Assembly (NCBI GenBank): GCA_020438105.1
Contig: JAGQVE010000021.1
Span: 1 to 64,000 of the forward strand
DNA from: Bacteroidales bacterium
GTDB taxonomy: Bacteria; Bacteroidota; Bacteroidia; Bacteroidales; JAADJA01
Reading direction: 5' to 3'
Length of the DNA stretch: 64,000 nucleotides
Shown: positions 1 through 64,000 of the stretch, in pieces
Position numbering within the stretch: the first letter of the stretch is position 1
How the letters are laid out: the number at the start of each line of letters is the position of its first letter
The notes under the pieces: generated by a model
The model's input: the letters and a program-made list of their open reading frames with translations, nothing else
Database searches by the model: none
Told to the model about the DNA's origin: nothing
Position numbers and translations under genes: made by a program

Positions 1-408
1 TGTAGCATTTTCACCATCAATCCTTACTATTTTATCACCAGCCATAATTCCCAGCTTTTCGGCAGGTCCGCCCCGTACTGGTGAAATTACCAAAATGGTA
101 TCCTTGTATATTTGAAAGGAAATACCAATTCCCTCAAAAATACCTTCCAGCGGTTCCGTAGCATTTTGAAGGTCTTTTTTAGAGATATACTGAGAGTGGG
201 GATCAAGCTCTTTCAGAACCGAAATGATCGCCTTTTCAACCAAATCAGGTTCATCAATGGAATCAACGTAAGCAAAGTTGATCATTTGTAAAACAGATGC
301 AAACTTTTGGGATGTAGAACGGGGATCAAATCCCTGGGCATACATATATCGACCCTGCCCCATAAAAAGGCACAGAAGCACAAAAAATCGCATCATCCGG
401 ATCGACAT
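1..408 (-). CDS. S41-family C-terminal processing peptidase, N-terminal part (runs off the window)
   Basis: Only the first 136 or so residues lie in the window; the frame is open through base 1. The N-terminus is a signal peptide (hydrophobic FFVLLCLF followed by a YAQ end). A helical segment follows with the family's LDPHSQYI sequence, then the start of a PDZ domain (FEGIGISF, and SPVRGGPAEKLGIMAGDKI). This order is typical of CTP proteases, which trim exported proteins in the periplasm. The catalytic Ser/Lys part would lie upstream of the window start and is not visible. ATG codons at 417, 408 and 396 share the frame, so the exact start is uncertain. A second, complete S41 protease sits at 47344-49026, so this one is a paralogue. 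Confidence 0.85.
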   Translation of the reverse strand, partial: MSIRMMRFFVLLCLFMGQGRYMYAQGFDPRSTSQKFASVLQMINFAYVDSIDEPDLVEKAIISVLKELDPHSQYISKKDLQNATEPLEGIFEGIGISFQIYKDTILVISPVRGGPAEKLGIMAGDKIVRIDGENAT

Positions 409-574
409 AATTCTCATTTGATAAAAACCTTAGCTTGCTTTAACGATAAGCCAGTAGAAGTGTTTTGTTAAGAGCCAAATTATTCAATTGCTCCGTATAC
501 GGCAAGTTTCAATTAAAGATTACTTTTGACCCAAAAATATTTAATCGCCTAACTGTGCTGACAAACTTCACTAA

Positions 575-759
575 ATGAAGCTATTAAAGGGAACATATAC
601 AGAAGCCGAGCACCATACCTTTAATTTACACCTGGCCTATTCAATTATTGAAGGGATCATTTTGGGTGTTTTGGCTTTGAATGAGTTTGTACTGATCAAA
701 AGTTTGCACGGAACAAATCTGCAGATCGGTGTGCTTTTTCAGCTCAGCATGCTGGTTTT
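575..759 (+). pseudogene. MFS transporter, N-terminal fragment cut off by the Mu-like element
   Basis: This reads as the first 61-62 residues of a membrane transporter, with a first helix (SIIEGIILGVLALNEFVLI) and the start of a second (VLFQLSMLVF). The frame then enters the mobile element and stops at 778. The missing remainder is found in the same frame at 7934-9043. Joining base 759 to 7939, or 761 to 7935, gives an uninterrupted protein reading LSMLVF(VF)LLFINEFIKR. The fragment is too short to transport anything, so the gene is inactive unless the element excises. The start ATG at 575 is the first in frame; the upstream gene (S41 peptidase) diverges from it. Confidence 0.85.
755..759. 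repeat. Candidate target-site duplication, left copy
   Basis: GTTTT at 755-759 is repeated at 7934-7938 on the other side of the element. Deleting one copy plus the element restores the transporter frame. The neighbourhood is T-rich, so a chance match is possible, and TTTG at 758-761/7931-7934 is a rival 4-bp duplication. Confidence 0.5.
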
Positions 760-910
760 TGTATGGGGCAGTATTTAAATAAGTGAACATTAGTAGGGAT
801 ATATTTTTGCTGAAAAAACATTAATATCAGCTATTTAAGCTGTTTTTAATGAACCAAAAAAAAATATTGAAAAGGTGAACGTTCTTTCATTTATTTGCAT
901 TGAACTTTTA
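760..910 (+). repeat. Left end of the Mu-like element with transposase-binding-type boxes
   Basis: TGAAC boxes in the same orientation lie at 784-788, 850-854, 876-880 and 901-905. The third is embedded in the 23-bp sequence (861-883) repeated in inverse at 7878-7900. The wide gap between the first and second boxes, followed by close ones, resembles the L1 / L2-L3 layout of phage Mu. That these are transposase-binding sites is inferred from position and symmetry. Bases 906-963 hold nothing recognisable before the repressor gene ends. Confidence 0.6.
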
Positions 911-963
911 TTTTGGAAGGAAAAAAGAGGCTAAAGTTTTACTTTTCTTTGCCGTAATTATCT

Positions 964-1755
964 CTAAGCTTTTGATTTGCCACCAATTAAATGGTCTTTC
1001 TGTTCACTCATATAGTCTACAAGATAAGATAACCTTTGATACCAGAAGTCAATATCACTCTTTAAATGTAATAACTTTAATATTATCTCTAACTTATTAT
1101 CACTAAGACCTTTAAAGTCTTCTTTCCATCCTTTTTCATAAAGTTCAAAGAGTTTGTCAAAAGTATCTTGTTGAGGCTTTTTGTCAATTGATATTTGACT
1201 TGAATTTAATACATTAACCAGGTTTAAATAACTCTGATAAACAGTTCTAAGCTTATCAAATTCAACGTTGTACAAAGCGTATACTCTTGGATAGGTCATT
1301 GTGTCATAATACATAATCTGGAGATAAACATAGGATTCTTTTTCAATATCTCCATAACCAAGGTAAGAATATGTATCTAAAAATTCCTTATTTCTTGAAA
1401 TTATGTCTCTTTTTGCAGAAAATGAACTATTTAACTGTCCTTTAATATTTTTATCTCCCAAATCGGATTTCTTATTGTTTTTATCAGATTGGTTCATGTA
1501 AGGTTCAAAATTGGTGTTCATTAAAAAATCATCATTTGATATAAACATCTCACCTGTACCCCTCAGCAAATAATTAGGATCAACATTAAAAGTATTGATT
1601 ATTTTCCCCAAAAGATCAAATCCCGGTTTGTTTCTGCCGTTCAGGATATTGTATATTACAGTAGGTGCAACATCCATTTTTGCGCAGAACTCAGCTTTTG
1701 AAATATTCAAAGCTTTAATCACATTGTGAATCCTATTCCCTATTGTGTTTTCCAT
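964..1755 (-). CDS. XRE-type repressor of the Mu-like element (c-repressor position)
   Basis: The 263-residue protein starts with a helix-turn-helix domain at about residues 5-65. Its recognition region is SKAEFCAKMDVAPTVIYNIL, and NTFNVDPNYLLRGTGEMF is a common XRE-domain ending. The remaining 190 residues are charged and not recognised; I see no S24 self-cleavage motif. The gene is divergent from the early operon, which is where Mu-like elements keep their lysogeny repressor, so it probably silences 1862 onward. I chose the ATG at 1755 because MENTIGNRI begins the HTH fold; the frame stays open to about 1869, which would overlap the divergent gene. Confidence 0.75.
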   Translation of the reverse strand: MENTIGNRIHNVIKALNISKAEFCAKMDVAPTVIYNILNGRNKPGFDLLGKIINTFNVDPNYLLRGTGEMFISNDDFLMNTNFEPYMNQSDKNNKKSDLGDKNIKGQLNSSFSAKRDIISRNKEFLDTYSYLGYGDIEKESYVYLQIMYYDTMTYPRVYALYNVEFDKLRTVYQSYLNLVNVLNSSQISIDKKPQQDTFDKLFELYEKGWKEDFKGLSDNKLEIILKLLHLKSDIDFWYQRLSYLVDYMSEQKDHLIGGKSKA

Positions 1756-1861
1756 ATAAATCATTTGTTGAAAAAAAATTGTCAAATATTTTGCTACTAT
1801 AATCAAATGATATATATTTGCAATATCAAACGTGTACAAAGATATATAAAAACTTAAAGAA
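1756..1861. promoter_or_regulatory. Divergent control region between repressor and early genes
   Basis: On the plus strand, TTTG at 1790-1793 and TATATTTG at 1813-1820 are separated by 19 bp and match the Bacteroidota -33/-7 promoter pattern; this would drive the early genes from 1862. CAAAT...ATTTG (1804-1820) overlaps the -7 box as an inverted repeat and a similar CAAATATTTTG lies at 1783-1793. Both are plausible repressor operators. On the minus strand TATCTTTG (1844-1837) could be the -7 box for the repressor. All of this is inferred from motifs. Confidence 0.45.
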
Positions 1862-2074
1862 ATGTTCACAATTGAAGAAAAAAAAGCAATAAAATCAAAG
1901 CTACCTCATGGATCATTGAGGCTAATTGCTAAAATGGCCGGTGTATCCCCTCAGTCTGTTGCTGGGTGGTTTAGTGATAGGGTTAAAAGTAGTAAGAAGA
2001 TTGAAGACGCTGCAATTTCCCTGTTAAGGAAATGTAAAGAAGACAAAGAAAGAAAACTTGCCGGGCTTCTCTGA
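1862..2074 (+). CDS. Small DNA-binding protein, Ner/Cro-like early regulator
   Basis: This 70-residue basic protein contains a helix-turn-helix (about residues 18-45: SLRLIAKMAGVSPQSVAGWF). It is the first gene of the rightward operon, two bases before the transposase gene. In Mu that place belongs to Ner, a Cro-like negative regulator of the repressor and early promoters. I assign a regulatory role from the HTH and the position; the sequence itself is not close to a named family that I recognise. Confidence 0.6.
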   Translation: MFTIEEKKAIKSKLPHGSLRLIAKMAGVSPQSVAGWFSDRVKSSKKIEDAAISLLRKCKEDKERKLAGLL

Positions 2075-2076
2075 TT

Positions 2077-4113
2077 ATGAAACTCTACGTTGATGTAAAT
2101 AAGCAGCTTTGGTTGAGTTATGAATACCTTAAAAATACTGGTATTTCAGAAAATTCTATTAAAAACTGGACTAAAAGAAACATTGGCTCATACAAGTACA
2201 TCAATGGCCGTACATATATTAACTACGACACTATACCAACACCAACCCGCAAAAAGCTATATGGAAAGGGAACACTAATACATGATGCCAAGCAGGAACA
2301 AAACAATAACATGGAGAACATGTTTTACAACCACCTTAACCAGGCATACTCAGGCATAGCAGCCGCCAAATGGCGCAACCTGATCCACGATGCTTACCCA
2401 CAGCTTGACGATGAAAGCCTCACTAACTTCTCTAAACGTGCCGCAGTTATTGAAAAAGCCCTCAATCTGAACCCACACATTCATGGAAACCTTCAAAAGA
2501 TATTCAATTCCTACCTTCGTATTTACCCAGGAGTATATTCCAAGAAAAGCCGCTTTAGTATGATGCTTACCAATGCCAGGGAAAAAGGTATTATTCACGC
2601 GGCTGTTGATAAAAGATTGTTAAATAAGCGGGAACCGGTTCACGGAGATTTAGTTCGTTTCTGGGCCGCTTTTATCCTGAACCATAACAAAGCCTTTACC
2701 CTTAAGATGTCGTATGAAACTTTCGCGGACACGTGCCAGAACCAGGGAATAAAATCACCCTCATACGATTGGTTTTTAAGATTTTATTACGATAACAGAA
2801 ATACCATTGACCAAAACCGATACGGGCAAATGGAGTTTGAAAAGTTAAACCAAAACTATGCGAAGATCATACCGGCGCTATATGCCGGGGATCAGTGGCA
2901 GATGGATGGTTGGCGTATCCCTGTTTATTGTAAAAAATACAGCGATAACGGTAGAGCCGTTTATTTTGTAACATACAACCTTTTCGCGGTACTGGATGCT
3001 CACAGCCGCAAGATCGTTGGGTACTGGATTTCGGAAACAGAGAATACACAAAGCATTTTAAAGGGCATTGAAATGGCGGTTAAAGAGACTTTAACACTGC
3101 CTTACGAAATTGTTGCCGATAACCATTCATTCAACAAAACTAAAGAAGCCGGGAACATTAAAGAGGAAATGGACAAGCTGGGAGTTACCTGGACAATTGA
3201 CAGCAACCCGCGTCGTAAATCCATCCTGGAACGCGCATTTAAAACCCTGGGAGAAAAGTTTTATAAAAAGCAGTATGGTTACATTGGCCAGGGTATCCGG
3301 TCAAAGGAAAAAGGAGGAATCACACAGCAGGAATTGAGGGATATATATACCAGGCCGGATAATTTCCTGACCTATCATCAGATAGTAGCCTTAACCGTTT
3401 CAATTGTAGAACAATACAATTCAACGAAAATTAAAAAGTTAAGTGATTCACCTAATAACCTGTATGCGAAAAGCGAACAGCCCCACTCCATAAAAGTAGA
3501 TGATTATAAGCGTTTGCAGTTATTTACCCTCAAAACTGAATACAAAGTATCATATGGCCAGATCACCATTCAGCGCGGTTCACATAAATATGAATACCAG
3601 TTACCGGCAGAATATGCACAAGCCTATAACAATCAGACTGTAACGGTAAGGTATGCAGATTATGACATCATCTACCTTTATGACCTCCTAACGGATGAAC
3701 CAATTTGCAACGTGAACCAAAAACATGCTATTCACGGGGCAAAGGCAAACCAAACGGATAGAGACCGGGAGTTACTTTATAAAAACAAAGGACGCATCCG
3801 GGGAATTAATACCAGGACACGGAAACAAAAGAGCCTTTGGCTTGAAAAGGCTGCTTCGATTGATCCCAACGCTTACGAAACGGTCAACTCTATGACTACC
3901 CCAAAAGTCATCCAGGAAGAACTTAGAACCAACTATGAAGTACGGCGAAAAACCATTGACCAGGGGGTAAATCCTGACACTGTACCGGATTGGCCGAATG
4001 TATCTGAGATGTTAGACCCTGCTATGAAACCACCCAAAGAAAAAGAGAACCGACACCCATTCCATGTCGGGGAGGGAACCATGAAAAAGATAAAAGTTAA
4101 TATGGAGAAATAA
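2077..4113 (+). CDS. MuA-type DDE transposase
   Basis: The 678-residue length is close to that of phage Mu transposase (663). The N-terminus (about residues 1-65) is a winged-helix-like DNA-binding segment containing ISENSIKNWTKRNIG. The integrase-core domain spans about residues 260-430. Likely catalytic acids are D277 (in DQWQMDGW), D348 (in IVADNHSF) and E385 (in RRKSILERAF), with 36 residues between the second and third, as in DDE enzymes. A beta-barrel-type domain (about 470-560) and a basic tail follow. It would join the element ends to new target DNA with the help of the downstream ATPase. The reading frame is intact and all three acids are present, so it may be active. Confidence 0.92.
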   Translation: MKLYVDVNKQLWLSYEYLKNTGISENSIKNWTKRNIGSYKYINGRTYINYDTIPTPTRKKLYGKGTLIHDAKQEQNNNMENMFYNHLNQAYSGIAAAKWRNLIHDAYPQLDDESLTNFSKRAAVIEKALNLNPHIHGNLQKIFNSYLRIYPGVYSKKSRFSMMLTNAREKGIIHAAVDKRLLNKREPVHGDLVRFWAAFILNHNKAFTLKMSYETFADTCQNQGIKSPSYDWFLRFYYDNRNTIDQNRYGQMEFEKLNQNYAKIIPALYAGDQWQMDGWRIPVYCKKYSDNGRAVYFVTYNLFAVLDAHSRKIVGYWISETENTQSILKGIEMAVKETLTLPYEIVADNHSFNKTKEAGNIKEEMDKLGVTWTIDSNPRRKSILERAFKTLGEKFYKKQYGYIGQGIRSKEKGGITQQELRDIYTRPDNFLTYHQIVALTVSIVEQYNSTKIKKLSDSPNNLYAKSEQPHSIKVDDYKRLQLFTLKTEYKVSYGQITIQRGSHKYEYQLPAEYAQAYNNQTVTVRYADYDIIYLYDLLTDEPICNVNQKHAIHGAKANQTDRDRELLYKNKGRIRGINTRTRKQKSLWLEKAASIDPNAYETVNSMTTPKVIQEELRTNYEVRRKTIDQGVNPDTVPDWPNVSEMLDPAMKPPKEKENRHPFHVGEGTMKKIKVNMEK

Positions 4114-4140
4114 AAAGGCGCTGAAAATCAACGCCCTTTC
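4114..4140 (+). terminator. Weak hairpin between transposase and ATPase genes
   Basis: AAAGGCG (4114-4120) can pair with CGCCCTTT (4132-4139) with one bulged base, directly after the transposase stop. There is no clear U-run, so this may be an attenuator or mRNA-stability element that lowers ATPase expression rather than a true terminator. Confidence 0.3.
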
Positions 4141-4159
4141 ATTAATAAAAAAATGTGGT

Positions 4160-4990
4160 ATGACAAAAGTAAACAAAAACCTGGAACTCAAAACGGCAAT
4201 CAATGACTATTGCCGGTTAAAGGCGATCAGTAAAAACGAGTTTTCAGTACAGATAGGGGTAAATTCCGCTTATCTGTCTAAAATTGAGAAAGAAAAGTTT
4301 GTTGGAATCTCAACGGCTGTACTTACAAAAATATGGTCTGCTATCAAGTTACGATCCGTTACGGATGTGTTTGATACAGCGGATCATGTTAGTGTGTTTA
4401 GGCAATGCGATAAAACGCGGAGGTTTAAACTAATGACCGGAATGATAGCTGATACCGGTATGGGCAAAACAACATCTCTGAGGGCTTATACAATGCAGGA
4501 AAACGTGTTTTACGTGCAAGTGGATAAAACCATGAACGCTAAAAGGCTGCTAAGTGCCATTTTGCGTGAAATGCGTGTATCATTTGACGGCAACATACAT
4601 GAGATCATGTTAAAAATAGCCGAAACACTGAACCGGGTTGAAAACCCCCTATTGATCATTGACGAAGCCGGGAAACTCAATCATGCAATGATCTTGTATT
4701 TACATGATTTGAGAGAATACACCAAAGCTAATTGCGGGATACTGTTATCAGGTATGCCATATTTTAAGACAAACCTGGTTAAGCAATCCGATAGACAAAA
4801 AGAAGGCTATGCAGAGTTCTTGCGCCGGGTCAATATATGGCATGAGCTGAGGGGACTTAGCCGCAAAGAGGTAGAGTTTATTTGCCAGGATAATGGTATT
4901 ACAGGGCAATATTCCGCCTATTATGGATTACGCTTTGCCGACCTTATGAACAAGATATTATTGGAACAAATTACAAACAAAATAAATTAA
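4160..4990 (+). CDS. MuB-like AAA ATPase, transposition target selector
   Basis: The 276-residue protein begins with an HTH-like domain (about residues 15-60: SKNEFSVQIGVNSAYLSKIE), as phage Mu B protein does. An ATPase domain follows, with a Walker A motif ADTGMGKTTS (K103) and a Walker B motif LLIIDEAG (D168, E169). MuB proteins bind DNA as ATP filaments, deliver target DNA to the transposase and confer target immunity. The position right after the transposase gene fits. No key residue is missing. AAA_22/TniB-type ATPases are the nearest alternatives, but the HTH plus the Mu-like neighbours favour MuB. Confidence 0.9.
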   Translation: MTKVNKNLELKTAINDYCRLKAISKNEFSVQIGVNSAYLSKIEKEKFVGISTAVLTKIWSAIKLRSVTDVFDTADHVSVFRQCDKTRRFKLMTGMIADTGMGKTTSLRAYTMQENVFYVQVDKTMNAKRLLSAILREMRVSFDGNIHEIMLKIAETLNRVENPLLIIDEAGKLNHAMILYLHDLREYTKANCGILLSGMPYFKTNLVKQSDRQKEGYAEFLRRVNIWHELRGLSRKEVEFICQDNGITGQYSAYYGLRFADLMNKILLEQITNKIN

Positions 4991-4994
4991 AGTT

Positions 4995-5246
4995 ATGAAA
5001 ACAGCAGGTATTACTTTTAATTATGATGAAAAACATAACAGGCCAGTAAGTTGCACTGTTACAATTATGGGCGATCATGATGAATACATGGGTAAGATCA
5101 GATCATTAGTAAATTTATTACGAAGTCTTGATGAAAACATGCTTTATAAACCCGAAATTGTCGATATATGCGACCTGATCCTCGACATGTTACCCTCATC
5201 CGACCAACTCATTGTAAATAATCCAAACAAAACCCCCGCGCTATGA
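4995..5246 (+). CDS. Small unknown protein of the Mu-like element
   Basis: This 83-residue ORF starts four bases after the ATPase gene and its stop overlaps the next start (ATGA at 5243-5246), so it is translated as part of the operon. The N-terminal half looks like a short beta-rich segment (GITFNYDEKHNRPVSCTVTI) and the rest like amphipathic helix. I do not recognise it. In Mu this place holds small early genes such as host nuclease inhibitors, but nothing in the sequence supports a specific role. Confidence 0.6.
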   Translation: MKTAGITFNYDEKHNRPVSCTVTIMGDHDEYMGKIRSLVNLLRSLDENMLYKPEIVDICDLILDMLPSSDQLIVNNPNKTPAL

Positions 5247-5686
5247 ATAAGGCAAAAAGCATAGCAACACCAGCACAGATCAAGGCAATCCATGCCATAT
5301 TGAATAAACATGGACTGCTGGACCATAAAGCTGAATATGTTTCGGCGATTACCAACGGTAGAACCGAAAGCACTAAAGACTTAACACGTCGGGAGGTTAG
5401 GGAATTCTTTTCAATTTTTGAAGATGACAGCCAAACAGAGGCCAGGCGCAACGCTATTTATACTGCTATTTGGAAAATCGCCTGGAATATGGGAATAATT
5501 TACGGGATCAGTAAGGAAGATTACGAAATGAATAAGGCAAAGCTGAACACATTTTGCAAAGAGCGTGGAACCGTAAAGAAAAATATTACACAAATGAACC
5601 TTGCAGAACTCAATAAGACCAGGCGACAGTTTGAAGCTATGTATAGGAGATTTAAAGAAAGAAAGGAGTATGTCGTACAATCGTAA
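5243..5686 (+). CDS. GemA/gp16-like early protein
   Basis: The 147-residue protein starts ATPAQIKAIHAILNKHGL, continues with a charged region containing DLTRREVREFF, and ends in a basic helical part. This matches the layout of the Mu gp16/GemA family (DUF1018-type), which has an N-terminal segment beginning with a TP.Q...I motif and is found between the B gene and the middle genes. GemA is reported to modulate host gene expression; its mechanism is poorly known. It overlaps both neighbours by a few bases, supporting translational coupling. The family call is by eye and by position. Confidence 0.6.
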   Translation: MNKAKSIATPAQIKAIHAILNKHGLLDHKAEYVSAITNGRTESTKDLTRREVREFFSIFEDDSQTEARRNAIYTAIWKIAWNMGIIYGISKEDYEMNKAKLNTFCKERGTVKKNITQMNLAELNKTRRQFEAMYRRFKERKEYVVQS

Positions 5687-5867
5687 AAACCTACTCCTTA
5701 AAATTCTGGACATCCAGGAATTGGTTATGAAGTATCAGAACGATGGATATTCTCAACAATGGATTTATTTGAATATCATTTACCCTAAATATCCTATATC
5801 AAGGGCAACGTACTACAATTATTTAAATACCAATGCCAGGAAAGAGATAAAAGAATTAAATCAGTAA
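5670..5867 (+). CDS. Small HTH-like protein at the Mor position
   Basis: The ATG at 5670 gives a 65-residue protein overlapping the GemA-like gene by 17 bases in another frame. A purine-rich AAAGGAG (5662-5668) lies just before it, very close to the start. The C-terminal half contains ISRATYYNYLNTNARKEI, which looks like the recognition part of a helix-turn-helix. In Mu the middle-operon activator Mor follows gemA, but this protein is half the size of Mor, so I only note the shared location. A transcription role is inference. Confidence 0.5.
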   Translation: MSYNRKNLLLKILDIQELVMKYQNDGYSQQWIYLNIIYPKYPISRATYYNYLNTNARKEIKELNQ

Positions 5868-5888
5868 GATACTTAATACGATACATAA

Positions 5889-6911
5889 ATGACAAAAAGG
5901 AAAAACAAAGAATTTGTAATCAGCGATGAAAGCCGGAATAGTTTCGGTTTCAAAATTTTAACATCGGGTATAATGCTGGAAAAATTCATCCGTAATCCGG
6001 TGATGTTTTACAACCATGATCGCCAAAGTGGAGTAATTGGTCGTTGGGAAAATATCCATATTAAAAACAAAAAATTGCTTGCTACTCCTGTATTTGATGA
6101 GGCCGACGAATTAGGGAAAAAGATAGCTCAAAAGGTAGAATCAGGGTTTATTCGTGCAGCATCTATTGGTATTGAGATACTCAATATTGATGAGATGGGT
6201 AAAACAGTTCTATCCTGTGAGCTAATTGAATGTTCAATTTGTGATGTTCCAAGTAATGAAAACGCGCTAATGTTGTATCAAGATGGTGAACAGGTAAGCG
6301 ATCAAAAAGTATATGCAAATCTCAATTTAATTAAAAACAAAATTCCTATGAAAGACAAAGATGTAAAAAGGATCATTGAAGCACTGGGATTAGATCCTGA
6401 TGCTACCATTGACGACATTATATCTGCTATAACTGCACTTTCGGGAGAGTCACCGAATCAGATTGTCGAAAATGCAATTAAGATGAATGTCGTAAAAGCC
6501 TACGAAAAAAGCGGGCTATTGAAAATGGCTAAAACAGATTTTCAGTCATTTGCAACTTATCTACATGACCGGAAAATAAAGTACCTGGAAGAAGTCCGTT
6601 CATTCAGTACCGAGTTAATTAACAAAGCTGTTAGAGACGGACGTTTGCCTTATCCAGTCAATTCCAAGAGGGGTAAGGCGTTTTGGTATGCGGCTCTGGA
6701 AAATGATTTTGAAGGCGGTAAGTTTGTCCTGGAGAACCTGACTAAGCGGACTGTTTTATCTGATATGATCAAAGGCTTTGGGCAGGGAGTTGATAGCAAT
6801 GAATGGACACTGGACGACTACCGGAAAAAAGCCCCTCATAAATTGGCCGCTGATCCGGCACTGTATCAAAGATTGTTAGAGGAAGATAAAATTTCAAAAC
6901 AAAACAAATAA
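5889..6911 (+). CDS. Prohead protease with scaffold-like C-terminus (Mu gpI-like)
   Basis: Residues 1-130 form an HK97/Mu-type S78 prohead protease domain. The likely catalytic His is H43 (in FYNHDRQSG) and the likely Ser is S92 (in FIRAASIGI). Residues 154-340 are charged and helical and end in WTLDDYRKKAPHKLAADP, which resembles the C-terminus of Mu gpI. In Mu that part is also made alone from an internal start as scaffold protein gpZ. An in-frame ATG at 6348 (M154) lies exactly at this domain boundary. Such proteins assemble and then process capsid precursors. The next gene, 13 bases on, is the capsid protein. Portal and terminase genes, which normally come before, are missing. Confidence 0.85.
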   Translation: MTKRKNKEFVISDESRNSFGFKILTSGIMLEKFIRNPVMFYNHDRQSGVIGRWENIHIKNKKLLATPVFDEADELGKKIAQKVESGFIRAASIGIEILNIDEMGKTVLSCELIECSICDVPSNENALMLYQDGEQVSDQKVYANLNLIKNKIPMKDKDVKRIIEALGLDPDATIDDIISAITALSGESPNQIVENAIKMNVVKAYEKSGLLKMAKTDFQSFATYLHDRKIKYLEEVRSFSTELINKAVRDGRLPYPVNSKRGKAFWYAALENDFEGGKFVLENLTKRTVLSDMIKGFGQGVDSNEWTLDDYRKKAPHKLAADPALYQRLLEEDKISKQNK

Positions 6912-6924
6912 TACTTAATTAATT

Positions 6925-7800
6925 ATGTCAGATTTAAATAAAGAAGTATGGGTAAATCAACTCATGGAGAAATTTTACCCGGATAGCTCATTTTTGAAGC
7001 ATACAAAGGATTTTTCAAGTATGGTTGATAATGATGCTATCAACATTGCAGAAGCCGGTTTAGACCCGGAGGTATTAATTAATAATACTACATATCCGAT
7101 TGAAATTATTCAAAGGATTGACACGCCAATCAGGATTATCCTGGATAAATTTGAGACGAAAAATACACTTATTCGTAGGCCGGATGTGATTGAGTACGCC
7201 TATGATCAACTGGAAAGTGTATTAATGGGGCATAGAGGGACATTAAGGGCAAACACAGCCTTAAAAGCTGCACACGCTTTTGCACCGGCTGGAAATACCG
7301 AAGACACGCCCGTTATCCTTTCCACAGGCGATGTTTATAACGGAAGGAAACGGATGAGTGTTGAGGATGTTTTGGCACTAAAAGAAGCGTTTGATAGTGC
7401 CGATATACCTTTAGAAAATCGTATTTTGGTATTACATCCATACCACGTATCCGACCTGTTAACGTTCGATGTGAAAGCCTTTAAGGATATTACAGATATT
7501 GTAGACGGACAACCAAAGAGGTTTGCCGGATTTGGTATTCTTCAATTTTCAAAGCCTGCATATTTTAATACAACTACATTGCAGAAAATTGCCTTTGGAG
7601 CTGTACCAAGTGTCAACGATTCATTTTCTTCATTCGCGTTTCATGCAGATGAAGTAATGAAGGCAGACGGGGAAGTTTATATGTACATCCGTGAAGACGA
7701 CCCAGAGGAACGCGGCACAATCGTAGGTTTTGACAAACGTTTTATAGCAATGCCTATTAGAAACAAAGGTATTGGAGCGATTGTCAGTGCACCTGAATAA
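6925..7800 (+). CDS. Phage major capsid protein (HK97-like fold, Mu gpT position)
   Basis: The 291-residue protein directly follows the protease/scaffold gene, as Mu T follows I. Length and layout fit a compact HK97-fold capsid protein. They include an N-terminal arm, a region around IDTPIRIILDKFETKNTLIRRP, a helical spine (VEDVLALKEAFDSADIP) followed by RILVLHPYHVSDLL, and a final beta strand near IVGFDKRFIAMPIRNKGIGA. It is the last gene before the terminator and the right end of the element. An encapsulin is an alternative for a lone HK97 shell protein, but the adjacent prohead protease and transposase argue for a phage origin. Confidence 0.75.
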   Translation: MSDLNKEVWVNQLMEKFYPDSSFLKHTKDFSSMVDNDAINIAEAGLDPEVLINNTTYPIEIIQRIDTPIRIILDKFETKNTLIRRPDVIEYAYDQLESVLMGHRGTLRANTALKAAHAFAPAGNTEDTPVILSTGDVYNGRKRMSVEDVLALKEAFDSADIPLENRILVLHPYHVSDLLTFDVKAFKDITDIVDGQPKRFAGFGILQFSKPAYFNTTTLQKIAFGAVPSVNDSFSSFAFHADEVMKADGEVYMYIREDDPEERGTIVGFDKRFIAMPIRNKGIGAIVSAPE

Positions 7801-7825
7801 AAGCTAAATTTTTTATACCACACCA

Positions 7826-7858
7826 GGGGGAGTTTAGAAGTAAGCTTCCCCATTTTTT
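7826..7858 (+). terminator. Rho-independent terminator after the capsid gene
   Basis: GGGGGAG (7826-7832) pairs imperfectly with CTTCCCC (7845-7851) and is followed by a run of six T. It lies 26 bp after the capsid stop, so it probably ends the whole rightward operon just inside the element. Confidence 0.65.
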
Positions 7859-7877
7859 ACGCCAAAAATTTATCATA

Positions 7878-7933
7878 AACGTTCACCTTTTCAATATTTT
7901 TGCGTTCATGTTTTTAATTACAAAAATATATTT
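7878..7933 (-). repeat. Right end of the Mu-like element
   Basis: Bases 7878-7900 are the exact inverse of 861-883. Two TGAAC boxes (minus strand, at 7885-7881 and 7908-7904) lie 23 bp apart, like the close R1-R2 pair of phage Mu. Counting from 7930 inward, the outer box begins after 22 bases, the same as from 762 on the left end. A TGTA (minus strand) at 7922-7919 is a possible alternative terminus but would leave 11 unexplained bases before the target duplication. Confidence 0.6.
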
Positions 7934-9043
7934 GTTTTCCTGCTTTTTATCAATGAATTTATTAAACGAACCGTAAACAAACGAAAGCTCCTTCGATACA
8001 CCGGCTTATTCACAAGAGGGCCTTTGTTTTTATTGCTGTTTTTTCCAAACGACCCGGAGATTTTCCAGGGAACCCTTTTGTACCAGGCCATTTTCCTGGT
8101 GTTGTTTTTTATTTATTATTTCGGAAATACCATCATTTACCCTCTGATAAACCTCTTCCTGAAAAAACAATACGGTCATTCCAATTTCGGGAAACTATAT
8201 GGGATTGCCACCTCGGTGAATAAAATCGTGATGCTGGGCGCCACTTTCGTTTACGGGATTTTACTCGACCGCGACGCTCAGGCCTATCAATACGTTTTTC
8301 CGGTTGTGGCTGTTCTGGGTGTGGTTTCGGTGTTTCTGCTTTCGATGATTCGTTACCAGGAAGATATCAAAAAAAGGCGTGAGCAGTTTTTCCAATCCAT
8401 CCGCCGATCTGCTTCCACCATGGTAGATATTTTAAAAACCAATAAACCTTATTTCCATTTTGAAGTGGGTTTTATGTTTTACGGGTTTGCTTTTATGATC
8501 ACCACCACGGTGATCACCATTTTCCTGGAACGGGCGCTGCATCTCAACTATTCCAGTGTTGCATTTTACAAAAATGCCTATAACATCCTGGCCATTATTT
8601 TGCTTCCATATACCGGAAAGCTGCTCGGGAAAATTGATCCCCGCAAGTTTGCAGTAATCACTTTCGGTTCGCTTACCTTATTCATCTTTTTTATGATGCT
8701 CACTGAGCATTTTCCCATGCACATTACCATTGCCGGGCTCGACCTCTACCTGATGCTTGGCTTTGCCTACCTCTCCTACGGGGTTTTTGCCGCCACCATG
8801 GCGCTACTCTGGTTTATTGGTTCAGCCTATTTTTGCAAAACCGAAGAGGCCGGCGACTATCAATCGGTACATTTGTTTTTAACGGCGGCACGTGCGAGTG
8901 TTGCGCCCTTGTTTGGCGTGTTTTTTTACGAACTGGTCGGTTTTACCTGGACTTTTTTGCTGGCCATCACCTCCTTGCTTGGTGGCATTGGTTTGATGGT
9001 TTGGTCGTACCGGCGGGATAAGAAAGTTGTGAATATTAATTAA
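7934..9043 (+). pseudogene. MFS transporter, C-terminal fragment
   Basis: This is the larger part (about 368 residues) of the transporter interrupted by the Mu-like element. It begins VFLLFINEFIKRTVNKRK, in frame with the fragment at 575, and continues through about nine or ten hydrophobic helices to KKVVNIN. The first start-like codon inside it (TTG at 8024) would give a 339-residue protein missing the first helices. The coding sequence shows no other damage, so the insertion looks recent. The substrate cannot be told. It converges on the methyltransferase gene. Confidence 0.85.
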
Positions 9044-9156
9044 ATGCTGCTAATCCCTATTTTTAGAGATGTCCCTGCTGGTCGGAAGTGATAACGCTGA
9101 ATAAAAGCAACTAAGCTGGCGGCCGGGAAATGCAAGTTCGTGGTAAGCAACTGATT

Positions 9157-9183
9157 CATCAGATGACTGCGAGTCATCGGATG
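9157..9183. terminator. Hairpin between convergent genes
   Basis: CATCAGATGACT (9157-9168) pairs with AGTCATCGGATG (9172-9183) with one mismatch across a GCG loop. It sits between the transporter fragment and the methyltransferase stop. No strong U-run is present, so its terminator role is tentative. Confidence 0.35.
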
Positions 9184-9184
9184 A

Positions 9185-9910
9185 TTAATAAGATGTGTTA
9201 TAAATCCGCGCCAAATACTCAAAATGCTCCCCTTCATAGATGATCTCCGACCGGAATCCGTTTTCAATAGCCATTTGTTCCAGGGTGTAATAATCCACAA
9301 ATATCCAATCGAAAGGTTTCCCCATTTGTCCTTTGTATTCAAATTGATATTCCACCTCCCCATAATATTTTTCACGGTTAAGGTCAATCAGGTATGAACC
9401 GTCTTCTTCCTCGTACATATACATTAAATCAGAGGAATCGAGGATGATTTGCCCACCGGGATTGAGCAGCTTTTGGGCATGTTTCAGCAATAAATCCACA
9501 CCCAGCAGATGGCCGGCAAAACCTATGCCGTTCATCAGCAATAAAAGGGTATCAAAAGTTTGCTGCCTGTACTTATAAAAATCAGCCTGAACAGCATTTT
9601 CCAGTCCCTGCTTTTTCATCATTTCCACCAGTGCAGGTCTGATCTCCAGAGGTGTTACATCCATCCCCCGTTCTTTCAAAATGAGTGAATGGCAACCCGA
9701 ACCGGCGCCCACATCCAATACACTTCCCCTGCAAAGCTCAAGTGCTTTTTGCTCAAGCAAAGGCATCTCTTGAAAGCTTCTGAAAAAATAGCTAACCGGC
9801 ACTTCTTCCACATCACCGATATCATTGTGGATGGTGATGGTAGCCTGCTTGTCGCCATTAAAAAAATCGGAAAAGGCAAGTTCAAGTGGGTCCGGATTAG
9901 GAGTATTCAT
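9185..9910 (-). CDS. Class I SAM-dependent methyltransferase
   Basis: The 241-residue protein has the SAM-binding motif I, VLDVGAGSGCHSLIL (about residues 65-79). It is followed by an acidic strand end (VTPLEIRPA) and a later motif (LNPGGQIILDSSD, about 145-157), together a Rossmann methyltransferase fold. Small-molecule and protein methylation are both possible and the substrate cannot be read from the sequence. The gene ends beside the hairpin at 9157-9183 and starts 11 bases from the ion channel gene upstream, so the two may be co-transcribed. Confidence 0.75.
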   Translation of the reverse strand: MNTPNPDPLELAFSDFFNGDKQATITIHNDIGDVEEVPVSYFFRSFQEMPLLEQKALELCRGSVLDVGAGSGCHSLILKERGMDVTPLEIRPALVEMMKKQGLENAVQADFYKYRQQTFDTLLLLMNGIGFAGHLLGVDLLLKHAQKLLNPGGQIILDSSDLMYMYEEEDGSYLIDLNREKYYGEVEYQFEYKGQMGKPFDWIFVDYYTLEQMAIENGFRSEIIYEGEHFEYLARIYNTSY

Positions 9911-9921
9911 CTAAAATAAGC

Positions 9922-10749
9922 TTATAATTTGGAACCACACTTTTTACAATAAACAGCATCCTCATCATGGTATTCGAAATGGCAATCGGGGCATATCTGT
10001 GTGGAGAGCGGGGTATCTTTTGCTTTGGCCATTTCAACAGAGATAATACCTGTAGGCACTGCAATGATGGCATAACCGATGATCATGATCACCGAAGCCA
10101 GCGCCTGACCCATGATGGTTTGCGGGGCAATATCGCCATAACCCACCGTGGTAAGCGTAACAATGGCCCAGTAAATACTCAGCGGAATACTTTTAAACCC
10201 GTTTTCCGGCCCTTCTATAAGGTACATGAGCGAACCCATGATCACCACCATAGTAACCACCACCTCCAGAAAGACCACAATTTTATGCCTGCTGTTTTTC
10301 ATGGCAATGGCCAAAACATGTGAGGCACCCACATATCTTGCCAGTTTCAGCACCCTGAAAACCCTGAGCAAACGCAACATACGGATCACCAAAAGATAAT
10401 GTGAACCGGTAAAAACAAGGCTTAAATATGAAGGCAATATGGCCAGCAGGTCAATAATCCCGTAGAAACTGAAAATATATTTCCCGGGGCGGAAAGTGGT
10501 ATAAATTCTTAAAATATATTCGATGGAGAAGAGGATTGTAAAAATCCACTCTGCAACAAAGAGGATTTTACCATATTTAATATGGATCCCCGGAACACTA
10601 TCGATTAAAACAGCCAATACACTGAGTACAATAAGCAGCAGCAGGGCAACATCAAAGGCTTTGCCCGCCGGCGTTTCGGCCTCAAAAATAATGTCATGGA
10701 GCTTTCTTCTCCAACCGGTTAATGCACTATGTTCCTGATTTTTTACCAT
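9922..10749 (-). CDS. Voltage-gated-type potassium channel with C-terminal zinc ribbon
   Basis: This 275-residue protein has six predicted membrane helices. S4 is rich in arginine (RMLRLLRVFRVLKLARY, residues 123-139), as in voltage sensors. The pore carries the K+ selectivity filter TTVGYGD (residues 200-206). After the last helix a short cytoplasmic tail ends in a CPDC...CKKC pair (C253, C256, C268, C271), a zinc-ribbon type knob. The channel would let K+ cross the inner membrane and could respond to membrane potential. The zinc-ribbon tail may act in tetramer assembly or gating, which is inference. Confidence 0.88.
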   Translation of the reverse strand: MVKNQEHSALTGWRRKLHDIIFEAETPAGKAFDVALLLLIVLSVLAVLIDSVPGIHIKYGKILFVAEWIFTILFSIEYILRIYTTFRPGKYIFSFYGIIDLLAILPSYLSLVFTGSHYLLVIRMLRLLRVFRVLKLARYVGASHVLAIAMKNSRHKIVVFLEVVVTMVVIMGSLMYLIEGPENGFKSIPLSIYWAIVTLTTVGYGDIAPQTIMGQALASVIMIIGYAIIAVPTGIISVEMAKAKDTPLSTQICPDCHFEYHDEDAVYCKKCGSKL

Positions 10750-10815
10750 GTGAAATAGAAATCAAAATTAGTAAATTTCAACTATGATGACTTACAAAAA
10801 TCCTGACCTTTATAA

Positions 10816-10865
10816 TTTGATTTTCTCTATTTACCCCTTCCCTATGGGTAGTAGAGAAAATCAAA
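10816..10865. terminator. Long palindromic hairpin between the TIGR02757 and channel genes
   Basis: A 14-bp perfect inverted repeat (10816-10829 with 10852-10865) encloses an inner TACCC/GGGTA pairing. It lies just after the stop of the TIGR02757 gene (minus strand) and before the channel gene. The stem is T/A-rich, so it may end transcription in either direction. Confidence 0.5.
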
Positions 10866-10877
10866 TACAATTTCACT

Positions 10878-11648
10878 TCAAAACTTTTCATAAATACCGA
10901 GACCGAAAAGCGCGAAGTCATATTTCACGGGATCATTTGGATCAAAGTTTCGCAATCCTTCTGTTAGTTCTTCCACCGATTTCCAGTCGTTGGCCTTGCG
11001 GCTTAGCAAACCCAGCTTTCGGCCAACATTGCCGGTATGCACATCCAGCGGGCACATTAATGCCGAAGCCGGGATTTTTTTCCATAATCCAAAATCAACA
11101 CTCCGGTCATCCCCTCGTGCCATCCATCTTAAGAACATATTCAGCCGTTTGGCAGAGGCATTCTTTTCGGGATCAGCCACATGCTTGCGAACATGTTCAG
11201 GGTGGTCCATACTGAAGAATATATTTCGGAAATGACTTATCGCTGACTTGATGCTGAGCTCTTTTTCAAATCCTTTATGAAAAACACTTTCAAGTCCCCC
11301 ATGATTATTGTAAATATTCTGAAGTGCTTTCCAGAAATAGATACAATCGCTGCCGTTAAAAGTGCGGTGCACAAAATTTGCAAACACTTCCAGATCGGCT
11401 TCGCTGCTGTTTTTCACAAAATCAAAGGGGGCAAAATCGGTTCTGCGCAAAAGCGCTTTGGCGTTGTTGATGATCGATCGGCGGTTACCCCAGGCAATAG
11501 TTGCCGTGAGCAATCCTGCAATTTCGATATCTTCTTTTTGTTTAAATAAATGGGGAACAGAGATGGGATCGTCAGTAATAAATTCCGGTCGGTTGTACTG
11601 ATCGTGTTTTTCATCCAGGAAAACCTTCAGCGTTTTATGATCGATCAT
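10878..11648 (-). CDS. TIGR02757 family protein of unknown function
   Basis: The 256-residue sequence matches the Bacteroidota TIGR02757 family as I know it. Recognisable parts are the start IDHKTLKVFLDEKHDQYN, the IAGLLTATIAWGNRRSIINN region (about 42-62), KRLNMFLRWMARGDD (about 167-181) and CPLDVHTGNVGRKLGLLSRK (about 197-216). The last part recalls helix-hairpin-helix DNA glycosylases, and distant kinship with that fold is plausible, but no enzyme activity is established. It starts ten bases after the end of tsaD, in the same direction, so they are probably one transcript. Confidence 0.8.
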   Translation of the reverse strand: MIDHKTLKVFLDEKHDQYNRPEFITDDPISVPHLFKQKEDIEIAGLLTATIAWGNRRSIINNAKALLRRTDFAPFDFVKNSSEADLEVFANFVHRTFNGSDCIYFWKALQNIYNNHGGLESVFHKGFEKELSIKSAISHFRNIFFSMDHPEHVRKHVADPEKNASAKRLNMFLRWMARGDDRSVDFGLWKKIPASALMCPLDVHTGNVGRKLGLLSRKANDWKSVEELTEGLRNFDPNDPVKYDFALFGLGIYEKF

Positions 11649-11657
11649 GTCTGCCGG

Positions 11658-12677
11658 TTAAAATGAGCCCCTTGCATAAGGAGTTACATCCAGTGAGGCG
11701 AATTCCTTTTTGAGGTATTTGTAATATCCTGCAATGGCAATCATCGCCGCATTATCCGTGGTAAACTGAAATTCGGGGATAAACACATCCCAACCATTTT
11801 GGGCACCGGCGTCGGTAAGTTGTTTCCGCATCTCCGAGTTTGCTGATACCCCGCCTGCAATGGCAATTTGATTGACCCCGGTTTGATTTGCGGCTTTCGT
11901 GAGTTTTTCCATCAGGATGGAAATGATGGTTTGCTGCATGGAAGCGGCCAGGTCGTTCATGTTTTCCTGAATGAAATTATCGTTTGTTTTTAATTCATCT
12001 CTGAGGAAATACAAAAACGATGTTTTTAATCCGCTGAAGCTAAAGTCGAGATCGGGAATGCGCGGTTTGGGAAAGAAAAACCTGTTGGGATCGCCCTCCT
12101 TAGCAAGCTTGTCAATAACCGGTCCGCCCGGATAGGGCAATCCCATGATCTTGGCAGCCTTATCAAACGCTTCTCCGGCAGCATCATCAATGGTTTTCCC
12201 GATCACTTCCATGCGCATATGATCTTTTACCAAAACGATTTGTGTATGTCCGCCCGAAATGGTCAAACATAAAAACGGGAACTGAGGCATCGGTTTGTTA
12301 CCTGCCTCATTTTGAATAAAATGTGCAAGGATATGGGCCTGCATGTGGTCTACTTCCACAAGCGGAATATCCAGCCCAAGGGCAAACGATTTGGCAAAAG
12401 AAGTTCCTACAAGCAAGGATCCCAACAACCCGGGCCCACGGGTAAAAGCTATTGCTCCCAGGTCCGTTTTACTGATCCCTGCGGTTTTCAAGGCAGTGTC
12501 TACCACCGGAATAATATTTTGCTGATGTGCACGGCTGGCGAGTTCGGGAACCACACCACCATATTTTTCGTGCACCGATTGATTTGCGATCACATTGGCA
12601 AGTATCTTGTTACCAAACAGCACGGCTGCAGAAGTGTCGTCGCAGGAAGATTCGATGCCAAGTATATAAATATTCAT
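11658..12677 (-). CDS. tsaD: tRNA N6-adenosine threonylcarbamoyltransferase
   Basis: This 339-residue protein transfers the threonylcarbamoyl group to A37 of ANN-decoding tRNAs, together with TsaB and TsaE. Signature features are the N-terminal ILGIESSCDDTSAAV, the metal-binding HMQAH (H111, H115), SGGHTQIVLV (about 145-154) and the late IAGGVSANSEMR (about 268-279). The length is normal. TsaB and TsaE are not in the window. It is divergent from tamB, and the 153-bp gap between them holds both promoters. Confidence 0.97.
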   Translation of the reverse strand: MNIYILGIESSCDDTSAAVLFGNKILANVIANQSVHEKYGGVVPELASRAHQQNIIPVVDTALKTAGISKTDLGAIAFTRGPGLLGSLLVGTSFAKSFALGLDIPLVEVDHMQAHILAHFIQNEAGNKPMPQFPFLCLTISGGHTQIVLVKDHMRMEVIGKTIDDAAGEAFDKAAKIMGLPYPGGPVIDKLAKEGDPNRFFFPKPRIPDLDFSFSGLKTSFLYFLRDELKTNDNFIQENMNDLAASMQQTIISILMEKLTKAANQTGVNQIAIAGGVSANSEMRKQLTDAGAQNGWDVFIPEFQFTTDNAAMIAIAGYYKYLKKEFASLDVTPYARGSF

Positions 12678-12830
12678 CTTAGATTCACGTTATTGAAGTG
12701 TGCTTTAAACGGTTAACTTGATTACTTTTGCAAAGAAATTGCGTTGCAACTCAAACAGGTCAACATGTACAGTACACATTTTTAACAAAACAACAAAATT
12801 ATCAAAATTAAGATTCTGAAAATAGGTGTA

Positions 12831-15800
12831 TTGATTTTAACCGGCTTGCTGGCTTTTATAATATCTGTGCTTTTGCTCATGCGCGACCCGGTGATGCAAA
12901 CCGTATTAGCCCGTGTTGCAACCGGTTATGTTTCCAAAAAGCTCAACACCGAAGTTAAGATCAATAAGCTGAACATTCGCTCCTTCAGGTCGGTGGGAGT
13001 GTATGGTTTTTTGGTAAAAGACCATTACCTTGATACCTTGCTTTTCACAGAATCACTTGATGTAAAATTCCGCAATCTGCTATATTTAAAGGGTCAGTTC
13101 GATCTTCGTTCGGTATCACTTGACCATGCCGACTTTAATTTGATAAAATATAAAACCGACGACCGGACCAACCTGATGCTGATCGTGGAAAAGTTCAAAC
13201 AAGAGGACAGTACTAAAAACGCAGGGAAACCGATCAGTTTCACCCTGGAGCACCTTGAAGTAACCAATGGCCATTTCAAACACGATGATCAGCAGGAGAT
13301 ACCTGAATTTAACCAGGTTGATTTTAATCATACCGAGTTATTGAATGTAAACTTTATTGCTGAAAATATCAACTTTGAAAATGATACCCTGAGCCTGCAA
13401 ATCCAACAAGTTGACCTGTATGAAAAAAGCGGCTTTCGGGTGGATAGTCTCTCCTGCACCTTTTGGCTGGGCCCCGACATGCTGAAGGCAGATAACCTGC
13501 TGGTGTCCACGCCCCGAAACAAGCTGGACCTTGATCTGCTTTTCACTTTTGCGGGTTTTCGTGATTTCAGCGATTTTGTGAACCAGGTAAAAATAGATAC
13601 CGAAATAAGACCTTCGGAGGTGAATTTAACTGAAGTGGGTTACTTTGCTCCGGTGATGTACCAAATGGACAACCGGCTTAAAATCATGGGCAAGATAAAA
13701 GGCACGGTGAATAACTTCAAAGCGCGTGAGTTAAAGTTTGCATTTGGCGAAACCACACAGTTCAGGGGAGATGTGCAAATGAACGGCTTGCCCAATTTTG
13801 AAGAAACCTTTAATCACCTTTCCATTACCCATTTGAAAACGAGTGCCGAAGATGTTCGCAACTTTAAAATTCCGTCAGGATCAGGAGATATTCCGCTACC
13901 CGAAATTCTTGACCGGTTTGGTGTGGTGCTGATCGAAGGTAAATTTACCGGGTTTTATAACGACTTTGTTTCCTATGGTAGTTTTGAAACTAAACTTGGT
14001 AACATCAACACCGACCTTTTACTGCGAATGAACAAGTGGAATACCGTGGAGTATGAAGGGAAACTTGCCAGTAATCACTTTAATGTCGGGAAGCTGTTCA
14101 ACATTGAAAACCATGTAAAAACACTTGATCTTACTGCAAATGTTAACGGTAGCGGAGTGAGTTTTGACAACATGAAGGTTGACATGATCGGAACGATTGA
14201 TTCCCTCAACTTTTTTGATAATGTTTACAATGAAATTGTGTTGAATGGCGAATTGGATAAGAAGATCTTTACAGGTTCTATTGGCATTGATGATGAGCTT
14301 GGCCATCTTGATTTTTCGGGAACACTGAATTACCGGGAGCAAATACCTTCCTATAATTTCACCGCCAATATCAAAGATGCTTACCTCGACCAAATTAACT
14401 TCATTAAGCGCGATTCCACTTCCAGGCTCACCACCAAACTTACTATGAATTTTATGGGTGATGAGATTGATAATATGCAGGGGATCATTACCCTCGACAG
14501 CACCCGCTACCATGAAGACAAACTCGATTTAAGAATGGATGATTTTACCCTTAGCATCACCCGTGATTCTACCAAATACGGCATAATCAGACTGTACAGT
14601 GATATTGTGGATGCCAACCTTGAAGGACAATTTAGGTTGAGGGAATTTCCGGAAAATGCCCTTCAAATTTTTAACACTTACCTCGATACTTTGGTAAGCG
14701 GAATCGACACCATGAAACTGCAATTGGTTGACCAGGATTTTTATTTCGATATTGATCTTAAAAATACCTTACCCCTAACCCGCTTGTTCGTTCCCGATTT
14801 GGAAGTATCAGAAAACACGAAAATTTACGGTGGTTATAATTCCCGCATTCAGAACCTCTTTTTCGATGGGTCATCTCCCGAAATTACTTATAAAGGAATC
14901 AAATTTAAAAACTGGTATTCTGAGTTTTATATTAGTAATGATCAGGTTCATTTCACAACAGGTTCCGATCGGGTTAACCTTACCGACACGCTTGTGATGG
15001 ACAGCATTCAAACACAAATAGCCATTAAAAACAACAATATTCATTACAATATTACCTGGAACGATGCCCATAATTATTCATTCAGTAAGGGTGACCTTTC
15101 GGGTGATTTTAAATTTTTAGGGAAAGAGAAGTTCCGGTTTAACTTTAAGGATTCTCAAATCACTTTTGCCGATACTATTTGGCGTTTTCAACCATCCAAT
15201 GCCATTGTTTTTGATTCAAGTGTAATCACATTTCAAAACCTCGCACTCGAAAGCACGAACCAGCGCATCGGTATTTCAGGGAAGGCCTCAAACGACCCGC
15301 AGGATACGGTTTATGTGCAGTTCCAAAAATTTAACCTCTCCAATTTTGACCTGCTACTTGAAAATGTAGATGTGAACCTTGACGGCATTATTGATGGGAA
15401 TTTGAAGATCATCGACATTTATCAAACACCGTTTTATCTGACCGACCTGTTTTTACAAAATTTCTATTTCAATGGCGAGCGTCTGGGAGATGCTCAGATC
15501 ATTTCGAGATGGGATCCTCGTGAGAAAGCTTTTAACATCCATTCTGACTTCATTTATACCGGAAATATCGGGCAACGTAAAATACTGGGAGTTAATGGCA
15601 AGTATTACCCACAACGCAAGGATAACAACTTTGATTTTGACATTACCATGGATAATTACAGGATAAAAACCCTGGAACCATTTACCCAGAGTTTTAGCTC
15701 CGATCTGAGAGGATATGCAACTGGCAAACTCAGGCTTACCGGAAGTACAGAACATCCTGATCTTTCAGGTGACATTGATGTTAACCATGGCAGTATGCTT

Positions 15801-17267
15801 ATTGACTTTGTAAATGTTCGGTACTCTTTTGCCGACCAACTCCACTTCCAAAAAAACCGGCTGTTCTGGTCAAATATGATCATCTATGATTCTATAGGCA
15901 ACCAGGCAACCGTTTCAGGTTCCTTTTCGCATGAACATTTAAAACAGTTTTACCTCGATATGGATCTGAAAACGGACCAACTGCTTGGACTGAATACCAC
16001 CAAAGGGATGAATTCGGCATTTTATGGGGATGCCATTGCCAGTGGCGACATTACCATTCATGGCCCCATTGATGACCTGGTGATGAATATCAATGTTACT
16101 TCAAAGAAAGGTACCAACGTGAAAATCCCGGTAAGTTATGGAGCTGAGGTCATCAACAATGACTATATCGTTTTTGTTGATCGGGACCAGATGGTAATCC
16201 AAAATGATCAACCCGAAGAACAGATTTACGAAACCAATATCAAAGGATTGGCCCTCAACATGGAGATGAACATTACCAATGAGGCCGACATACAGATGTT
16301 CATGCCATACCAGATGGGAAATATCAGGACCAAGGGCGCAGGAAATCTTATACTTAATATTACCCCTACATCGGAGATGACCATGGATGGAGAATATATT
16401 ATCGATCGGGGTTCTTTCTTTTTCACCTTGCAAAACATTATCAACCGTGATTTTGACATCAAGCGCGGAAGCCGCGTTACGTGGACCGGCGATCCATATG
16501 ACGCCAGGATCAACATGACTGCTGTTTATAAAGTTAAAACCAAATTAGGGGAATACGGACCACAGGAAGATTCCGCTACAAGGGTTCCTGTAAATTGTAT
16601 CATTGCATTATCCAACCGCTTGCTCGACCCGGAAATCCGCTTCCGTATTGAATTCCCTGATCTAAGTGATGATTCAAAGCAGTATGTTTATTCAAGGCTC
16701 GATACGACAGACCAGGCCCTGATGAGTCAGCAAATGATATCGCTTTTGGTTTTGAACAGTTTTTACCAGGGAACAGGCTATTCAGGATCAGTAGGGTTTA
16801 ACACCTATTCATTGCTCACCAATCAGCTTAACAACTGGCTTTCGGGAATCAGTAAAGATTTTGATATCGGGGTAAATTATCGCCCCGGCGATGCCACTGC
16901 TTCACGCGAGGTGGAGGTTGCCCTTTCAACACAGCTTTTTGATGATCGCGTTCTGATAGATGGAAATCTTGGTGTGCGCGACAATACAAATACCGAGAAC
17001 ACCAATGACATCGTTGGAGAAGTAACCGTGGAAGTTAAAATTACACAAGATGGTAAACTGAGAGGTAAAGTTTTTAATAAATCAAACGACAACCTGTTGT
17101 ACAAAAACTATGCGCCCTATACGCAAGGGGTGGGCATTTTTTATGAGTTTAACCGGCTCAGTTTGCGGCATCTATTTGGAATAAGAAAAGAGGAAGATGA
17201 AAAGAAAATAACTCAAAATCTCACACCCCAACAAAGCGTAAGCAACACAACGCCCAATTCAAATTGA
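12831..17267 (+). CDS. tamB: Translocation and assembly module TamB-like protein (DUF490)
   Basis: The long protein (1478 residues from TTG 12831) has one N-terminal membrane helix (LILTGLLAFIISVLLLM). A very long series of beta-strand repeats follows, and a DUF490 domain lies at the C-terminus (from about residue 1130, including DIQMFMPYQMGNIRTKGAGN). TamB/AsmA-like proteins span the periplasm and are linked to lipid transport and outer-membrane protein assembly. There is no ATG at the start. The frame is open back to 12786, and an ATT at 12798 would add IIKIKILKIGV, a more usual charged lead-in to the helix, so the true start may be a rare codon upstream of 12831. Confidence 0.88.
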   Translation: MILTGLLAFIISVLLLMRDPVMQTVLARVATGYVSKKLNTEVKINKLNIRSFRSVGVYGFLVKDHYLDTLLFTESLDVKFRNLLYLKGQFDLRSVSLDHADFNLIKYKTDDRTNLMLIVEKFKQEDSTKNAGKPISFTLEHLEVTNGHFKHDDQQEIPEFNQVDFNHTELLNVNFIAENINFENDTLSLQIQQVDLYEKSGFRVDSLSCTFWLGPDMLKADNLLVSTPRNKLDLDLLFTFAGFRDFSDFVNQVKIDTEIRPSEVNLTEVGYFAPVMYQMDNRLKIMGKIKGTVNNFKARELKFAFGETTQFRGDVQMNGLPNFEETFNHLSITHLKTSAEDVRNFKIPSGSGDIPLPEILDRFGVVLIEGKFTGFYNDFVSYGSFETKLGNINTDLLLRMNKWNTVEYEGKLASNHFNVGKLFNIENHVKTLDLTANVNGSGVSFDNMKVDMIGTIDSLNFFDNVYNEIVLNGELDKKIFTGSIGIDDELGHLDFSGTLNYREQIPSYNFTANIKDAYLDQINFIKRDSTSRLTTKLTMNFMGDEIDNMQGIITLDSTRYHEDKLDLRMDDFTLSITRDSTKYGIIRLYSDIVDANLEGQFRLREFPENALQIFNTYLDTLVSGIDTMKLQLVDQDFYFDIDLKNTLPLTRLFVPDLEVSENTKIYGGYNSRIQNLFFDGSSPEITYKGIKFKNWYSEFYISNDQVHFTTGSDRVNLTDTLVMDSIQTQIAIKNNNIHYNITWNDAHNYSFSKGDLSGDFKFLGKEKFRFNFKDSQITFADTIWRFQPSNAIVFDSSVITFQNLALESTNQRIGISGKASNDPQDTVYVQFQKFNLSNFDLLLENVDVNLDGIIDGNLKIIDIYQTPFYLTDLFLQNFYFNGERLGDAQIISRWDPREKAFNIHSDFIYTGNIGQRKILGVNGKYYPQRKDNNFDFDITMDNYRIKTLEPFTQSFSSDLRGYATGKLRLTGSTEHPDLSGDIDVNHGSMLIDFVNVRYSFADQLHFQKNRLFWSNMIIYDSIGNQATVSGSFSHEHLKQFYLDMDLKTDQLLGLNTTKGMNSAFYGDAIASGDITIHGPIDDLVMNINVTSKKGTNVKIPVSYGAEVINNDYIVFVDRDQMVIQNDQPEEQIYETNIKGLALNMEMNITNEADIQMFMPYQMGNIRTKGAGNLILNITPTSEMTMDGEYIIDRGSFFFTLQNIINRDFDIKRGSRVTWTGDPYDARINMTAVYKVKTKLGEYGPQEDSATRVPVNCIIALSNRLLDPEIRFRIEFPDLSDDSKQYVYSRLDTTDQALMSQQMISLLVLNSFYQGTGYSGSVGFNTYSLLTNQLNNWLSGISKDFDIGVNYRPGDATASREVEVALSTQLFDDRVLIDGNLGVRDNTNTENTNDIVGEVTVEVKITQDGKLRGKVFNKSNDNLLYKNYAPYTQGVGIFYEFNRLSLRHLFGIRKEEDEKKITQNLTPQQSVSNTTPNSN

Positions 17268-17295
17268 TCGTATATTTGCCAAAAATTTCGGTATC

Positions 17296-17766
17296 ATGAT
17301 CCAACGTATACAAACACTTTTTCTGGCCCTGACGGCCATCATTTCCATAGCCATGTTCTTTACACCACTGGCCACTTTTTTCTCCGATTTCTATTATCTG
17401 CGCCTATATCTTTATAAGTTTGAAAACACTACTCCAGGCTCCGATCTGCAATTCAGTTTTATAACTATTTTGCCAATGCTTGTTTTAAATGCGGCCCTGG
17501 TTGTAATCACTGTTTATACTATTTTCAAATTCAAAAACAGGATACTTCAAATTCGCCTTGTCCGGTTTGCAATGTTACTATCTATGCTGCTCATCGTGGG
17601 TATTTTCCTTTTGTATCCCAATGTTGTGATCAAACAAACAGACGCTGTATCGGAATTCAATATCGGTGCTTATATTCCTATTTTAAACTTGTTATTCCTG
17701 TTCCTGGTTAATCAATACATCACCAAAGACGAACGCCTGATACGTTCGATGGATCGACTCAGATAA
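17296..17766 (+). CDS. DUF4293 family membrane protein
   Basis: This 156-residue protein begins MIQRIQTLFLALTAIISIAM and has four hydrophobic helices (about residues 8-27, 55-75, 88-108 and 125-143), the pattern of the Bacteroidota DUF4293 family. The function is unknown. It follows tamB by 28 bp on the same strand and is probably co-transcribed. Confidence 0.8.
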   Translation: MIQRIQTLFLALTAIISIAMFFTPLATFFSDFYYLRLYLYKFENTTPGSDLQFSFITILPMLVLNAALVVITVYTIFKFKNRILQIRLVRFAMLLSMLLIVGIFLLYPNVVIKQTDAVSEFNIGAYIPILNLLFLFLVNQYITKDERLIRSMDRLR

Positions 17767-17786
17767 AATCCTTAATTTCTGATAAT

Positions 17787-18299
17787 TTAAACCTGGTTCA
17801 TTTTTGTATTTCGGTCAACCTCAATGATCTCCAGGTCCTTTATGGAATTACCTTCCACTACAAAGGTCATAAAGGTAATTTTAGTGTGTAACCCAAATTT
17901 ACCGGCAGCTCCCGGATTTAGATGAAGCAAATCATAGTTTTCATCATAAATAACTTTTAAAATGTGAGAATGACCGGTGATGAATAAGCCGGGTTTTTCT
18001 TTCTCTATTAAGGTTTTTGCTCTTTTCACATATTTTCCGGGATACCCGCCGATATGAATCATTAGTACCTTAATATCCTCACACATAAATGCATGCACCT
18101 CCGGGCAGTGATTGCGGACAGATTGTCCGTCGATATTGCCATACACGGCTTTTACCGGCTTTATTGCCTGAAGGTCGTAAAGCACCTGAACATCACCCAC
18201 ATCGCCGGCATGCCATATTTCATCCACGTTTGTAAAAATCTCGAAAACCCTTTGTGGAACAAATCCATGTGTATCAGAAATGAGTCCTATTCGTTTCAT
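17787..18299 (-). CDS. YfcE/MJ0936-family metallophosphoesterase
   Basis: The 170-residue protein carries the calcineurin-like metal-binding motifs in order: GLISDTHGFV (D8, H10), IWHAGDVGD (D33), VYGNIDG (N55 region) and, near the end, LFITGHSHILKV with LNPGAAGKFG. Such enzymes hydrolyse phosphodiesters; the natural substrate is not known. It converges on the DUF4293 gene with a gap of 20 bp. Confidence 0.88.
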   Translation of the reverse strand: MKRIGLISDTHGFVPQRVFEIFTNVDEIWHAGDVGDVQVLYDLQAIKPVKAVYGNIDGQSVRNHCPEVHAFMCEDIKVLMIHIGGYPGKYVKRAKTLIEKEKPGLFITGHSHILKVIYDENYDLLHLNPGAAGKFGLHTKITFMTFVVEGNSIKDLEIIEVDRNTKMNQV

Positions 18300-18410
18300 T
18301 CAATTCAGAGGTGAGCTCGCTAAATTAATAAAAAGGATTGAACATCACCCTGCTGAACTAAAGGGTATGCCTTGCTTTATTCAATTAACAATAGATTAAT
18401 AGATTCTAAA

Positions 18411-19235
18411 TCAATAGATCTGCCCGGGATTGGGGATGGTACCCCCCACCGAATTATTTGCAAGGTCGAATCGCAAATCAAACTCCATGATCGTTCGTAC
18501 GGCTATATCATTTTTTAGGCCCGGATACCATTTTATCAGTCTTAAAACCCGGATGGCCTCTTCGGTGCACCCACCACCCACAGCATTGAGTACCACAATA
18601 TTGGAAACTCGGCCACTGGTTTCTACCACAAACTGAAGCTTAACCACACCGCTTATATTTTGCTTTTTAGCAGCATCAGGGTATTCCAGGTTATTCACAA
18701 TAAAAGTGGGCAAATTCCGGTCGATGCTGGTAAAAATAGGCCTGGGCCAATGATCCGTTTCCTCTCGCCTGTAAACCTTAAAACTGGTATCAATCTTTTC
18801 ATGTGGCCTTTCAAAATAGTTAACACCCCGCGATTTGGTGATTTTAGTATAGCGCCGTATATTAAATTTAATTTTATAGGAATGTTTTACCGTAATTGGC
18901 CGGCCCAGTTCTGTGGCAGGATTCCAGCAAATATGTTTAAAAAGCCGGATTGCCTCGGCATCCACTTCCGGCGAAACTTTCTGAATAACATCAATGTTGG
19001 ATACTGAGCCATCTTCATGAACGATGAATGATAAATCTACCGTACCCTCAATTCCCGCCTGCATGGCTTTATCGGGGTAAATCATTTCTTCATCAATAAA
19101 TTCACGCGTAAGCCGGTTGCCACCGGCGCACTCCGGCGGAAATACCGTTTGCGAACGAATCGAAAAGCTAATTACAACAAAGAAAACGAACAGCAAAAGG
19201 GTTTTCGTGGTGCTTGTTATTGTTAATTTACTCAT
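18411..19235 (-). CDS. Periplasmic protein with two TonB C-terminal domains
   Basis: After an N-terminal hydrophobic stretch (TLLLFVFFVVISFSI) come two copies of the TonB C-terminal domain. The first is at about residues 45-130 (YPDKAMQAGIEGTVDLSFIV...IDVIQKVSPEVDAEAIRLF) and the second at about 180-262 (YPDAAKKQNISGVVKLQFVV...VVLNAVGGGCTEEAIRVL). The proline-rich spacer of classical TonB is absent. The hydrophobic start ends in SIRSQ, so it could be a cleaved signal peptide or an anchor. It may energise or regulate outer-membrane receptors; without ExbB/ExbD nearby this is uncertain. Confidence 0.8.
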   Translation of the reverse strand: MSKLTITSTTKTLLLFVFFVVISFSIRSQTVFPPECAGGNRLTREFIDEEMIYPDKAMQAGIEGTVDLSFIVHEDGSVSNIDVIQKVSPEVDAEAIRLFKHICWNPATELGRPITVKHSYKIKFNIRRYTKITKSRGVNYFERPHEKIDTSFKVYRREETDHWPRPIFTSIDRNLPTFIVNNLEYPDAAKKQNISGVVKLQFVVETSGRVSNIVVLNAVGGGCTEEAIRVLRLIKWYPGLKNDIAVRTIMEFDLRFDLANNSVGGTIPNPGQIY

Positions 19236-19355
19236 AGCGGGGAGTTTGCTATAAAATTAATCATTCTACAGGAGTTAGGGTATAATATTTGATGATTTTT
19301 CATCCTTCGATCATCATCCGGATCGCTTTTCTTAACTTTACAGAAAATTTTTGCT

Positions 19356-20672
19356 ATGGAAATTGTTTACCTCATTATTGGCCTTGCAACTGGGACCGGT
19401 CTCGGGTTTCTGGCAATGAAAGGCCGTCTTTCCAAACAAAAAAACGAAGTGCAGGACTCCCTGAGCCAGCTCGACAAGGAAAAAGGCATCATTCAGGAAA
19501 AATATAATGACCTTCAAATCAGCTTTAATCAAACCAAAACAGAACTGGATGAAGAACGCAATAAAAACAGTGAATTGAATAACCGCATGGGGCGGGCTGA
19601 AGGTGAGTTTAAAAGTTTGCGCGAAAAGCTGGAAACCCAGAAAACAGAAATGGAGGAACAGCAGAAAAAATTTGCCACCGACTTTGAAAATATAGCCAAC
19701 CGGATCCTCAAAGAAAACACTAAAGAATTTTCGGAAGCAAGCCAGAAAAACATGGGTGAACTACTCAATCCATTGAAGGAGAAGATCGTCAATTTTGAAA
19801 AGAAAGTGGAAGACACTTATCAGAAAGGATTGAAAGACCAGACAGATTTGCGGGCCGAGCTGAAAAAGCTATACGACCTTAATGCAAAGATCAGCGAAGA
19901 AGCCAATAACCTTACAAAGGCATTAAAATCCGATTCCAAAAAGCAAGGCAACTGGGGAGAGGTGATACTGGAGAGAATTTTGGAAAGATCAGGCCTGGTA
20001 AAAGGACAGGAATATGAAACGCAGGTGACAGCACGTGGTGAGTCGGGTGAAATGCTGCGCCCGGATGTGATCGTAAAACTTCCAGAGGACAAACACATTA
20101 TCATCGACTCCAAAGTGTCGCTGGTGGCCTATGAGGCTTTTGCAAATGCTGAAGATGAAACACAACGGGAAGCATTTTTAAAGCAACATATCGAGTCGAT
20201 CAAAAACCATGTAAAGCAGTTAAGCGATAAAAACTATCAGCATGCCGGCCTTTTTGATGCGCCTGATTTCGTGCTCCTTTTTATGCCCATCGAACCCGCT
20301 TTCAGTTCAGCCATTCAGGCGGATATCAGCCTTTTCAACTATGCGTGGGAAAAACAAATTGTAATTGTGAGTCCATCCACCCTGCTGGCTACTTTGCGCA
20401 CTGTTGCCTCCATCTGGAAGCATGAAAAGCAAACCCAGAATGCCCTGGAAATTGCCCGGCAGGGCGGAGCTTTATATGATAAATTTGTTAATTTCCTGAA
20501 AGATCTGGAAGATGTTGGAACCCACATAGGCCGATTGGAAAAATCATACACGGAAGCCCGCAAAAAACTGGTGGATGGCAGTGGCAACCTTATTCGCAGG
20601 GTGGAAACATTAAAGGAACTGGGTGCTAAAACCACCAAAGATATTCCTGAAAGTTTTATTGAAAACAATTAA
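19356..20672 (+). CDS. rmuC: DNA recombination protein RmuC
   Basis: The 438-residue protein starts with one membrane helix (EIVYLIIGLATGTGLGFLAM). A long coiled coil (about residues 25-180) follows, then the RmuC nuclease-like domain (about 190-400). That domain contains KQGNWGEVILERILERSGL, RPDVIVKLPEDKHIIIDSKVS, and LLFMPIEPAF. In E. coli RmuC limits inversions between short inverted repeats; the core resembles restriction-type nucleases, and the D...DSK residues fit this. It is followed after four bases by the GWxTD gene. Confidence 0.93.
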   Translation: MEIVYLIIGLATGTGLGFLAMKGRLSKQKNEVQDSLSQLDKEKGIIQEKYNDLQISFNQTKTELDEERNKNSELNNRMGRAEGEFKSLREKLETQKTEMEEQQKKFATDFENIANRILKENTKEFSEASQKNMGELLNPLKEKIVNFEKKVEDTYQKGLKDQTDLRAELKKLYDLNAKISEEANNLTKALKSDSKKQGNWGEVILERILERSGLVKGQEYETQVTARGESGEMLRPDVIVKLPEDKHIIIDSKVSLVAYEAFANAEDETQREAFLKQHIESIKNHVKQLSDKNYQHAGLFDAPDFVLLFMPIEPAFSSAIQADISLFNYAWEKQIVIVSPSTLLATLRTVASIWKHEKQTQNALEIARQGGALYDKFVNFLKDLEDVGTHIGRLEKSYTEARKKLVDGSGNLIRRVETLKELGAKTTKDIPESFIENN

Positions 20673-20676
20673 TTGC

Positions 20677-21936
20677 ATGTATTTAAAAAGAATCATCACT
20701 TTAATCGCTGTTACTTTATTTGTTCAACCTTCATTTTCGCAACACATCCGAAAACTGTCAAAACAGGACCTTTCGTCGATGTACAGCGAATTTAGTTTTA
20801 CCAGTTTTCAGAGTTCAGTGTATCATAAAAATGATTCTGTTTCAACGGTATACCTGGGTGTTAAACCGGATGATTTTTCGTTTTTACCGGACACCTTGAA
20901 TGGCCCGCTTACAGCCAGGATCGGGGTTTTTTACGAGCTCTTTAACGATTGGGACGCCAAATTACCCTACGACACCGGATCCATCATGGTAACCGATACC
21001 AGCAGCATTGGCAAATCGTTGGAGATGATCATCAACCTTGATGTTGAAATTACCTATCCCTCAGAGCAAATACTTATCGTTACGTTGATTGACAAAAATA
21101 AAGACGACAAAAGGGTAAGTAAAATTATTCCAATTGATAAAATGAATAAGTACGGAAGGCAAAATTTCCATTTAACGGATGAAAGTGGATTCAGCCTGTT
21201 TGGCAATGCACTTGGCAATGATGATCAATTTCGATTTGAATATCCGGATACCAGTATTAGGCAGGTTTTCATTCGCTACTACAATAAATCATTTTCGCTG
21301 GCAAAACCACCATTTGTCCTCGAGAAGGAAGAAACTTACCAGTTTGAGCCCGATAGTTTTTTCACCATTAACCTTACAAAAGGCAACTCTCCGCTACTTG
21401 AACTCCCCTATGATGGCATTTATCATTTCCAGGTGGATTTAAACAAACCTGATGGATTCACTCTTTTCCATTTTACCGAAGGATTTCCAGCCGTTACCAC
21501 ACCCGCCCAGGCACTAGAGCCATTGCGCTATTTATCTACCCAAAAAGAATATGACCGCTTGATCGAATATGACGATTACAAAGTGGCAGTGGACAGTTTC
21601 TGGCTGGTGCGGGCATCCAAAAAACCGGAGCGTGCTAAAAACATGATCAAGAAATATTACTCCAGGGTGGAAACGGCAAACATTGAATTTTCATCTTTTC
21701 ATGAAGGCTGGAAAACCGACCGGGGTTTGATTTACATCATCTATGGCCCGCCGACGGAGGTTTACCGGAAAGAGAAGGAGGAAGAGTGGATTTATGGAGA
21801 ACGGAACAATCCCATGTCCATCCATTTTTTCTTTTCAAAAGCTGAAAATCCTTTTAGTGATAATGACTACCGGTTGCAACGCTCAGCCTCCTATAAAACA
21901 AGCTGGTTTATTGCTATTGAAAACTGGCGGCGGTAA
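20677..21936 (+). CDS. GWxTD-domain secreted protein
   Basis: The ATG at 20677 gives a 419-residue protein with a signal peptide (RIITLIAVTLFVQPSFSQ). The C-terminal third holds the domain's name motif, GWKTDRGLIYIIYGPPTEVY (from about residue 344), followed by EEEWIYGE. GWxTD proteins are common in Bacteroidota and related phyla and have no established function. The longer open frame upstream (to 20623) would overlap rmuC and lacks a signal peptide at its start, so I prefer 20677. Confidence 0.85.
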   Translation: MYLKRIITLIAVTLFVQPSFSQHIRKLSKQDLSSMYSEFSFTSFQSSVYHKNDSVSTVYLGVKPDDFSFLPDTLNGPLTARIGVFYELFNDWDAKLPYDTGSIMVTDTSSIGKSLEMIINLDVEITYPSEQILIVTLIDKNKDDKRVSKIIPIDKMNKYGRQNFHLTDESGFSLFGNALGNDDQFRFEYPDTSIRQVFIRYYNKSFSLAKPPFVLEKEETYQFEPDSFFTINLTKGNSPLLELPYDGIYHFQVDLNKPDGFTLFHFTEGFPAVTTPAQALEPLRYLSTQKEYDRLIEYDDYKVAVDSFWLVRASKKPERAKNMIKKYYSRVETANIEFSSFHEGWKTDRGLIYIIYGPPTEVYRKEKEEEWIYGERNNPMSIHFFFSKAENPFSDNDYRLQRSASYKTSWFIAIENWRR

Positions 21937-21949
21937 GCAAGCAAAATAT

Positions 21950-23119
21950 TTATTTCCCGTTTTTTCTTCTTTCCATTTCCTTCAGGATCAACCCCAGCTC
22001 CCGCCCCGTTTGACCGGAAATAGAGGTATTTTCTTCGGTCCTTCTGATAAGATATGGTAATACCGAGCGCACCGGCCCAAAAGGCATGTACTTGGCAACA
22101 TTGTAACCTTCGTTGGCCAGGTTAAAACTGATGTGATCACTCATGCCGTACAATTGCGAAAACCAGCAGCGTTTATCATCCTTTTTAATGCCATGTTCGG
22201 CCATGAGTTCGGTCATGTAACGTGAGCTGTATTCGTTGTGTGTTCCGTTGAAAATGGAAATACGGTCGATCCTTTCAATGCAGAACTTCAAAGCGGCATT
22301 GTAAGCCCTGTCGGTGCTGTCTTTATCAGGATGAATGGGATCAGCGTAACCCCCTTCGGCGGCGCGTGCCCGCTCCTTTTCCATGTATGCGCCACGAACA
22401 AATTTTGCTCCTAAATAATATCCTTTTTCAACCGCGCGGTTATAGGCTTTTTCGAGCACTTCCAGCCGGTCGACGCGGTACATTTGATAGGTATTGAATA
22501 CGATGGCTTTTTCTTTATTGAATTTTTCCATATTGGCATCCACCACTTCATCGATGAAGTTCTGGTAAGCCACATCTTCGGCGTCAATCAGGATGGGAAC
22601 GCCATTATCAAAAGCTGTTTGACAGAGTTTGGTAACCCTTTGCCTGAAATTGTTGGCTTCCATTTTTTCACTTTCGGAAAGTTTTTCGCCGGCTCTCACT
22701 TTTTCAAGAACCGTTTCAAGGGTAAATGCTGTTGGTTTAAAAACCGCAAATGGAATATTTTCGTCTTTGGCAGCATTAAAAACGGTTTTAAGCGTTTCCT
22801 CCATGGCGCTATTGATTTCTTCCAGTGTTTCGGTGCCTTCGATGGAGTAATCCAAAATCGCTTTTACATTGTGTTTTTCAATAACTCGTACATTGGGCAT
22901 ACACTCCTCTATGGTTTCTCCTCCCACAAAATGCCTGTAAATAGTTGGTTTTACAGCCCAGGCCACCGGCAAATGGGCTTTCATGGCAAATCGCGATAAA
23001 TATTTTCCAGAGTTAACCAGCAAATTACTGCTGATCATTTTAAACAGAAATTGTGCTCTTTTCAGGTCTTTATCTGATTTACTGCTGAACGCAATCTCAG
23101 TATTTTCAAACGACAACAT
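21950..23119 (-). CDS. Proline dehydrogenase
   Basis: This 389-residue protein is a single-domain FAD-dependent proline dehydrogenase, which oxidises proline to pyrroline-5-carboxylate and feeds electrons to quinone. Visible motifs include ILIDAEDVAYQNFIDEV (about 197-213), YYLGAKFVRGAYMEKERARA (about 248-267, with the active-site RGAY), FNGTHNEYSSRYM (about 306-318) and QLYGMSDHISFNLANEGYNV (about 341-360). The C-terminus has RRTEENTSISGQTGRE, where the arginines bind the substrate carboxylate. The partner P5C dehydrogenase is not nearby. Confidence 0.92.
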   Translation of the reverse strand: MLSFENTEIAFSSKSDKDLKRAQFLFKMISSNLLVNSGKYLSRFAMKAHLPVAWAVKPTIYRHFVGGETIEECMPNVRVIEKHNVKAILDYSIEGTETLEEINSAMEETLKTVFNAAKDENIPFAVFKPTAFTLETVLEKVRAGEKLSESEKMEANNFRQRVTKLCQTAFDNGVPILIDAEDVAYQNFIDEVVDANMEKFNKEKAIVFNTYQMYRVDRLEVLEKAYNRAVEKGYYLGAKFVRGAYMEKERARAAEGGYADPIHPDKDSTDRAYNAALKFCIERIDRISIFNGTHNEYSSRYMTELMAEHGIKKDDKRCWFSQLYGMSDHISFNLANEGYNVAKYMPFGPVRSVLPYLIRRTEENTSISGQTGRELGLILKEMERRKNGK

Positions 23120-23244
23120 ATTTCAATATTAATTTTTGTAATTTAGCAACGCATCAAATATTTAATCCAAAAATAGTATAAAAGATAATATTCCAAAGGA
23201 ATTAATTTTTGGCTAAATCAGGGGATTTCAAAGAATTGTAGATC

Positions 23245-24330
23245 ATGGAACAAACCATAATAAATGCAAATGGATACAGCATTTTCATCGGGAATAATGT
23301 ATTCGATACCATTCGTTCATATTTAAACCAATATGAATTTAAAGAGAATAAGATTTTTGTATTGGTGGACGAAAACACCCGTAAATATTGCCTGCCCAGG
23401 TTGATGAGCAATATACAACTGCTACAGCAGGTTCATATATTAGAGATTCCATCGGGTGAGGAATCGAAAAGCACCTCCGTTTGTTTGCAAATGTGGCAGG
23501 AGCTAAGTAAAAACGGTGCCGACCGAAATTCTGTATTGATCAATCTTGGCGGTGGCGTGGTAAGTGATTTGGGCGGATTTATTGCCTCCACCTTTAAACG
23601 GGGCATGCGATATGTCAATATCCCAACTACCTTGTTGTCGATGGTAGATGCCTCTATTGGCGGCAAAGTGGGAATTGATCTAAACGGGCTTAAAAACCAG
23701 ATTGGCGTATTTTCCAATCCACAGGTGGTGTTTATCATCCCTGAGTTTCTCGATACCCTCCCTGAACGGCAAATGATCAACGGTTTTGCTGAGATCGTAA
23801 AACATTCCCTGGTTTACGAAAAGCATTACTGGGATGAATTATCAGGATTGGTTTATAAAGAAATTGACAACTGGAAGGAGTTGATCGACACCTCGATTGA
23901 AATCAAAAATTATTTTGTAACCGAGGATCCTCATGAAACGGGCTTCAGAAAGGTGTTAAACTTTGGACATACCGTGGGGCATGCAATCGAAACTTTTTCG
24001 CTGCAACACGACGAGGTGCCTCTTTTGCACGGTGAATCCATCGCCATTGGGCTCATCTGCGAGTCGTATATTTCGAGTAAAGTAACAGGATTGCCCCAGG
24101 CCGAGCTTGATGAGATCGTTCACTATATCATGGGGAACTTCGATCAATATTTATTCAGGTCGGGGAACTTTGATATTATCCTGGATATCATGAAACATGA
24201 TAAGAAAAACAGTGGCAACCGCTTTAACTTCACCCTGTTGACTTCCATTGGCAACAGCCTGATCAACCAGCAGGTTGATTTGTCACTTATTCGCGAAAGC
24301 CTTCAATATTATCTGAACCTGCAGGTTTAG
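23245..24330 (+). CDS. aroB: 3-Dehydroquinate synthase
   Basis: The 361-residue enzyme makes 3-dehydroquinate from DAHP, the second step of the shikimate pathway. NAD- and metal-binding features are visible: SGEESKS (about 71-77), NLGGGVVSDLGGFIASTFKR (about 97-116), TTLLSMVDASIGGKVGID (about 124-141), GFAEIVKHSL (E and K near 180), and the zinc-ligand histidines in NFGHTVGHAIE (about 238-248) and LHGESIAIG (about 259-267). It lies six bases before aroA and is surely in one operon with it. Confidence 0.96.
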   Translation: MEQTIINANGYSIFIGNNVFDTIRSYLNQYEFKENKIFVLVDENTRKYCLPRLMSNIQLLQQVHILEIPSGEESKSTSVCLQMWQELSKNGADRNSVLINLGGGVVSDLGGFIASTFKRGMRYVNIPTTLLSMVDASIGGKVGIDLNGLKNQIGVFSNPQVVFIIPEFLDTLPERQMINGFAEIVKHSLVYEKHYWDELSGLVYKEIDNWKELIDTSIEIKNYFVTEDPHETGFRKVLNFGHTVGHAIETFSLQHDEVPLLHGESIAIGLICESYISSKVTGLPQAELDEIVHYIMGNFDQYLFRSGNFDIILDIMKHDKKNSGNRFNFTLLTSIGNSLINQQVDLSLIRESLQYYLNLQV

Positions 24331-24335
24331 AAATT

Positions 24336-25595
24336 ATGCCAATTATAAATGTTTCTGCAAAATCCAATTCTATTCGGGGAAGTATATCACTTCCCGCTAG
24401 TAAAAGTATCAGCAACCGTTTGCTGATCATCCGGGCATTGGCCGGGCACAACTTTGAAATCAGGAACCTGTCAACTGCCGATGATACGGTTCTGATGCAG
24501 CATTTACTCTTAAAAATTCAGCAATCAAAAAATTCAACCAAAGCCCTTGAACTGGATTGCGGGAATGCCGGAACGGTGCTTCGCTTCCTCACAGCCCTGC
24601 TGGCCATCAGGCCAGGTAAATGGATATTAACCGGATCGGAACGCATGAAACAAAGACCGGTAGGTATTTTGGTTGAATCGCTCAATCAATTAGGCGCCGG
24701 CATTCAATATGTTAACAAAACCGGATTCCCTCCCCTGTCGATTGTTGGAAAAGAACTCGAAGGAACTGAAATTAGCATGGATGGAAACATCAGTAGCCAG
24801 TTTGTTTCCGCTTTGATATTGATTGCACCATTACTGGAAAAAGGGTTAAAGATAAACCTTCGGGGAAGTGTAAGTTCAAGACCATATATTGAAATGACAT
24901 TGGGCTTACTCAATAAATTCGGGGTAAACGCCGTAATCGACAAAAACAAGATCAGCATTCCTCCACAGACTTATAAGGATGGAGCGATCACCGTTGAAAG
25001 CGATTGGTCATCAGCATCATTCTGGTACGAAATTGCTGCACTGAGCAGGGAAGCAGATATCCGGCTCGAAAACCTCTCAAAGGATAGCCTCCAGGGGGAT
25101 TCAATACTTCCGGGGATATTTGAGCAATTGGGAGTAAAAACCAGATTTTCCAATAATGCCGTGCAGTTAATCAAAACCGAAAAAAAAACCGGTAAGCTAA
25201 TTTATGATTTCACAAATCATCCCGATTTGGCTTTGCCTGTAATTGTAACAGCCGCTGCCCTTAATATTCAGGGACGATTTTCAGGGTTGGAAAACTTAAG
25301 GATCAAGGAATCGGACAGGCTTTTGGCCATGGTAAACGAATTGAGCAAGCTGGGTTTTAAAACTGAACTGAATGAGCAATTTGTACTTACAACCATTCCC
25401 CGAAAAGGGAACGATGATCCCCACAACTTTTCAAAACCGGTTCAAACTTACGCTGATCACAGGATGGCTATGGCATTTGCGCCACTTGCCCTGGTTGCCA
25501 GCCATTTGAGTATTGATGATCCGGAGGTGGTTGCAAAATCTTACCCTGCTTTTTGGTCGGATTTAAGTTCATGCGGTTTCGATTGCAAAAATTAA
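24336..25595 (+). CDS. aroA: 3-Phosphoshikimate 1-carboxyvinyltransferase (EPSP synthase)
   Basis: The 419-residue protein joins PEP to shikimate-3-phosphate. Visible family motifs are LPASKSISNRLLIIRALAG (about residues 19-37, with the substrate lysine), DCGNAGTVLRFLTALLA (about 88-104), and IKESDRLLAMVNELSKLG (about 328-345). The C-terminal YADHRMAMAFAPLAL also matches (about 372-386). Both halves of the double-domain fold are complete. It follows aroB. Confidence 0.95.
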   Translation: MPIINVSAKSNSIRGSISLPASKSISNRLLIIRALAGHNFEIRNLSTADDTVLMQHLLLKIQQSKNSTKALELDCGNAGTVLRFLTALLAIRPGKWILTGSERMKQRPVGILVESLNQLGAGIQYVNKTGFPPLSIVGKELEGTEISMDGNISSQFVSALILIAPLLEKGLKINLRGSVSSRPYIEMTLGLLNKFGVNAVIDKNKISIPPQTYKDGAITVESDWSSASFWYEIAALSREADIRLENLSKDSLQGDSILPGIFEQLGVKTRFSNNAVQLIKTEKKTGKLIYDFTNHPDLALPVIVTAAALNIQGRFSGLENLRIKESDRLLAMVNELSKLGFKTELNEQFVLTTIPRKGNDDPHNFSKPVQTYADHRMAMAFAPLALVASHLSIDDPEVVAKSYPAFWSDLSSCGFDCKN

Positions 25596-25652
25596 ATTTA
25601 GCTCACGTCCACAAATTTTTTAAATATCTTTGCCTCTCAAAGGAAAATTAAA

Positions 25653-26372
25653 ATGACTGTTGATATTTTCATCCCGTGTTTTATTGACCAGATTTATCCT
25701 GAAACAGGAATGAATATGGTGAAAATCCTTGAAAAATTGGGGGTGACAGTCAACTATAACAGCAATCAAACCTGCTGTGGACAGATGGCATTTAACTCCG
25801 GATTTTGGGATGAAGCCAAAGATATGGGAGAAAAATTCATCAAAGATTTTCCAAACGACAGGCCTGTGGTTGCTCCTTCGGCATCATGTGTAGGTTATGT
25901 TAAAAATTACTACGGAAAGTTGTTCTTCAATACCGGTTTGCACCTTGAATACAAAAGATTGCAAAAAAACATATTCGAGCTTTCCGATTTCCTGGTAAAT
26001 AAATTAAATGTTACCGATCTGGGAGCCACTTTTAAGCACAAGGTAACCTATCATGACTCATGTGCATCGCTGCGCGAATACAAACTGAAGGATGAACCCC
26101 GTAAATTACTGGCCCATGTGAAAGGGCTCGAACTGGTGGAAATGAAAGACACCCATGTTTGCTGTGGTTTTGGAGGTACGTTTTCAGTAAAACATGAGGC
26201 GATATCAACGGCAATGGCTGAACAAAAAGTGCAGCATGCCCTCGATACCGAAGCGGAATTTATCATTTCAACAGATTCATCATGTTTGATGCATCAGGAA
26301 GGGTATATTAACAAACATAAACTGCCCATAAAAGTGATTCATTTGGCTGATGTTTTGGCCGCTGGGTGGTAA
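25653..26372 (+). CDS. LutA/YkgE-type (Fe-S)-binding oxidoreductase subunit
   Basis: This 239-residue protein has two CCG domains. The first includes VDIFIPCFIDQIYP and NQTCCGQMAFNSGFW (about residues 3-55), the second THDSC-like YHDSCASLREYK and VCCGFGGTFSVKHEAIS (about 130-180). In LutABC such a protein helps oxidise L-lactate to pyruvate. LutB and LutC are not adjacent here, so the substrate is open; it may work with a partner elsewhere. It lies between aroA and the patatin gene on the same strand. Confidence 0.85.
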   Translation: MTVDIFIPCFIDQIYPETGMNMVKILEKLGVTVNYNSNQTCCGQMAFNSGFWDEAKDMGEKFIKDFPNDRPVVAPSASCVGYVKNYYGKLFFNTGLHLEYKRLQKNIFELSDFLVNKLNVTDLGATFKHKVTYHDSCASLREYKLKDEPRKLLAHVKGLELVEMKDTHVCCGFGGTFSVKHEAISTAMAEQKVQHALDTEAEFIISTDSSCLMHQEGYINKHKLPIKVIHLADVLAAGW

Positions 26373-26388
26373 ACTTAGCTTTACTATT

Positions 26389-28749
26389 ATGAACCCAATC
26401 TACCGGAATTTATTGCTACTTTTCTTGCTGTTACCGTTTTTAACTTTTGCCCAAACGGGTACTGACAAAAACGAAGCAAAACGCCCTAAAATAGGGGTTG
26501 TATTAAGTGGTGGCGGTGCCAAAGGAATTGCACATATCGGCATTTTAAAAGCCATGGAAGAAGAAGGGCTGCGGCCGGATTTTATCACCGGAACCAGCAT
26601 GGGAAGCATTATTGGAGGCTTATACGCATTGGGCTATTCAGCGGATCAGTTGGATAGCATAATCCGGTCAGTAAACTGGGACCTCGTTTTGTCGAATAAT
26701 ATTCCACTGAATTACATTGCCTACGAAGAAAAGGAGTATTACAACCGGAGTATTTTTGAATTTCAAATCGAAAAAGGAGGCTTGAAATTACCTTCAGGAC
26801 TCATCGACGGGCAAATGTTGAGCGAAAACCTCACCCGATTTACCTGGCCGGCGGTTAAATACGACTCCTTCGATGATTTTCCAATTCCATTCAGATGTAT
26901 TGCCACCGATGTTAGCACGGGTTTGCCCATAGTTTTTAAAGACGGTTCACTGGCCAAAGCAATCCGCTCGAGTATGGCTATTCCAACGGCATTTACAGCT
27001 ATCGACCTGGACTCAACAATGGTGGTTGATGGCGGCGTAGTGGAAAATTTCCCGGTAGATGAAATCATCGAAATGGGCGCTGATATTATTATCGGGGTTA
27101 GCGTAGGTGATGGAATGAAATCGGCTTATGATCTTTCGGGAATGACCGATATACTCTTCCAGGTTTCCATGATTCCGAGCCTGTCGAAAATGGATGGGCA
27201 GATTGAAAAATGCGATATTTACATCCGGCCCGATTTACTGACCTACAGCACCGGAAGTTTCGGAAATTATGAAGAAATCCTTGATTTGGGATATGCTGCC
27301 GGCGAACTTTATCGTGAATCCTTTCGAGAAATATTTGAAAAATATCAATTTGAGCCATTCGTTGTAAAGCCCCTTAAAGTTGATCATCTGCATTATAATA
27401 TTGTAGAATTGGATGTTAAGGGAAATAAGCGTGTAAAAAAGGAACTCATCCTTTCAAAACTCGGCATTGAACTGGGTCAGGATGTTTATCAGGGCGACAT
27501 TGAAAATGGAGTCAGGGAAATTTTCGGAACTACCAATTTTTCCAAAGTAACTTATGAGCTCACCCGGTTGAATGAATATGACGACTATCGGCTTACCATT
27601 TTCACCTATGAAAAAAATCCGGCTACGATCAAAGGTTCGGTTCATTACGACAATGTATTTTCGGCAGGTATCGTATTAAATCTGACCTTACGAAATCTTA
27701 TCGGCAAATCCTCACGAACTATTTTAACAGGAGATATTTCCAATAACCCGAAATTCAGGTTCGATCACCTGAAATACATGGGTATGAAACAAAAATTTGC
27801 CATGAGTTTCCGCTATAATTATCTGAACAGGCAAATTCCGTTTTATAAGGAAGGTGTTCTGGATGATATCACCATTTCATATTTAAATTCAATTTCGCTG
27901 GGATTTATCACTACCCAATCGTTGCATCATAGCTTCTACCTGGGAGCAACTTATGAACTTAATAATCAAAAATCGAAATTTAATAACATTGCGCCCGAAG
28001 GCATAAAACGAGGCAACTTTAACTTTCTGCGAGCTGAGTTTGATTATCTTTCAAACACCTTAAACGATCGGAATTACCCAACTATGGGCAAAGAAATATA
28101 TGCAGGAACCAAAGTATTTCTTGACAGTGATTATTCTTTGAAATTTGAAAAAGGTGTGGATACTGTTTATTTTCAAATTAATGTTGGATCAGAAATTATC
28201 AACTTGCCCATCAGTGAGCATGATCTCAATGAATATGTAGTTAAACCACAAATACCTGATATATACCAACAGGTTGAATTCAGATACAAACAGTATATTC
28301 CCATCAGTTCACAATTCCAGGTTATACCTCTTGCTTCAGCAGGAGTAACCCTTTCACTGGATTCATCCGCCCTGTTTTCTAATTTTATTATGGGCGGCAT
28401 TCAGCGCATTTATCAAAGCGACATTCCTTTCATTGGACTGAATTACGGAGAACTGGATTTTGAGAACTTTGTAAAAGGAGGCCTGTTTTTTCAAAATATT
28501 TTACTCAAGAATTTCTATTTGAAATATGGTGCCAATATTTTAATGCATCATGAACATGTTGCAATTGATCAGCTTGAAAAAATCGACCTGAATAATATGA
28601 TCAATAAAAACACGGTGTTGGGTTATGGAGCGGAGATCACCATGAAGAGTTTCCTCGGGCCAATCAGTCTTGCCGTTAGCCGAAATTCACTTGACAGACA
28701 TTACCGGATCTATTTTGCCATCGGTTTTTCATTTAATTACACCGATTAA
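26389..28749 (+). CDS. Patatin-like phospholipase with POTRA and outer-membrane barrel domains
   Basis: The 786-residue protein has a signal peptide (NLLLLFLLLPFLTFAQ). A patatin domain follows (about 33-300) with oxyanion loop GGGAKG (41-46), nucleophile S70 in GTSMG and catalytic D214 in DGG. A POTRA-like segment comes next (about 335-410: LDVKGNKRVKKELILSKLGI). The C-terminal half is a beta-barrel like those of BamA/two-partner exporters. This resembles Pseudomonas PlpD, a type Vd autotransporter, so the lipase may be shown on or released from the cell surface. The start at 26389 places the signal peptide at the N-terminus; it lies 16 bases after the LutA-like stop. Confidence 0.88.
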   Translation: MNPIYRNLLLLFLLLPFLTFAQTGTDKNEAKRPKIGVVLSGGGAKGIAHIGILKAMEEEGLRPDFITGTSMGSIIGGLYALGYSADQLDSIIRSVNWDLVLSNNIPLNYIAYEEKEYYNRSIFEFQIEKGGLKLPSGLIDGQMLSENLTRFTWPAVKYDSFDDFPIPFRCIATDVSTGLPIVFKDGSLAKAIRSSMAIPTAFTAIDLDSTMVVDGGVVENFPVDEIIEMGADIIIGVSVGDGMKSAYDLSGMTDILFQVSMIPSLSKMDGQIEKCDIYIRPDLLTYSTGSFGNYEEILDLGYAAGELYRESFREIFEKYQFEPFVVKPLKVDHLHYNIVELDVKGNKRVKKELILSKLGIELGQDVYQGDIENGVREIFGTTNFSKVTYELTRLNEYDDYRLTIFTYEKNPATIKGSVHYDNVFSAGIVLNLTLRNLIGKSSRTILTGDISNNPKFRFDHLKYMGMKQKFAMSFRYNYLNRQIPFYKEGVLDDITISYLNSISLGFITTQSLHHSFYLGATYELNNQKSKFNNIAPEGIKRGNFNFLRAEFDYLSNTLNDRNYPTMGKEIYAGTKVFLDSDYSLKFEKGVDTVYFQINVGSEIINLPISEHDLNEYVVKPQIPDIYQQVEFRYKQYIPISSQFQVIPLASAGVTLSLDSSALFSNFIMGGIQRIYQSDIPFIGLNYGELDFENFVKGGLFFQNILLKNFYLKYGANILMHHEHVAIDQLEKIDLNNMINKNTVLGYGAEITMKSFLGPISLAVSRNSLDRHYRIYFAIGFSFNYTD

Positions 28750-28811
28750 CATGCGTCTTTTCCCGGAATGATTGTGAATTTTAGATATTTTCGTAAGCAA
28801 ATTCCAAATAA

Positions 28812-30944
28812 ATGGAAACCTACTTTAAAAAAATTGCAGGTGAATTAAATATTGCTGTTCACCAGGTTGAAAATACCGTAGGGCTGCTAAATGAAGGCGC
28901 CACTGTGCCATTTATTGCACGCTACCGTAAAGAGGCAACAGGCAGCCTCGATGAAATCCAGATCGCAGCTATCCGCGACCGGATGGAGAAGTTAAAAGAG
29001 CTTGACAAACGTCGTGAAGCGATTATTAACTCGATAGATGAACAGGGCAAACTCACTGATGAACTGGAGAGGCAGATTTTGGCCGCAGAAACCATGACCG
29101 AACTGGAAGACCTCTATTTGCCCTACAAGCCCAAACGAAAAACAAGGGCTACCATTGCCATTGCCAAAGGGCTGGAGCCACTCGCAAAGATCATTATGTC
29201 GCAAAATCATGATGATATTGAATATCGGTCTGAGCGGTTTGTAAACCCCAAAAATGAAGTGAATGACGCGGAAGAAGCGCTTCAGAGTGCCTGTGATATC
29301 ATTGCTGAATGGATCAATGAAAATACCTTTGCCAGGTCGAAAATAAGAGGTTTGTTTATTCGCAAGGGAACCATCGAATCAAAGGTGGCCAAAGGCAAAG
29401 AAGCCGACGGGGCCAAATATGAAAACTATTTCGACTGGAGCGAGCGCATCATGAAATCGCCCTCCCACAGGTTGCTGGCCATGTTCCGGGGCGAAAATGA
29501 AGGATTTCTCAAGCTGAAGATCGGACCGCCCGAAGAAGAGGCAATTGATATCCTTGAGCGGCAATTTGTTCGTTCTGATAACGCCTCGGGGGATTTGGTT
29601 TACAAAGCTTTAAAAGACAGTTATAAACGACTGATGTTGCCCTCTATCGAAACCGAGATCAGGGCTATGACCAAAGAAACAGCCGATGAATATGCCATTA
29701 AAGTTTTTACCGAAAACCTTCGCCAACTGCTGATGGCCGCACCTCTCGGGCAAAAAAACATCCTGGCCATCGACCCGGGATTTGCCTCCGGTTGCAAGGT
29801 GGTTTGCCTCAACCGGCAGGGAAAATTACTCCACAACGAAAATATCTACCCGCATCCGCCGCAAAATGAAATCCGCCAAAGCATTAGTAAAATTGTACAA
29901 TTGGTAAGTGCATATAAAATTGAGGCGATCGCAATCGGGAATGGCACTGCAGGACGGGAAACCGAAAATATGTTCCGCAAAATCCGCTTCGACCGGGATG
30001 TAACGGTGGTGATGGTGAATGAAAGCGGAGCTTCGGTTTATTCCGCTTCGCCGGTGGCACGTGAAGAATTCCCGGATTATGATGTAACCGTTCGTGGCGC
30101 CGTTTCCATCGGAAGACGGCTGATGGATCCACTGGCTGAGCTGGTAAAGATCGATCCAAAATCAATTGGTGTTGGTCAGTATCAGCACGACGTAAATCAA
30201 ACAATGCTCGGCAAAAGCCTTGATGATACCGTAATGAGCTGCGTTAATGCCGTTGGGGTGGAATTGAATACAGCTTCCAAACAATTGCTAGCATATGTAT
30301 CGGGGATAGGGCCTTCAATTGCGCAAAACATTGTGGATTACCGTAATGAAAACGGCGCTTTTAAAACGCGTGAAGATCTTAAAAAAGTGACCCGTTTGGG
30401 AGGAAAAGCTTTTGAACAGGCAGCAGGATTTCTGAAAATCCGCGGAGCTGAAAACCCGCTCGACAGTAGCGCTGTACACCCGGAGAGTTACCCGATTGTG
30501 AAAAAAATGACCAAAAAGTTGGGTTGCTCGGTAAACGATCTGATGAGCAGTGAAGAGCTAAGAAAAAAAATTGATTTGAATGAATTTGTAACAGAATCCA
30601 TCGGGTTGCCAACTTTGACCGACATCATGGAAGAGCTGGCCAAACCGGGTCGTGATCCGCGTGAGAAATTCGGCTTTTTCGAGTTTGATAAAAATGTAAG
30701 AACCATCAACGACCTTGAAAAAGGGATGGTGCTTCCGGGGATCGTGACCAATATCACTGCCTTTGGGGCATTTGTGGATATCGGCATCAAACAGAACGGG
30801 CTAATTCACTTAAGTAATATGGCCGACCGTTATGTGAGCGACCCCAATGAATTTGTAAAACTCAATCAAAAACTGCAGGTAAAAGTGGTGGATATCGATC
30901 ATGTTCGCGGCAGGATACAATTGTCCATTAAGGATGTGAATTAG
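28812..30944 (+). CDS. tex: Tex-like RNA-binding transcription accessory protein
   Basis: The 710-residue protein has the full Tex architecture. It comprises an N-terminal helical region (VPFIARYRKEATGSLDEIQI near 32-51), a YqgF/RNase H-like domain (about 320-440, ILAIDPGFASGCKVVCLN), helix-hairpin-helix motifs (about 490-560, SGIGPSIAQNIVDYRNENGA) and a C-terminal S1 RNA-binding domain (about 635-708). Tex proteins bind nucleic acid and act in transcription and RNA turnover. No residue appears missing. Confidence 0.95.
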   Translation: METYFKKIAGELNIAVHQVENTVGLLNEGATVPFIARYRKEATGSLDEIQIAAIRDRMEKLKELDKRREAIINSIDEQGKLTDELERQILAAETMTELEDLYLPYKPKRKTRATIAIAKGLEPLAKIIMSQNHDDIEYRSERFVNPKNEVNDAEEALQSACDIIAEWINENTFARSKIRGLFIRKGTIESKVAKGKEADGAKYENYFDWSERIMKSPSHRLLAMFRGENEGFLKLKIGPPEEEAIDILERQFVRSDNASGDLVYKALKDSYKRLMLPSIETEIRAMTKETADEYAIKVFTENLRQLLMAAPLGQKNILAIDPGFASGCKVVCLNRQGKLLHNENIYPHPPQNEIRQSISKIVQLVSAYKIEAIAIGNGTAGRETENMFRKIRFDRDVTVVMVNESGASVYSASPVAREEFPDYDVTVRGAVSIGRRLMDPLAELVKIDPKSIGVGQYQHDVNQTMLGKSLDDTVMSCVNAVGVELNTASKQLLAYVSGIGPSIAQNIVDYRNENGAFKTREDLKKVTRLGGKAFEQAAGFLKIRGAENPLDSSAVHPESYPIVKKMTKKLGCSVNDLMSSEELRKKIDLNEFVTESIGLPTLTDIMEELAKPGRDPREKFGFFEFDKNVRTINDLEKGMVLPGIVTNITAFGAFVDIGIKQNGLIHLSNMADRYVSDPNEFVKLNQKLQVKVVDIDHVRGRIQLSIKDVN

Positions 30945-31023
30945 GCGGTTTGTTCAATTCAGTTTTTGTGCTAAAATTTATCCATAATTCTTACGTTTGT
31001 AATCTTAAATTGAAAAACACAGT

Positions 31024-31719
31024 ATGGTCCGGAGGCTCGGAATAATCATCCTTATTTTCATCGCAATCATCTCCTATCGTTCTGCGGAAGCACAACAAGT
31101 AAGGGGAGCAGTAATCGGAGGGATAAATCTCGCGCAGGTGGATGGTGATGAAATTTTCGGATTTAACAAATTTGGCGGCAATCTTGGTCTGGGTGCTGTT
31201 GTTCCCATTGGAAACAACCTCAATTTCAGCATTGAAACCATTTTTTCACAAAAGGGGAGTTATCAAAGTGCTCAATACAACGACGTGGATTCACTTGGAA
31301 ATGTAACCACCGGGGCTTATAACCTTAGCCTCAATTACCTCGAAGTTCCTTTTTTACTATTCTATAATGATAAGAATGTAATTTCGGGCGGAGCCGGTTT
31401 TTCGTATGCCCGGCTGGTGGGAATAAAAGAGTATGAGCATGGAAGCAAAATTGAAACCACAACCCTAAACACAGGCCCTTATGATAAAAACGACTTTTCC
31501 ATTTTAGCGGATGTAAGGTTCAGAATGTATAAACGGTTTATGTTTAATATCCGATATGCTTATTCCCTTGCTAAGATTCGCACCCGTGAATTTGAAGACC
31601 TGCTGGGCAACACTTGGGAACGCAAACAATACAACAATACCATTTCGTTCCGGATCATTTACATGTTTAATGAAAAACCTCCGGTGGCAGATAGTAAAAA
31701 CAACAATTCCGGCTTCTAA
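31024..31719 (+). CDS. PorT-like outer-membrane beta-barrel protein
   Basis: The 231-residue protein has a signal peptide (IIILIFIAIISYRSAEA|QQ). Alternating beta strands follow, starting VRGAVIGGINLAQVDGDEIFG, which is the usual first strand of the outer-membrane beta-barrel (PF13568-like) family in Bacteroidota. It probably forms a small barrel of about eight strands. The specific role is unknown; the family includes PorT of type IX secretion, but this copy cannot be equated with PorT. Confidence 0.75.
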   Translation: MVRRLGIIILIFIAIISYRSAEAQQVRGAVIGGINLAQVDGDEIFGFNKFGGNLGLGAVVPIGNNLNFSIETIFSQKGSYQSAQYNDVDSLGNVTTGAYNLSLNYLEVPFLLFYNDKNVISGGAGFSYARLVGIKEYEHGSKIETTTLNTGPYDKNDFSILADVRFRMYKRFMFNIRYAYSLAKIRTREFEDLLGNTWERKQYNNTISFRIIYMFNEKPPVADSKNNNSGF

Positions 31720-31791
31720 TTATCTGTTAAAAGGGTGATTACCCTACACAATTCATGTGATTTCCCTATTTAATTTCAGTATAGCACTACC

Positions 31792-31799
31792 TAATTTTG
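31792..31799 (+). promoter_or_regulatory. Candidate -7 promoter box for the Asp-box protein
   Basis: TAATTTTG matches the Bacteroidota TAnnTTTG -7 consensus exactly and lies 41 bp before the ATG at 31840. No clear -33 TTTG was found at the usual distance. Confidence 0.3.
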
Positions 31800-31839
31800 T
31801 GGATTAGTCAATCATATTTCTAATCTAAAAATTACTACT

Positions 31840-33162
31840 ATGAACAGAATTGTACAAATAATCACTTTAACGATTATGATGAGTCAGGCTGCGTTTGCAC
31901 AGGTATTTGACTCAATTACAGAAATTAGCTCCGACTACAACATTCAGGACATTGCTAAAAAAGGTGACATACTGTTCGCAGCCCTGGGCGAGGGTGGCGT
32001 GTGGTACAGCGAAGATGACGGGTTCACCTGGAATCAAACTTCAGCATTCCCGGATGCGGGCTTCGGACAGGAAGCTGCAATGTCATTATTAATAGCCTCA
32101 AACGGGGATATTATTGTTGGTGGAAATCAATTATGGAATGGAGCTGCCTTAGGCGGATCAGTTTTCCGGTCATTGGATAATGGAGCTACCTGGAATGGTA
32201 CGACCTATGAAGGACTTGGAGGATATGAGGAGAGTGGAAAAATTGTTGAGCTTTCAAACGGCGATCTGATGATGCAGGCCGGCATTGATAAAATTTTTGC
32301 ATCCTCGCTTTCATCCAATGAATGGACACAAACAAATGCACCGGGTGGTGTAATATTCGGGTTTGAAAATATCAATGACGTGGTTTTTGTTGTAACCAAT
32401 CCGGCAGGCGGAAATGCAGGAACCTGGGTTACTTCTGACCTGGGTCAAACCTGGACTCGTTACGGTGGAAACGGAACGCCGGTATCAGGAGGAACAGTAA
32501 CTATTGCCCCGATATTAAAAAGCAGTGAATACAAATTTATTGGAATTGGTGGTAGCTACGAACCGAGGGGCCTGTATCGCTCAGGAATAAATGATACACT
32601 TTGGGTGGATGTTAATAATGGTTTGAACACATTTGGAATTTATCCGACTTGTATGGCTACCGATAATCAAACCATCTGGATGGTTTTTCAGGAAGCAAGT
32701 GGCGGATGCAATTTTACCTCATCCACCGATTTTGGCGACAATTGGGCCGAGCCTGTGCAGGGATTGCCGCAACAAGCAGGATCAGCTCCGTGTTTATCCA
32801 AATTGCTTCCATTTAAAACCGATTTATACACTTTTGCCAATAAAAGTATCTACCGGTTGGAAGATGTTGTATCTCCGAACTCAGTCAGCCACCCTAAGCA
32901 AAACAATATCGATTTTAAAGTATATCCAAACCCCAATACCGGCAGGTTTAATATTGCAATTTCAACAGCTAATAAAGAAGCCGTAACAATCACTGTTTTT
33001 AACATGACCGGAAGTATTATTCATACAGAAGAACCGGGAATATTAAGCCAGGGAAATCATCAAATTCCTATTCAGCTTAATAACTTGCCAACGGGCATTT
33101 ATATTGTTACCGTTCAATCTGCTAGTGGAATTGGTACACAAAGAATTGAAATTTTAAGGTAA
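31840..33162 (+). CDS. T9SS-secreted Asp-box (sialidase-like) repeat protein
   Basis: The 440-residue protein has a signal peptide (ending in QAAFA). A beta-propeller-like region follows with four Asp-box motifs of the form SxDxGxxW: SEDDGFTWN, SLDNGATWN, TSDLGQTWT and STDFGDNWA. The C-terminal 75 residues are a type A sorting domain starting VYPNPNTGRFNI and ending IVTVQSASGIGTQRIEIL. The protein should therefore leave the cell by type IX secretion and be anchored to or released from the surface. No sialidase catalytic residues are evident, so binding or a general glycan role is as likely. Confidence 0.85.
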   Translation: MNRIVQIITLTIMMSQAAFAQVFDSITEISSDYNIQDIAKKGDILFAALGEGGVWYSEDDGFTWNQTSAFPDAGFGQEAAMSLLIASNGDIIVGGNQLWNGAALGGSVFRSLDNGATWNGTTYEGLGGYEESGKIVELSNGDLMMQAGIDKIFASSLSSNEWTQTNAPGGVIFGFENINDVVFVVTNPAGGNAGTWVTSDLGQTWTRYGGNGTPVSGGTVTIAPILKSSEYKFIGIGGSYEPRGLYRSGINDTLWVDVNNGLNTFGIYPTCMATDNQTIWMVFQEASGGCNFTSSTDFGDNWAEPVQGLPQQAGSAPCLSKLLPFKTDLYTFANKSIYRLEDVVSPNSVSHPKQNNIDFKVYPNPNTGRFNIAISTANKEAVTITVFNMTGSIIHTEEPGILSQGNHQIPIQLNNLPTGIYIVTVQSASGIGTQRIEILR

Positions 33163-33180
33163 ATTCTCCATATCCTAATA

Positions 33181-33214
33181 AAACAGCCGGTTCGCTATTG
33201 ACCGGCTGTTTTTT
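33181..33214. terminator. Bidirectional terminator
   Basis: AAACAGCCGGT (33181-33191) pairs perfectly with ACCGGCTGTTT (33201-33211) and is followed by T residues. It serves the Asp-box gene on the plus strand and, with the A-run on the other side, the TolC gene that converges on it. Confidence 0.85.
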
Positions 33215-34544
33215 ATCTTTCCGTAACAATCCCACCCGTTAAGCGCAATAGTTCCACCTGGCTATCGATCAAATCATAAATGGCATTGAGTTTATTGGAA
33301 GAGGCGTTCAGGAAAATAAGCTGAACATCGCGGTAATTAAAGGAATTGATGGTTCCGTTCCGGTATTTTTCTGTGGCAATTTGCAGGTTGAGCTCAGCAC
33401 TTTCGAGGTTTACATTGGCTACATCCAGCAATTGCATCCTGATTTGATATAACTCAAACTGGTTCACCAGGTAATTCTCCAGTGTTTGCTCAGCCTGCCT
33501 GATCTCAATCTGGCCGATCTTTTCACTGATCTGCGCCTGCTCAATTGCACGGCGTGTGTTACCCCCGTTGAACAGGTTGAAGCTCAGTGTAAAATTGGCG
33601 TAATAATCAAACAGGTAGGTGTTTTTTGTTCGCGGATCAAAATCGTACCAGCTCTGCGAATAGTCGGCACCGGCATTCATCATAAGGGATGGCCATTGAT
33701 TGCTTTTTGCAATTCTCACGTCTTTTTTCAGGATTTCCTGGTTAACATATTCGTTCATCAGGTTGCGGTTGCTGGCAAGCATTTTAGCCATCAGATCACC
33801 GAGTGCATATTGTTGTTTTTGCACAGCAAAACTATCAACAAGTTGAAATTGCGTTCCCGGTGGTTCGCCTAAAAGCAGGTTCAGACTCAGGTATGCATTT
33901 TTAACCCGAAGCTGCTGCAACAGGTAATTTGTGGAATCGCTGAAATAAGAGTTTTTGGCTTGCAACACATCAAATGTAACGGAGCTACCCAGGTCTTTCC
34001 GCATGTTTTCGTAGTTATACCTGTCTCCCGAAAGCTGCTTTACCTCCGCAAGCACTTTCAGGCGCTCTTCCTCCAGCAAAGCCAGGTAATATCCTAAAAT
34101 GATCGATTGCAGGGTATTTTCAATCACAATGCTTGAATAGCCGGAAGAGTATTGTTCCAGCAGATCGAGCTTCTGTTTATTAATGGTTACGGCCAATCCA
34201 TCAAAAAGCAGCCACTGCGCATTTACAAAGGGTGTAAGTGTATTTGTGAACTGATCGGCACGGATATATTCAAAAGTGGTGGTGTCAAATGTGGGCGTAT
34301 TATCATATCGGTTCACACTCGAAACCCCGAGGTTGATGCTTGGAAAGCGGCCAACCGTTCCCCATCTATTATTCAGTTCGGCGATGCTGTATTGTTCATG
34401 CGCAATCCGGATCTGAAAATTGTTTTCCAATCCTTTCACAATGGCACTATCAAGCGTAAGCCGCACTTGTGCCATCGAAGAAAAAGCCATTACAATCCCG
34501 GTAACAATTAGGATATACTTCATTGAAATTAGTCTCTTCATCAC
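33213..34544 (-). CDS. TolC-family outer-membrane efflux channel
   Basis: The 443-residue protein has a signal peptide (YILIVTGIVMAFSSMAQ) and the duplicated helical hairpins of TolC family proteins, with strand-coding parts such as PSINLGVSSVNRY and YFANFTLSFNLFNGG. Trimers span the outer membrane and periplasm and form the exit duct of RND pumps. It is the last gene of the adaptor-pump-TolC operon, starting 15 bases after the pump gene. Confidence 0.92.
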   Translation of the reverse strand: MMKRLISMKYILIVTGIVMAFSSMAQVRLTLDSAIVKGLENNFQIRIAHEQYSIAELNNRWGTVGRFPSINLGVSSVNRYDNTPTFDTTTFEYIRADQFTNTLTPFVNAQWLLFDGLAVTINKQKLDLLEQYSSGYSSIVIENTLQSIILGYYLALLEEERLKVLAEVKQLSGDRYNYENMRKDLGSSVTFDVLQAKNSYFSDSTNYLLQQLRVKNAYLSLNLLLGEPPGTQFQLVDSFAVQKQQYALGDLMAKMLASNRNLMNEYVNQEILKKDVRIAKSNQWPSLMMNAGADYSQSWYDFDPRTKNTYLFDYYANFTLSFNLFNGGNTRRAIEQAQISEKIGQIEIRQAEQTLENYLVNQFELYQIRMQLLDVANVNLESAELNLQIATEKYRNGTINSFNYRDVQLIFLNASSNKLNAIYDLIDSQVELLRLTGGIVTER

Positions 34545-34559
34545 AATTTTATTTTCCGG

Positions 34560-37500
34560 TTATTCAATGGTTCGTTTACTGTGTATAATTGCTATTTCAA
34601 CACTTTCAGGTGATGGAATTGCTGATAGTTCTTCTGCTATTTCTGAGGTAACTTCCAATTCAGGGTCTCCCCTGAGCACCCATAAATGGATCAAGTTTCG
34701 GATCCACAAATAAAGTCGTTTGAGGTCGTTTAAAGTAAGAATGATCACCGGAAAGAAAATCAGAATAAATCCGGTTCCAACCAAAACACCATATGCAAGA
34801 GCAACAGCCATGGGCACCAGGAACTGCGCCTGAAAGCTGCGTTCAAAAATGATTGGGTACAACCCAACGGAGGTAGTAATGGTGGTGAGCACAATCGCCC
34901 TGAAACGAGCAATTCCCGTCTCAAAAACAGCTTCCTTCACTTTTTTGCCTTCCACCAGCAAAGCGTTATACTTCGAAAGAAATACCACGGCATCGTTGAT
35001 GATAACCCCAGATAAGGCCAACATTCCCCATACGCTCAATAATGAAACAGGAACTCCTTCAACACCGTGCCCCCAGAAAGCACCCAGCCAGGCCAGTGGG
35101 ATCATCGCTATTATGATCAGCCCTTGCGCCAGCGATTTGAAATGGATAATAACAATAAGGAACATCAGCAGGAAGGCAGGCACAAAAAACTTCTTGATTT
35201 GCGCCATGGTTTCATCGCTGTCTTTTTTTTGTCCGAGGTACGCCACATTCACACCCGGATACCTTGCAAGCAGCTCTGGCACTATTTCATTCTCGATTTT
35301 CTCCTGTATAGGCACCACAGGAGTATCATAACTAACCACATCGGCATCCACCCTTATTTCACGAGCACCATTAAAATGTTTGATACTTACGGGGCCGCGA
35401 TCGATGGTATATGAAGCCAATTCCGACAAAGGATATTCACCGGCCATGGTTTTGATACGCATATTTTCAAGCTGGCCGATGTTGATCCTGTCAGTTTTAG
35501 GATAACGAACCCACACGCGCAACTCATCCTTTCCATGCTGAAGGCGCTGAGCCTGCCCGCCAAAAAATCCCTGCCGCACCTGGCTGGTAAGGCTGGCCTG
35601 TGAAAATCCAAGGAAATAGGCGAGTGGTTTTAATTTCAGCCTGATCTCTCGCATTCCGGATGGGTTAACATCAGCAATATTATTCAGATCTTCGATTTGT
35701 TTCAGGCTCTGGATCAGATCCTGCTTCGCATGATTCAAAATTTCTTCATCTTTTCCCAATAAGCTAACTGAAATGGGTGTCCCAAAAGTAGCCCGTCCCT
35801 GAATGGTCAGTTTTTCAGCTTCCGGGATTTCGCCTACCTTTTTTTGAACCCGGGTTACGATCTCATAGCTTGAGGTTCCGCTTTCTTCAAGATCCCGTAA
35901 AAGGACAAAAATATTTCCGGCATGCGAACCATTTTCAGTTCCCTGAAAAGCCGAACCCGTAGAGAGAAAACTATAATTCACAAAATCTACAGAATCATTA
36001 AGTTCTTCTTTCAATTCATCATTCACCTCCCAAATAATATCATCAATTCTTTGCAGTGTTTTCAGCGTTTGGGCTTCTCCTGATCCGGGTTTATAGGCTA
36101 TATCCACATTAAACTGATCAAAAGGAATGGCCGGGAAAAAGGTGGCTTTGATCAGTCCTCCCTTTAAAAGACCAAATGTGATAATGAATAAAAAAACGGG
36201 TAAAAACAGAAAGACATATCGCCACTTAATAACAAACTGAAGTGATTTTCCATATACTTTCAAGCGCATAAAATCGAGGAGTTTATCCAGAAAATCCCTG
36301 ATCCTCTTGCCGGTATTTTGTCTGACATTTTTACGTAAAACTTTATGGCTGCCCAGGTGCGCAGGCAAAACAAAAAAGGCTTCCAACAAAGAAAAGAGCA
36401 AACTGAAAACCACCACAAACGCCATTTCATACATAAACTCCATGCGGCCGCGGATGAAAAACAACGCGGAGAAAACCACTACCGTAGTAGTAACTGAAGT
36501 TAAAACAGCTGGAAGTACTTCCATTGTGCCATCAAGTGCCGCTTTTCGGGGTGACTTGCCTTTTTCAAAATGGGTGTAAATATTTTCGGCAATCACAATA
36601 CCGTCGTCAACCAAAATACCGATCACGAGGATCATTCCGAACAGGGAGATCATGTTAACTGTTACCCCGTAAAACATCCCGAGAATAAACATGGCCCCGA
36701 AAGCAGCCGGAATACCAAGAGCAACCCAAATGGACAATCTAAGACTTAAAAACAGACCCAGGGTTATAAAAATCAGCAAAAGTCCCAATCCTCCATTTTT
36801 ATACAACAGGCTTAAGCGAGCTCCCAATAATTTTAAAAAATCGTAGGTAACATGCAGTTGAGCGTCGCTGTGGGTTTGATTCCATTCTTTGGCGTATTTA
36901 TTTACGTAATCCGAAATTGCTGTAAGGTCCTCATCAGGCAGTTTAAAAACCTGTATGGAAGCACTCGGTTGTCCATTCATCAGTGAGGTGCTGGCCCTGT
37001 CGGCAAATTTCATTTCCACAGTTCCTACATCGGCTATACGCAGGTAGGTTCCATCAGGATTTCCGCGAATGATAATATTTTCAATTTCTGCCGGCTCAAC
37101 AGTTCTGTAACGGCTTCGGATCATCACTTCTTCCTTCTCCGACCTGATTTGCCCGCCCGAAATATCCTGGTTATTTGCAGCTATGGCTCTTGAAACTTCA
37201 TCAAAAGTAAGATTATAGCGCCTGAGATTGTCTTCGGGTATTTCTACTGAAATCTCCAGGTCAGGAAAGCCACCGATAGTGATTTGCGACATCAGCCCTG
37301 AATTGTAAAGATCGAATTCAATTTCATTGGCATATTGTTTCAGGGTGAGCATATCCGCATCCCCCGAAAGACCCATAAAAACCGCAAATGTGGTTGAGCG
37401 TTGTTTGTTAACGATAGGCTTTTCAGCATCCACCGGGAAAGAGGTAATTCCATCAACGGCATTTTTTACCTCCATCAGGGTTTCATCAATATCATATTCG

Positions 37501-37793
37501 CCGGTAACCTCTACCTTAACCGAGGTAAAATTCTCGGAGGCGGTGCTGTTTACTTCCTTGATACCGGCAATTCCCCTCAGTGCTTCCTCAATACGGATGG
37601 TAATTCCTTCTTCCATTTCCTTTGGTGACGCACCCGGATAAAACACGGAAATGTTGATGAATTTTTCACGCAATTCAGGGAAAAACGACCTGTTCATATT
37701 AACGAAACTAAAGGCTCCAACCACCAGAATAATAAACAGGATGATATTGGCATAAAACGGGAAACGGATAAACAGTGAAATCGCTTTTTTCAT
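34560..37793 (-). CDS. RND-family efflux pump permease
   Basis: The 1077-residue protein has the twelve-helix RND layout. A helix at the N-terminus is followed by a large periplasmic loop, a central helix group containing the proton-relay aspartates (ILVDDGIVIAENIYTHFEKG, about residues 390-409), then a second half with the same layout. RND pumps use the proton gradient to move drugs, metals or lipids out through the adaptor and TolC. The start ATG overlaps the adaptor stop (TAATG at 37795-37791), showing translational coupling. Drug-type (HAE) is more likely than heavy-metal type, but the substrate is unknown. Confidence 0.95.
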   Translation of the reverse strand: MKKAISLFIRFPFYANIILFIILVVGAFSFVNMNRSFFPELREKFINISVFYPGASPKEMEEGITIRIEEALRGIAGIKEVNSTASENFTSVKVEVTGEYDIDETLMEVKNAVDGITSFPVDAEKPIVNKQRSTTFAVFMGLSGDADMLTLKQYANEIEFDLYNSGLMSQITIGGFPDLEISVEIPEDNLRRYNLTFDEVSRAIAANNQDISGGQIRSEKEEVMIRSRYRTVEPAEIENIIIRGNPDGTYLRIADVGTVEMKFADRASTSLMNGQPSASIQVFKLPDEDLTAISDYVNKYAKEWNQTHSDAQLHVTYDFLKLLGARLSLLYKNGGLGLLLIFITLGLFLSLRLSIWVALGIPAAFGAMFILGMFYGVTVNMISLFGMILVIGILVDDGIVIAENIYTHFEKGKSPRKAALDGTMEVLPAVLTSVTTTVVVFSALFFIRGRMEFMYEMAFVVVFSLLFSLLEAFFVLPAHLGSHKVLRKNVRQNTGKRIRDFLDKLLDFMRLKVYGKSLQFVIKWRYVFLFLPVFLFIITFGLLKGGLIKATFFPAIPFDQFNVDIAYKPGSGEAQTLKTLQRIDDIIWEVNDELKEELNDSVDFVNYSFLSTGSAFQGTENGSHAGNIFVLLRDLEESGTSSYEIVTRVQKKVGEIPEAEKLTIQGRATFGTPISVSLLGKDEEILNHAKQDLIQSLKQIEDLNNIADVNPSGMREIRLKLKPLAYFLGFSQASLTSQVRQGFFGGQAQRLQHGKDELRVWVRYPKTDRINIGQLENMRIKTMAGEYPLSELASYTIDRGPVSIKHFNGAREIRVDADVVSYDTPVVPIQEKIENEIVPELLARYPGVNVAYLGQKKDSDETMAQIKKFFVPAFLLMFLIVIIHFKSLAQGLIIIAMIPLAWLGAFWGHGVEGVPVSLLSVWGMLALSGVIINDAVVFLSKYNALLVEGKKVKEAVFETGIARFRAIVLTTITTSVGLYPIIFERSFQAQFLVPMAVALAYGVLVGTGFILIFFPVIILTLNDLKRLYLWIRNLIHLWVLRGDPELEVTSEIAEELSAIPSPESVEIAIIHSKRTIE

Positions 37794-38920
37794 TAGTTCA
37801 GAATTTCGGCATTAAAACCATCTTTGGCATTAACGAGTGGTTCAACAACGAGCTCAGCCCCTTCAGGCAGGCCATTGAAAAGTACTGAAGTTTCATTGCT
37901 TTTCAGAATATCGATGCGATGTTCTTTGAGTTTACCCTCTTCCACAGTAAACACATGGTCTTTATTAAAAACAGCATTCCTGGGAATTTCCATGGTATTC
38001 TCAAGTGTTTTTGATTCAAACTCAGCCCTTAAAAACTGCCCTGCATACAGGGGTTTATTTGGTTCGGACTCCAGAGCTACATAAACAGAAATGGTTTGCG
38101 ATGCCGGATCCATAAAAGCAGATTTCCTCACAACTTTACCAGTCCAAACCGTAAGCAAATCCTTTGTACTTACCTTTACCTGATCACCAATTTGTACCCA
38201 GTAAGCATCTTCATTTCTAACCGGAACTTCCAGTTCGAGCTTATCGGTGCGGATCATGGAGGCAATGCGGCTACCCGGATTGGCAACAGAACCGGGTTGC
38301 AGGTAAACACTTGTAAATGTGCCGTCGAAGGGTGCATAAAGTTTATATTTTGATAAACGAACTTCAGCGCTCTTAATGGTAAAATAGTCATTCAGAATAT
38401 TTCGGCTCGCCAAAAAAACCTTCTCTTTATCTGAATCCAATTGAGGTAGATCAGGCAATGGATCGTTAATCCTGATGGAGTTAAAGAATGACTCATATTT
38501 ATTGTAGCTTTCAGGAAAGTCAATTTTAATATCAGGCAGGATTCCTGCAATGCCATTCATAAATCGGCTTTTACTTGCCTTTATATTGTTTTTGGCTTCT
38601 TCATCAAAAATGGAGATCAGCAGATCGCCCTTTTTGAATTGAGATCCTTCTCTTAAAGTGACAACGCCCGAAAAGATCTGCCCCTGTACCTCAGCACTTA
38701 AATCCACCGTTTGTTGTGAGGCCAGCCTGCCCATTTCAACAATATGTGCCGTGTTTTCCTTATATTCAACCTTTTGAGCTTTAACATGCAAAATTACGGC
38801 CTCCCTTTCTTTATCTTCCGACTCCCTGGCCATGCCACTGAACATTTTACTCAAAATCAAGCTAATTATCAGCAAGAACACAACTGCAATAAAACCTATT
38901 ATAATTTTTCTCACGTTCAT
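37793..38920 (-). CDS. RND efflux periplasmic adaptor (membrane fusion protein)
   Basis: The 375-residue protein has one N-terminal membrane helix (IIIGFIAVVFLLIISLIL). A barrel-sandwich/lipoyl domain (AEVQGQIFSGVVTLREGSQF, about 75-94) pairs with YKLYAPFDGTFTSVYLQPGS (about 192-211), and a beta-barrel and membrane-proximal domain follow. The helical hairpin between the two lipoyl halves is short. It links the pump to TolC in the periplasm. It is the first gene of the operon and its stop overlaps the pump start. Confidence 0.93.
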   Translation of the reverse strand: MNVRKIIIGFIAVVFLLIISLILSKMFSGMARESEDKEREAVILHVKAQKVEYKENTAHIVEMGRLASQQTVDLSAEVQGQIFSGVVTLREGSQFKKGDLLISIFDEEAKNNIKASKSRFMNGIAGILPDIKIDFPESYNKYESFFNSIRINDPLPDLPQLDSDKEKVFLASRNILNDYFTIKSAEVRLSKYKLYAPFDGTFTSVYLQPGSVANPGSRIASMIRTDKLELEVPVRNEDAYWVQIGDQVKVSTKDLLTVWTGKVVRKSAFMDPASQTISVYVALESEPNKPLYAGQFLRAEFESKTLENTMEIPRNAVFNKDHVFTVEEGKLKEHRIDILKSNETSVLFNGLPEGAELVVEPLVNAKDGFNAEILN

Positions 38921-39108
38921 AATGAAATATTTAATTGAAAGACAACAAATTTAGAGATTTAAATAATCCGGGGATTGCCAATTTTAATAATGCATTTTCA
39001 AACTTGCAAACCTACGCGATTCTTTTGTTGGTAAAGTCTAAAAATTGACAAATGGTTGAAACAGGCTGACGAATTGTAAAATGAAATATCACATTGTATT
39101 TAAATACT

Positions 39109-39116
39109 TAGATTTG
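39109..39116 (+). promoter_or_regulatory. Candidate -7 promoter box for the GtrA-like gene
   Basis: TAGATTTG matches the TAnnTTTG consensus and lies 18 bp before the ATG at 39135, giving a short leader. No well-spaced -33 box was seen. Confidence 0.3.
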
Positions 39117-39134
39117 TGTTTATAATCCAACCTT

Positions 39135-39530
39135 ATGGAAGAGTATTTAAGCTGGAACTTTTTCTGGAAATTCTTCAAATTCGGTATCGTCGGGTTTTTA
39201 GGGATCTTTGTCGATTTTGGGATTACCTTTATATGTAAAGAGTGGTTTAAAATCCCGAAATATGTGGCCAACGCTATTGGTTTTACGCTGGCTGCCACAG
39301 GAAATTATTTCCTGAACAGGGTATGGACATTTCACAGCGAGAATCCACATATTATGTTGGAATTCGGCCAGTTTTTCTCAATTTCAATTGTTGGGTTATT
39401 ATTAAATACGCTGGTGCTGTATGTGTTTGTGGCGAAATACAAAAAGAATTTTTACCTGTCAAAACTATTTGCCATAGCTGCGGTAACCTTCTGGAATTTT
39501 TTTGCCAATTATTGGATTACTTTTGCTTAA
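39135..39530 (+). CDS. GtrA-family membrane protein
   Basis: The 131-residue protein has four membrane helices. They match the GtrA pattern, starting FWKFFKFGIVGFLGIFVDFG (about residues 10-29) and containing ANAIGFTLAATGNYFLNRVW (about 50-69). GtrA-like proteins are thought to flip lipid-linked sugars for glycosylation of surface polymers. No glycosyltransferase is adjacent, so the partner is unknown. Confidence 0.88.
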   Translation: MEEYLSWNFFWKFFKFGIVGFLGIFVDFGITFICKEWFKIPKYVANAIGFTLAATGNYFLNRVWTFHSENPHIMLEFGQFFSISIVGLLLNTLVLYVFVAKYKKNFYLSKLFAIAAVTFWNFFANYWITFA

Positions 39531-39985
39531 GGAATAAGGGTGATGATTTTCTCAAGGCCCTCGCGATCAGCTTCGTCAAAGGAATTAAGCTCCTTGCTAT
39601 CCACATCCATCACACCGATAATTTCACCTTTTTTGTTTCTTACCGGTAAAACTATTTCGGATTGCGATCTTGAATCGCAGGCAATGTGACCCGGAAACTG
39701 ATGAACATCAGGAACCAAAACCGTTTCTTTGTTTTTAATTCCAGCCCAGCAAACACCCGTGTTCTTTTTTAATTTGATGCAAGCTACTGAGCCCTGGTAG
39801 GGGCCAACGATAAGTTCTTCATCCTGCAGCAAGTAAAAGCCTGTCCAGAAAAAATGATCAAATTTATTGTGTAAAACCGCTGCAATCGTAGCCATAGCAG
39901 CAATAGGGTTATCATGAGGAGCCAAAAGCTCCTCGAGCTGTTTGAAAATCCTGTTGTACCGGTTTTTCTTTTTAGTTGAATCCAT
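39527..39985 (-). CDS. msrC: Free methionine-(R)-sulfoxide reductase (GAF domain)
   Basis: The 152-residue GAF-domain protein has the three cysteines of fRMsr enzymes: C69 (in GSVACIKL), C79 (in GVCWAG) and C103 (in GHIACDSRSQSE). They are followed by EIVLPVRNKKGEIIGVMDVD. It reduces free methionine-R-sulfoxide in the cytoplasm and so repairs oxidised methionine. The stop overlaps the GtrA-like gene end by a few bases on the opposite strand. Confidence 0.9.
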   Translation of the reverse strand: MDSTKKKNRYNRIFKQLEELLAPHDNPIAAMATIAAVLHNKFDHFFWTGFYLLQDEELIVGPYQGSVACIKLKKNTGVCWAGIKNKETVLVPDVHQFPGHIACDSRSQSEIVLPVRNKKGEIIGVMDVDSKELNSFDEADREGLEKIITLIP

Positions 39986-40043
39986 GAGAAAAAAACAAAA
40001 TTGGAGAAAAATTGCTCATTGCAAAGGTAGGAAAATGGTAAAA

Positions 40044-40080
40044 ATTAAGGGCGGTGCTGTATAACAACGCCGCCCTTAAT
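40044..40080 (-). terminator. Terminator after the multihaem cytochrome gene
   Basis: An 11-bp perfect stem (40044-40054 with 40070-40080, ATTAAGGGCGG/CCGCCCTTAAT) lies 19 bp beyond the stop of the cytochrome gene. On the minus strand it is followed by TTTTACC, a modest U-run. Confidence 0.65.
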
Positions 40081-40098
40081 AATGAATTAATATTTCAT

Positions 40099-42876
40099 CT
40101 ATATATATCCAAAAAGCATGGAATAGATAATCAACACAATCATTGTTAATCCGATACCAAGGAAAGTATATCCAAAGATTTTAACCACGCGTTCGTACTT
40201 AGGCCTGCTTTCACGTTTAATAACTACTTTTTTCAATCTTCCGGTTTCTTTCAGCAGTTCATATTCACGCGGACGATCTGCTTTGTATTCTTCAAATGGA
40301 ACAGTTCCGGTAAAGATTACGGTATCCATGGGGAATGCATCCGGACGAAGGTGTGTATTAAAGAAGTGGATGGTGAAAATAAAACCAACTGCAAGCAGGG
40401 CCTCATCGCTATGAATGATCATGGCTACGTTGATGGCCCATCCGGGTAGTATTTTTGTAAAATACTCAGGAAACCACAATATCAATCCGGAAAATCCAAT
40501 AACGGCAACCCCCCAGAAAACAGCCATGTAGTCAAATTTTTCCCAGTAGGTCCAGCGGCCGTAATTCGGACGGGGACCAGCACCAACGAACCATTTGATC
40601 GTCCCCCAAAAATCGCGAATATCCTGCATATTGAACATCAGGGAGTTTTTGCCAAATATGAAGGTAAGAAAAGGAATCCTTCTTTTAATTTTCATTCTGA
40701 TCAGAGAAACAACATGGAAAACGAAATAGCCAAAAGTTATTACCGCTGCAAAACGGTGAATATTTCCAGCTACCTGAACACCGCCAAAAACCTTAGCAAG
40801 CCATGCAGCCCAGGGCATTCCGGCAAATTTTAACATCATTCCCGTGAGGGCCAGCATAATAAAACTCAGGATTACAAAAATGTGTGTAATCCGCTGGCTG
40901 CGGGTGAACCTCCTGATATGATATTGATTGCCTTCCGCTTTATGATGGGCCTTGCGTTTGCGCATTCCCTGTATCGACCTTGGCAGCCATAATAAAAGGT
41001 GAATACCGAAAAATCCGAAAACACCAACTAATAACGAAGTCATTCCCCAGAAGCTGTAATAAAGCGCCGGATATTTATCCTTGTTGTGGTGAGTAGCATG
41101 TGTTAGATAGCCTGTAAACCTGGTATTTGCATCCGGATGGCATTGCTTGCAGGTTTCCACTATATTAGCACTACTAACCGATGAAAGAGGATTGCTTGCT
41201 TTATAAATCCTGTGTGCCCCATGACAATCGGAACATTTTGCTGCTTCAAGATAACCAAGTGTATAGGCTTTTCCGTGATATGTTTCCAAATATGTATCCG
41301 CAAGGTCTTCATGACATGTTCCACACTGATGAGTAACCTCATGCATAAAATCATCCTTCCCAATGTCGCTGATTACGTGTGCAGAGTGACAATCAGCACA
41401 GGTAGGGTAATTTTTATTGTCATCATTTTGTGATATGGAGTGGTCACTTTCAAGATAATTGTCATAAATACCTTTGTGGCAGGTAGCACAGGTTGCCGGG
41501 ATATTTTTAGGATTGATGGATGAATTTTCATCCGATTCCCTGAGAATATAGTGTGTTGTATGGCAATCAGTACAAACGGCACTCGGAAGTAATCCTTTTT
41601 CGGTTAATCCCCTGCCGTGAACACTTTTTGAATAATCAAGGAATGCATTTACTTCCTTTAAATCGGCGTTTTGAACAGCTTTTCCATCTTCCCTGTGGCA
41701 TTCACCACAAAGATTTGGAATATTAGCCCGATAAGTGGGTGAAGTATCATCATACCTTGACTGTACCCTGTGAGTTCCATGACAGTCGGTACAATAGGGA
41801 GCATCCTCCATCTTTTTAAAGTATGCCTGTCCATGGCCACTTGCATTATAAACATTTGAAACTTCAGCATGGCAGTTTGAGCAATCAACAGGTCCGGCAG
41901 TTTCACAGGGTCTCTTTAAATGAATTGAAACATCGGAGTGACATTTTACACAGGTGATATTCCTGTGAACCGATTCCGAAATATCCATGTCGGTGACTTT
42001 TAAAGAAACTTCCTTACCATCTACCATTTTGTGAACATCATCAGTATCATGACATTTCAAACATGCCCTGTCGGAAATGGTCGTTACAATATTTTTTACA
42101 TTCTCTTTGTGTGGCGGGTGGCAATCAGTACAGGCAGGTATTGCTCCCGGTTCTTTTTCCCACAATTCTTTTTTAATGATTTTTGTGTGCACCTCTTCAA
42201 TCTCAGCATGACATTTCATACAGGTGCTTGCAATGTTGTTTACTGATATGGAAGAATTTGGGCTGGTATGAGGCAAAACCAGGTGGTTTCCATGGCAATC
42301 GTTACAGGTAGCAGTAACTATCAAACCTTTTTTAAACAACCCCTCACCATGAATACCCTGACTGTAGTTTTCCAGAATATTATGCTCACCAATATTATAA
42401 GTCCGGGCAACAGGTGCTCCTTCGCGGTGACATTTACCGCATAATACCGGAATATTCATTTTGTATGTTCGTGAACGAGGATTTGAAGAGGGTAAAATAT
42501 TATGCTCACCATGACACTCAGAACAAGTTGGGGCGTAAAGTGCATTTAGCTTAAGTGCCTGACCATGAATACCTTTTTCAAACATTTCCATAGCCTCGTC
42601 ATGACAGTTACCACAATTTACCGGTGCAAGATTCTCAGGATGTGGAAAATCTTCTACTTCAGCATCTTCATGGCAAAATATGCAATCTACATCACTATGT
42701 ACTGAACTTTGAAAAATATTCAAATTAACAAACATCGAAACGGTTCTACCGTTTCTTTCGGCCGTTAACTCCTGATCTTCATGGCAAAACATGCAATCCT
42801 CATTGGATTGTGCCTGACTTTTTAGTTGAAAAAAGCTAAGTAGAATAACTAAGGGAAGTAGCTTTAAATAGTTCAT
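40099..42876 (-). CDS. 19-haem cytochrome c fused to a cytochrome b membrane domain
   Basis: The 925-residue protein has a signal peptide (ILLSFFQLKSQAQ) and 19 CXXCH haem-attachment motifs in about residues 27-595, from CMFCH to CKQCH. Repeated DCH-type (CSDCH, CTDCH) and -H-rich spacers are like those of cytochrome c3/nrfB-like modules. After these, from about 610, comes a membrane domain of cytochrome b561/FdnI-type (LSFIMLALTGMMLKFAG, AAVITFGYFVFHVV and IIHSDEALLAVGFIFTIHFF) with the usual haem-b histidines. The protein would carry electrons between the quinone pool and the periplasm. A direct quinol-oxidising fusion is inferred; the terminal partner is not in the window. Confidence 0.93.
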   Translation of the reverse strand: MNYLKLLPLVILLSFFQLKSQAQSNEDCMFCHEDQELTAERNGRTVSMFVNLNIFQSSVHSDVDCIFCHEDAEVEDFPHPENLAPVNCGNCHDEAMEMFEKGIHGQALKLNALYAPTCSECHGEHNILPSSNPRSRTYKMNIPVLCGKCHREGAPVARTYNIGEHNILENYSQGIHGEGLFKKGLIVTATCNDCHGNHLVLPHTSPNSSISVNNIASTCMKCHAEIEEVHTKIIKKELWEKEPGAIPACTDCHPPHKENVKNIVTTISDRACLKCHDTDDVHKMVDGKEVSLKVTDMDISESVHRNITCVKCHSDVSIHLKRPCETAGPVDCSNCHAEVSNVYNASGHGQAYFKKMEDAPYCTDCHGTHRVQSRYDDTSPTYRANIPNLCGECHREDGKAVQNADLKEVNAFLDYSKSVHGRGLTEKGLLPSAVCTDCHTTHYILRESDENSSINPKNIPATCATCHKGIYDNYLESDHSISQNDDNKNYPTCADCHSAHVISDIGKDDFMHEVTHQCGTCHEDLADTYLETYHGKAYTLGYLEAAKCSDCHGAHRIYKASNPLSSVSSANIVETCKQCHPDANTRFTGYLTHATHHNKDKYPALYYSFWGMTSLLVGVFGFFGIHLLLWLPRSIQGMRKRKAHHKAEGNQYHIRRFTRSQRITHIFVILSFIMLALTGMMLKFAGMPWAAWLAKVFGGVQVAGNIHRFAAVITFGYFVFHVVSLIRMKIKRRIPFLTFIFGKNSLMFNMQDIRDFWGTIKWFVGAGPRPNYGRWTYWEKFDYMAVFWGVAVIGFSGLILWFPEYFTKILPGWAINVAMIIHSDEALLAVGFIFTIHFFNTHLRPDAFPMDTVIFTGTVPFEEYKADRPREYELLKETGRLKKVVIKRESRPKYERVVKIFGYTFLGIGLTMIVLIIYSMLFGYI

Positions 42877-43308
42877 AATGATTTATCAAGTAAGTTACAA
42901 CTATATTTTTTCAGCAACTAAATTACGCAAATATTCAAATGTGTAAATATCTAATTGTTAATTTATAAGGGTTCTAAAAAAGGAAATCACTGGCAATTAA
43001 TTTCAAAATGCTTTAGTGTAATTGTACATTAATATGAAAGTCAGATGATTAAGTTTACACATATCTATATATGTTCTATTTATTTATACTAAATATAAAA
43101 TACAAAGCTCTTTTTTGTTATAAATTTGTTTATTTAGGATAACCTCTGTTCTGAAAAAATTATTAATATTGTACCACCACAGATGTATTGGAAGGGCTAA
43201 ATTTTAAATTCCAGCAATTTAAAATTGATCGTTTTCTTTAATTTGGTCTGTAAATTGCTCTGTGAACTATAATCAACTATAAATTAATTTAATTAAAAAA
43301 ATTCGGTT
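42877..43308. promoter_or_regulatory. 432-bp AT-rich divergent intergenic region between the two cytochrome genes
   Basis: This is the long gap between two oppositely transcribed cytochrome genes, so it should hold both promoters. TAAATTTG at 43121-43128 fits the plus-strand -7 consensus but lacks a clear -33 box and lies far from the ATG (43309). I see no ORF, tRNA or conserved RNA in it. Confidence 0.35.
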
Positions 43309-43833
43309 ATGTTAAGTAAAAAATTAGTTCTTATTTTGGTAGTAGCCTTCATGGCTGCCGGTGCGCTGCAAGCACAGGATTACGAATACATCGGAGCTGC
43401 TAAATGCAAAATGTGTCACAACAAACCAGCTACCGGACAGCAGTATAAAATCTGGTCGGAAGGACCTCATGCAAATGCTATGAAAGCACTGGAAAGTGAT
43501 GAAGCAAAAGCGATTGCAAAAGAAAAAGGAATTGCTGATCCAACAACTGATCCAAGTTGCACCAAGTGCCACTCAACGTATGCGCGTATTGATCAGAATT
43601 CAAACATTAGTTTGACCGAAACTGAAGGTGTATCCTGCGAAACTTGCCACGGACCTGGAAGTAAGTACAAATCAAAATCAATCATGGAAAGTCAGGAAAA
43701 ATCAATTGCCAATGGCCTGATCATCCCTGATGAAAAACTTTGTAAAGAATGCCATAATGCTGAAAGTCCTACTTTCAAATCATTCAATTACGAAGAAGCT
43801 AAAAAGAAAATTGCCCATCCTGTTAACGGTTAA
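43309..43833 (+). CDS. Tetrahaem cytochrome c (c554-like)
   Basis: The 174-residue protein has a signal peptide (LVLILVVAFMAAGALQA|QD) and four CXXCH motifs: CKMCH, CTKCH, CETCH and CKECH. The first is preceded by YIGAAKCKMCHNKP, and CETCHGPGSKYKS resembles cytochrome c554-family haem sites. It is a periplasmic electron carrier. It is divergent from the 19-haem cytochrome and may accept electrons from it. It ends at a strong terminator. Confidence 0.9.
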   Translation: MLSKKLVLILVVAFMAAGALQAQDYEYIGAAKCKMCHNKPATGQQYKIWSEGPHANAMKALESDEAKAIAKEKGIADPTTDPSCTKCHSTYARIDQNSNISLTETEGVSCETCHGPGSKYKSKSIMESQEKSIANGLIIPDEKLCKECHNAESPTFKSFNYEEAKKKIAHPVNG

Positions 43834-43862
43834 TAGCAGGCAACTGATTAAGGTATAAGATA

Positions 43863-43902
43863 CCAAAAAAAATCCCCGGCCAATGGCCGGGGATTTTTTT
43901 TA
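43863..43902. terminator. Strong bidirectional terminator
   Basis: AATCCCCGGCC (43871-43881) and GGCCGGGGATT (43885-43895) form an 11-bp perfect stem with an AAT loop. An A-run precedes it and a T-run follows, between the tetrahaem cytochrome and the convergent ChaN-like gene. Confidence 0.92.
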
Positions 43903-43919
43903 TGATCAAGTCTTATTTT

Positions 43920-44801
43920 TTAATTACTGTATGTTTTAGTCATCGACGATGGGATACATATAATATAATCGGCAGTATTTTTAAAATCTTCATTCAGTGA
44001 GCTGATCGTGTCTTGTTCAACTGATGTAACGGTAATAATATTTAAATCCGGATTGGCTTGTTTCAGGTACCATACAATTCCCTCATGATTATCCGAATGA
44101 TAACTTCCATTATAATGGATGAAGGTTTGTCCGGGCTTCAGATTTTCTAAAATAAAATATGCCATGGTAGCATCTTTGATGGCTTGCGCCTTGGGTAAAT
44201 TATCATTGGTATGGCCTCCTCCCATATCACCCATCATTTCGAGCATTCCTTTGTATCCGGGCAACTCAGGATCATATTTTATTGGTAATGGTGCAATGTA
44301 TGATTTGGCAGTTTCATCCAGCCCATCGAGGCCCTCAAACCCTTCGCCATGAACAACCGAAGCATACCGCCGTGGAATGTTAGTTCCAATAAATGGCAGG
44401 TCCTTTTCTTTGGCAAAATCAACCAATGGTTTATAGTCGGTTTTATAGTTTTTCCAAAGTTTAGCTTCTGCTTCAAAATTACGTTCTTTGATTTTACCTG
44501 ATAAATATTCATCAAGCAATAGCTGATTATCAGCTTCAAACATTTCTGCACCTAAAACAACATTGCCATCATTGGCTGTGTAAATATCGCTGGTAAGCTG
44601 ATATTCCATCCAATGGCTGATAGAATTATTGTGCAATTCGCCAAACAAAACAACGTCGGCCGCAGCAGCATCCTTCACCAGGTTTTTGTATTTGGCATTG
44701 TCACCATCTGCTTTAAAGAGCATATAAGCAGGCATATCTCCCTTCATCGACATGAGAAAAAGGGCAAAAACTACAATACTAAGTCGTACTAATTTTTTCA
44801 T
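43920..44801 (-). CDS. ChaN-family haem/iron-related protein
   Basis: The 293-residue protein has a signal peptide (IVVFALFLMSMKGD) and the ChaN-like core starting DVVLFGELHNNSISHWMEYQ (about 50-69). GAEMFEADNQLLLDEYLSGK (about 83-102) and FIHYNGSYHSDNHEGIVWYL (about 226-245) follow. ChaN of Campylobacter binds haem and is iron-regulated; the family also resembles Tiki-type proteases. The position beside two multihaem cytochromes makes a haem role plausible, but this is inference. Confidence 0.8.
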   Translation of the reverse strand: MKKLVRLSIVVFALFLMSMKGDMPAYMLFKADGDNAKYKNLVKDAAAADVVLFGELHNNSISHWMEYQLTSDIYTANDGNVVLGAEMFEADNQLLLDEYLSGKIKERNFEAEAKLWKNYKTDYKPLVDFAKEKDLPFIGTNIPRRYASVVHGEGFEGLDGLDETAKSYIAPLPIKYDPELPGYKGMLEMMGDMGGGHTNDNLPKAQAIKDATMAYFILENLKPGQTFIHYNGSYHSDNHEGIVWYLKQANPDLNIITVTSVEQDTISSLNEDFKNTADYIICIPSSMTKTYSN

Positions 44802-44811
44802 TTAACTTGAT

Positions 44812-45204
44812 TTATAATGATTTTACAATATTAACACGTACATTTTCATCAATGGGCATGGCTGCTCCATTATCGCTTATCCTAACAAATAGTATTTCGG
44901 TGGAACAAACAGGGATCTCACCTTTATTTTTAAAATCAACTGTGCGCGCTTCCACAAATATTTTTATGGATGATTTTCCAACCCCCAGAATTTTACCGTA
45001 AATTTTTATGTGCTGTTTAACTTTAACAGGTTTTTTGAATAAAACCTCATCAATTTTCAAGGTGATCATATTGGGGGTGCAGCATTTGGTGGCAGCAAAT
45101 GTTCCACCGGCTTCATCCATCCAACTTAGTAAGGCCCCTCCGAATAAATTATCGTTTACGCCAATATCACTTGTTTTGCAAATTTTAGTCGAAATTAGTT
45201 CCAT
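44812..45204 (-). CDS. Acyl-CoA thioesterase (hot-dog fold)
   Basis: The 130-residue protein has the YciA-type hot-dog layout, with SDIGVNDNLFGGALLSWMDE (about 12-31, the acyl-CoA helix with its conserved acid) and IKIYGKILGVGKSSIKIFVE (about 66-85). It splits acyl-CoA thioesters in the cytoplasm; chain-length preference is unknown. It is between cytidine deaminase and the ChaN-like gene on the same strand. Confidence 0.82.
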   Translation of the reverse strand: MELISTKICKTSDIGVNDNLFGGALLSWMDEAGGTFAATKCCTPNMITLKIDEVLFKKPVKVKQHIKIYGKILGVGKSSIKIFVEARTVDFKNKGEIPVCSTEILFVRISDNGAAMPIDENVRVNIVKSL

Positions 45205-45213
45205 TGTTATTAG

Positions 45214-45702
45214 CTATTTCTTTAACATTTCGGGATGAAACATAAACGGCAGCAGATTGTTAATGCCCTCCACGACAAACGCAGGACCTGATTCGCCCCG
45301 GAGTATCACTCTGATTTGTTCACCAAACCTGCTTTCGGTTTCAGCCATAACCTGGCAGCAAGAGCCACAGGGAGGAACCGGCCGGGTAACTTCAAACCTG
45401 GCTGAACGAGCTGTAATTGCTAATGCAACTACAGGAATATTTTCATATTTGGCCGAGGCATAAAACAGGGCCACACGCTCAGCACATAAACCTGAAGGAT
45501 ATGCTGCATTTTCCTGGTTGGCTCCCTCCACAATTTCACCATTTGCCAATAGGACAGCCGCTCCCACACGAAAATCAGAATACGGAGAATAGGAACCCGT
45601 GAGTGCCTTTTCAGCTCTTTGTAAAAGAACTAAATCTTTCTCCGGCAACTCTTCCGGATTTTGAAATATGGAATATGAAACCTTTATCTCTTCCTTTTTC
45701 AT
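45214..45702 (-). CDS. cdd: Cytidine deaminase
   Basis: This 162-residue enzyme deaminates cytidine and deoxycytidine to uridine forms. Zinc-site motifs are GLCAERVALF (Cys and catalytic Glu) and PPCGSCCQ (two more Cys), the tetrameric CAE/PCxxC type. AYSPYS-like GSYSPYSDFRVGAAVLL is also present. I chose the ATG at 45702 (MKKEEIKV); the frame is open upstream to 45741 without support. Confidence 0.95.
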   Translation of the reverse strand: MKKEEIKVSYSIFQNPEELPEKDLVLLQRAEKALTGSYSPYSDFRVGAAVLLANGEIVEGANQENAAYPSGLCAERVALFYASAKYENIPVVALAITARSARFEVTRPVPPCGSCCQVMAETESRFGEQIRVILRGESGPAFVVEGINNLLPFMFHPEMLKK

Positions 45703-45746
45703 TGAGTCAAAGCTTAGGGTGGCTAAGGTACGAAAAACCACAAAAT

Positions 45747-47312
45747 TTATTCATTTTTACCTTTATCATGGGCAAAGAGTAAAAAGGTATTGAAAAATGC
45801 AAATAAAGTCACTCCCACCTGGGTTTCCAAACTGTCTTCTACAAGCATTGAAATTACCATGGTAAGCCAGAATACAAAATAATGGTATGTAAAAAACCGC
45901 TTAACCAGTAATGCCGGGTATACCAATGAAATAATAAATAAGATAAACCCGACAAGCCCAAATCCAGTGAAAATAGCGAGGTACTGATTATGGGAGCGAT
46001 GCTGGTATTGGGGCGCAAGTACCGATTTTCCTGATTGATATTCGTCAATAAATGCCTGTTTTACGTCACCGGTGCCAACTCCGAAAATAAAATGTTTTGA
46101 AATGATCCTGACGGCAGTTTTCCAGTATTCAAAGCGCTGGATTACTGAATGTCCGCCCGGATTCAGACCCATTTCCATAATCTGGTATTCCCAAAATATT
46201 TTATACAACCTCGAATTTAAACTGAAGTTTTTTGTATACACAACATTGGCTATACCCATTTCTACATTGCGTATATCCCTTGCCGACATGGCTTTCATTC
46301 CGTCCATATCCTTTCGCAAACCCAGGCTATTCATATACCTGAAAAGGGTAAACTTTAAATCCTGTCCTTTTTCGTCTTTCCCGTCATAATCCAACGAACT
46401 GCGTCCGTTCCATGCCTTCCGTAATTCGGGCTCACAAATGTACAAGCCGATCCATGAGCCATTTTCAACCTGCAGGGGAATCGTATCGCTACGATAAGCA
46501 TTTCCGTGGGCTGTGAAATTTTCCAGAACGATATCTGAATTTTTCGGTGTAAAATAATGCTTCACAGTATAATTAAAATACCACACCGATAAAATTGGAA
46601 TCAATACAATAATGGCAACTGATAAACTTTTTGTTAATCCTTTTTCCAGTTTGAATAAACTATAAATGATGAGAATGTAACCCCCGGCAATCAATATAAA
46701 AATGCCTGTAATGGACTCAATCATCACTAAAAACATCAGAAACCAAAAAGAAACGCCAAAAAAGAAAAAACGAAAGGCAATCTTTCCCCTATATTTAATT
46801 GCTCCAAAGTACATTGAAAAGAAAAGGGCAAGACACACATTCAGGCTTAGGCGAATATGCGAAATAAAAGGGCTGAGCTGCCTGAAATCACTTACATCGG
46901 TGGTTAAACGCAGATATAAACTATATAATGTTGCCACCAAAACAGATGCGATGTAAACCTTTAAAATCAAGGAAAAATTTTGATTCCGGAGTTTTTCGCT
47001 TGTAGCAAATACCACCGGAAGAAATATCAATGGAAGTTTAATACGGATATCCTTAAGCCCGTATTCATAATCAGATGTATACAATAACCCAATAAGGTGA
47101 AGCAGGTAGAAAGCGATTAGGATAAGGGCCGCCTTGCTGTTAATTAAATCCTTATACTTTTGCCTGAAATTGCCCTCAAGAAACCACAATCCAAGAATGC
47201 TGAACTGGGCCACACTCATTCCTATCCGTGCAAATGGCAAACTTGCCACCAATGCCAATGTGAAAAACAGATAAGGTTTCCCAAAATCGATATAGGATGT
47301 TAGTTTTTTCAT
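45747..47312 (-). CDS. O-antigen ligase/polymerase family membrane protein
   Basis: The 521-residue protein has about ten hydrophobic helices and a long periplasmic loop. The C-terminal core contains FIFGVGTGDVKQAF (about 408-421) and HRSHNQYLAIFTGFGLVGFI (about 439-458), typical of the WaaL/Wzy (Wzy_C) family. It would join or polymerise O-antigen or similar surface glycan. No glycan gene cluster is adjacent. The stretch before the core has an uncommon large soluble insert (about 255-400). Confidence 0.82.
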   Translation of the reverse strand: MKKLTSYIDFGKPYLFFTLALVASLPFARIGMSVAQFSILGLWFLEGNFRQKYKDLINSKAALILIAFYLLHLIGLLYTSDYEYGLKDIRIKLPLIFLPVVFATSEKLRNQNFSLILKVYIASVLVATLYSLYLRLTTDVSDFRQLSPFISHIRLSLNVCLALFFSMYFGAIKYRGKIAFRFFFFGVSFWFLMFLVMIESITGIFILIAGGYILIIYSLFKLEKGLTKSLSVAIIVLIPILSVWYFNYTVKHYFTPKNSDIVLENFTAHGNAYRSDTIPLQVENGSWIGLYICEPELRKAWNGRSSLDYDGKDEKGQDLKFTLFRYMNSLGLRKDMDGMKAMSARDIRNVEMGIANVVYTKNFSLNSRLYKIFWEYQIMEMGLNPGGHSVIQRFEYWKTAVRIISKHFIFGVGTGDVKQAFIDEYQSGKSVLAPQYQHRSHNQYLAIFTGFGLVGFILFIISLVYPALLVKRFFTYHYFVFWLTMVISMLVEDSLETQVGVTLFAFFNTFLLFAHDKGKNE

Positions 47313-47343
47313 TGATGGCAGCGAAGATCTTGCTCTTAAATCC

Positions 47344-49026
47344 CTAGTTTCTTATATCTGATTCCTGTGTTTTTTGCGTTCCGGCAAGAATTGATGTGTA
47401 ATCATCATGCTGGCCTATAAGTTCAATGGCCCTGTCAATTTCTTTATCCGAAGCCAGGGAAGCAATGATTTTACCTGTTTGATAATAATACCGTGAAATA
47501 ATTTCAAGCTTCAGCATATAACTGATCTCTTCCCTGTTTTTCTCAATATCATTGGCTTTTAGAGCTAAAAGTTTCTCAGATAATGCATCAAATTCTGCTT
47601 CAATATCTTCAAATATCTCATCTTTTTCTGCATTTTTCCTGAACTTATTAAGCGATTCTTCAACCTGGGTAGAATAATCATATCCCCGCTCACTCACATA
47701 GGTCACAAACTCCGAATAAATATCATCGGATATCTCAAATTCATCAGCAGGGGCAATGGTTTTATGCTCACGCACAAACTGGTTTGCATAATCAAAAATC
47801 AGAAAATCGGTAAGCAGCGTGTAACCTATATCACTCATTTTTGGAAGATCGATGGATACATCCGGTTCAATGCCATGACCATCATAAACCACTCTGCCAT
47901 TACGGGTTTTGTAGGCTGTAATCAATGAATCAGGAATATGCGGAGCATCTCCGTTTTCATCTTTGTGCGAATAATCTATTTCCTGAATACACCGGCCACT
48001 GGGAATATAATATTTAGCCACCGTGATTTTGGCCTGTGAATTATATGCCAGCGGAATTACATTTTGCACCAGTCCTTTTCCAAAAGTGGTTTGTCCCACA
48101 ATAATCGCCCGGTCATGATCCTGCAGGGCTCCGGCAACAATCTCGGAAGCCGAGGCACTTGAGTTATCCACCAAAACAATAAGCGGGATTTGTGTGTCTA
48201 AAGCAGGCTGGGTAGTACGGTAAGTATTGTTTTTTAATTCAACCTTTCCTTTGGTACTCACAACCACTTCGCCCTTATCAACGAAGATGTTTGTAATATT
48301 AACAGCCTCCTGAAGCAATCCTCCTCCGTTTCCTCGTAAATCAAGGATAAGCCCGCTTAGCTCCGGATCATTTCTTAACTCCATAAAGGCCGTTTTAACG
48401 TCTTTACCAGCATCCTGTGTAAAACCTGTGAGTTTTATATAACCTACATGATTATCCAGAATTCCAAAATAGGGCACATTATCAATTTTTACATTCTTGC
48501 GCTCCAGGTCTAACTCAATCGGGTTTTCCTGTCCATCCCTTTTAATCAGCAGCGTGACCATGGTGCCGGGTTGGCCCTTCAACAATGTGCTAACATCATT
48601 TGTGGATTTACCCTCCATCGGTTTTCCATCAACTTCAAGAATGATATCGCCCGCCATCAGTCCGGCTTTTTGGGCCGGATTATCTTCATATGGCTCCGAA
48701 ATTACCACGTAATCGCCCTGCTTATGAATCAAGGCTCCAATGCCGCCATACTGACCGGTGGTTATAAATTTATAATCTTCCACTTCTGCTTCAGAAATGT
48801 AAACAGTGTATGGATCAAGGGTCTCCAACATAGCATCAATTCCGGTATTCATTAATTCGCCTGGACTGATTTCATCCACATAGTTTTTATTGAGCTCCCG
48901 GAAAAGCGTGGCATATATTTCAAGGTTTTTTGAAATTTCGAAATTATTGCTGTTTTGCGCAGTAGCAGTACTGATCAAAATGCATGAGAAAATAAAAATG
49001 GTGAATTGTTTTAAAATCGTTTTCAT
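47344..49026 (-). CDS. S41-family C-terminal processing peptidase
   Basis: The 560-residue protein has a signal peptide (FIFSCILISTATA|QN). A PDZ domain (about 92-180: GQYGGIGALI...GLMAGDIILEVDG) and the tail-specific protease core follow. S292 in SSASASEI and K317 in TFGKG, 25 residues apart, are the likely catalytic pair. The last 150 residues are helical. It cleaves C-terminal tails of exported proteins. It belongs to the minus-strand run from DUF4271 to the O-antigen ligase. Confidence 0.93.
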   Translation of the reverse strand: MKTILKQFTIFIFSCILISTATAQNSNNFEISKNLEIYATLFRELNKNYVDEISPGELMNTGIDAMLETLDPYTVYISEAEVEDYKFITTGQYGGIGALIHKQGDYVVISEPYEDNPAQKAGLMAGDIILEVDGKPMEGKSTNDVSTLLKGQPGTMVTLLIKRDGQENPIELDLERKNVKIDNVPYFGILDNHVGYIKLTGFTQDAGKDVKTAFMELRNDPELSGLILDLRGNGGGLLQEAVNITNIFVDKGEVVVSTKGKVELKNNTYRTTQPALDTQIPLIVLVDNSSASASEIVAGALQDHDRAIIVGQTTFGKGLVQNVIPLAYNSQAKITVAKYYIPSGRCIQEIDYSHKDENGDAPHIPDSLITAYKTRNGRVVYDGHGIEPDVSIDLPKMSDIGYTLLTDFLIFDYANQFVREHKTIAPADEFEISDDIYSEFVTYVSERGYDYSTQVEESLNKFRKNAEKDEIFEDIEAEFDALSEKLLALKANDIEKNREEISYMLKLEIISRYYYQTGKIIASLASDKEIDRAIELIGQHDDYTSILAGTQKTQESDIRN

Positions 49027-49053
49027 AGTAAGGTTGAATTAGTTATAAATGGT

Positions 49054-49275
49054 TTAGGGAACCGGATCGTAACCACTGCCTCCCCAGGGATGACATGATG
49101 AAAACCGTTTGATGGTAAGCCAGCCACCTTTGAAAGGCCCGTGCTTTTGAATCGCTTCCACACCGTAGGCCGAACAGGTAGGTGTATACCTGCAAGACGG
49201 CATGAAATAAGGCGAAATCGCACCCTGGTATATCCTGATAAGCAGGATAAAAAACTTACCTAACAGTTTTTTCAT
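49054..49275 (-). CDS. yidD: Membrane protein insertion efficiency factor YidD
   Basis: The 73-residue protein has an amphipathic N-terminus ([17 protein letters not shown]) and the family signature [20 protein letters not shown], with GGSGYDPVP at the end. It supports YidC-mediated membrane insertion. It overlaps rnpA by 20 bases, the normal gene order. Confidence 0.95.
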
Positions 49276-49651
49276 ATTCCATTTGTAAACGTTGTAAAAC
49301 TAATAATATTTTTTTCTCTATCTCTTTGTATGCAAGGATTTCGACGCCTGTATAAATGATACCCAATGCCAGTTGGTTTTGCTTTTGATCCATAAATTCA
49401 AGCAGATGTCCGTTGTTTTTTCTGTAAGCCTCCCTGATTCTTCGTTTTGCAAGATTTCGGTCAACCGCCTTTTTAAACTTCTTTTTAGATACTGAAATAA
49501 GCACCTGAACCGGTGAATTTGCATTTAACTCGACTGGAAGCCAAACAATTAGAAATGGGAATAATAAAAAACGCTGACCCTTTGTAAATAACTGATCAAT
49601 TATTTTCTGTGATGATAAACGCTGGTCCTTTTTAAAGGATTGAGATTGCAT
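49256..49651 (-). CDS. rnpA: Ribonuclease P protein component
   Basis: The 131-residue protein binds RNase P RNA and helps mature tRNA 5' ends. The conserved RNR-like motif [16 protein letters not shown] (about 69-84) and the preceding [10 protein letters not shown] are present. The length is normal for Bacteroidota. It lies between hemD and yidD. The usual rpmH neighbour is absent here. Confidence 0.93.
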
Positions 49652-49678
49652 ATGCTTGTTAAAAGAAATAATTCGTGA

Positions 49679-50431
49679 TTACTTCTTTTTATTCAGATTT
49701 TGAATGAATTGCTCAATGGCTACAGTCATTGAAAGAGCTGTTTTTGTTGGTGCTTCAATATCTACCTTTAAACCCGATTCCAACACTGCTTTGTGAGTAG
49801 AAGGACCAAATGCTCCGATCAAAGTGCTGTTTTGCTTAAATTCAGGGAAGTTTACAAACAATGATTTTACACCAGCCGGGCTAAAGAATACCAGCAAATC
49901 GTACTCACTGATTTTTACATCCGATAAATCGCTGGCTGTGGTTTTGTAAATCACCGCTTTTGTAAATTTAATTTTATTATCATCCAGCGCTTTGATCAGG
50001 CTGAGCTTATATATATCAGAGCAGGGTAATAGAAAATTTTCTTCCTTATGTTTTCTGATGATATCTACCAAATCATCAAAGTTTTGCTGTCCATGAAAGA
50101 TCTTCCTTTTGCGGAACTGAACATATTTCTGGAGATAAAATGCAGTTGCTTCGGAAATACAGAAATATTTCATGGTATCCGGAATTTCAACACGCATTTC
50201 CTTGGCAATACGGAAAAAATGATCCACCGCATTTCTACTGGTAAAAATAACAGCAGTAAATTCTTTCAGATAAACTTTATCCTTCCTGAAGTCGCTGGCT
50301 GAAACGCCTTCAATTTTAATAAATTTGCGGAAATCGACGTTAACTTTGTATTTATGAATCAAATCGTGATACGGTGATTTTTCTAAATCAGCCGGCTCAG
50401 GTTGTGATACGAGTATGTTTTTAAGTTTCAC
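49679..50431 (-). CDS. hemD: Uroporphyrinogen-III synthase
   Basis: The 250-residue protein has the two-lobed HemD fold with motifs such as AVIFTSRNAVDHFFRIAKEM (about 60-79), YDLLVFFSPAGVKSLFVNFP (about 178-197) and IGAFGPSTHKAVLESGLKVD (about 206-225). It closes hydroxymethylbilane to uroporphyrinogen III in haem synthesis. Sequence conservation in this family is low, so the call rests on layout and the common neighbour set (DUF4271, rnpA). Confidence 0.85.
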   Translation of the reverse strand: MKLKNILVSQPEPADLEKSPYHDLIHKYKVNVDFRKFIKIEGVSASDFRKDKVYLKEFTAVIFTSRNAVDHFFRIAKEMRVEIPDTMKYFCISEATAFYLQKYVQFRKRKIFHGQQNFDDLVDIIRKHKEENFLLPCSDIYKLSLIKALDDNKIKFTKAVIYKTTASDLSDVKISEYDLLVFFSPAGVKSLFVNFPEFKQNSTLIGAFGPSTHKAVLESGLKVDIEAPTKTALSMTVAIEQFIQNLNKKK

Positions 50432-50480
50432 CTTCAGTCCCCCCTAATTTTAAAATTTCCGATTAAAACAATTCATTAAT

Positions 50481-51341
50481 CTAAGTTAATTGCTTCAAAA
50501 TCAATTTTATAAGCACCAAAACAGGTGCGATTTCGAAGGTGCAAAGATATAAAATTCTGTTCACATACGAAAATTTTGTATATTCCGGTGTTACTAATAA
50601 CTGCCTGAATAACCTGTAAATAAATGCAATAAGCCAAATTAAGATAGCAGCATAGAGTACTGAAATAGAGGGCAGGTAAACAGCAATGATCACAAAGGGA
50701 AATAACACCAATCCAAGTGCAGAATTAAAGATAAAATTCATTGGAATGTATTCCGATAAAACCAATTGATTTCGGAAAACAACACCAGTGATTGTGAGCA
50801 GCAAATTTTTAAGAAGCCTTATTACAAGCACGGTAAGAAAAACCACAGCAAATAGCCTGAATCCTTGAAATAAAAGTGCTTCCGGTGGAATTAACCTGAT
50901 TAAGATGAGGTAACTGATCAACGAAATAACTACGAGATGAATAAGAAATAACCCAACAGCTATCCGCTCCGAAAAAATATTTCCTTCACGCATCATGATA
51001 TTCATGTTCCGTTGTGCCAAAAATGATTGCATTACCTGCGAAAACCGCCGTCCGCCAACCACCCTTACCCAGGCCAGAAATGCCAGTACCAACACCAAAT
51101 GTACGGTGATCCAATCGATATTTCCTTCCGGCAATTCACTACTCCTGAATCCTTTTACACTTCTGTCAGATCCTTTTAGCACGGAAATTACAGGGCTTGG
51201 ATTAGCATGATTTACAAGGTACAAAGAATCACTTAAGACAGCACTGTCAGCGGCAATGAATTCATCTTGCAGTAGGGAATTATTGGGCAGTAGAAAGGTG
51301 TCTTGCTGAGGCACTGTAATTTGTAATGATTCTACGGACAA
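50481..51341 (-). CDS. DUF4271 family membrane protein
   Basis: The 286-residue protein has a soluble N-terminal half and about six hydrophobic helices from residue 75 on, ending in APVLVLIKLILKQL, as in the Bacteroidota DUF4271 family. Function unknown. It lies immediately upstream of hemD on the same strand, an arrangement common in this phylum. The start at 51341 follows a 75-bp gap from adk, which diverges. Confidence 0.8.
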   Translation of the reverse strand: MSVESLQITVPQQDTFLLPNNSLLQDEFIAADSAVLSDSLYLVNHANPSPVISVLKGSDRSVKGFRSSELPEGNIDWITVHLVLVLAFLAWVRVVGGRRFSQVMQSFLAQRNMNIMMREGNIFSERIAVGLFLIHLVVISLISYLILIRLIPPEALLFQGFRLFAVVFLTVLVIRLLKNLLLTITGVVFRNQLVLSEYIPMNFIFNSALGLVLFPFVIIAVYLPSISVLYAAILIWLIAFIYRLFRQLLVTPEYTKFSYVNRILYLCTFEIAPVLVLIKLILKQLT

Positions 51342-51416
51342 AATTAGTGATAAATATCTATCAATCTTTTATATTTGTAGCGATAGCTACAATTTGGGAA
51401 CTTAAAAATAATTTCA

Positions 51417-51989
51417 ATGTTCAATTTTATCATTTTTGGCCCTCCGGGATCAGGCAAAGGAACCCAGTCAGTTCAAATCGCTGAAAAATACAATCTTGCA
51501 CATATCTCAACTGGTGAAATATTCCGCAAGAATATCCGCGAAAAAACCGAGCTTGGCATTAAAGTTCAAAGCATTATCGAATCGGGTGAACTGGTTCCCG
51601 ACGAACTTTTGGTTGCCATACTTGAGGATGCCATGGATTCGCGCAATGGGGTTTCGGGCTTTGTTTTCGATGGTTTTCCTCGAACCATTCAGCAGGCCAA
51701 AGACCTGGAAGTATGCCTTAAAAAAAGAAATGATGCCGTTTCGATGGTGCTCGCTTTAGAAGTAAATGATGAGGAAATTGTGGAACGCTTGCTAAAAAGA
51801 GCCCAGGATCAAGGCAGAAAAGACGATACCCGTGAGGTAATTGAAAACCGCATTTTGGTTTATAACAATCAAACCCAGCCCTTGTGTTCCTATTATAAGG
51901 ATCAGGAATTGTTGATTTCCATCAATGGAATCGGTAGTATTGATGAAATATTCAATAAAATTTGTGAGCTGATCAATGCAAGGATCTGA
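51417..51989 (+). CDS. adk: Adenylate kinase
   Basis: The 190-residue enzyme converts AMP + ATP to 2 ADP. It has the P-loop GPPGSGKGT (residues 8-16), the AMP-binding AHISTGEIFRKNI (about 29-41) and DGFPRTIQQAKDLE, and the LID-region RAQDQGRKDDTREVIENRI. It is a short type with a small LID. It converges on the Pat-like gene with no gap. Confidence 0.96.
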   Translation: MFNFIIFGPPGSGKGTQSVQIAEKYNLAHISTGEIFRKNIREKTELGIKVQSIIESGELVPDELLVAILEDAMDSRNGVSGFVFDGFPRTIQQAKDLEVCLKKRNDAVSMVLALEVNDEEIVERLLKRAQDQGRKDDTREVIENRILVYNNQTQPLCSYYKDQELLISINGIGSIDEIFNKICELINARI

Positions 51990-54683
51990 TCAAGACCCTT
52001 GTTTTATTTCTTTGGTAACCGTTACGGTTGTATCATCATTAAAAAAAACAGTAAAGCCTAATTTCCTGAAAACGGCAATCATTGCTTTATTATCTTTGGT
52101 GGTTTCGGCACTAACCCTCGTTATTCCGGATTGATGTGCAATTTCCAAACAATAACTGGTCAAAATCTGGCCCAAATCCTTGTGTTGCCATGAATCTGTG
52201 ATCAACACCGCATATTCAGCAATGATCACATCCGGATCAGCAATTAACCTGCCTACACCAATCAATTTCTTGCGGCCCTCTTCTTCCACTTCGGCTACAA
52301 TGGCCACCTCCCGGTCATAATCAATAAAACAAAACTGGGTGGCCACCTCATGCGAATCATAATAAAAGTCGTAACGGAATCTTGAATAAATAGATTCTTT
52401 GGAACAGGAAGCAAGCAATTCGAGCCAAAGGGGTTCATCCTCTGGTTTAATGGGTCGCAAAACAACATCAGTTCCATCACTCAATTTCGCTTTTTTGATA
52501 AAGCGCTCCGGGTAAGGCCTCAGTATCAAATGCGAATAATCTTTTACCGGTTTCCGAAGGGCTTCCTGATCAACCACAATATGTGCATCCAAAGCAATTA
52601 CATCCTTATCGGTAACAATGAGCGGATTGATATCCAGCTCTTCAATTTCAGGGTAATCAGCCGCCAGGTATGAAACGCGGATGAGGGCTTCAATCAGCTT
52701 CTCCATATTTTTTGGTTCACTACCGCGATAACCCTCCAACAAGGGGTAAATTTTCAGCGACTTCAGCATCTGATGCGCCAATTGTGCATTCAGCGGCGGA
52801 AATTCAAGTCGCCGGTCGTTAAACAACTCCGCAGCAGTACCACCCATCCCCACAAGCATAACAGTTCCAAACACCGGGTCTTTTTTAATCCCAACGATCA
52901 GTTCCACAGCATCTTTCGACCAGATCATTTTTTGAACCGTAATTCCGTCAATTTTTGCATCAGGTACATTTCGCTTCACGGTTTCCATCATATTTTTAAA
53001 AGCGAGCCGAAGCATCTGCTCATTTTCAATATTCAGGATAACACCCCCCACATCTGATTTGTGGATGATATCGGGTGATTGGATTTTTAAAACAACCGGG
53101 TATTTTTTCTTTACTGCAATAGCAACTGCATCATCATCCGTTTTTGCAAGTTCAGGATGCGTAGTGTCAATCCCATAGTCGTTGATAAGCATTTTTGAAT
53201 CGTCTTCCGAAAGGATAGGAACCTTGGGAAACACTTCCTGCAAATATTTTTTTCTCAGTTCATCGCGGTCGTAACTGAAAGCAACCGGAATTTCCTGGGG
53301 AGTTTCAAACAGCAATTCCAGGTTTTTTGAATAATAAGAAAGGGTCATAAATGCCCTGATCGCCTGTTCCGGTGTTTCATAAGCAGCAATTCCGGAGTTA
53401 TTAAATATCTGAACGCCGTCGCGCATGGAGGCTCCGCCCAGCCAGGCAGCCATGATCGGTTTGGTGGAATTATCAGCAAGTTTTGCAATCGCTTTGGCGG
53501 TTTCGGTTGGCGCAGTCATCGCTTGTGGTGTAAGGATCACCAACACAGCATCCACATTTGAATCTTGTAAAACAAGCTCTGTAGCTTTGGCGAAACGGTC
53601 GGGAGTGGCATCTCCCAGAACATCAACCGGGTTTCCATGCGACCAGAAAGGTGGTAAATATTCATCCAGCTTTTGCATGGTATCATCGGTAAGCTGCACT
53701 ATGTGGCCACCCATCGAAATCAATGTGTCTGTTGCCATTACGCCAGGTCCACCGGCATTTGTAACAATGGCCAAACTGCTTCCCTTTGGTGCTCTTTTTC
53801 TGCCGATCAGATCGGTAAAGTCAAAGATGTTTCCGATGTTGTAAACACGTGCCAGTCCAGCACGGCGGAATACCGCATCGTAAATTGAATCTTCTGAAGC
53901 CAGGGCGCCGGTATGCGATGCTGCCGCTTTTGCAGATTCGGGAAATCGACCTGACTTATACACGATGATCGGTTTTTTACGTGCAAAGGCACGGGCCGCC
54001 GACATAAATGCCCTCGCATTGGCAATCGACTCAACATAAAGTACAATCGACCGTGTATTCGGATCCTGCCCGAAATAATCGATTAGGTCGCCGAAGTTTA
54101 CGTCCATGGAGTTACCAATGGAGACAAAATAAGAGAACCCGATATTGGCTTCATTGGCCCAGTCGAGCACAGAGGTACACAAAGCACCCGACTGTGAAAT
54201 AAACGCAACGTGCCCTTTTTTGGGCATACTCGACGAAAAGCTCACATTCATGCTGAATCCCGGAACGATAATCCCGAGGCAGTTGGGCCCGATCACCCGC
54301 ATATCCGGGTATTTTTTAACCTCAGTTTTTACCTGTTTTTCAAGTTTTGCTCCATCGGGACCGGTTTCCTTAAATCCGGCCGACATGATAATGATGCCAT
54401 TCACGCCTGCTTCGCCACATTCGGTAATGATCTGGGGGACAAATTTAGCTGCAGTCATGATCACCGCCAGGTCGGGCACCTTGGGCAAACTTTTTACATC
54501 AGGGTAACAAGGAATTCCAAAAACGGCTTCCCTTTTGGGATTGACAGGGTAAACCACACCGTTATAACCACCGCCAACCAGGTTGCGAAGGGTAATCCCC
54601 CCCACACTGTTGGAGTCGTTGGAAACGCCGATCAGGGCAATTCGTTTGGGTCGGAAAATACTATCAAGTTTCTTAATAGGCAT
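51990..54683 (-). CDS. ADP-forming acyl-CoA synthetase fused to GNAT acetyltransferase (Pat-like)
   Basis: The 897-residue protein (from ATG 54683) has four parts: a CoA-binding domain (about 10-140), a succinyl-CoA-ligase-like domain (150-460), an ATP-grasp domain (about 490-700) and a C-terminal GNAT domain (about 735-890: IYSRFRYDFYYDSHEV, DLGQILTSYCLEIAHQSGIT). Salmonella Pat has this order and acetylates and inactivates acetyl-CoA synthetase. Here H257 (ASHTGALAS) is kept in the position of the phosphohistidine of active ADP-forming synthetases, so it might both make acetyl-CoA and acetylate proteins. An acs gene lies 2.6 kb away. The open frame extends three codons upstream to 54692. 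Confidence 0.9.
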   Translation of the reverse strand: MPIKKLDSIFRPKRIALIGVSNDSNSVGGITLRNLVGGGYNGVVYPVNPKREAVFGIPCYPDVKSLPKVPDLAVIMTAAKFVPQIITECGEAGVNGIIIMSAGFKETGPDGAKLEKQVKTEVKKYPDMRVIGPNCLGIIVPGFSMNVSFSSSMPKKGHVAFISQSGALCTSVLDWANEANIGFSYFVSIGNSMDVNFGDLIDYFGQDPNTRSIVLYVESIANARAFMSAARAFARKKPIIVYKSGRFPESAKAAASHTGALASEDSIYDAVFRRAGLARVYNIGNIFDFTDLIGRKRAPKGSSLAIVTNAGGPGVMATDTLISMGGHIVQLTDDTMQKLDEYLPPFWSHGNPVDVLGDATPDRFAKATELVLQDSNVDAVLVILTPQAMTAPTETAKAIAKLADNSTKPIMAAWLGGASMRDGVQIFNNSGIAAYETPEQAIRAFMTLSYYSKNLELLFETPQEIPVAFSYDRDELRKKYLQEVFPKVPILSEDDSKMLINDYGIDTTHPELAKTDDDAVAIAVKKKYPVVLKIQSPDIIHKSDVGGVILNIENEQMLRLAFKNMMETVKRNVPDAKIDGITVQKMIWSKDAVELIVGIKKDPVFGTVMLVGMGGTAAELFNDRRLEFPPLNAQLAHQMLKSLKIYPLLEGYRGSEPKNMEKLIEALIRVSYLAADYPEIEELDINPLIVTDKDVIALDAHIVVDQEALRKPVKDYSHLILRPYPERFIKKAKLSDGTDVVLRPIKPEDEPLWLELLASCSKESIYSRFRYDFYYDSHEVATQFCFIDYDREVAIVAEVEEEGRKKLIGVGRLIADPDVIIAEYAVLITDSWQHKDLGQILTSYCLEIAHQSGITRVSAETTKDNKAMIAVFRKLGFTVFFNDDTTVTVTKEIKQGS

Positions 54684-54696
54684 AGCGAGCAAATTA

Positions 54697-54724
54697 GAAA
54701 ATTAAAACAGGAAACAGGCCTGTT
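54697..54724 (-). promoter_or_regulatory. Candidate promoter and operator palindrome for the Pat-like gene
   Basis: TAATTTTC (54704-54697, minus) resembles the -7 consensus and lies 13 bp before the ATG. A perfect 12-bp palindrome AACAGGCCTGTT (54713-54724) sits just upstream of it, in the space usually taken by the -33 to -7 spacer, where a bound regulator would block transcription. This is motif inference only. Confidence 0.3.
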
Positions 54725-54892
54725 AATTGTTTCACAAAAGTAGGAAACTAAATCTTTTCTGCAACACATTCGGAGTGTTGGATTAACAATTAATAAAAGC
54801 TTAAGGTTAACAAGATTAGATCATAAACAAACAAGAATGGCTAACTTTAGCGATAAAACATTTCCCTTAAAAAATAACTTTAGAATTTTTTA

Positions 54893-55749
54893 TTATTTCA
54901 CAAACTCAACATATAAATAGTAATCTTCGGTTAAATCATATACTGGAGAGGAAAGAGATTTTTTGATGAGTTGTATATTTTTCAATGGTATCAATTTACC
55001 ATTTCCATTCATTTCAACATATATGGCCGGTTCATCACCATTAATAATTTCCTTTATCCAAACAACAGCGAGTCCTGCTTTCGGATATAAATCCATTTCT
55101 TCCGCAAGGTCTTCCTCCCGCTTTTCTTTAATGTAAATGGATTTTCCTTCTTTGATCCTCACTTTATTGGTTTTTGACTTTGACGCAATTGTTAACCGAA
55201 TATTCTTATTGGGATCATCTGAAGTAAAATGTTTGTCGACAGGATATCTTTGATATAACCGATTAACCAGATTCTGATCTCTTTTAAAGGATTTCCATTC
55301 GTATGGAATAACCTTGAAGTCATCATTTAAATAGTGTATTAAAACAATCGTACTATCTTCTTTCAAATAATATGCTGCCAACTTGAACTCATTATCATCC
55401 AGAAAACTCAAAATATTATACAGTTTTTTTCAGCAGGTTCAATGCTGTTTCCCAAGTCATGATGAAGAATTAAAGGAGTCCAGTTTGGGTCAACATCAAA
55501 CTTTGCGCTTTTACTTTTCTTATCAATTGCAGGAGTCCGGGAGGTAATATCTCGGATGCTATCCTTCGAGATATAAATTTTATGCCATTCAAATTCATCC
55601 TCCACCAATAACAAAACACTATCCGTAAAAACTTCATAGGTTATGCAATTTAGTGTATCGTCACTTCTTGTTATAATTGAAAACTGAGCAAATGTACTTT
55701 TAACAAGAAAAATCAGACTTATGAGTAAAATGTATGGCTTTAATTGTGG
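54893..55749 (-). pseudogene. Secreted protein of unknown function, frameshifted and lacking a normal start
   Basis: The upper frame reads LKPYILLISLIFLVKSTFAQ, a clear signal peptide, and continues to NSIEPAEKN before a stop near 55409. The lower frame then continues KLYNILSFLDDNEFKLAAYY to the stop at 54893. The break is at a run of seven A (minus strand; seven T at 55424-55430). One extra A would join the two frames into about 285 residues. No ATG is in frame for the signal peptide; the codon where one is expected reads TTA (before AAG CCA). Either the gene is decaying or the slip is a sequencing error. I do not recognise the protein. Confidence 0.7.
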
Positions 55750-55802
55750 TTATTTTTTAAATTGATAATCAAATCAAAAATATTAAATCTTTTAAAGTCC
55801 AT

Positions 55803-55830
55803 AAAAAAAAGACGCCCCGAAGAGCGTCTT
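55803..55830 (-). terminator. Rho-independent terminator after the OFA transporter
   Basis: AAGACGC (55809-55815) pairs with GCGTCTT (55824-55830). On the minus strand the stem is followed by a run of eight T, directly beyond the transporter stop. Confidence 0.88.
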
Positions 55831-55838
55831 AGTCATTT

Positions 55839-57173
55839 TTAAACTTTTTTCGGTGCTTTTATTAATAGTATAATGAATGCACCTATGATGCAAGCAATAC
55901 CAGCAATTATAAATGGTGTCCACCAAGCTGATGGATTGTCAGCACCTTTTGCTGCATCCTTGAATACTCCAGCAAGTTGAGGACCAACAATCCCAGCAAT
56001 GCCATAGGCAAAAAAGACGAGGCCATAATTTTTCCCTACAGTTTTATTTCCAAAAAAATCAGCTGTTGCAGCAGGAAATAAGGCAAAGTTCCCACCAAAA
56101 TTAAATCCAATAATGGCGGCTGCTATAATAAATGAAGCAGTTCCAGCACCCAATTGAAACAAAAACAACATAATGATTCCCTGAAATAAACACATTAAGA
56201 AAATAGCAATTCTACGCCCTATTTTATCGGATACAATCCCCCAAATTATTCGTCCCAGACCGTTTAATATAGCATAAGTTGCCATGGCAGTGCCAGCAAT
56301 TGCACTTGCCCATTCTTTTGTTGGCCCAAAATCTGAATTAGATGGATCAAGGGACCCTAATTTTGAAAAAGTTAATGAATCGATACCAAACAACTTAATA
56401 CAATAAATTACCATCAAACCAGCCAATGCAGAAAATACAAAGGTGATAAATAGCATATAAAACTGTGGAGTTCTCAGCATCTCTCCACTTTCAAAATTAA
56501 TTTGTCCGGAAGCTTTGGCAGCGCCAGCCTCAGGTGGAATGTATCCTTTCGGTAACCAACCCTCAGGAGGATCTTTCATTACAAGACTACCAATCAGCAC
56601 CATGGCTGCGAATATAAAACCATAAAGAACAAAAACGCTTCTCACTTCATCAAGACCAAACAACTCAAAATCTTTTAGCAGCCCTCCTCCCCAGGCACCT
56701 GCCCATTTTACCCAAATTGTCGCACCAAAACCAAATCCAGCAACTGCTAGTCCGGTCAGCATTCCTTTTTTATCTGGAAACCATTTTACACCAACCGCAA
56801 TCGGAACTACATATGCTAATCCGATACCTGACCCGCCGACTATTCCAATAAGTATAAGTTGTGCAACAAAACTGTTTCCAAAAAAACCAGCAAGAATATA
56901 TCCAAGTCCAAGAATGATCCCACCTGCCATCGCTAGTTTCTGTGGTCCAATCGAAGCTAGTTTTCTTCCAGCCCAGATCATTACCAGTGCAAAAAAGAAT
57001 AAACCGGCGGAAAATATCCAGGCTGCCTGACCGGCAGAAAACCCATAAGATCCGCCAACTTCCGTTAATTTGGGTGTAAAAACCGACCATGCATATATAG
57101 CACCTAAGGCCAGTTGAATTAGAATAGCTCCAATAACAACGAGCCATCTGTTCATAACTTTTTGTTGTTCCAT
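55839..57173 (-). CDS. OFA-family MFS transporter (oxalate/formate antiporter-like)
   Basis: The 444-residue protein (ATG 57173; two in-frame upstream codons reach 57182) has twelve membrane helices and the family start WLVVIGAILIQLALGAIYAWSVFTP. GWLPKGYIPPE in the central loop is also typical of OFA transporters. OFA members move small carboxylates such as oxalate, formate or lactate. The adjacency to acetyl-CoA synthetase suggests acetate or a similar acid, which is inference. Confidence 0.88.
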   Translation of the reverse strand: MEQQKVMNRWLVVIGAILIQLALGAIYAWSVFTPKLTEVGGSYGFSAGQAAWIFSAGLFFFALVMIWAGRKLASIGPQKLAMAGGIILGLGYILAGFFGNSFVAQLILIGIVGGSGIGLAYVVPIAVGVKWFPDKKGMLTGLAVAGFGFGATIWVKWAGAWGGGLLKDFELFGLDEVRSVFVLYGFIFAAMVLIGSLVMKDPPEGWLPKGYIPPEAGAAKASGQINFESGEMLRTPQFYMLFITFVFSALAGLMVIYCIKLFGIDSLTFSKLGSLDPSNSDFGPTKEWASAIAGTAMATYAILNGLGRIIWGIVSDKIGRRIAIFLMCLFQGIIMLFLFQLGAGTASFIIAAAIIGFNFGGNFALFPAATADFFGNKTVGKNYGLVFFAYGIAGIVGPQLAGVFKDAAKGADNPSAWWTPFIIAGIACIIGAFIILLIKAPKKV

Positions 57174-57233
57174 AACACACACTTGTTTTTAAATGATAAA
57201 AGTAGATTTCTACATATATGGAAAAGACTTAAA

Positions 57234-57268
57234 CCAAAAGACATCAGCCATTAGACTGATGTCTTTGG
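57234..57268 (-). terminator. Hairpin between acs and the OFA transporter
   Basis: AAAGACATCAG (57237-57247) pairs with CTGATGTCTTT (57256-57266) and the stem extends on both sides with CC/GG after one bulged A. It lies 16 bp after the acs stop and may end or attenuate the transcript before the transporter. Confidence 0.7.
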
Positions 57269-57283
57269 TAATTATAATCGAAA

Positions 57284-59206
57284 CTATCGTTTCACTGAAA
57301 CCTTGGCGCCGCCAATGATCTCTTCGACAACACCCGGATCGAGCAAGGTAGAAGTATCACCCAGGTTGGTTGCATCGCCTTCACCAATTTTACGGAGAAT
57401 CCGACGCATGATCTTACCTGAACGCGTTTTGGGAAGTCCGCTTACGATCTGGATCATATCAGGTTTTGCAATGGGCCCGATGATCTTGTTAACGGTATCG
57501 CGGATCTCTTTTTCGATGGTTTGCATTTCTGTATCTGAAAGCTCATCGCAGGTAACATAGGCATAAATACCCTGTCCTTTGATTTCGTGCGGATAACCAA
57601 CCACAGCCGATTCATTCACTTTTGGATGCTGATTGATGGCATCTTCCACCTCAGCAGTTCCGATGCGGTGACCGGAAACATTGATAACATCATCCACACG
57701 GCCCATAATTCGGTAATAACCTTCCTCGTCGCGTTTGGCCCCGTCACCAGTGAAATACAATCCTTTGTAAGTACTGAAATAGGTTTGATAACATCTTTGG
57801 TGATCACCGTAAGTGGTACGCAGCATTCCCGGCCAGGGGAATTTGATACAAAGGTTTCCTTCAACGGAATTACCTTTCAGCAAATTACCTTCATTATCGA
57901 CCAGCACAGGTTGGATACCCGGAAGCGGCAAAGTAGCGAATGAAGGTTTGGTAGGTGTAATACCGGCTAATGGTGTGATCATAATACCACCGGTTTCGGT
58001 TTGCCACCAGGTATCAACAATGGGGCAACGGCCACCACCCACTACATCGTGGTACCAGCGCCATGCTTCTTCGTTGATCGGCTCACCAACTGTACCTAAA
58101 ACTTTCAAGGATGAAAGATCATGTTTGGTTACCCATTCATTGCCTTGTGCAACCAGTGCACGGATGGCAGTAGGAGCTGTGTAGAACTGGTTCACCTTAT
58201 ATTTGGCAACTACTTCCCAGAAACGTCCGGCATCCGGCCAGGTAGGTACACCTTCGAACATGATGGAAGTGGCACCTGAAAGCAGCGGTCCGTAAACGAT
58301 ATAGGAGTGACCGGTTACCCAGCCGATATCGGCGGTACACCAGTAAATATCGCCATCATTATACTGGAATACATTTTTAAAGGTATACTCAGCATATAAC
58401 ATGTATCCTGCTGTGGTATGCAATACCCCTTTTGGTTTTCCGGTTGATCCGGAGGTATAAAGAATAAACAGGGTATCTTCGGCATCCATGATCTCAGCTT
58501 TGTTCTCTTTGGAAACACCCTGGATCAAATCGCTCCACCAGATATCGCGTCCGTCGACCATGGTAACAGGATCGCCGGTACGTTTGTACACGATGGTAGT
58601 TTTAACTGAAGGACAATTTTCAACAGCCTCATCCACGATGGATTTCAGCGGAATGCTTTTGGTTCCACGATAAGCACCATCAGAAGTGATCACTATGTTT
58701 GATTCAGCATCGTTAATCCTGTCTGCCAGCGCATTAGCAGAAAATCCTGCAAAAACAATGGAGTGAATAGCACCGATACGTGCACAAGCCAGCATAGCTA
58801 TGGCCAACTCAGGGATCATCGGGAGGTAAATGGCAATACGGTCGCCTTTTTTCGCTCCGGCTTTGATCAATGCATTTGCAAACTCCTGAACTTTCTCAAA
58901 AAGCTCTTTGTAAGTCAGTTTTACTTCTTTCTCTTTCGGATCATTGGGCTCCCAGATGATGGCATACTGATCCTGACGCTGGAATAAATTCCGTTCGAAA
59001 ATATTCTCAGTGATGTTCAGTTTACCATTTACAAACCATTTTACATGGGGAGCATCTTTGCCTTCAAAGTACCAGTCGAGTACCTGATCCCATTTTTTTC
59101 TCCAGTAATGAGTTTCGGCGATGTTAGCCCAAAAGCCTTCAGGATCAGCAACACTGTCCCTGTATTTTTCCAAATACTCGGCAAAACTTGTGATTTTATT
59201 TGTCAT
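57284..59206 (-). CDS. acs: Acetyl-CoA synthetase (AMP-forming)
   Basis: The 640-residue enzyme activates acetate to acetyl-CoA with ATP. Motifs include the AMP-binding YTSGSTGKPKGVLHTTAGYM (about 264-283), WWQTETGGIM (about 403-412), YFTGDGAKRDEEGYYRIMGR and, at the C-terminus, LPKTRSGKIMRRILRK. K598 in this last motif is the lysine acetylated by Pat and freed by CobB in enterobacteria, making Pat-like control here plausible. The porin gene lies 58 bp upstream on the same strand, and the transporter follows after a hairpin. Confidence 0.97.
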   Translation of the reverse strand: MTNKITSFAEYLEKYRDSVADPEGFWANIAETHYWRKKWDQVLDWYFEGKDAPHVKWFVNGKLNITENIFERNLFQRQDQYAIIWEPNDPKEKEVKLTYKELFEKVQEFANALIKAGAKKGDRIAIYLPMIPELAIAMLACARIGAIHSIVFAGFSANALADRINDAESNIVITSDGAYRGTKSIPLKSIVDEAVENCPSVKTTIVYKRTGDPVTMVDGRDIWWSDLIQGVSKENKAEIMDAEDTLFILYTSGSTGKPKGVLHTTAGYMLYAEYTFKNVFQYNDGDIYWCTADIGWVTGHSYIVYGPLLSGATSIMFEGVPTWPDAGRFWEVVAKYKVNQFYTAPTAIRALVAQGNEWVTKHDLSSLKVLGTVGEPINEEAWRWYHDVVGGGRCPIVDTWWQTETGGIMITPLAGITPTKPSFATLPLPGIQPVLVDNEGNLLKGNSVEGNLCIKFPWPGMLRTTYGDHQRCYQTYFSTYKGLYFTGDGAKRDEEGYYRIMGRVDDVINVSGHRIGTAEVEDAINQHPKVNESAVVGYPHEIKGQGIYAYVTCDELSDTEMQTIEKEIRDTVNKIIGPIAKPDMIQIVSGLPKTRSGKIMRRILRKIGEGDATNLGDTSTLLDPGVVEEIIGGAKVSVKR

Positions 59207-59264
59207 AGCTAAATGATTAAAGTTTTTAAAGAATATTGTTAATTGTACTTTTTATGTTCGTGGA

Positions 59265-60539
59265 TTAAAAGAAATAATATACACCAACTAAAAACCGGAA
59301 ATTGGCAACCTCTTTTGCATCTTTTACTGAGCCATCCTCATCGTTAGTTCCATAAGCTGCAACCGTATATTCAATTTCAGGAGCTACTCTGAATCGTCCT
59401 GAATTTATGATCACCCTGGGAGATACCCTGTAAACATAATCAATATTTTGCGAACGGGCATAATATTCACCCATTACATCATCACCAATACCATTGTTTT
59501 TGGTATAACCTCCAAATAAACCATATTGCACTTTGGTTCCATTGGTACTGATTTCACCCCAGAAAGAGGTGGTTTTGATGGGTGCATATTCCTGCTCACC
59601 GGTTGTTGCATCAAAGGAAGTTACAGCATATCCACCAACCATGGTCATACTCTGCATCAGTTGGCCCATAACGCCCTCAAGTTTAAAGGTAAGTTTTTCA
59701 CACTTATATTTCAAATAAGCCATGAATGAGGTTCCTGATACAGTTTCGTTTACCTTATAGTTTTCCGGCCCAGAGGTAACATTAATTATGGTAGAAGCTA
59801 AACGTGGTGTGAGCATTTTATAATTACCACCAACGCCGGCTAAAAACTCATTGCCATTATCCGTCTTTTTATTGTACTCAAAACGCAGGTTAAATTCTGG
59901 CATTGCCGAATTGATCAGGAATTTTGGTGAGGCCATTTTTATCCCAGGTGTTCCTCCCACTGGGCCGGAATCAACAAAATCAACCTGTTCCATTGCGGTT
60001 AGGATTGCTTTGAAATCACCAAGTTTTTGCGATAACCTGATCTGAGGATTACGGGAAAACGGTTGAAAGGGCGCTCCCGTGTTAAAAGAAACAGTACCCG
60101 GATAACATGAGGTAATAAACATGGGATGCCAGTACTGCCCAACCAATAATTCAGTATTGGTCCAGGTTAACTTTACAAAAGCATGCCGCAAACGAAAACC
60201 ATTGATATCGGTTCCGATATTACCAAAAAAGGCACCTTCAATCAATCCTGAAGTTTTAGCACCAAAAGCATCAGGACCGGTGATCTTGCCGGTAAGACGC
60301 GTTTGAATGGATAAAATATTCAGTTTTGCTTTCGCATTAAGATCATCGCCATTCATATCCAATGATTCTCCGGCGGGATACAAAAGGAAATGTCCTTCAC
60401 GAGCATCAATGGTTTGACGCGAGTCGAAAAACACATCACTTTTCACAAATCCACTGAACTTAATACCGAAATCTTTTTCTTCCTGAGCAAAGCTTAATAC
60501 AGGGAGGGATAAAACCAGAAATAAAACCAGTTTTTTCAT
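59265..60539 (-). CDS. DcaP-like outer-membrane porin
   Basis: The 424-residue protein has a signal peptide (LVLFLVLSLPVLSFA|QE) and a beta-barrel pattern. It opens FGIKFSGFVKSDVFFDSRQT, contains FRLRHAFVKLTWTNTELLVGQ (about 119-139), and ends with aromatic FRFLVGVYYFF. It resembles DcaP-type trimeric porins, which pass small organic acids. It lies directly upstream of acs on the same strand with no terminator, so it may serve acetate or other acid uptake. Confidence 0.8.
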   Translation of the reverse strand: MKKLVLFLVLSLPVLSFAQEEKDFGIKFSGFVKSDVFFDSRQTIDAREGHFLLYPAGESLDMNGDDLNAKAKLNILSIQTRLTGKITGPDAFGAKTSGLIEGAFFGNIGTDINGFRLRHAFVKLTWTNTELLVGQYWHPMFITSCYPGTVSFNTGAPFQPFSRNPQIRLSQKLGDFKAILTAMEQVDFVDSGPVGGTPGIKMASPKFLINSAMPEFNLRFEYNKKTDNGNEFLAGVGGNYKMLTPRLASTIINVTSGPENYKVNETVSGTSFMAYLKYKCEKLTFKLEGVMGQLMQSMTMVGGYAVTSFDATTGEQEYAPIKTTSFWGEISTNGTKVQYGLFGGYTKNNGIGDDVMGEYYARSQNIDYVYRVSPRVIINSGRFRVAPEIEYTVAAYGTNDEDGSVKDAKEVANFRFLVGVYYFF

Positions 60540-60595
60540 ACACTTTGTCTTTTAATTTGTCTGTACTTTTATTGTTATTTGATTAACAATTGGCG

Positions 60596-60603
60596 CAAAA
60601 TTA
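60596..60603 (-). promoter_or_regulatory. Candidate -7 promoter box for the porin-acs transcript
   Basis: TAATTTTG on the minus strand (60603-60596) matches the consensus exactly, 57 bp before the porin ATG. The -33 box is weak (TTTC). Confidence 0.35.
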
Positions 60604-60707
60604 TAATAAATTTTTCCTATAAAAGAAAGGTTTTGCTAATTTATCAGCAATCTAAATAAGTACTGAGTTCCAGCACTAAATTATTTGTTAAAAAAATAAC
60701 AATAAGC

Positions 60708-60738
60708 TTGGTTTAGCCAAAAAGGCTTTCTAATTTCG
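60708..60738 (+). promoter_or_regulatory. Candidate promoter for ackA
   Basis: TTGG (60708-60711) and TAATTTCG (60731-60738) are spaced 19 bp apart, close to the Bacteroidota -33/-7 promoter pattern, 28 bp before the ATG at 60767. Confidence 0.4.
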
Positions 60739-60766
60739 CCGCCTGAATTTTGAACTATAAATAACT

Positions 60767-61963
60767 ATGAAAGTCTTTGTTTTGAACTGCGGGAGCTCAT
60801 CCATTAAGTATCAACTCATCGAAATGCCAGAACAAAATGTGATGGCAAAAGGTCTTGTTGACAAAATCGGACTCGAAGGTTCGGCAGTGATCCATACAGG
60901 AAGTGATGGCGAGAAGATTAAATTTGAAAAATCGATTAAGAATCATACCGAAGGCATTAAAACGGTAATCGAAATATTAACCAATGATGAAATTGGCATC
61001 CTGGAAGATGTTAAACATATTGATGCCGTTGGTCATAGAGTAGTGCATGGTGGTGAAGATTTTAGCGGTAGTGTACCTATAACTAAAGAAGTTATCGAGG
61101 CATTGGAACGCAATATTGACCTGGCTCCTTTGCACAATCCACCTAACTTGCAGGGTATTTATGCCATCAATGAGTTGTTACCCGACACACCTCAGGTAGG
61201 TGTTTTCGACACAGCCTTTCATCAAACCATGCCGAAGGAAGCATATTTATACGCCCTACCCTACCGGCTCTATGATAAATACAAGATCCGTCGTTACGGC
61301 TTTCATGGCACCAGCCATAAATACATCGCTCATCGCGCCTGTGAACTTCTGGGTAAAAATATCCATGAGATGAAAATCATCACCTGCCATCTGGGGAATG
61401 GATCTTCCATTGCGGCCATTAAAAATGGTAAATCAGTGGATACTTCCATGGGGTTAACACCCAACGAAGGCCTGATCATGGGCACGCGCACGGGAGATGT
61501 GGATGCAGGGGCTTTGCTGTACATTGCTGACCGTGAGAACCTCAGCATAGATCAGATGAACAAGCTGATCAACAAAGAGAGTGGCGTACTGGGTATTTCA
61601 GGCATTTCACCCGATATGCGTGAACTGGAACAGGCAGCCGAAGCTGGAAATGATCGTGCACAACTGGCTTTGGATATGTTTCATTACCGGGTAAGGAAAT
61701 ATATAGGCGCTTATGCCGCCGCAATGGGAGGCGTTGATATCATCGTATTTGCCGGTGGCATCGGCGAAAATGGTGACCAAACGCGGGAAGCCATTTGCAG
61801 CGGGTTTGAGTATATGGGCCTGGAATTCGATGCAAATGCCAATAATGGTCTTCGCTCGAAAGAGTCGGAAATCAGCACCAAACACAGTAAAGTGAAGGTG
61901 GTGGTAATACCAACCAACGAAGAACTGGCCATTGCCCGCGATACCTATATGTTGGTAAAATAG
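60767..61963 (+). CDS. ackA: Acetate kinase
   Basis: The 398-residue enzyme interconverts acetate and acetyl phosphate. Signatures are MKVFVLNCGSSSIKYQL at the start, FDTAFHQTMP (about 146-155), YGFHGTSHKYIA (about 176-187), HLGNGSSIAAIKNGKSVDTS (about 208-227) and FAGGIGENGDQTREA (about 328-342). Phosphotransacetylase, usually the neighbour, is absent from the window. The gene diverges from the porin-acs unit. Confidence 0.97.
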   Translation: MKVFVLNCGSSSIKYQLIEMPEQNVMAKGLVDKIGLEGSAVIHTGSDGEKIKFEKSIKNHTEGIKTVIEILTNDEIGILEDVKHIDAVGHRVVHGGEDFSGSVPITKEVIEALERNIDLAPLHNPPNLQGIYAINELLPDTPQVGVFDTAFHQTMPKEAYLYALPYRLYDKYKIRRYGFHGTSHKYIAHRACELLGKNIHEMKIITCHLGNGSSIAAIKNGKSVDTSMGLTPNEGLIMGTRTGDVDAGALLYIADRENLSIDQMNKLINKESGVLGISGISPDMRELEQAAEAGNDRAQLALDMFHYRVRKYIGAYAAAMGGVDIIVFAGGIGENGDQTREAICSGFEYMGLEFDANANNGLRSKESEISTKHSKVKVVVIPTNEELAIARDTYMLVK

Positions 61964-62281
61964 GACTCATCTATGTAAGTTTTGCAATTTTTGATTTCTA
62001 AGCATTAGTGCCTTAACTAATTTCCTACTGAATAAAATAAATTGCAGTACAAGTTTTATAATCTATCATAATTATGGATCCAATTCTTTTGAATGTTTTG
62101 ACTTAATTTTTTTGTAAATTAGCCGATACTATTGTTCCGAGATAAAACCGCCAAGCGGAACAAGACCATGACTATTGATATCCTCTGTTACTATAAATAC
62201 TTCTTAATTTTTCGGTTCTTGCGTTAATTTGAATACAATTCCGGGTATAGAATATTTATTTTTTAACTTAAATCAAAAACA
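61964..62281. other. 318-bp intergenic region with overlapping small hairpins
   Basis: No gene was seen. CCGC-CAA-GCGG (62148-62158) and GTTCCG (62134-62139) with CGGAAC (62156-62161) are alternative short hairpins that share bases. Their role is unknown; the region otherwise looks AT-rich and featureless and should hold the lipoprotein promoter. Confidence 0.3.
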
Positions 62282-62737
62282 ATGAGGAAAAAGCTTTACC
62301 CAATTTCTGCCGGTTTGCTAATCATTTTGTTAGCTACAATCATTTCATGTACTGAAGAAGAATCGGATCCATGTGATTCAACTGTAAAACCGGAAATTCA
62401 GGTCAACATCCGGGCAACCGTTCATGTACTTGATAAAGATAACAATCCAATTGCCGGCCAGCAGGTCAATTTCTGGATATATAAAGAACCATGCGGTGCA
62501 GCTACTAAGGGCAATTTTGAATTCAGTGGCCCGACAAATGCTTCAGGAATATTGGAATCGGGATTGGTAGGATACAATTTGCGGAATTCGGAAGATAAAG
62601 TTTGGGTAGATGCCCATGCCGTTAACCTGGGAAATGGATCTGCTGATGAAGATTCTGAATTAATTTCCTATAAATACGGGGAGTTCACTGTGGGAACAAC
62701 CAAACATGTGGATGTGTACATATACCGGAAATATTAA
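62282..62737 (+). CDS. Small lipoprotein of unknown function
   Basis: The 151-residue protein has a lipoprotein signal (SAGLLIILLATIISCTEEES) with the cysteine at residue 23. The mature part looks like a single immunoglobulin/carboxypeptidase-regulatory-like beta-sandwich: VRATVHVLD-type start (NIRATVHVLDKDNNPIAGQQ), a GILESGLVGYNLRN strand and a VGTTKHVDVYIYRKY end. Such domains are common in Bacteroidota surface proteins. The function is unknown. Confidence 0.7.
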   Translation: MRKKLYPISAGLLIILLATIISCTEEESDPCDSTVKPEIQVNIRATVHVLDKDNNPIAGQQVNFWIYKEPCGAATKGNFEFSGPTNASGILESGLVGYNLRNSEDKVWVDAHAVNLGNGSADEDSELISYKYGEFTVGTTKHVDVYIYRKY

Positions 62738-62773
62738 GCCACTATTAACTATTACTTCTGCTTTTTGGCCGGG

Positions 62774-64000
62774 CTAAAACTCCGCCACCAGTTTTATATT
62801 CAACTGACGAGGGGTAAGGTAATTGGGAACCGCATATTGTCTGCCATAAATATCTGTTACCCAAATGTACGATACTGTATTATTAACCTGAAGTAAATTT
62901 AAGACCTCTGCTGTTACCCACATGGTTTTGAAAAACCGGAATGGACTGGAAGCATTAAACCTGGAATGGGTTCCTATCAACTCTTTCGAAAAACCGATGT
63001 CAACCCTGCGGTAAGGCGGCATCCGAAGTGTGTGTTGGTATTTTGGAGAGTTGGGAGGCCCAAAGGGCAAACTGCTTCCGAAAAGTAAAGTCAAACTCAT
63101 TTTATAGGTAGGATTCATCGGCAGATAATCCTGGAATAAAATGCTAAATTGAACATGCTGATCGGTAGGTCTGGGGATATAACCCGGCTCTACCCTGTTG
63201 CCTTCCGAATTGATATAATAATCGCCTTTGATATCCTCTTTGGTAGACAGGAATGACAAACTGGCCCAGGATTCCACACCCTTTACGAATTCACCGTTTA
63301 CTTTAAAATCAATTCCGGTTGAATATCCCACCGACTGATCAAAGGAATAATAGCGGATCCTGACATTATCCACCAGGTAAGGTACCAGGTTGGCAAGATA
63401 TTTATAATATACCTCTGTTACAAACTTAAAAGGCCTATCCCATGCCTCGAAGTTTAAATCGCTGGCTGCTACAAAATGATACGATTTTTGCGCTTTTTGA
63501 TCGGAATTAATGGTTCCGTCCAAATCTTTGAGTTCACGGTAGAAAGGAGGTTGATAATACAATCCGGCAGAAAAGCGGAACAGGATATCTCTTTCCCAAT
63601 CTGGCTTGAACGAAACAGTCGCCCGCGGGCTCACCACCAGTTGATTATTGTAATCCCAGTAATTTGCCCTAATTCCGGCGGTTAAAGTAAATTTTGCCGT
63701 ATCCACATTGGCATTCCAGGTATTTTGTATAAAGCCGGTATAACGATTGGATTGCAATTGGGCAGATGTGACAATCTGCTCATAAAGCTCAAAAGGGTTG
63801 TAGGGTTGTGCATTTGGGTCCACATATCCAACAGAATCAGCTGGGCGTGGCAAAGAATATCCAGCCGAATCGATCATTACCCATTCGTTCATCCGGTCAT
63901 CAATATTTTCACGCTGAAATTTTACACCCCACTGAATAAAGTTATTTCCTGCAATTCGGGTTCCTCTGTGGGCAATATTAAAAACCTTTATATCCAGATC
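62774..64000 (-). CDS. TonB-dependent outer-membrane receptor, C-terminal part (runs off the window)
   Basis: About 408 residues of the barrel are visible and the frame is open to base 64000; the N-terminus, plug and TonB box lie beyond. Barrel strands alternate with loops (TLTAGIRANYWDYNNQLVVS, KFVTEVYYKYLANLVPYLVD, VESWASLSFLSTKED) and the protein ends QLNIKLVAEF, with the usual terminal aromatic. Such receptors import siderophores, vitamins or glycans; nothing here shows which. Confidence 0.85.
   Translation of the reverse strand, partial: DLDIKVFNIAHRGTRIAGNNFIQWGVKFQRENIDDRMNEWVMIDSAGYSLPRPADSVGYVDPNAQPYNPFELYEQIVTSAQLQSNRYTGFIQNTWNANVDTAKFTLTAGIRANYWDYNNQLVVSPRATVSFKPDWERDILFRFSAGLYYQPPFYRELKDLDGTINSDQKAQKSYHFVAASDLNFEAWDRPFKFVTEVYYKYLANLVPYLVDNVRIRYYSFDQSVGYSTGIDFKVNGEFVKGVESWASLSFLSTKEDIKGDYYINSEGNRVEPGYIPRPTDQHVQFSILFQDYLPMNPTYKMSLTLLFGSSLPFGPPNSPKYQHTLRMPPYRRVDIGFSKELIGTHSRFNASSPFRFFKTMWVTAEVLNLLQVNNTVSYIWVTDIYGRQYAVPNYLTPRQLNIKLVAEF

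Follow-up and report, generated by a model that had tools for sequence, protein, structure and literature searches.

How can a Mu-type transposable element persist when the only virion proteins that it encodes are a prohead protease and a capsid protein, and is such an element complete or the residue of a prophage? The question is raised by a locus in a contig from a Bacteroidales bacterium, of which the first 64,000 nucleotides were analyzed (this whole stretch is called the window below).

The limits of the element were fixed with the help of an empty site. The insertion target is a gene encoding an MFS transporter, which is uninterrupted in genome G006 of the same genus, and comparison with this site shows that the transposable element is complete, measures 7,169 bp and occupies positions 762-7930 of the window. 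Fusion of the two flanks at one TTTG restores a gene that equals the G006 gene in length and reading frame, so that the insertion must have duplicated exactly 4 bp. A duplication of 5 bp was rejected, as the fifth base is unequal at both junctions in the window and also at those of the related elements L034 and L049. The initial annotation, which had recognized both ends and a size of about 7.2 kb, is thereby confirmed and made exact. Both termini read 5'-TAT inward. The GTGAAC(A/G)TT repeats next to the left terminus are probably binding sites of the transposase. At the right end, reading inward, GTGAACGTT is found at 7886 and ATGAACGCA at 7909. The features of the element and its borders are the following:

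758-761, no strand: left copy of the target-site duplication TTTG (G006 empty site and junction sequence)
783-894, plus strand: left subterminal GTGAAC(A/G)TT repeats, at 783 and 875 (sequence)
860-883, plus strand: left arm of a 24-bp perfect inverted repeat, AAAAATATTGAAAAGGTGAACGTT
964-1755, minus strand: CI/Mu c-like HTH repressor, 263 aa (Pfam HTH_3 6e-9, phrog_8 2e-16)
1862-2074, plus strand: Ner-like small HTH protein, 70 aa (weak HTH matches; position; homologues in L019, L039 and L041)
2077-4113, plus strand: MuA-type DDE transposase TnpA, 678 aa (phrog_310 1e-41)
4160-4990, plus strand: MuB/TnsC-type AAA ATPase TnpB, 276 aa (phrog_296 1e-40, PADLOC TnsC 1e-10)
4995-5246, plus strand: 83-aa protein with no assigned function (homologue in L039)
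5243-5686, plus strand: GemA-like protein, 147 aa (phrog_14123 1e-7; homologues of relatives at the same place)
5670-5867, plus strand: 65-aa protein with conserved counterparts in compact elements of the capsid type and in full-length phages
5889-6911, plus strand: S78 prohead protease with a C-terminal scaffold-like region, 340 aa (phrog_11321 2e-59)
6925-7800, plus strand: HK97-fold major capsid protein (MCP), 291 aa (phrog_267 9e-10)
7826-7851, plus strand: intrinsic terminator 3' of the MCP gene
7878-7901, minus strand: right arm of the 24-bp inverted repeat
7931-7934, no strand: right copy of the target-site duplication TTTG (G006 empty site and junction sequence)

All genes named in the initial annotation were found, with intact reading frames, short junctions between the plus-strand genes (-17 to +46 bp) and the terminator behind them. 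The element thus contains the MuA-type DDE transposase and MuB-type ATPase that characterize Mu-like transposable phages. The catalytic residues D277, D348 and E385 of TnpA are present and conserved, and TnpB has its Walker motifs. The 65-aa protein matches no family; in other capsid-type compact elements, its homologue is placed after the MCP. An Rfam search gave no match. What the element does not contain are the portal, terminase and tail genes of an autonomous Mu-like phage: gene calls and family searches of 762-7930 detected nothing that would encode a portal, terminase, connector or tail protein, in line with what had been noted at first for portal, terminase and tail genes.

This gene set recurs in relatives, as a search proposed in the initial annotation has now revealed. 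Five complete elements of the capsid type are available, i.e., the one in the window (7,169 bp), L045 (7,172 bp), L040 (7,473 bp), L023 (8,234 bp) and L049 (8,344 bp), in addition to about ten partial elements with the same plan, and the MCPs of these complete and partial elements are 53-68% identical to that of the window. Searching IMG/VR with an alignment of transposases yielded 19 loci, to which a second scan added one more (L140). The shared plan, in which the early module is followed by the protease and the MCP and often by a small ORF, was seen in L040, L045, L047, L048, L049 and L053; a scan with the MCP added L062, L063 and L066, and a whole genome contributed L023. These relatives were retrieved with alignment queries. 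Close-relative scans with a single sequence were insufficient, giving no match among viral contigs for the protease alone and one truncated locus among genome contigs for TnpA. Four of the five complete capsid-type elements are flanked by 4-bp duplications (TTTG, GATT, AATG and CATG), the record of L040 ending at the termini. Including L034, described below, exact ends together with a 4-bp duplication were found for the window element, L034, L045, L049 and L023; for L041, L047 and L055, the position of the right end could not be established. By their record names, L040 (IMG 2899584989), L045 (2531839272) and L063 (2517434010) seem to derive from single genomes and not from metagenomes.

Some records deserve separate mention. 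In IMG/VR, the L040 record (1-7473) begins and ends exactly at the element termini, and that of L052 (1-10542), a tail-type element, stops 4-5 bp beyond them. Such limits are expected from an assembler for elements that are present at multiple sites, collapsed from multiple copies or packaged, and are no proof of any of these. In L067 (583-2248), the protease is cut short and the MCP misses some 93 residues at its N-terminus; a tail-completion protein and the small ORF come next, and this is probably a decayed copy. L020 (15588-18330) has TnpA and TnpB of the same broad family, apparently with no virion gene nearby, and is possibly a minimal version of the element. L130 (identical to the L061 record) is 16.4 kb in length and contains an MCP and an S78 protease of the compact clade. 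Beside them lie opposite-strand phage replication genes (ParB-like, helicase and recombination) and a TerS-like gene, with no Mu module, portal or large terminase, so that L130 may be a satellite of another, non-Mu kind that uses the same head. Lastly, L103 and L104 (in G920 and G1031) have a ClpP-type protease and an MCP. In L103, lysis and tape-measure-like genes lie nearby and the stretch examined holds neither terminase nor portal; the two may represent another type of reduced prophage.

The relationship between compact elements and full-length phages was addressed with two trees. In the MCP tree, with 12 compact and 25 full-length sequences labeled by architecture alone, a single label change separates both groups (support 91/84), compared to a mean of 10.4 changes after label shuffling, in which none of 500 replicates was as low as one. 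The TnpA tree, with 23 compact and 10 full-length sequences, likewise requires one change (support 100); its full-length set includes L072, L073, L078 and L079, four phages with some of the closest MCPs to those of the compact elements. As both trees split compact from full-length sequences, compactness is a heritable state of long standing. Read as unrooted trees, the topologies are consistent with a single origin of the compact elements. The contigs had been retrieved with queries from compact elements, and a rare full-length member may have escaped detection. Between compact elements, the MCP gene has a dN of 0.15-0.27 with saturated dS (NG86); for L062 and L063, where dS is measurable, omega is 0.12. 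By these codon comparisons, the MCP is under strong purifying constraint over a great divergence. An MCP search within the host's family, in which all genomes belong to the same genus, gave no relative, and hence no short-range dN/dS could be obtained. The MCPs of L062 and L063 are 77% identical and their TnpAs only 24%, which indicates that the capsid module has either been exchanged between backbones or changes far more slowly.

Within the same transposase clade, ten sister elements carry another cargo (L034, L041, L043, L044, L046, L050, L052, L055, L056 and L057). They have no capsid gene, but a tape measure protein, a protein of 216-224 aa, sometimes a protease-like gene and other pieces, including a baseplate hub in L043. 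They measure 10-13 kb where complete: L034, of 12,620 bp, lies inside an M20 peptidase gene with the duplication CGTC, and the L052 element has 10,533 bp. HMM searches detected a large terminase on none of the contigs of the compact transposase clade and a portal on a single one, L050. The initial annotation had considered that portal, terminase and tail genes might be present in every transposase relative; this is not the case, and several of these contigs are complete with both ends. A sister group with tail genes and no capsid shows that head-making is not what unites the lineage, which counts against the proposal made below. Head and tail cargo sets are intermixed on the TnpA tree, with 5-6 changes, from which it follows that cargo has been swapped and is modular.

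The two virion genes themselves have the properties of a working pair. The active-site residues His43 and Ser92 of the S78 protease are present and invariant. The AlphaFold2 model of the MCP has an HK97 fold (pLDDT 82.5), and in a Foldseek search solved phage capsids are nearest, the best being the capsid of cyanophage A4 (9jwb, 1e-12). The MCP was first annotated as gpT-like; this was not borne out, as the protein matches PHROG MCP families and, weakly, Pfam Phage_capsid_2 rather than the gpT family of Mu. An encapsulin compartment was considered and rejected, since phage MCPs rank first and a cargo gene conserved beside the MCP is absent. The protease found beside closely related MCPs is of either the S78 or the ClpP type, which are unrelated and have similar scaffold-like C-termini; L045, L047, L048, L049, L066 and L023 fall on one side of this split, and the window element (S78), L040, L053, L062 and L063 on the other. 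That the protease can be of either type while the MCPs remain 53-68% identical points to a functioning head-maturation pair kept under selection.

An incomplete virion set on a complete and conserved mobile element is what generally marks a phage satellite, and this identity is the most likely one for the compact lineage. The proposed explanation, held with slightly better than even confidence, is that of an old Bacteroidota lineage of Mu-type satellites that make their own head and rely on a helper for portal, packaging motor and tail. TnpA and TnpB would insert the element with a 4-bp duplication, and the repressor would keep it silent until derepression allows it to multiply by transposition. 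A procapsid of its own would then be formed from the MCP and the protease/scaffold, the helper phage would provide portal, terminase and tail, and the DNA would leave in particles consisting at least partly of the element's coat protein and probably small in size. Alternatively, this coat protein could divert the head assembly of the helper. The gene families that were identified imply transposition, insertion and repression, and the element cannot fill heads alone because it has neither portal nor packaging enzyme. The satellite first suggested is thus supported in part: the sequences demonstrate a complete, recurrent lineage with defined ends and gene set and a constrained MCP instead of a one-off deletion, and from there the derepression cycle, the particles, the helper and the small capsid are inferred. 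To our knowledge, the satellites with heads of their own that have been described encode portal and terminase as well, which counts against a satellite of this type. In the host assembly (90.6% complete), neither a terminase of the related full-length phage family nor a second MCP was found, and the related terminase is also absent from four of five other carriers tested; the same profile does detect a terminase in G723. The helper would thus be an infecting phage or one of another type.

Could the element still be an internally deleted, decaying or defective Mu-like prophage, as the initial annotation offered as its alternative? The transposable phage L003 of Porphyromonas gingivalis shares these genes and their relative order, with early genes, a block on the minus strand (tail completion, neck, portal and terminase), plus-strand protease and MCP, and lysis and tail genes, and an opposite-strand terminase/portal block adjoins protease and MCP in many full-length phages (among L071-L082, L102 and L105-L113). 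Two deletions could yield the present map, and the different structural gene subsets retained by the sister elements would suit such losses. With this gene order, however, both losses would have to be clean, one on either side of the protease-MCP pair. A recent deletion would moreover leave the capsid and transposase nested among those of full-length phages, or broken genes. Instead, the clean split in both trees strongly disfavors this origin, all frames are intact under purifying selection across great divergence, and complete elements of near-equal size occur in different genomes, making a deleted prophage highly improbable.

The main rival is a decoy or defense role, in which the heads of infecting phages would be poisoned by MCP and protease, or would incorporate them, and an unpackaged transposon would protect its host. 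This would explain why one structural module only, and never a packaging motor, is carried, and why sister elements have tail modules instead; the capsid homologue Ccm of SaPIbov5 is indeed able to redirect phage heads (PMC8569155). Yet a decoy needs no active protease, while protease and MCP stay together and the protease has been swapped for an unrelated type rather than lost. Neither protein matches a defense family in PADLOC, and transposition alone accounts for spread within a cell but not between species, so that a weapon is considered rather unlikely. A shell serving another purpose without a helper phage, such as a compartment or a gene-transfer-like particle, is very unlikely. It would agree with the lack of a helper in the host assembly and with the ability of the HK97 fold to form compartments, an encapsulin being listed 50th in the fold search. 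Encapsulins rank far below the phage capsids, however, a prohead protease combined with a scaffold is typical of phage head maturation, and no conserved gene beside the MCP could supply a cargo.

For the satellite lineage, the exchange of head and tail sets suggests a broader principle, as yet tentative and somewhat short of an even chance: one transposition backbone with interchangeable virion modules (a head module of protease and MCP, or a tail module of tape measure, baseplate hub and others), each of which would replace or divert its counterpart in the helper's particle. If a lineage with only coat protein and protease, and sisters with only tail genes, do live in this way, the steps of virion piracy are separable and can be tested singly, and many of the short Mu-like sequences in Bacteroidota that are taken for 'prophage remnants' would be working phage parasites.

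In the open-access literature on Mu-type, transposable, Bacteroidota and capsid satellites, no such element was found described, which is limited evidence, subscription papers and preprints being mostly outside this scope; among the satellite families that a 2024 review lists, there is likewise none moving by Mu-type replicative transposition (PMC11389934). Comparable systems include the capsid-forming PICIs (cfPICIs), small mobile elements that also have their own MCP and head protease. They make their own heads and take the tails of a helper (PMC10945586; PMC10690885), and their capsids form own clades within phage capsids, according to that review (PMC11389934). However, cfPICIs also encode portal, connectors and large and small terminase (PMC10690885), none of which is present in the element. 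Instead of a PICI-type site-specific integrase, the latter has a DDE transposase and Mu-type transposition, with insertion in an MFS gene and a 4-bp duplication. SaPIbov5 is likewise a satellite with a capsid-protein homologue, Ccm, which redirects helper heads (PMC8569155). Whereas Ccm forms pentamers in the helper capsid, the element also has a protease/scaffold and transposes by means of a Mu-type module.

With Mu, the element shares transposability and the order of repressor, Ner, DDE transposase, ATPase and GemA. Mu is about 37 kb in length, has complete virion genes and makes a 5-bp target duplication, in contrast to the 7.2 kb and 4 bp of the element. The transposable siphophages of P. 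gingivalis (e.g., phage007a_Bg4, PP754929) and the hankyphages similarly combine a MuA/MuB-type early module with an adjacent protease and MCP in the same order. They differ by their size of 33-43 kb, their minus-strand terminase/portal block and their lysis and tail genes; their TnpA is about 25% identical and belongs to a separate clade, and their MCPs are 26-28% identical to that of the element. In the hankyphage, a CI-like repressor controls both replicative transposition and virion production (PMC12135933). The termini of the element are similar to the ends of a full-length P. gingivalis transposable phage, TATAGGGC... and TATAATCGGCAAA..., the termini of phage007a being a similar 5'-TATAGGG, and these common terminal sequences would fit a related helper.
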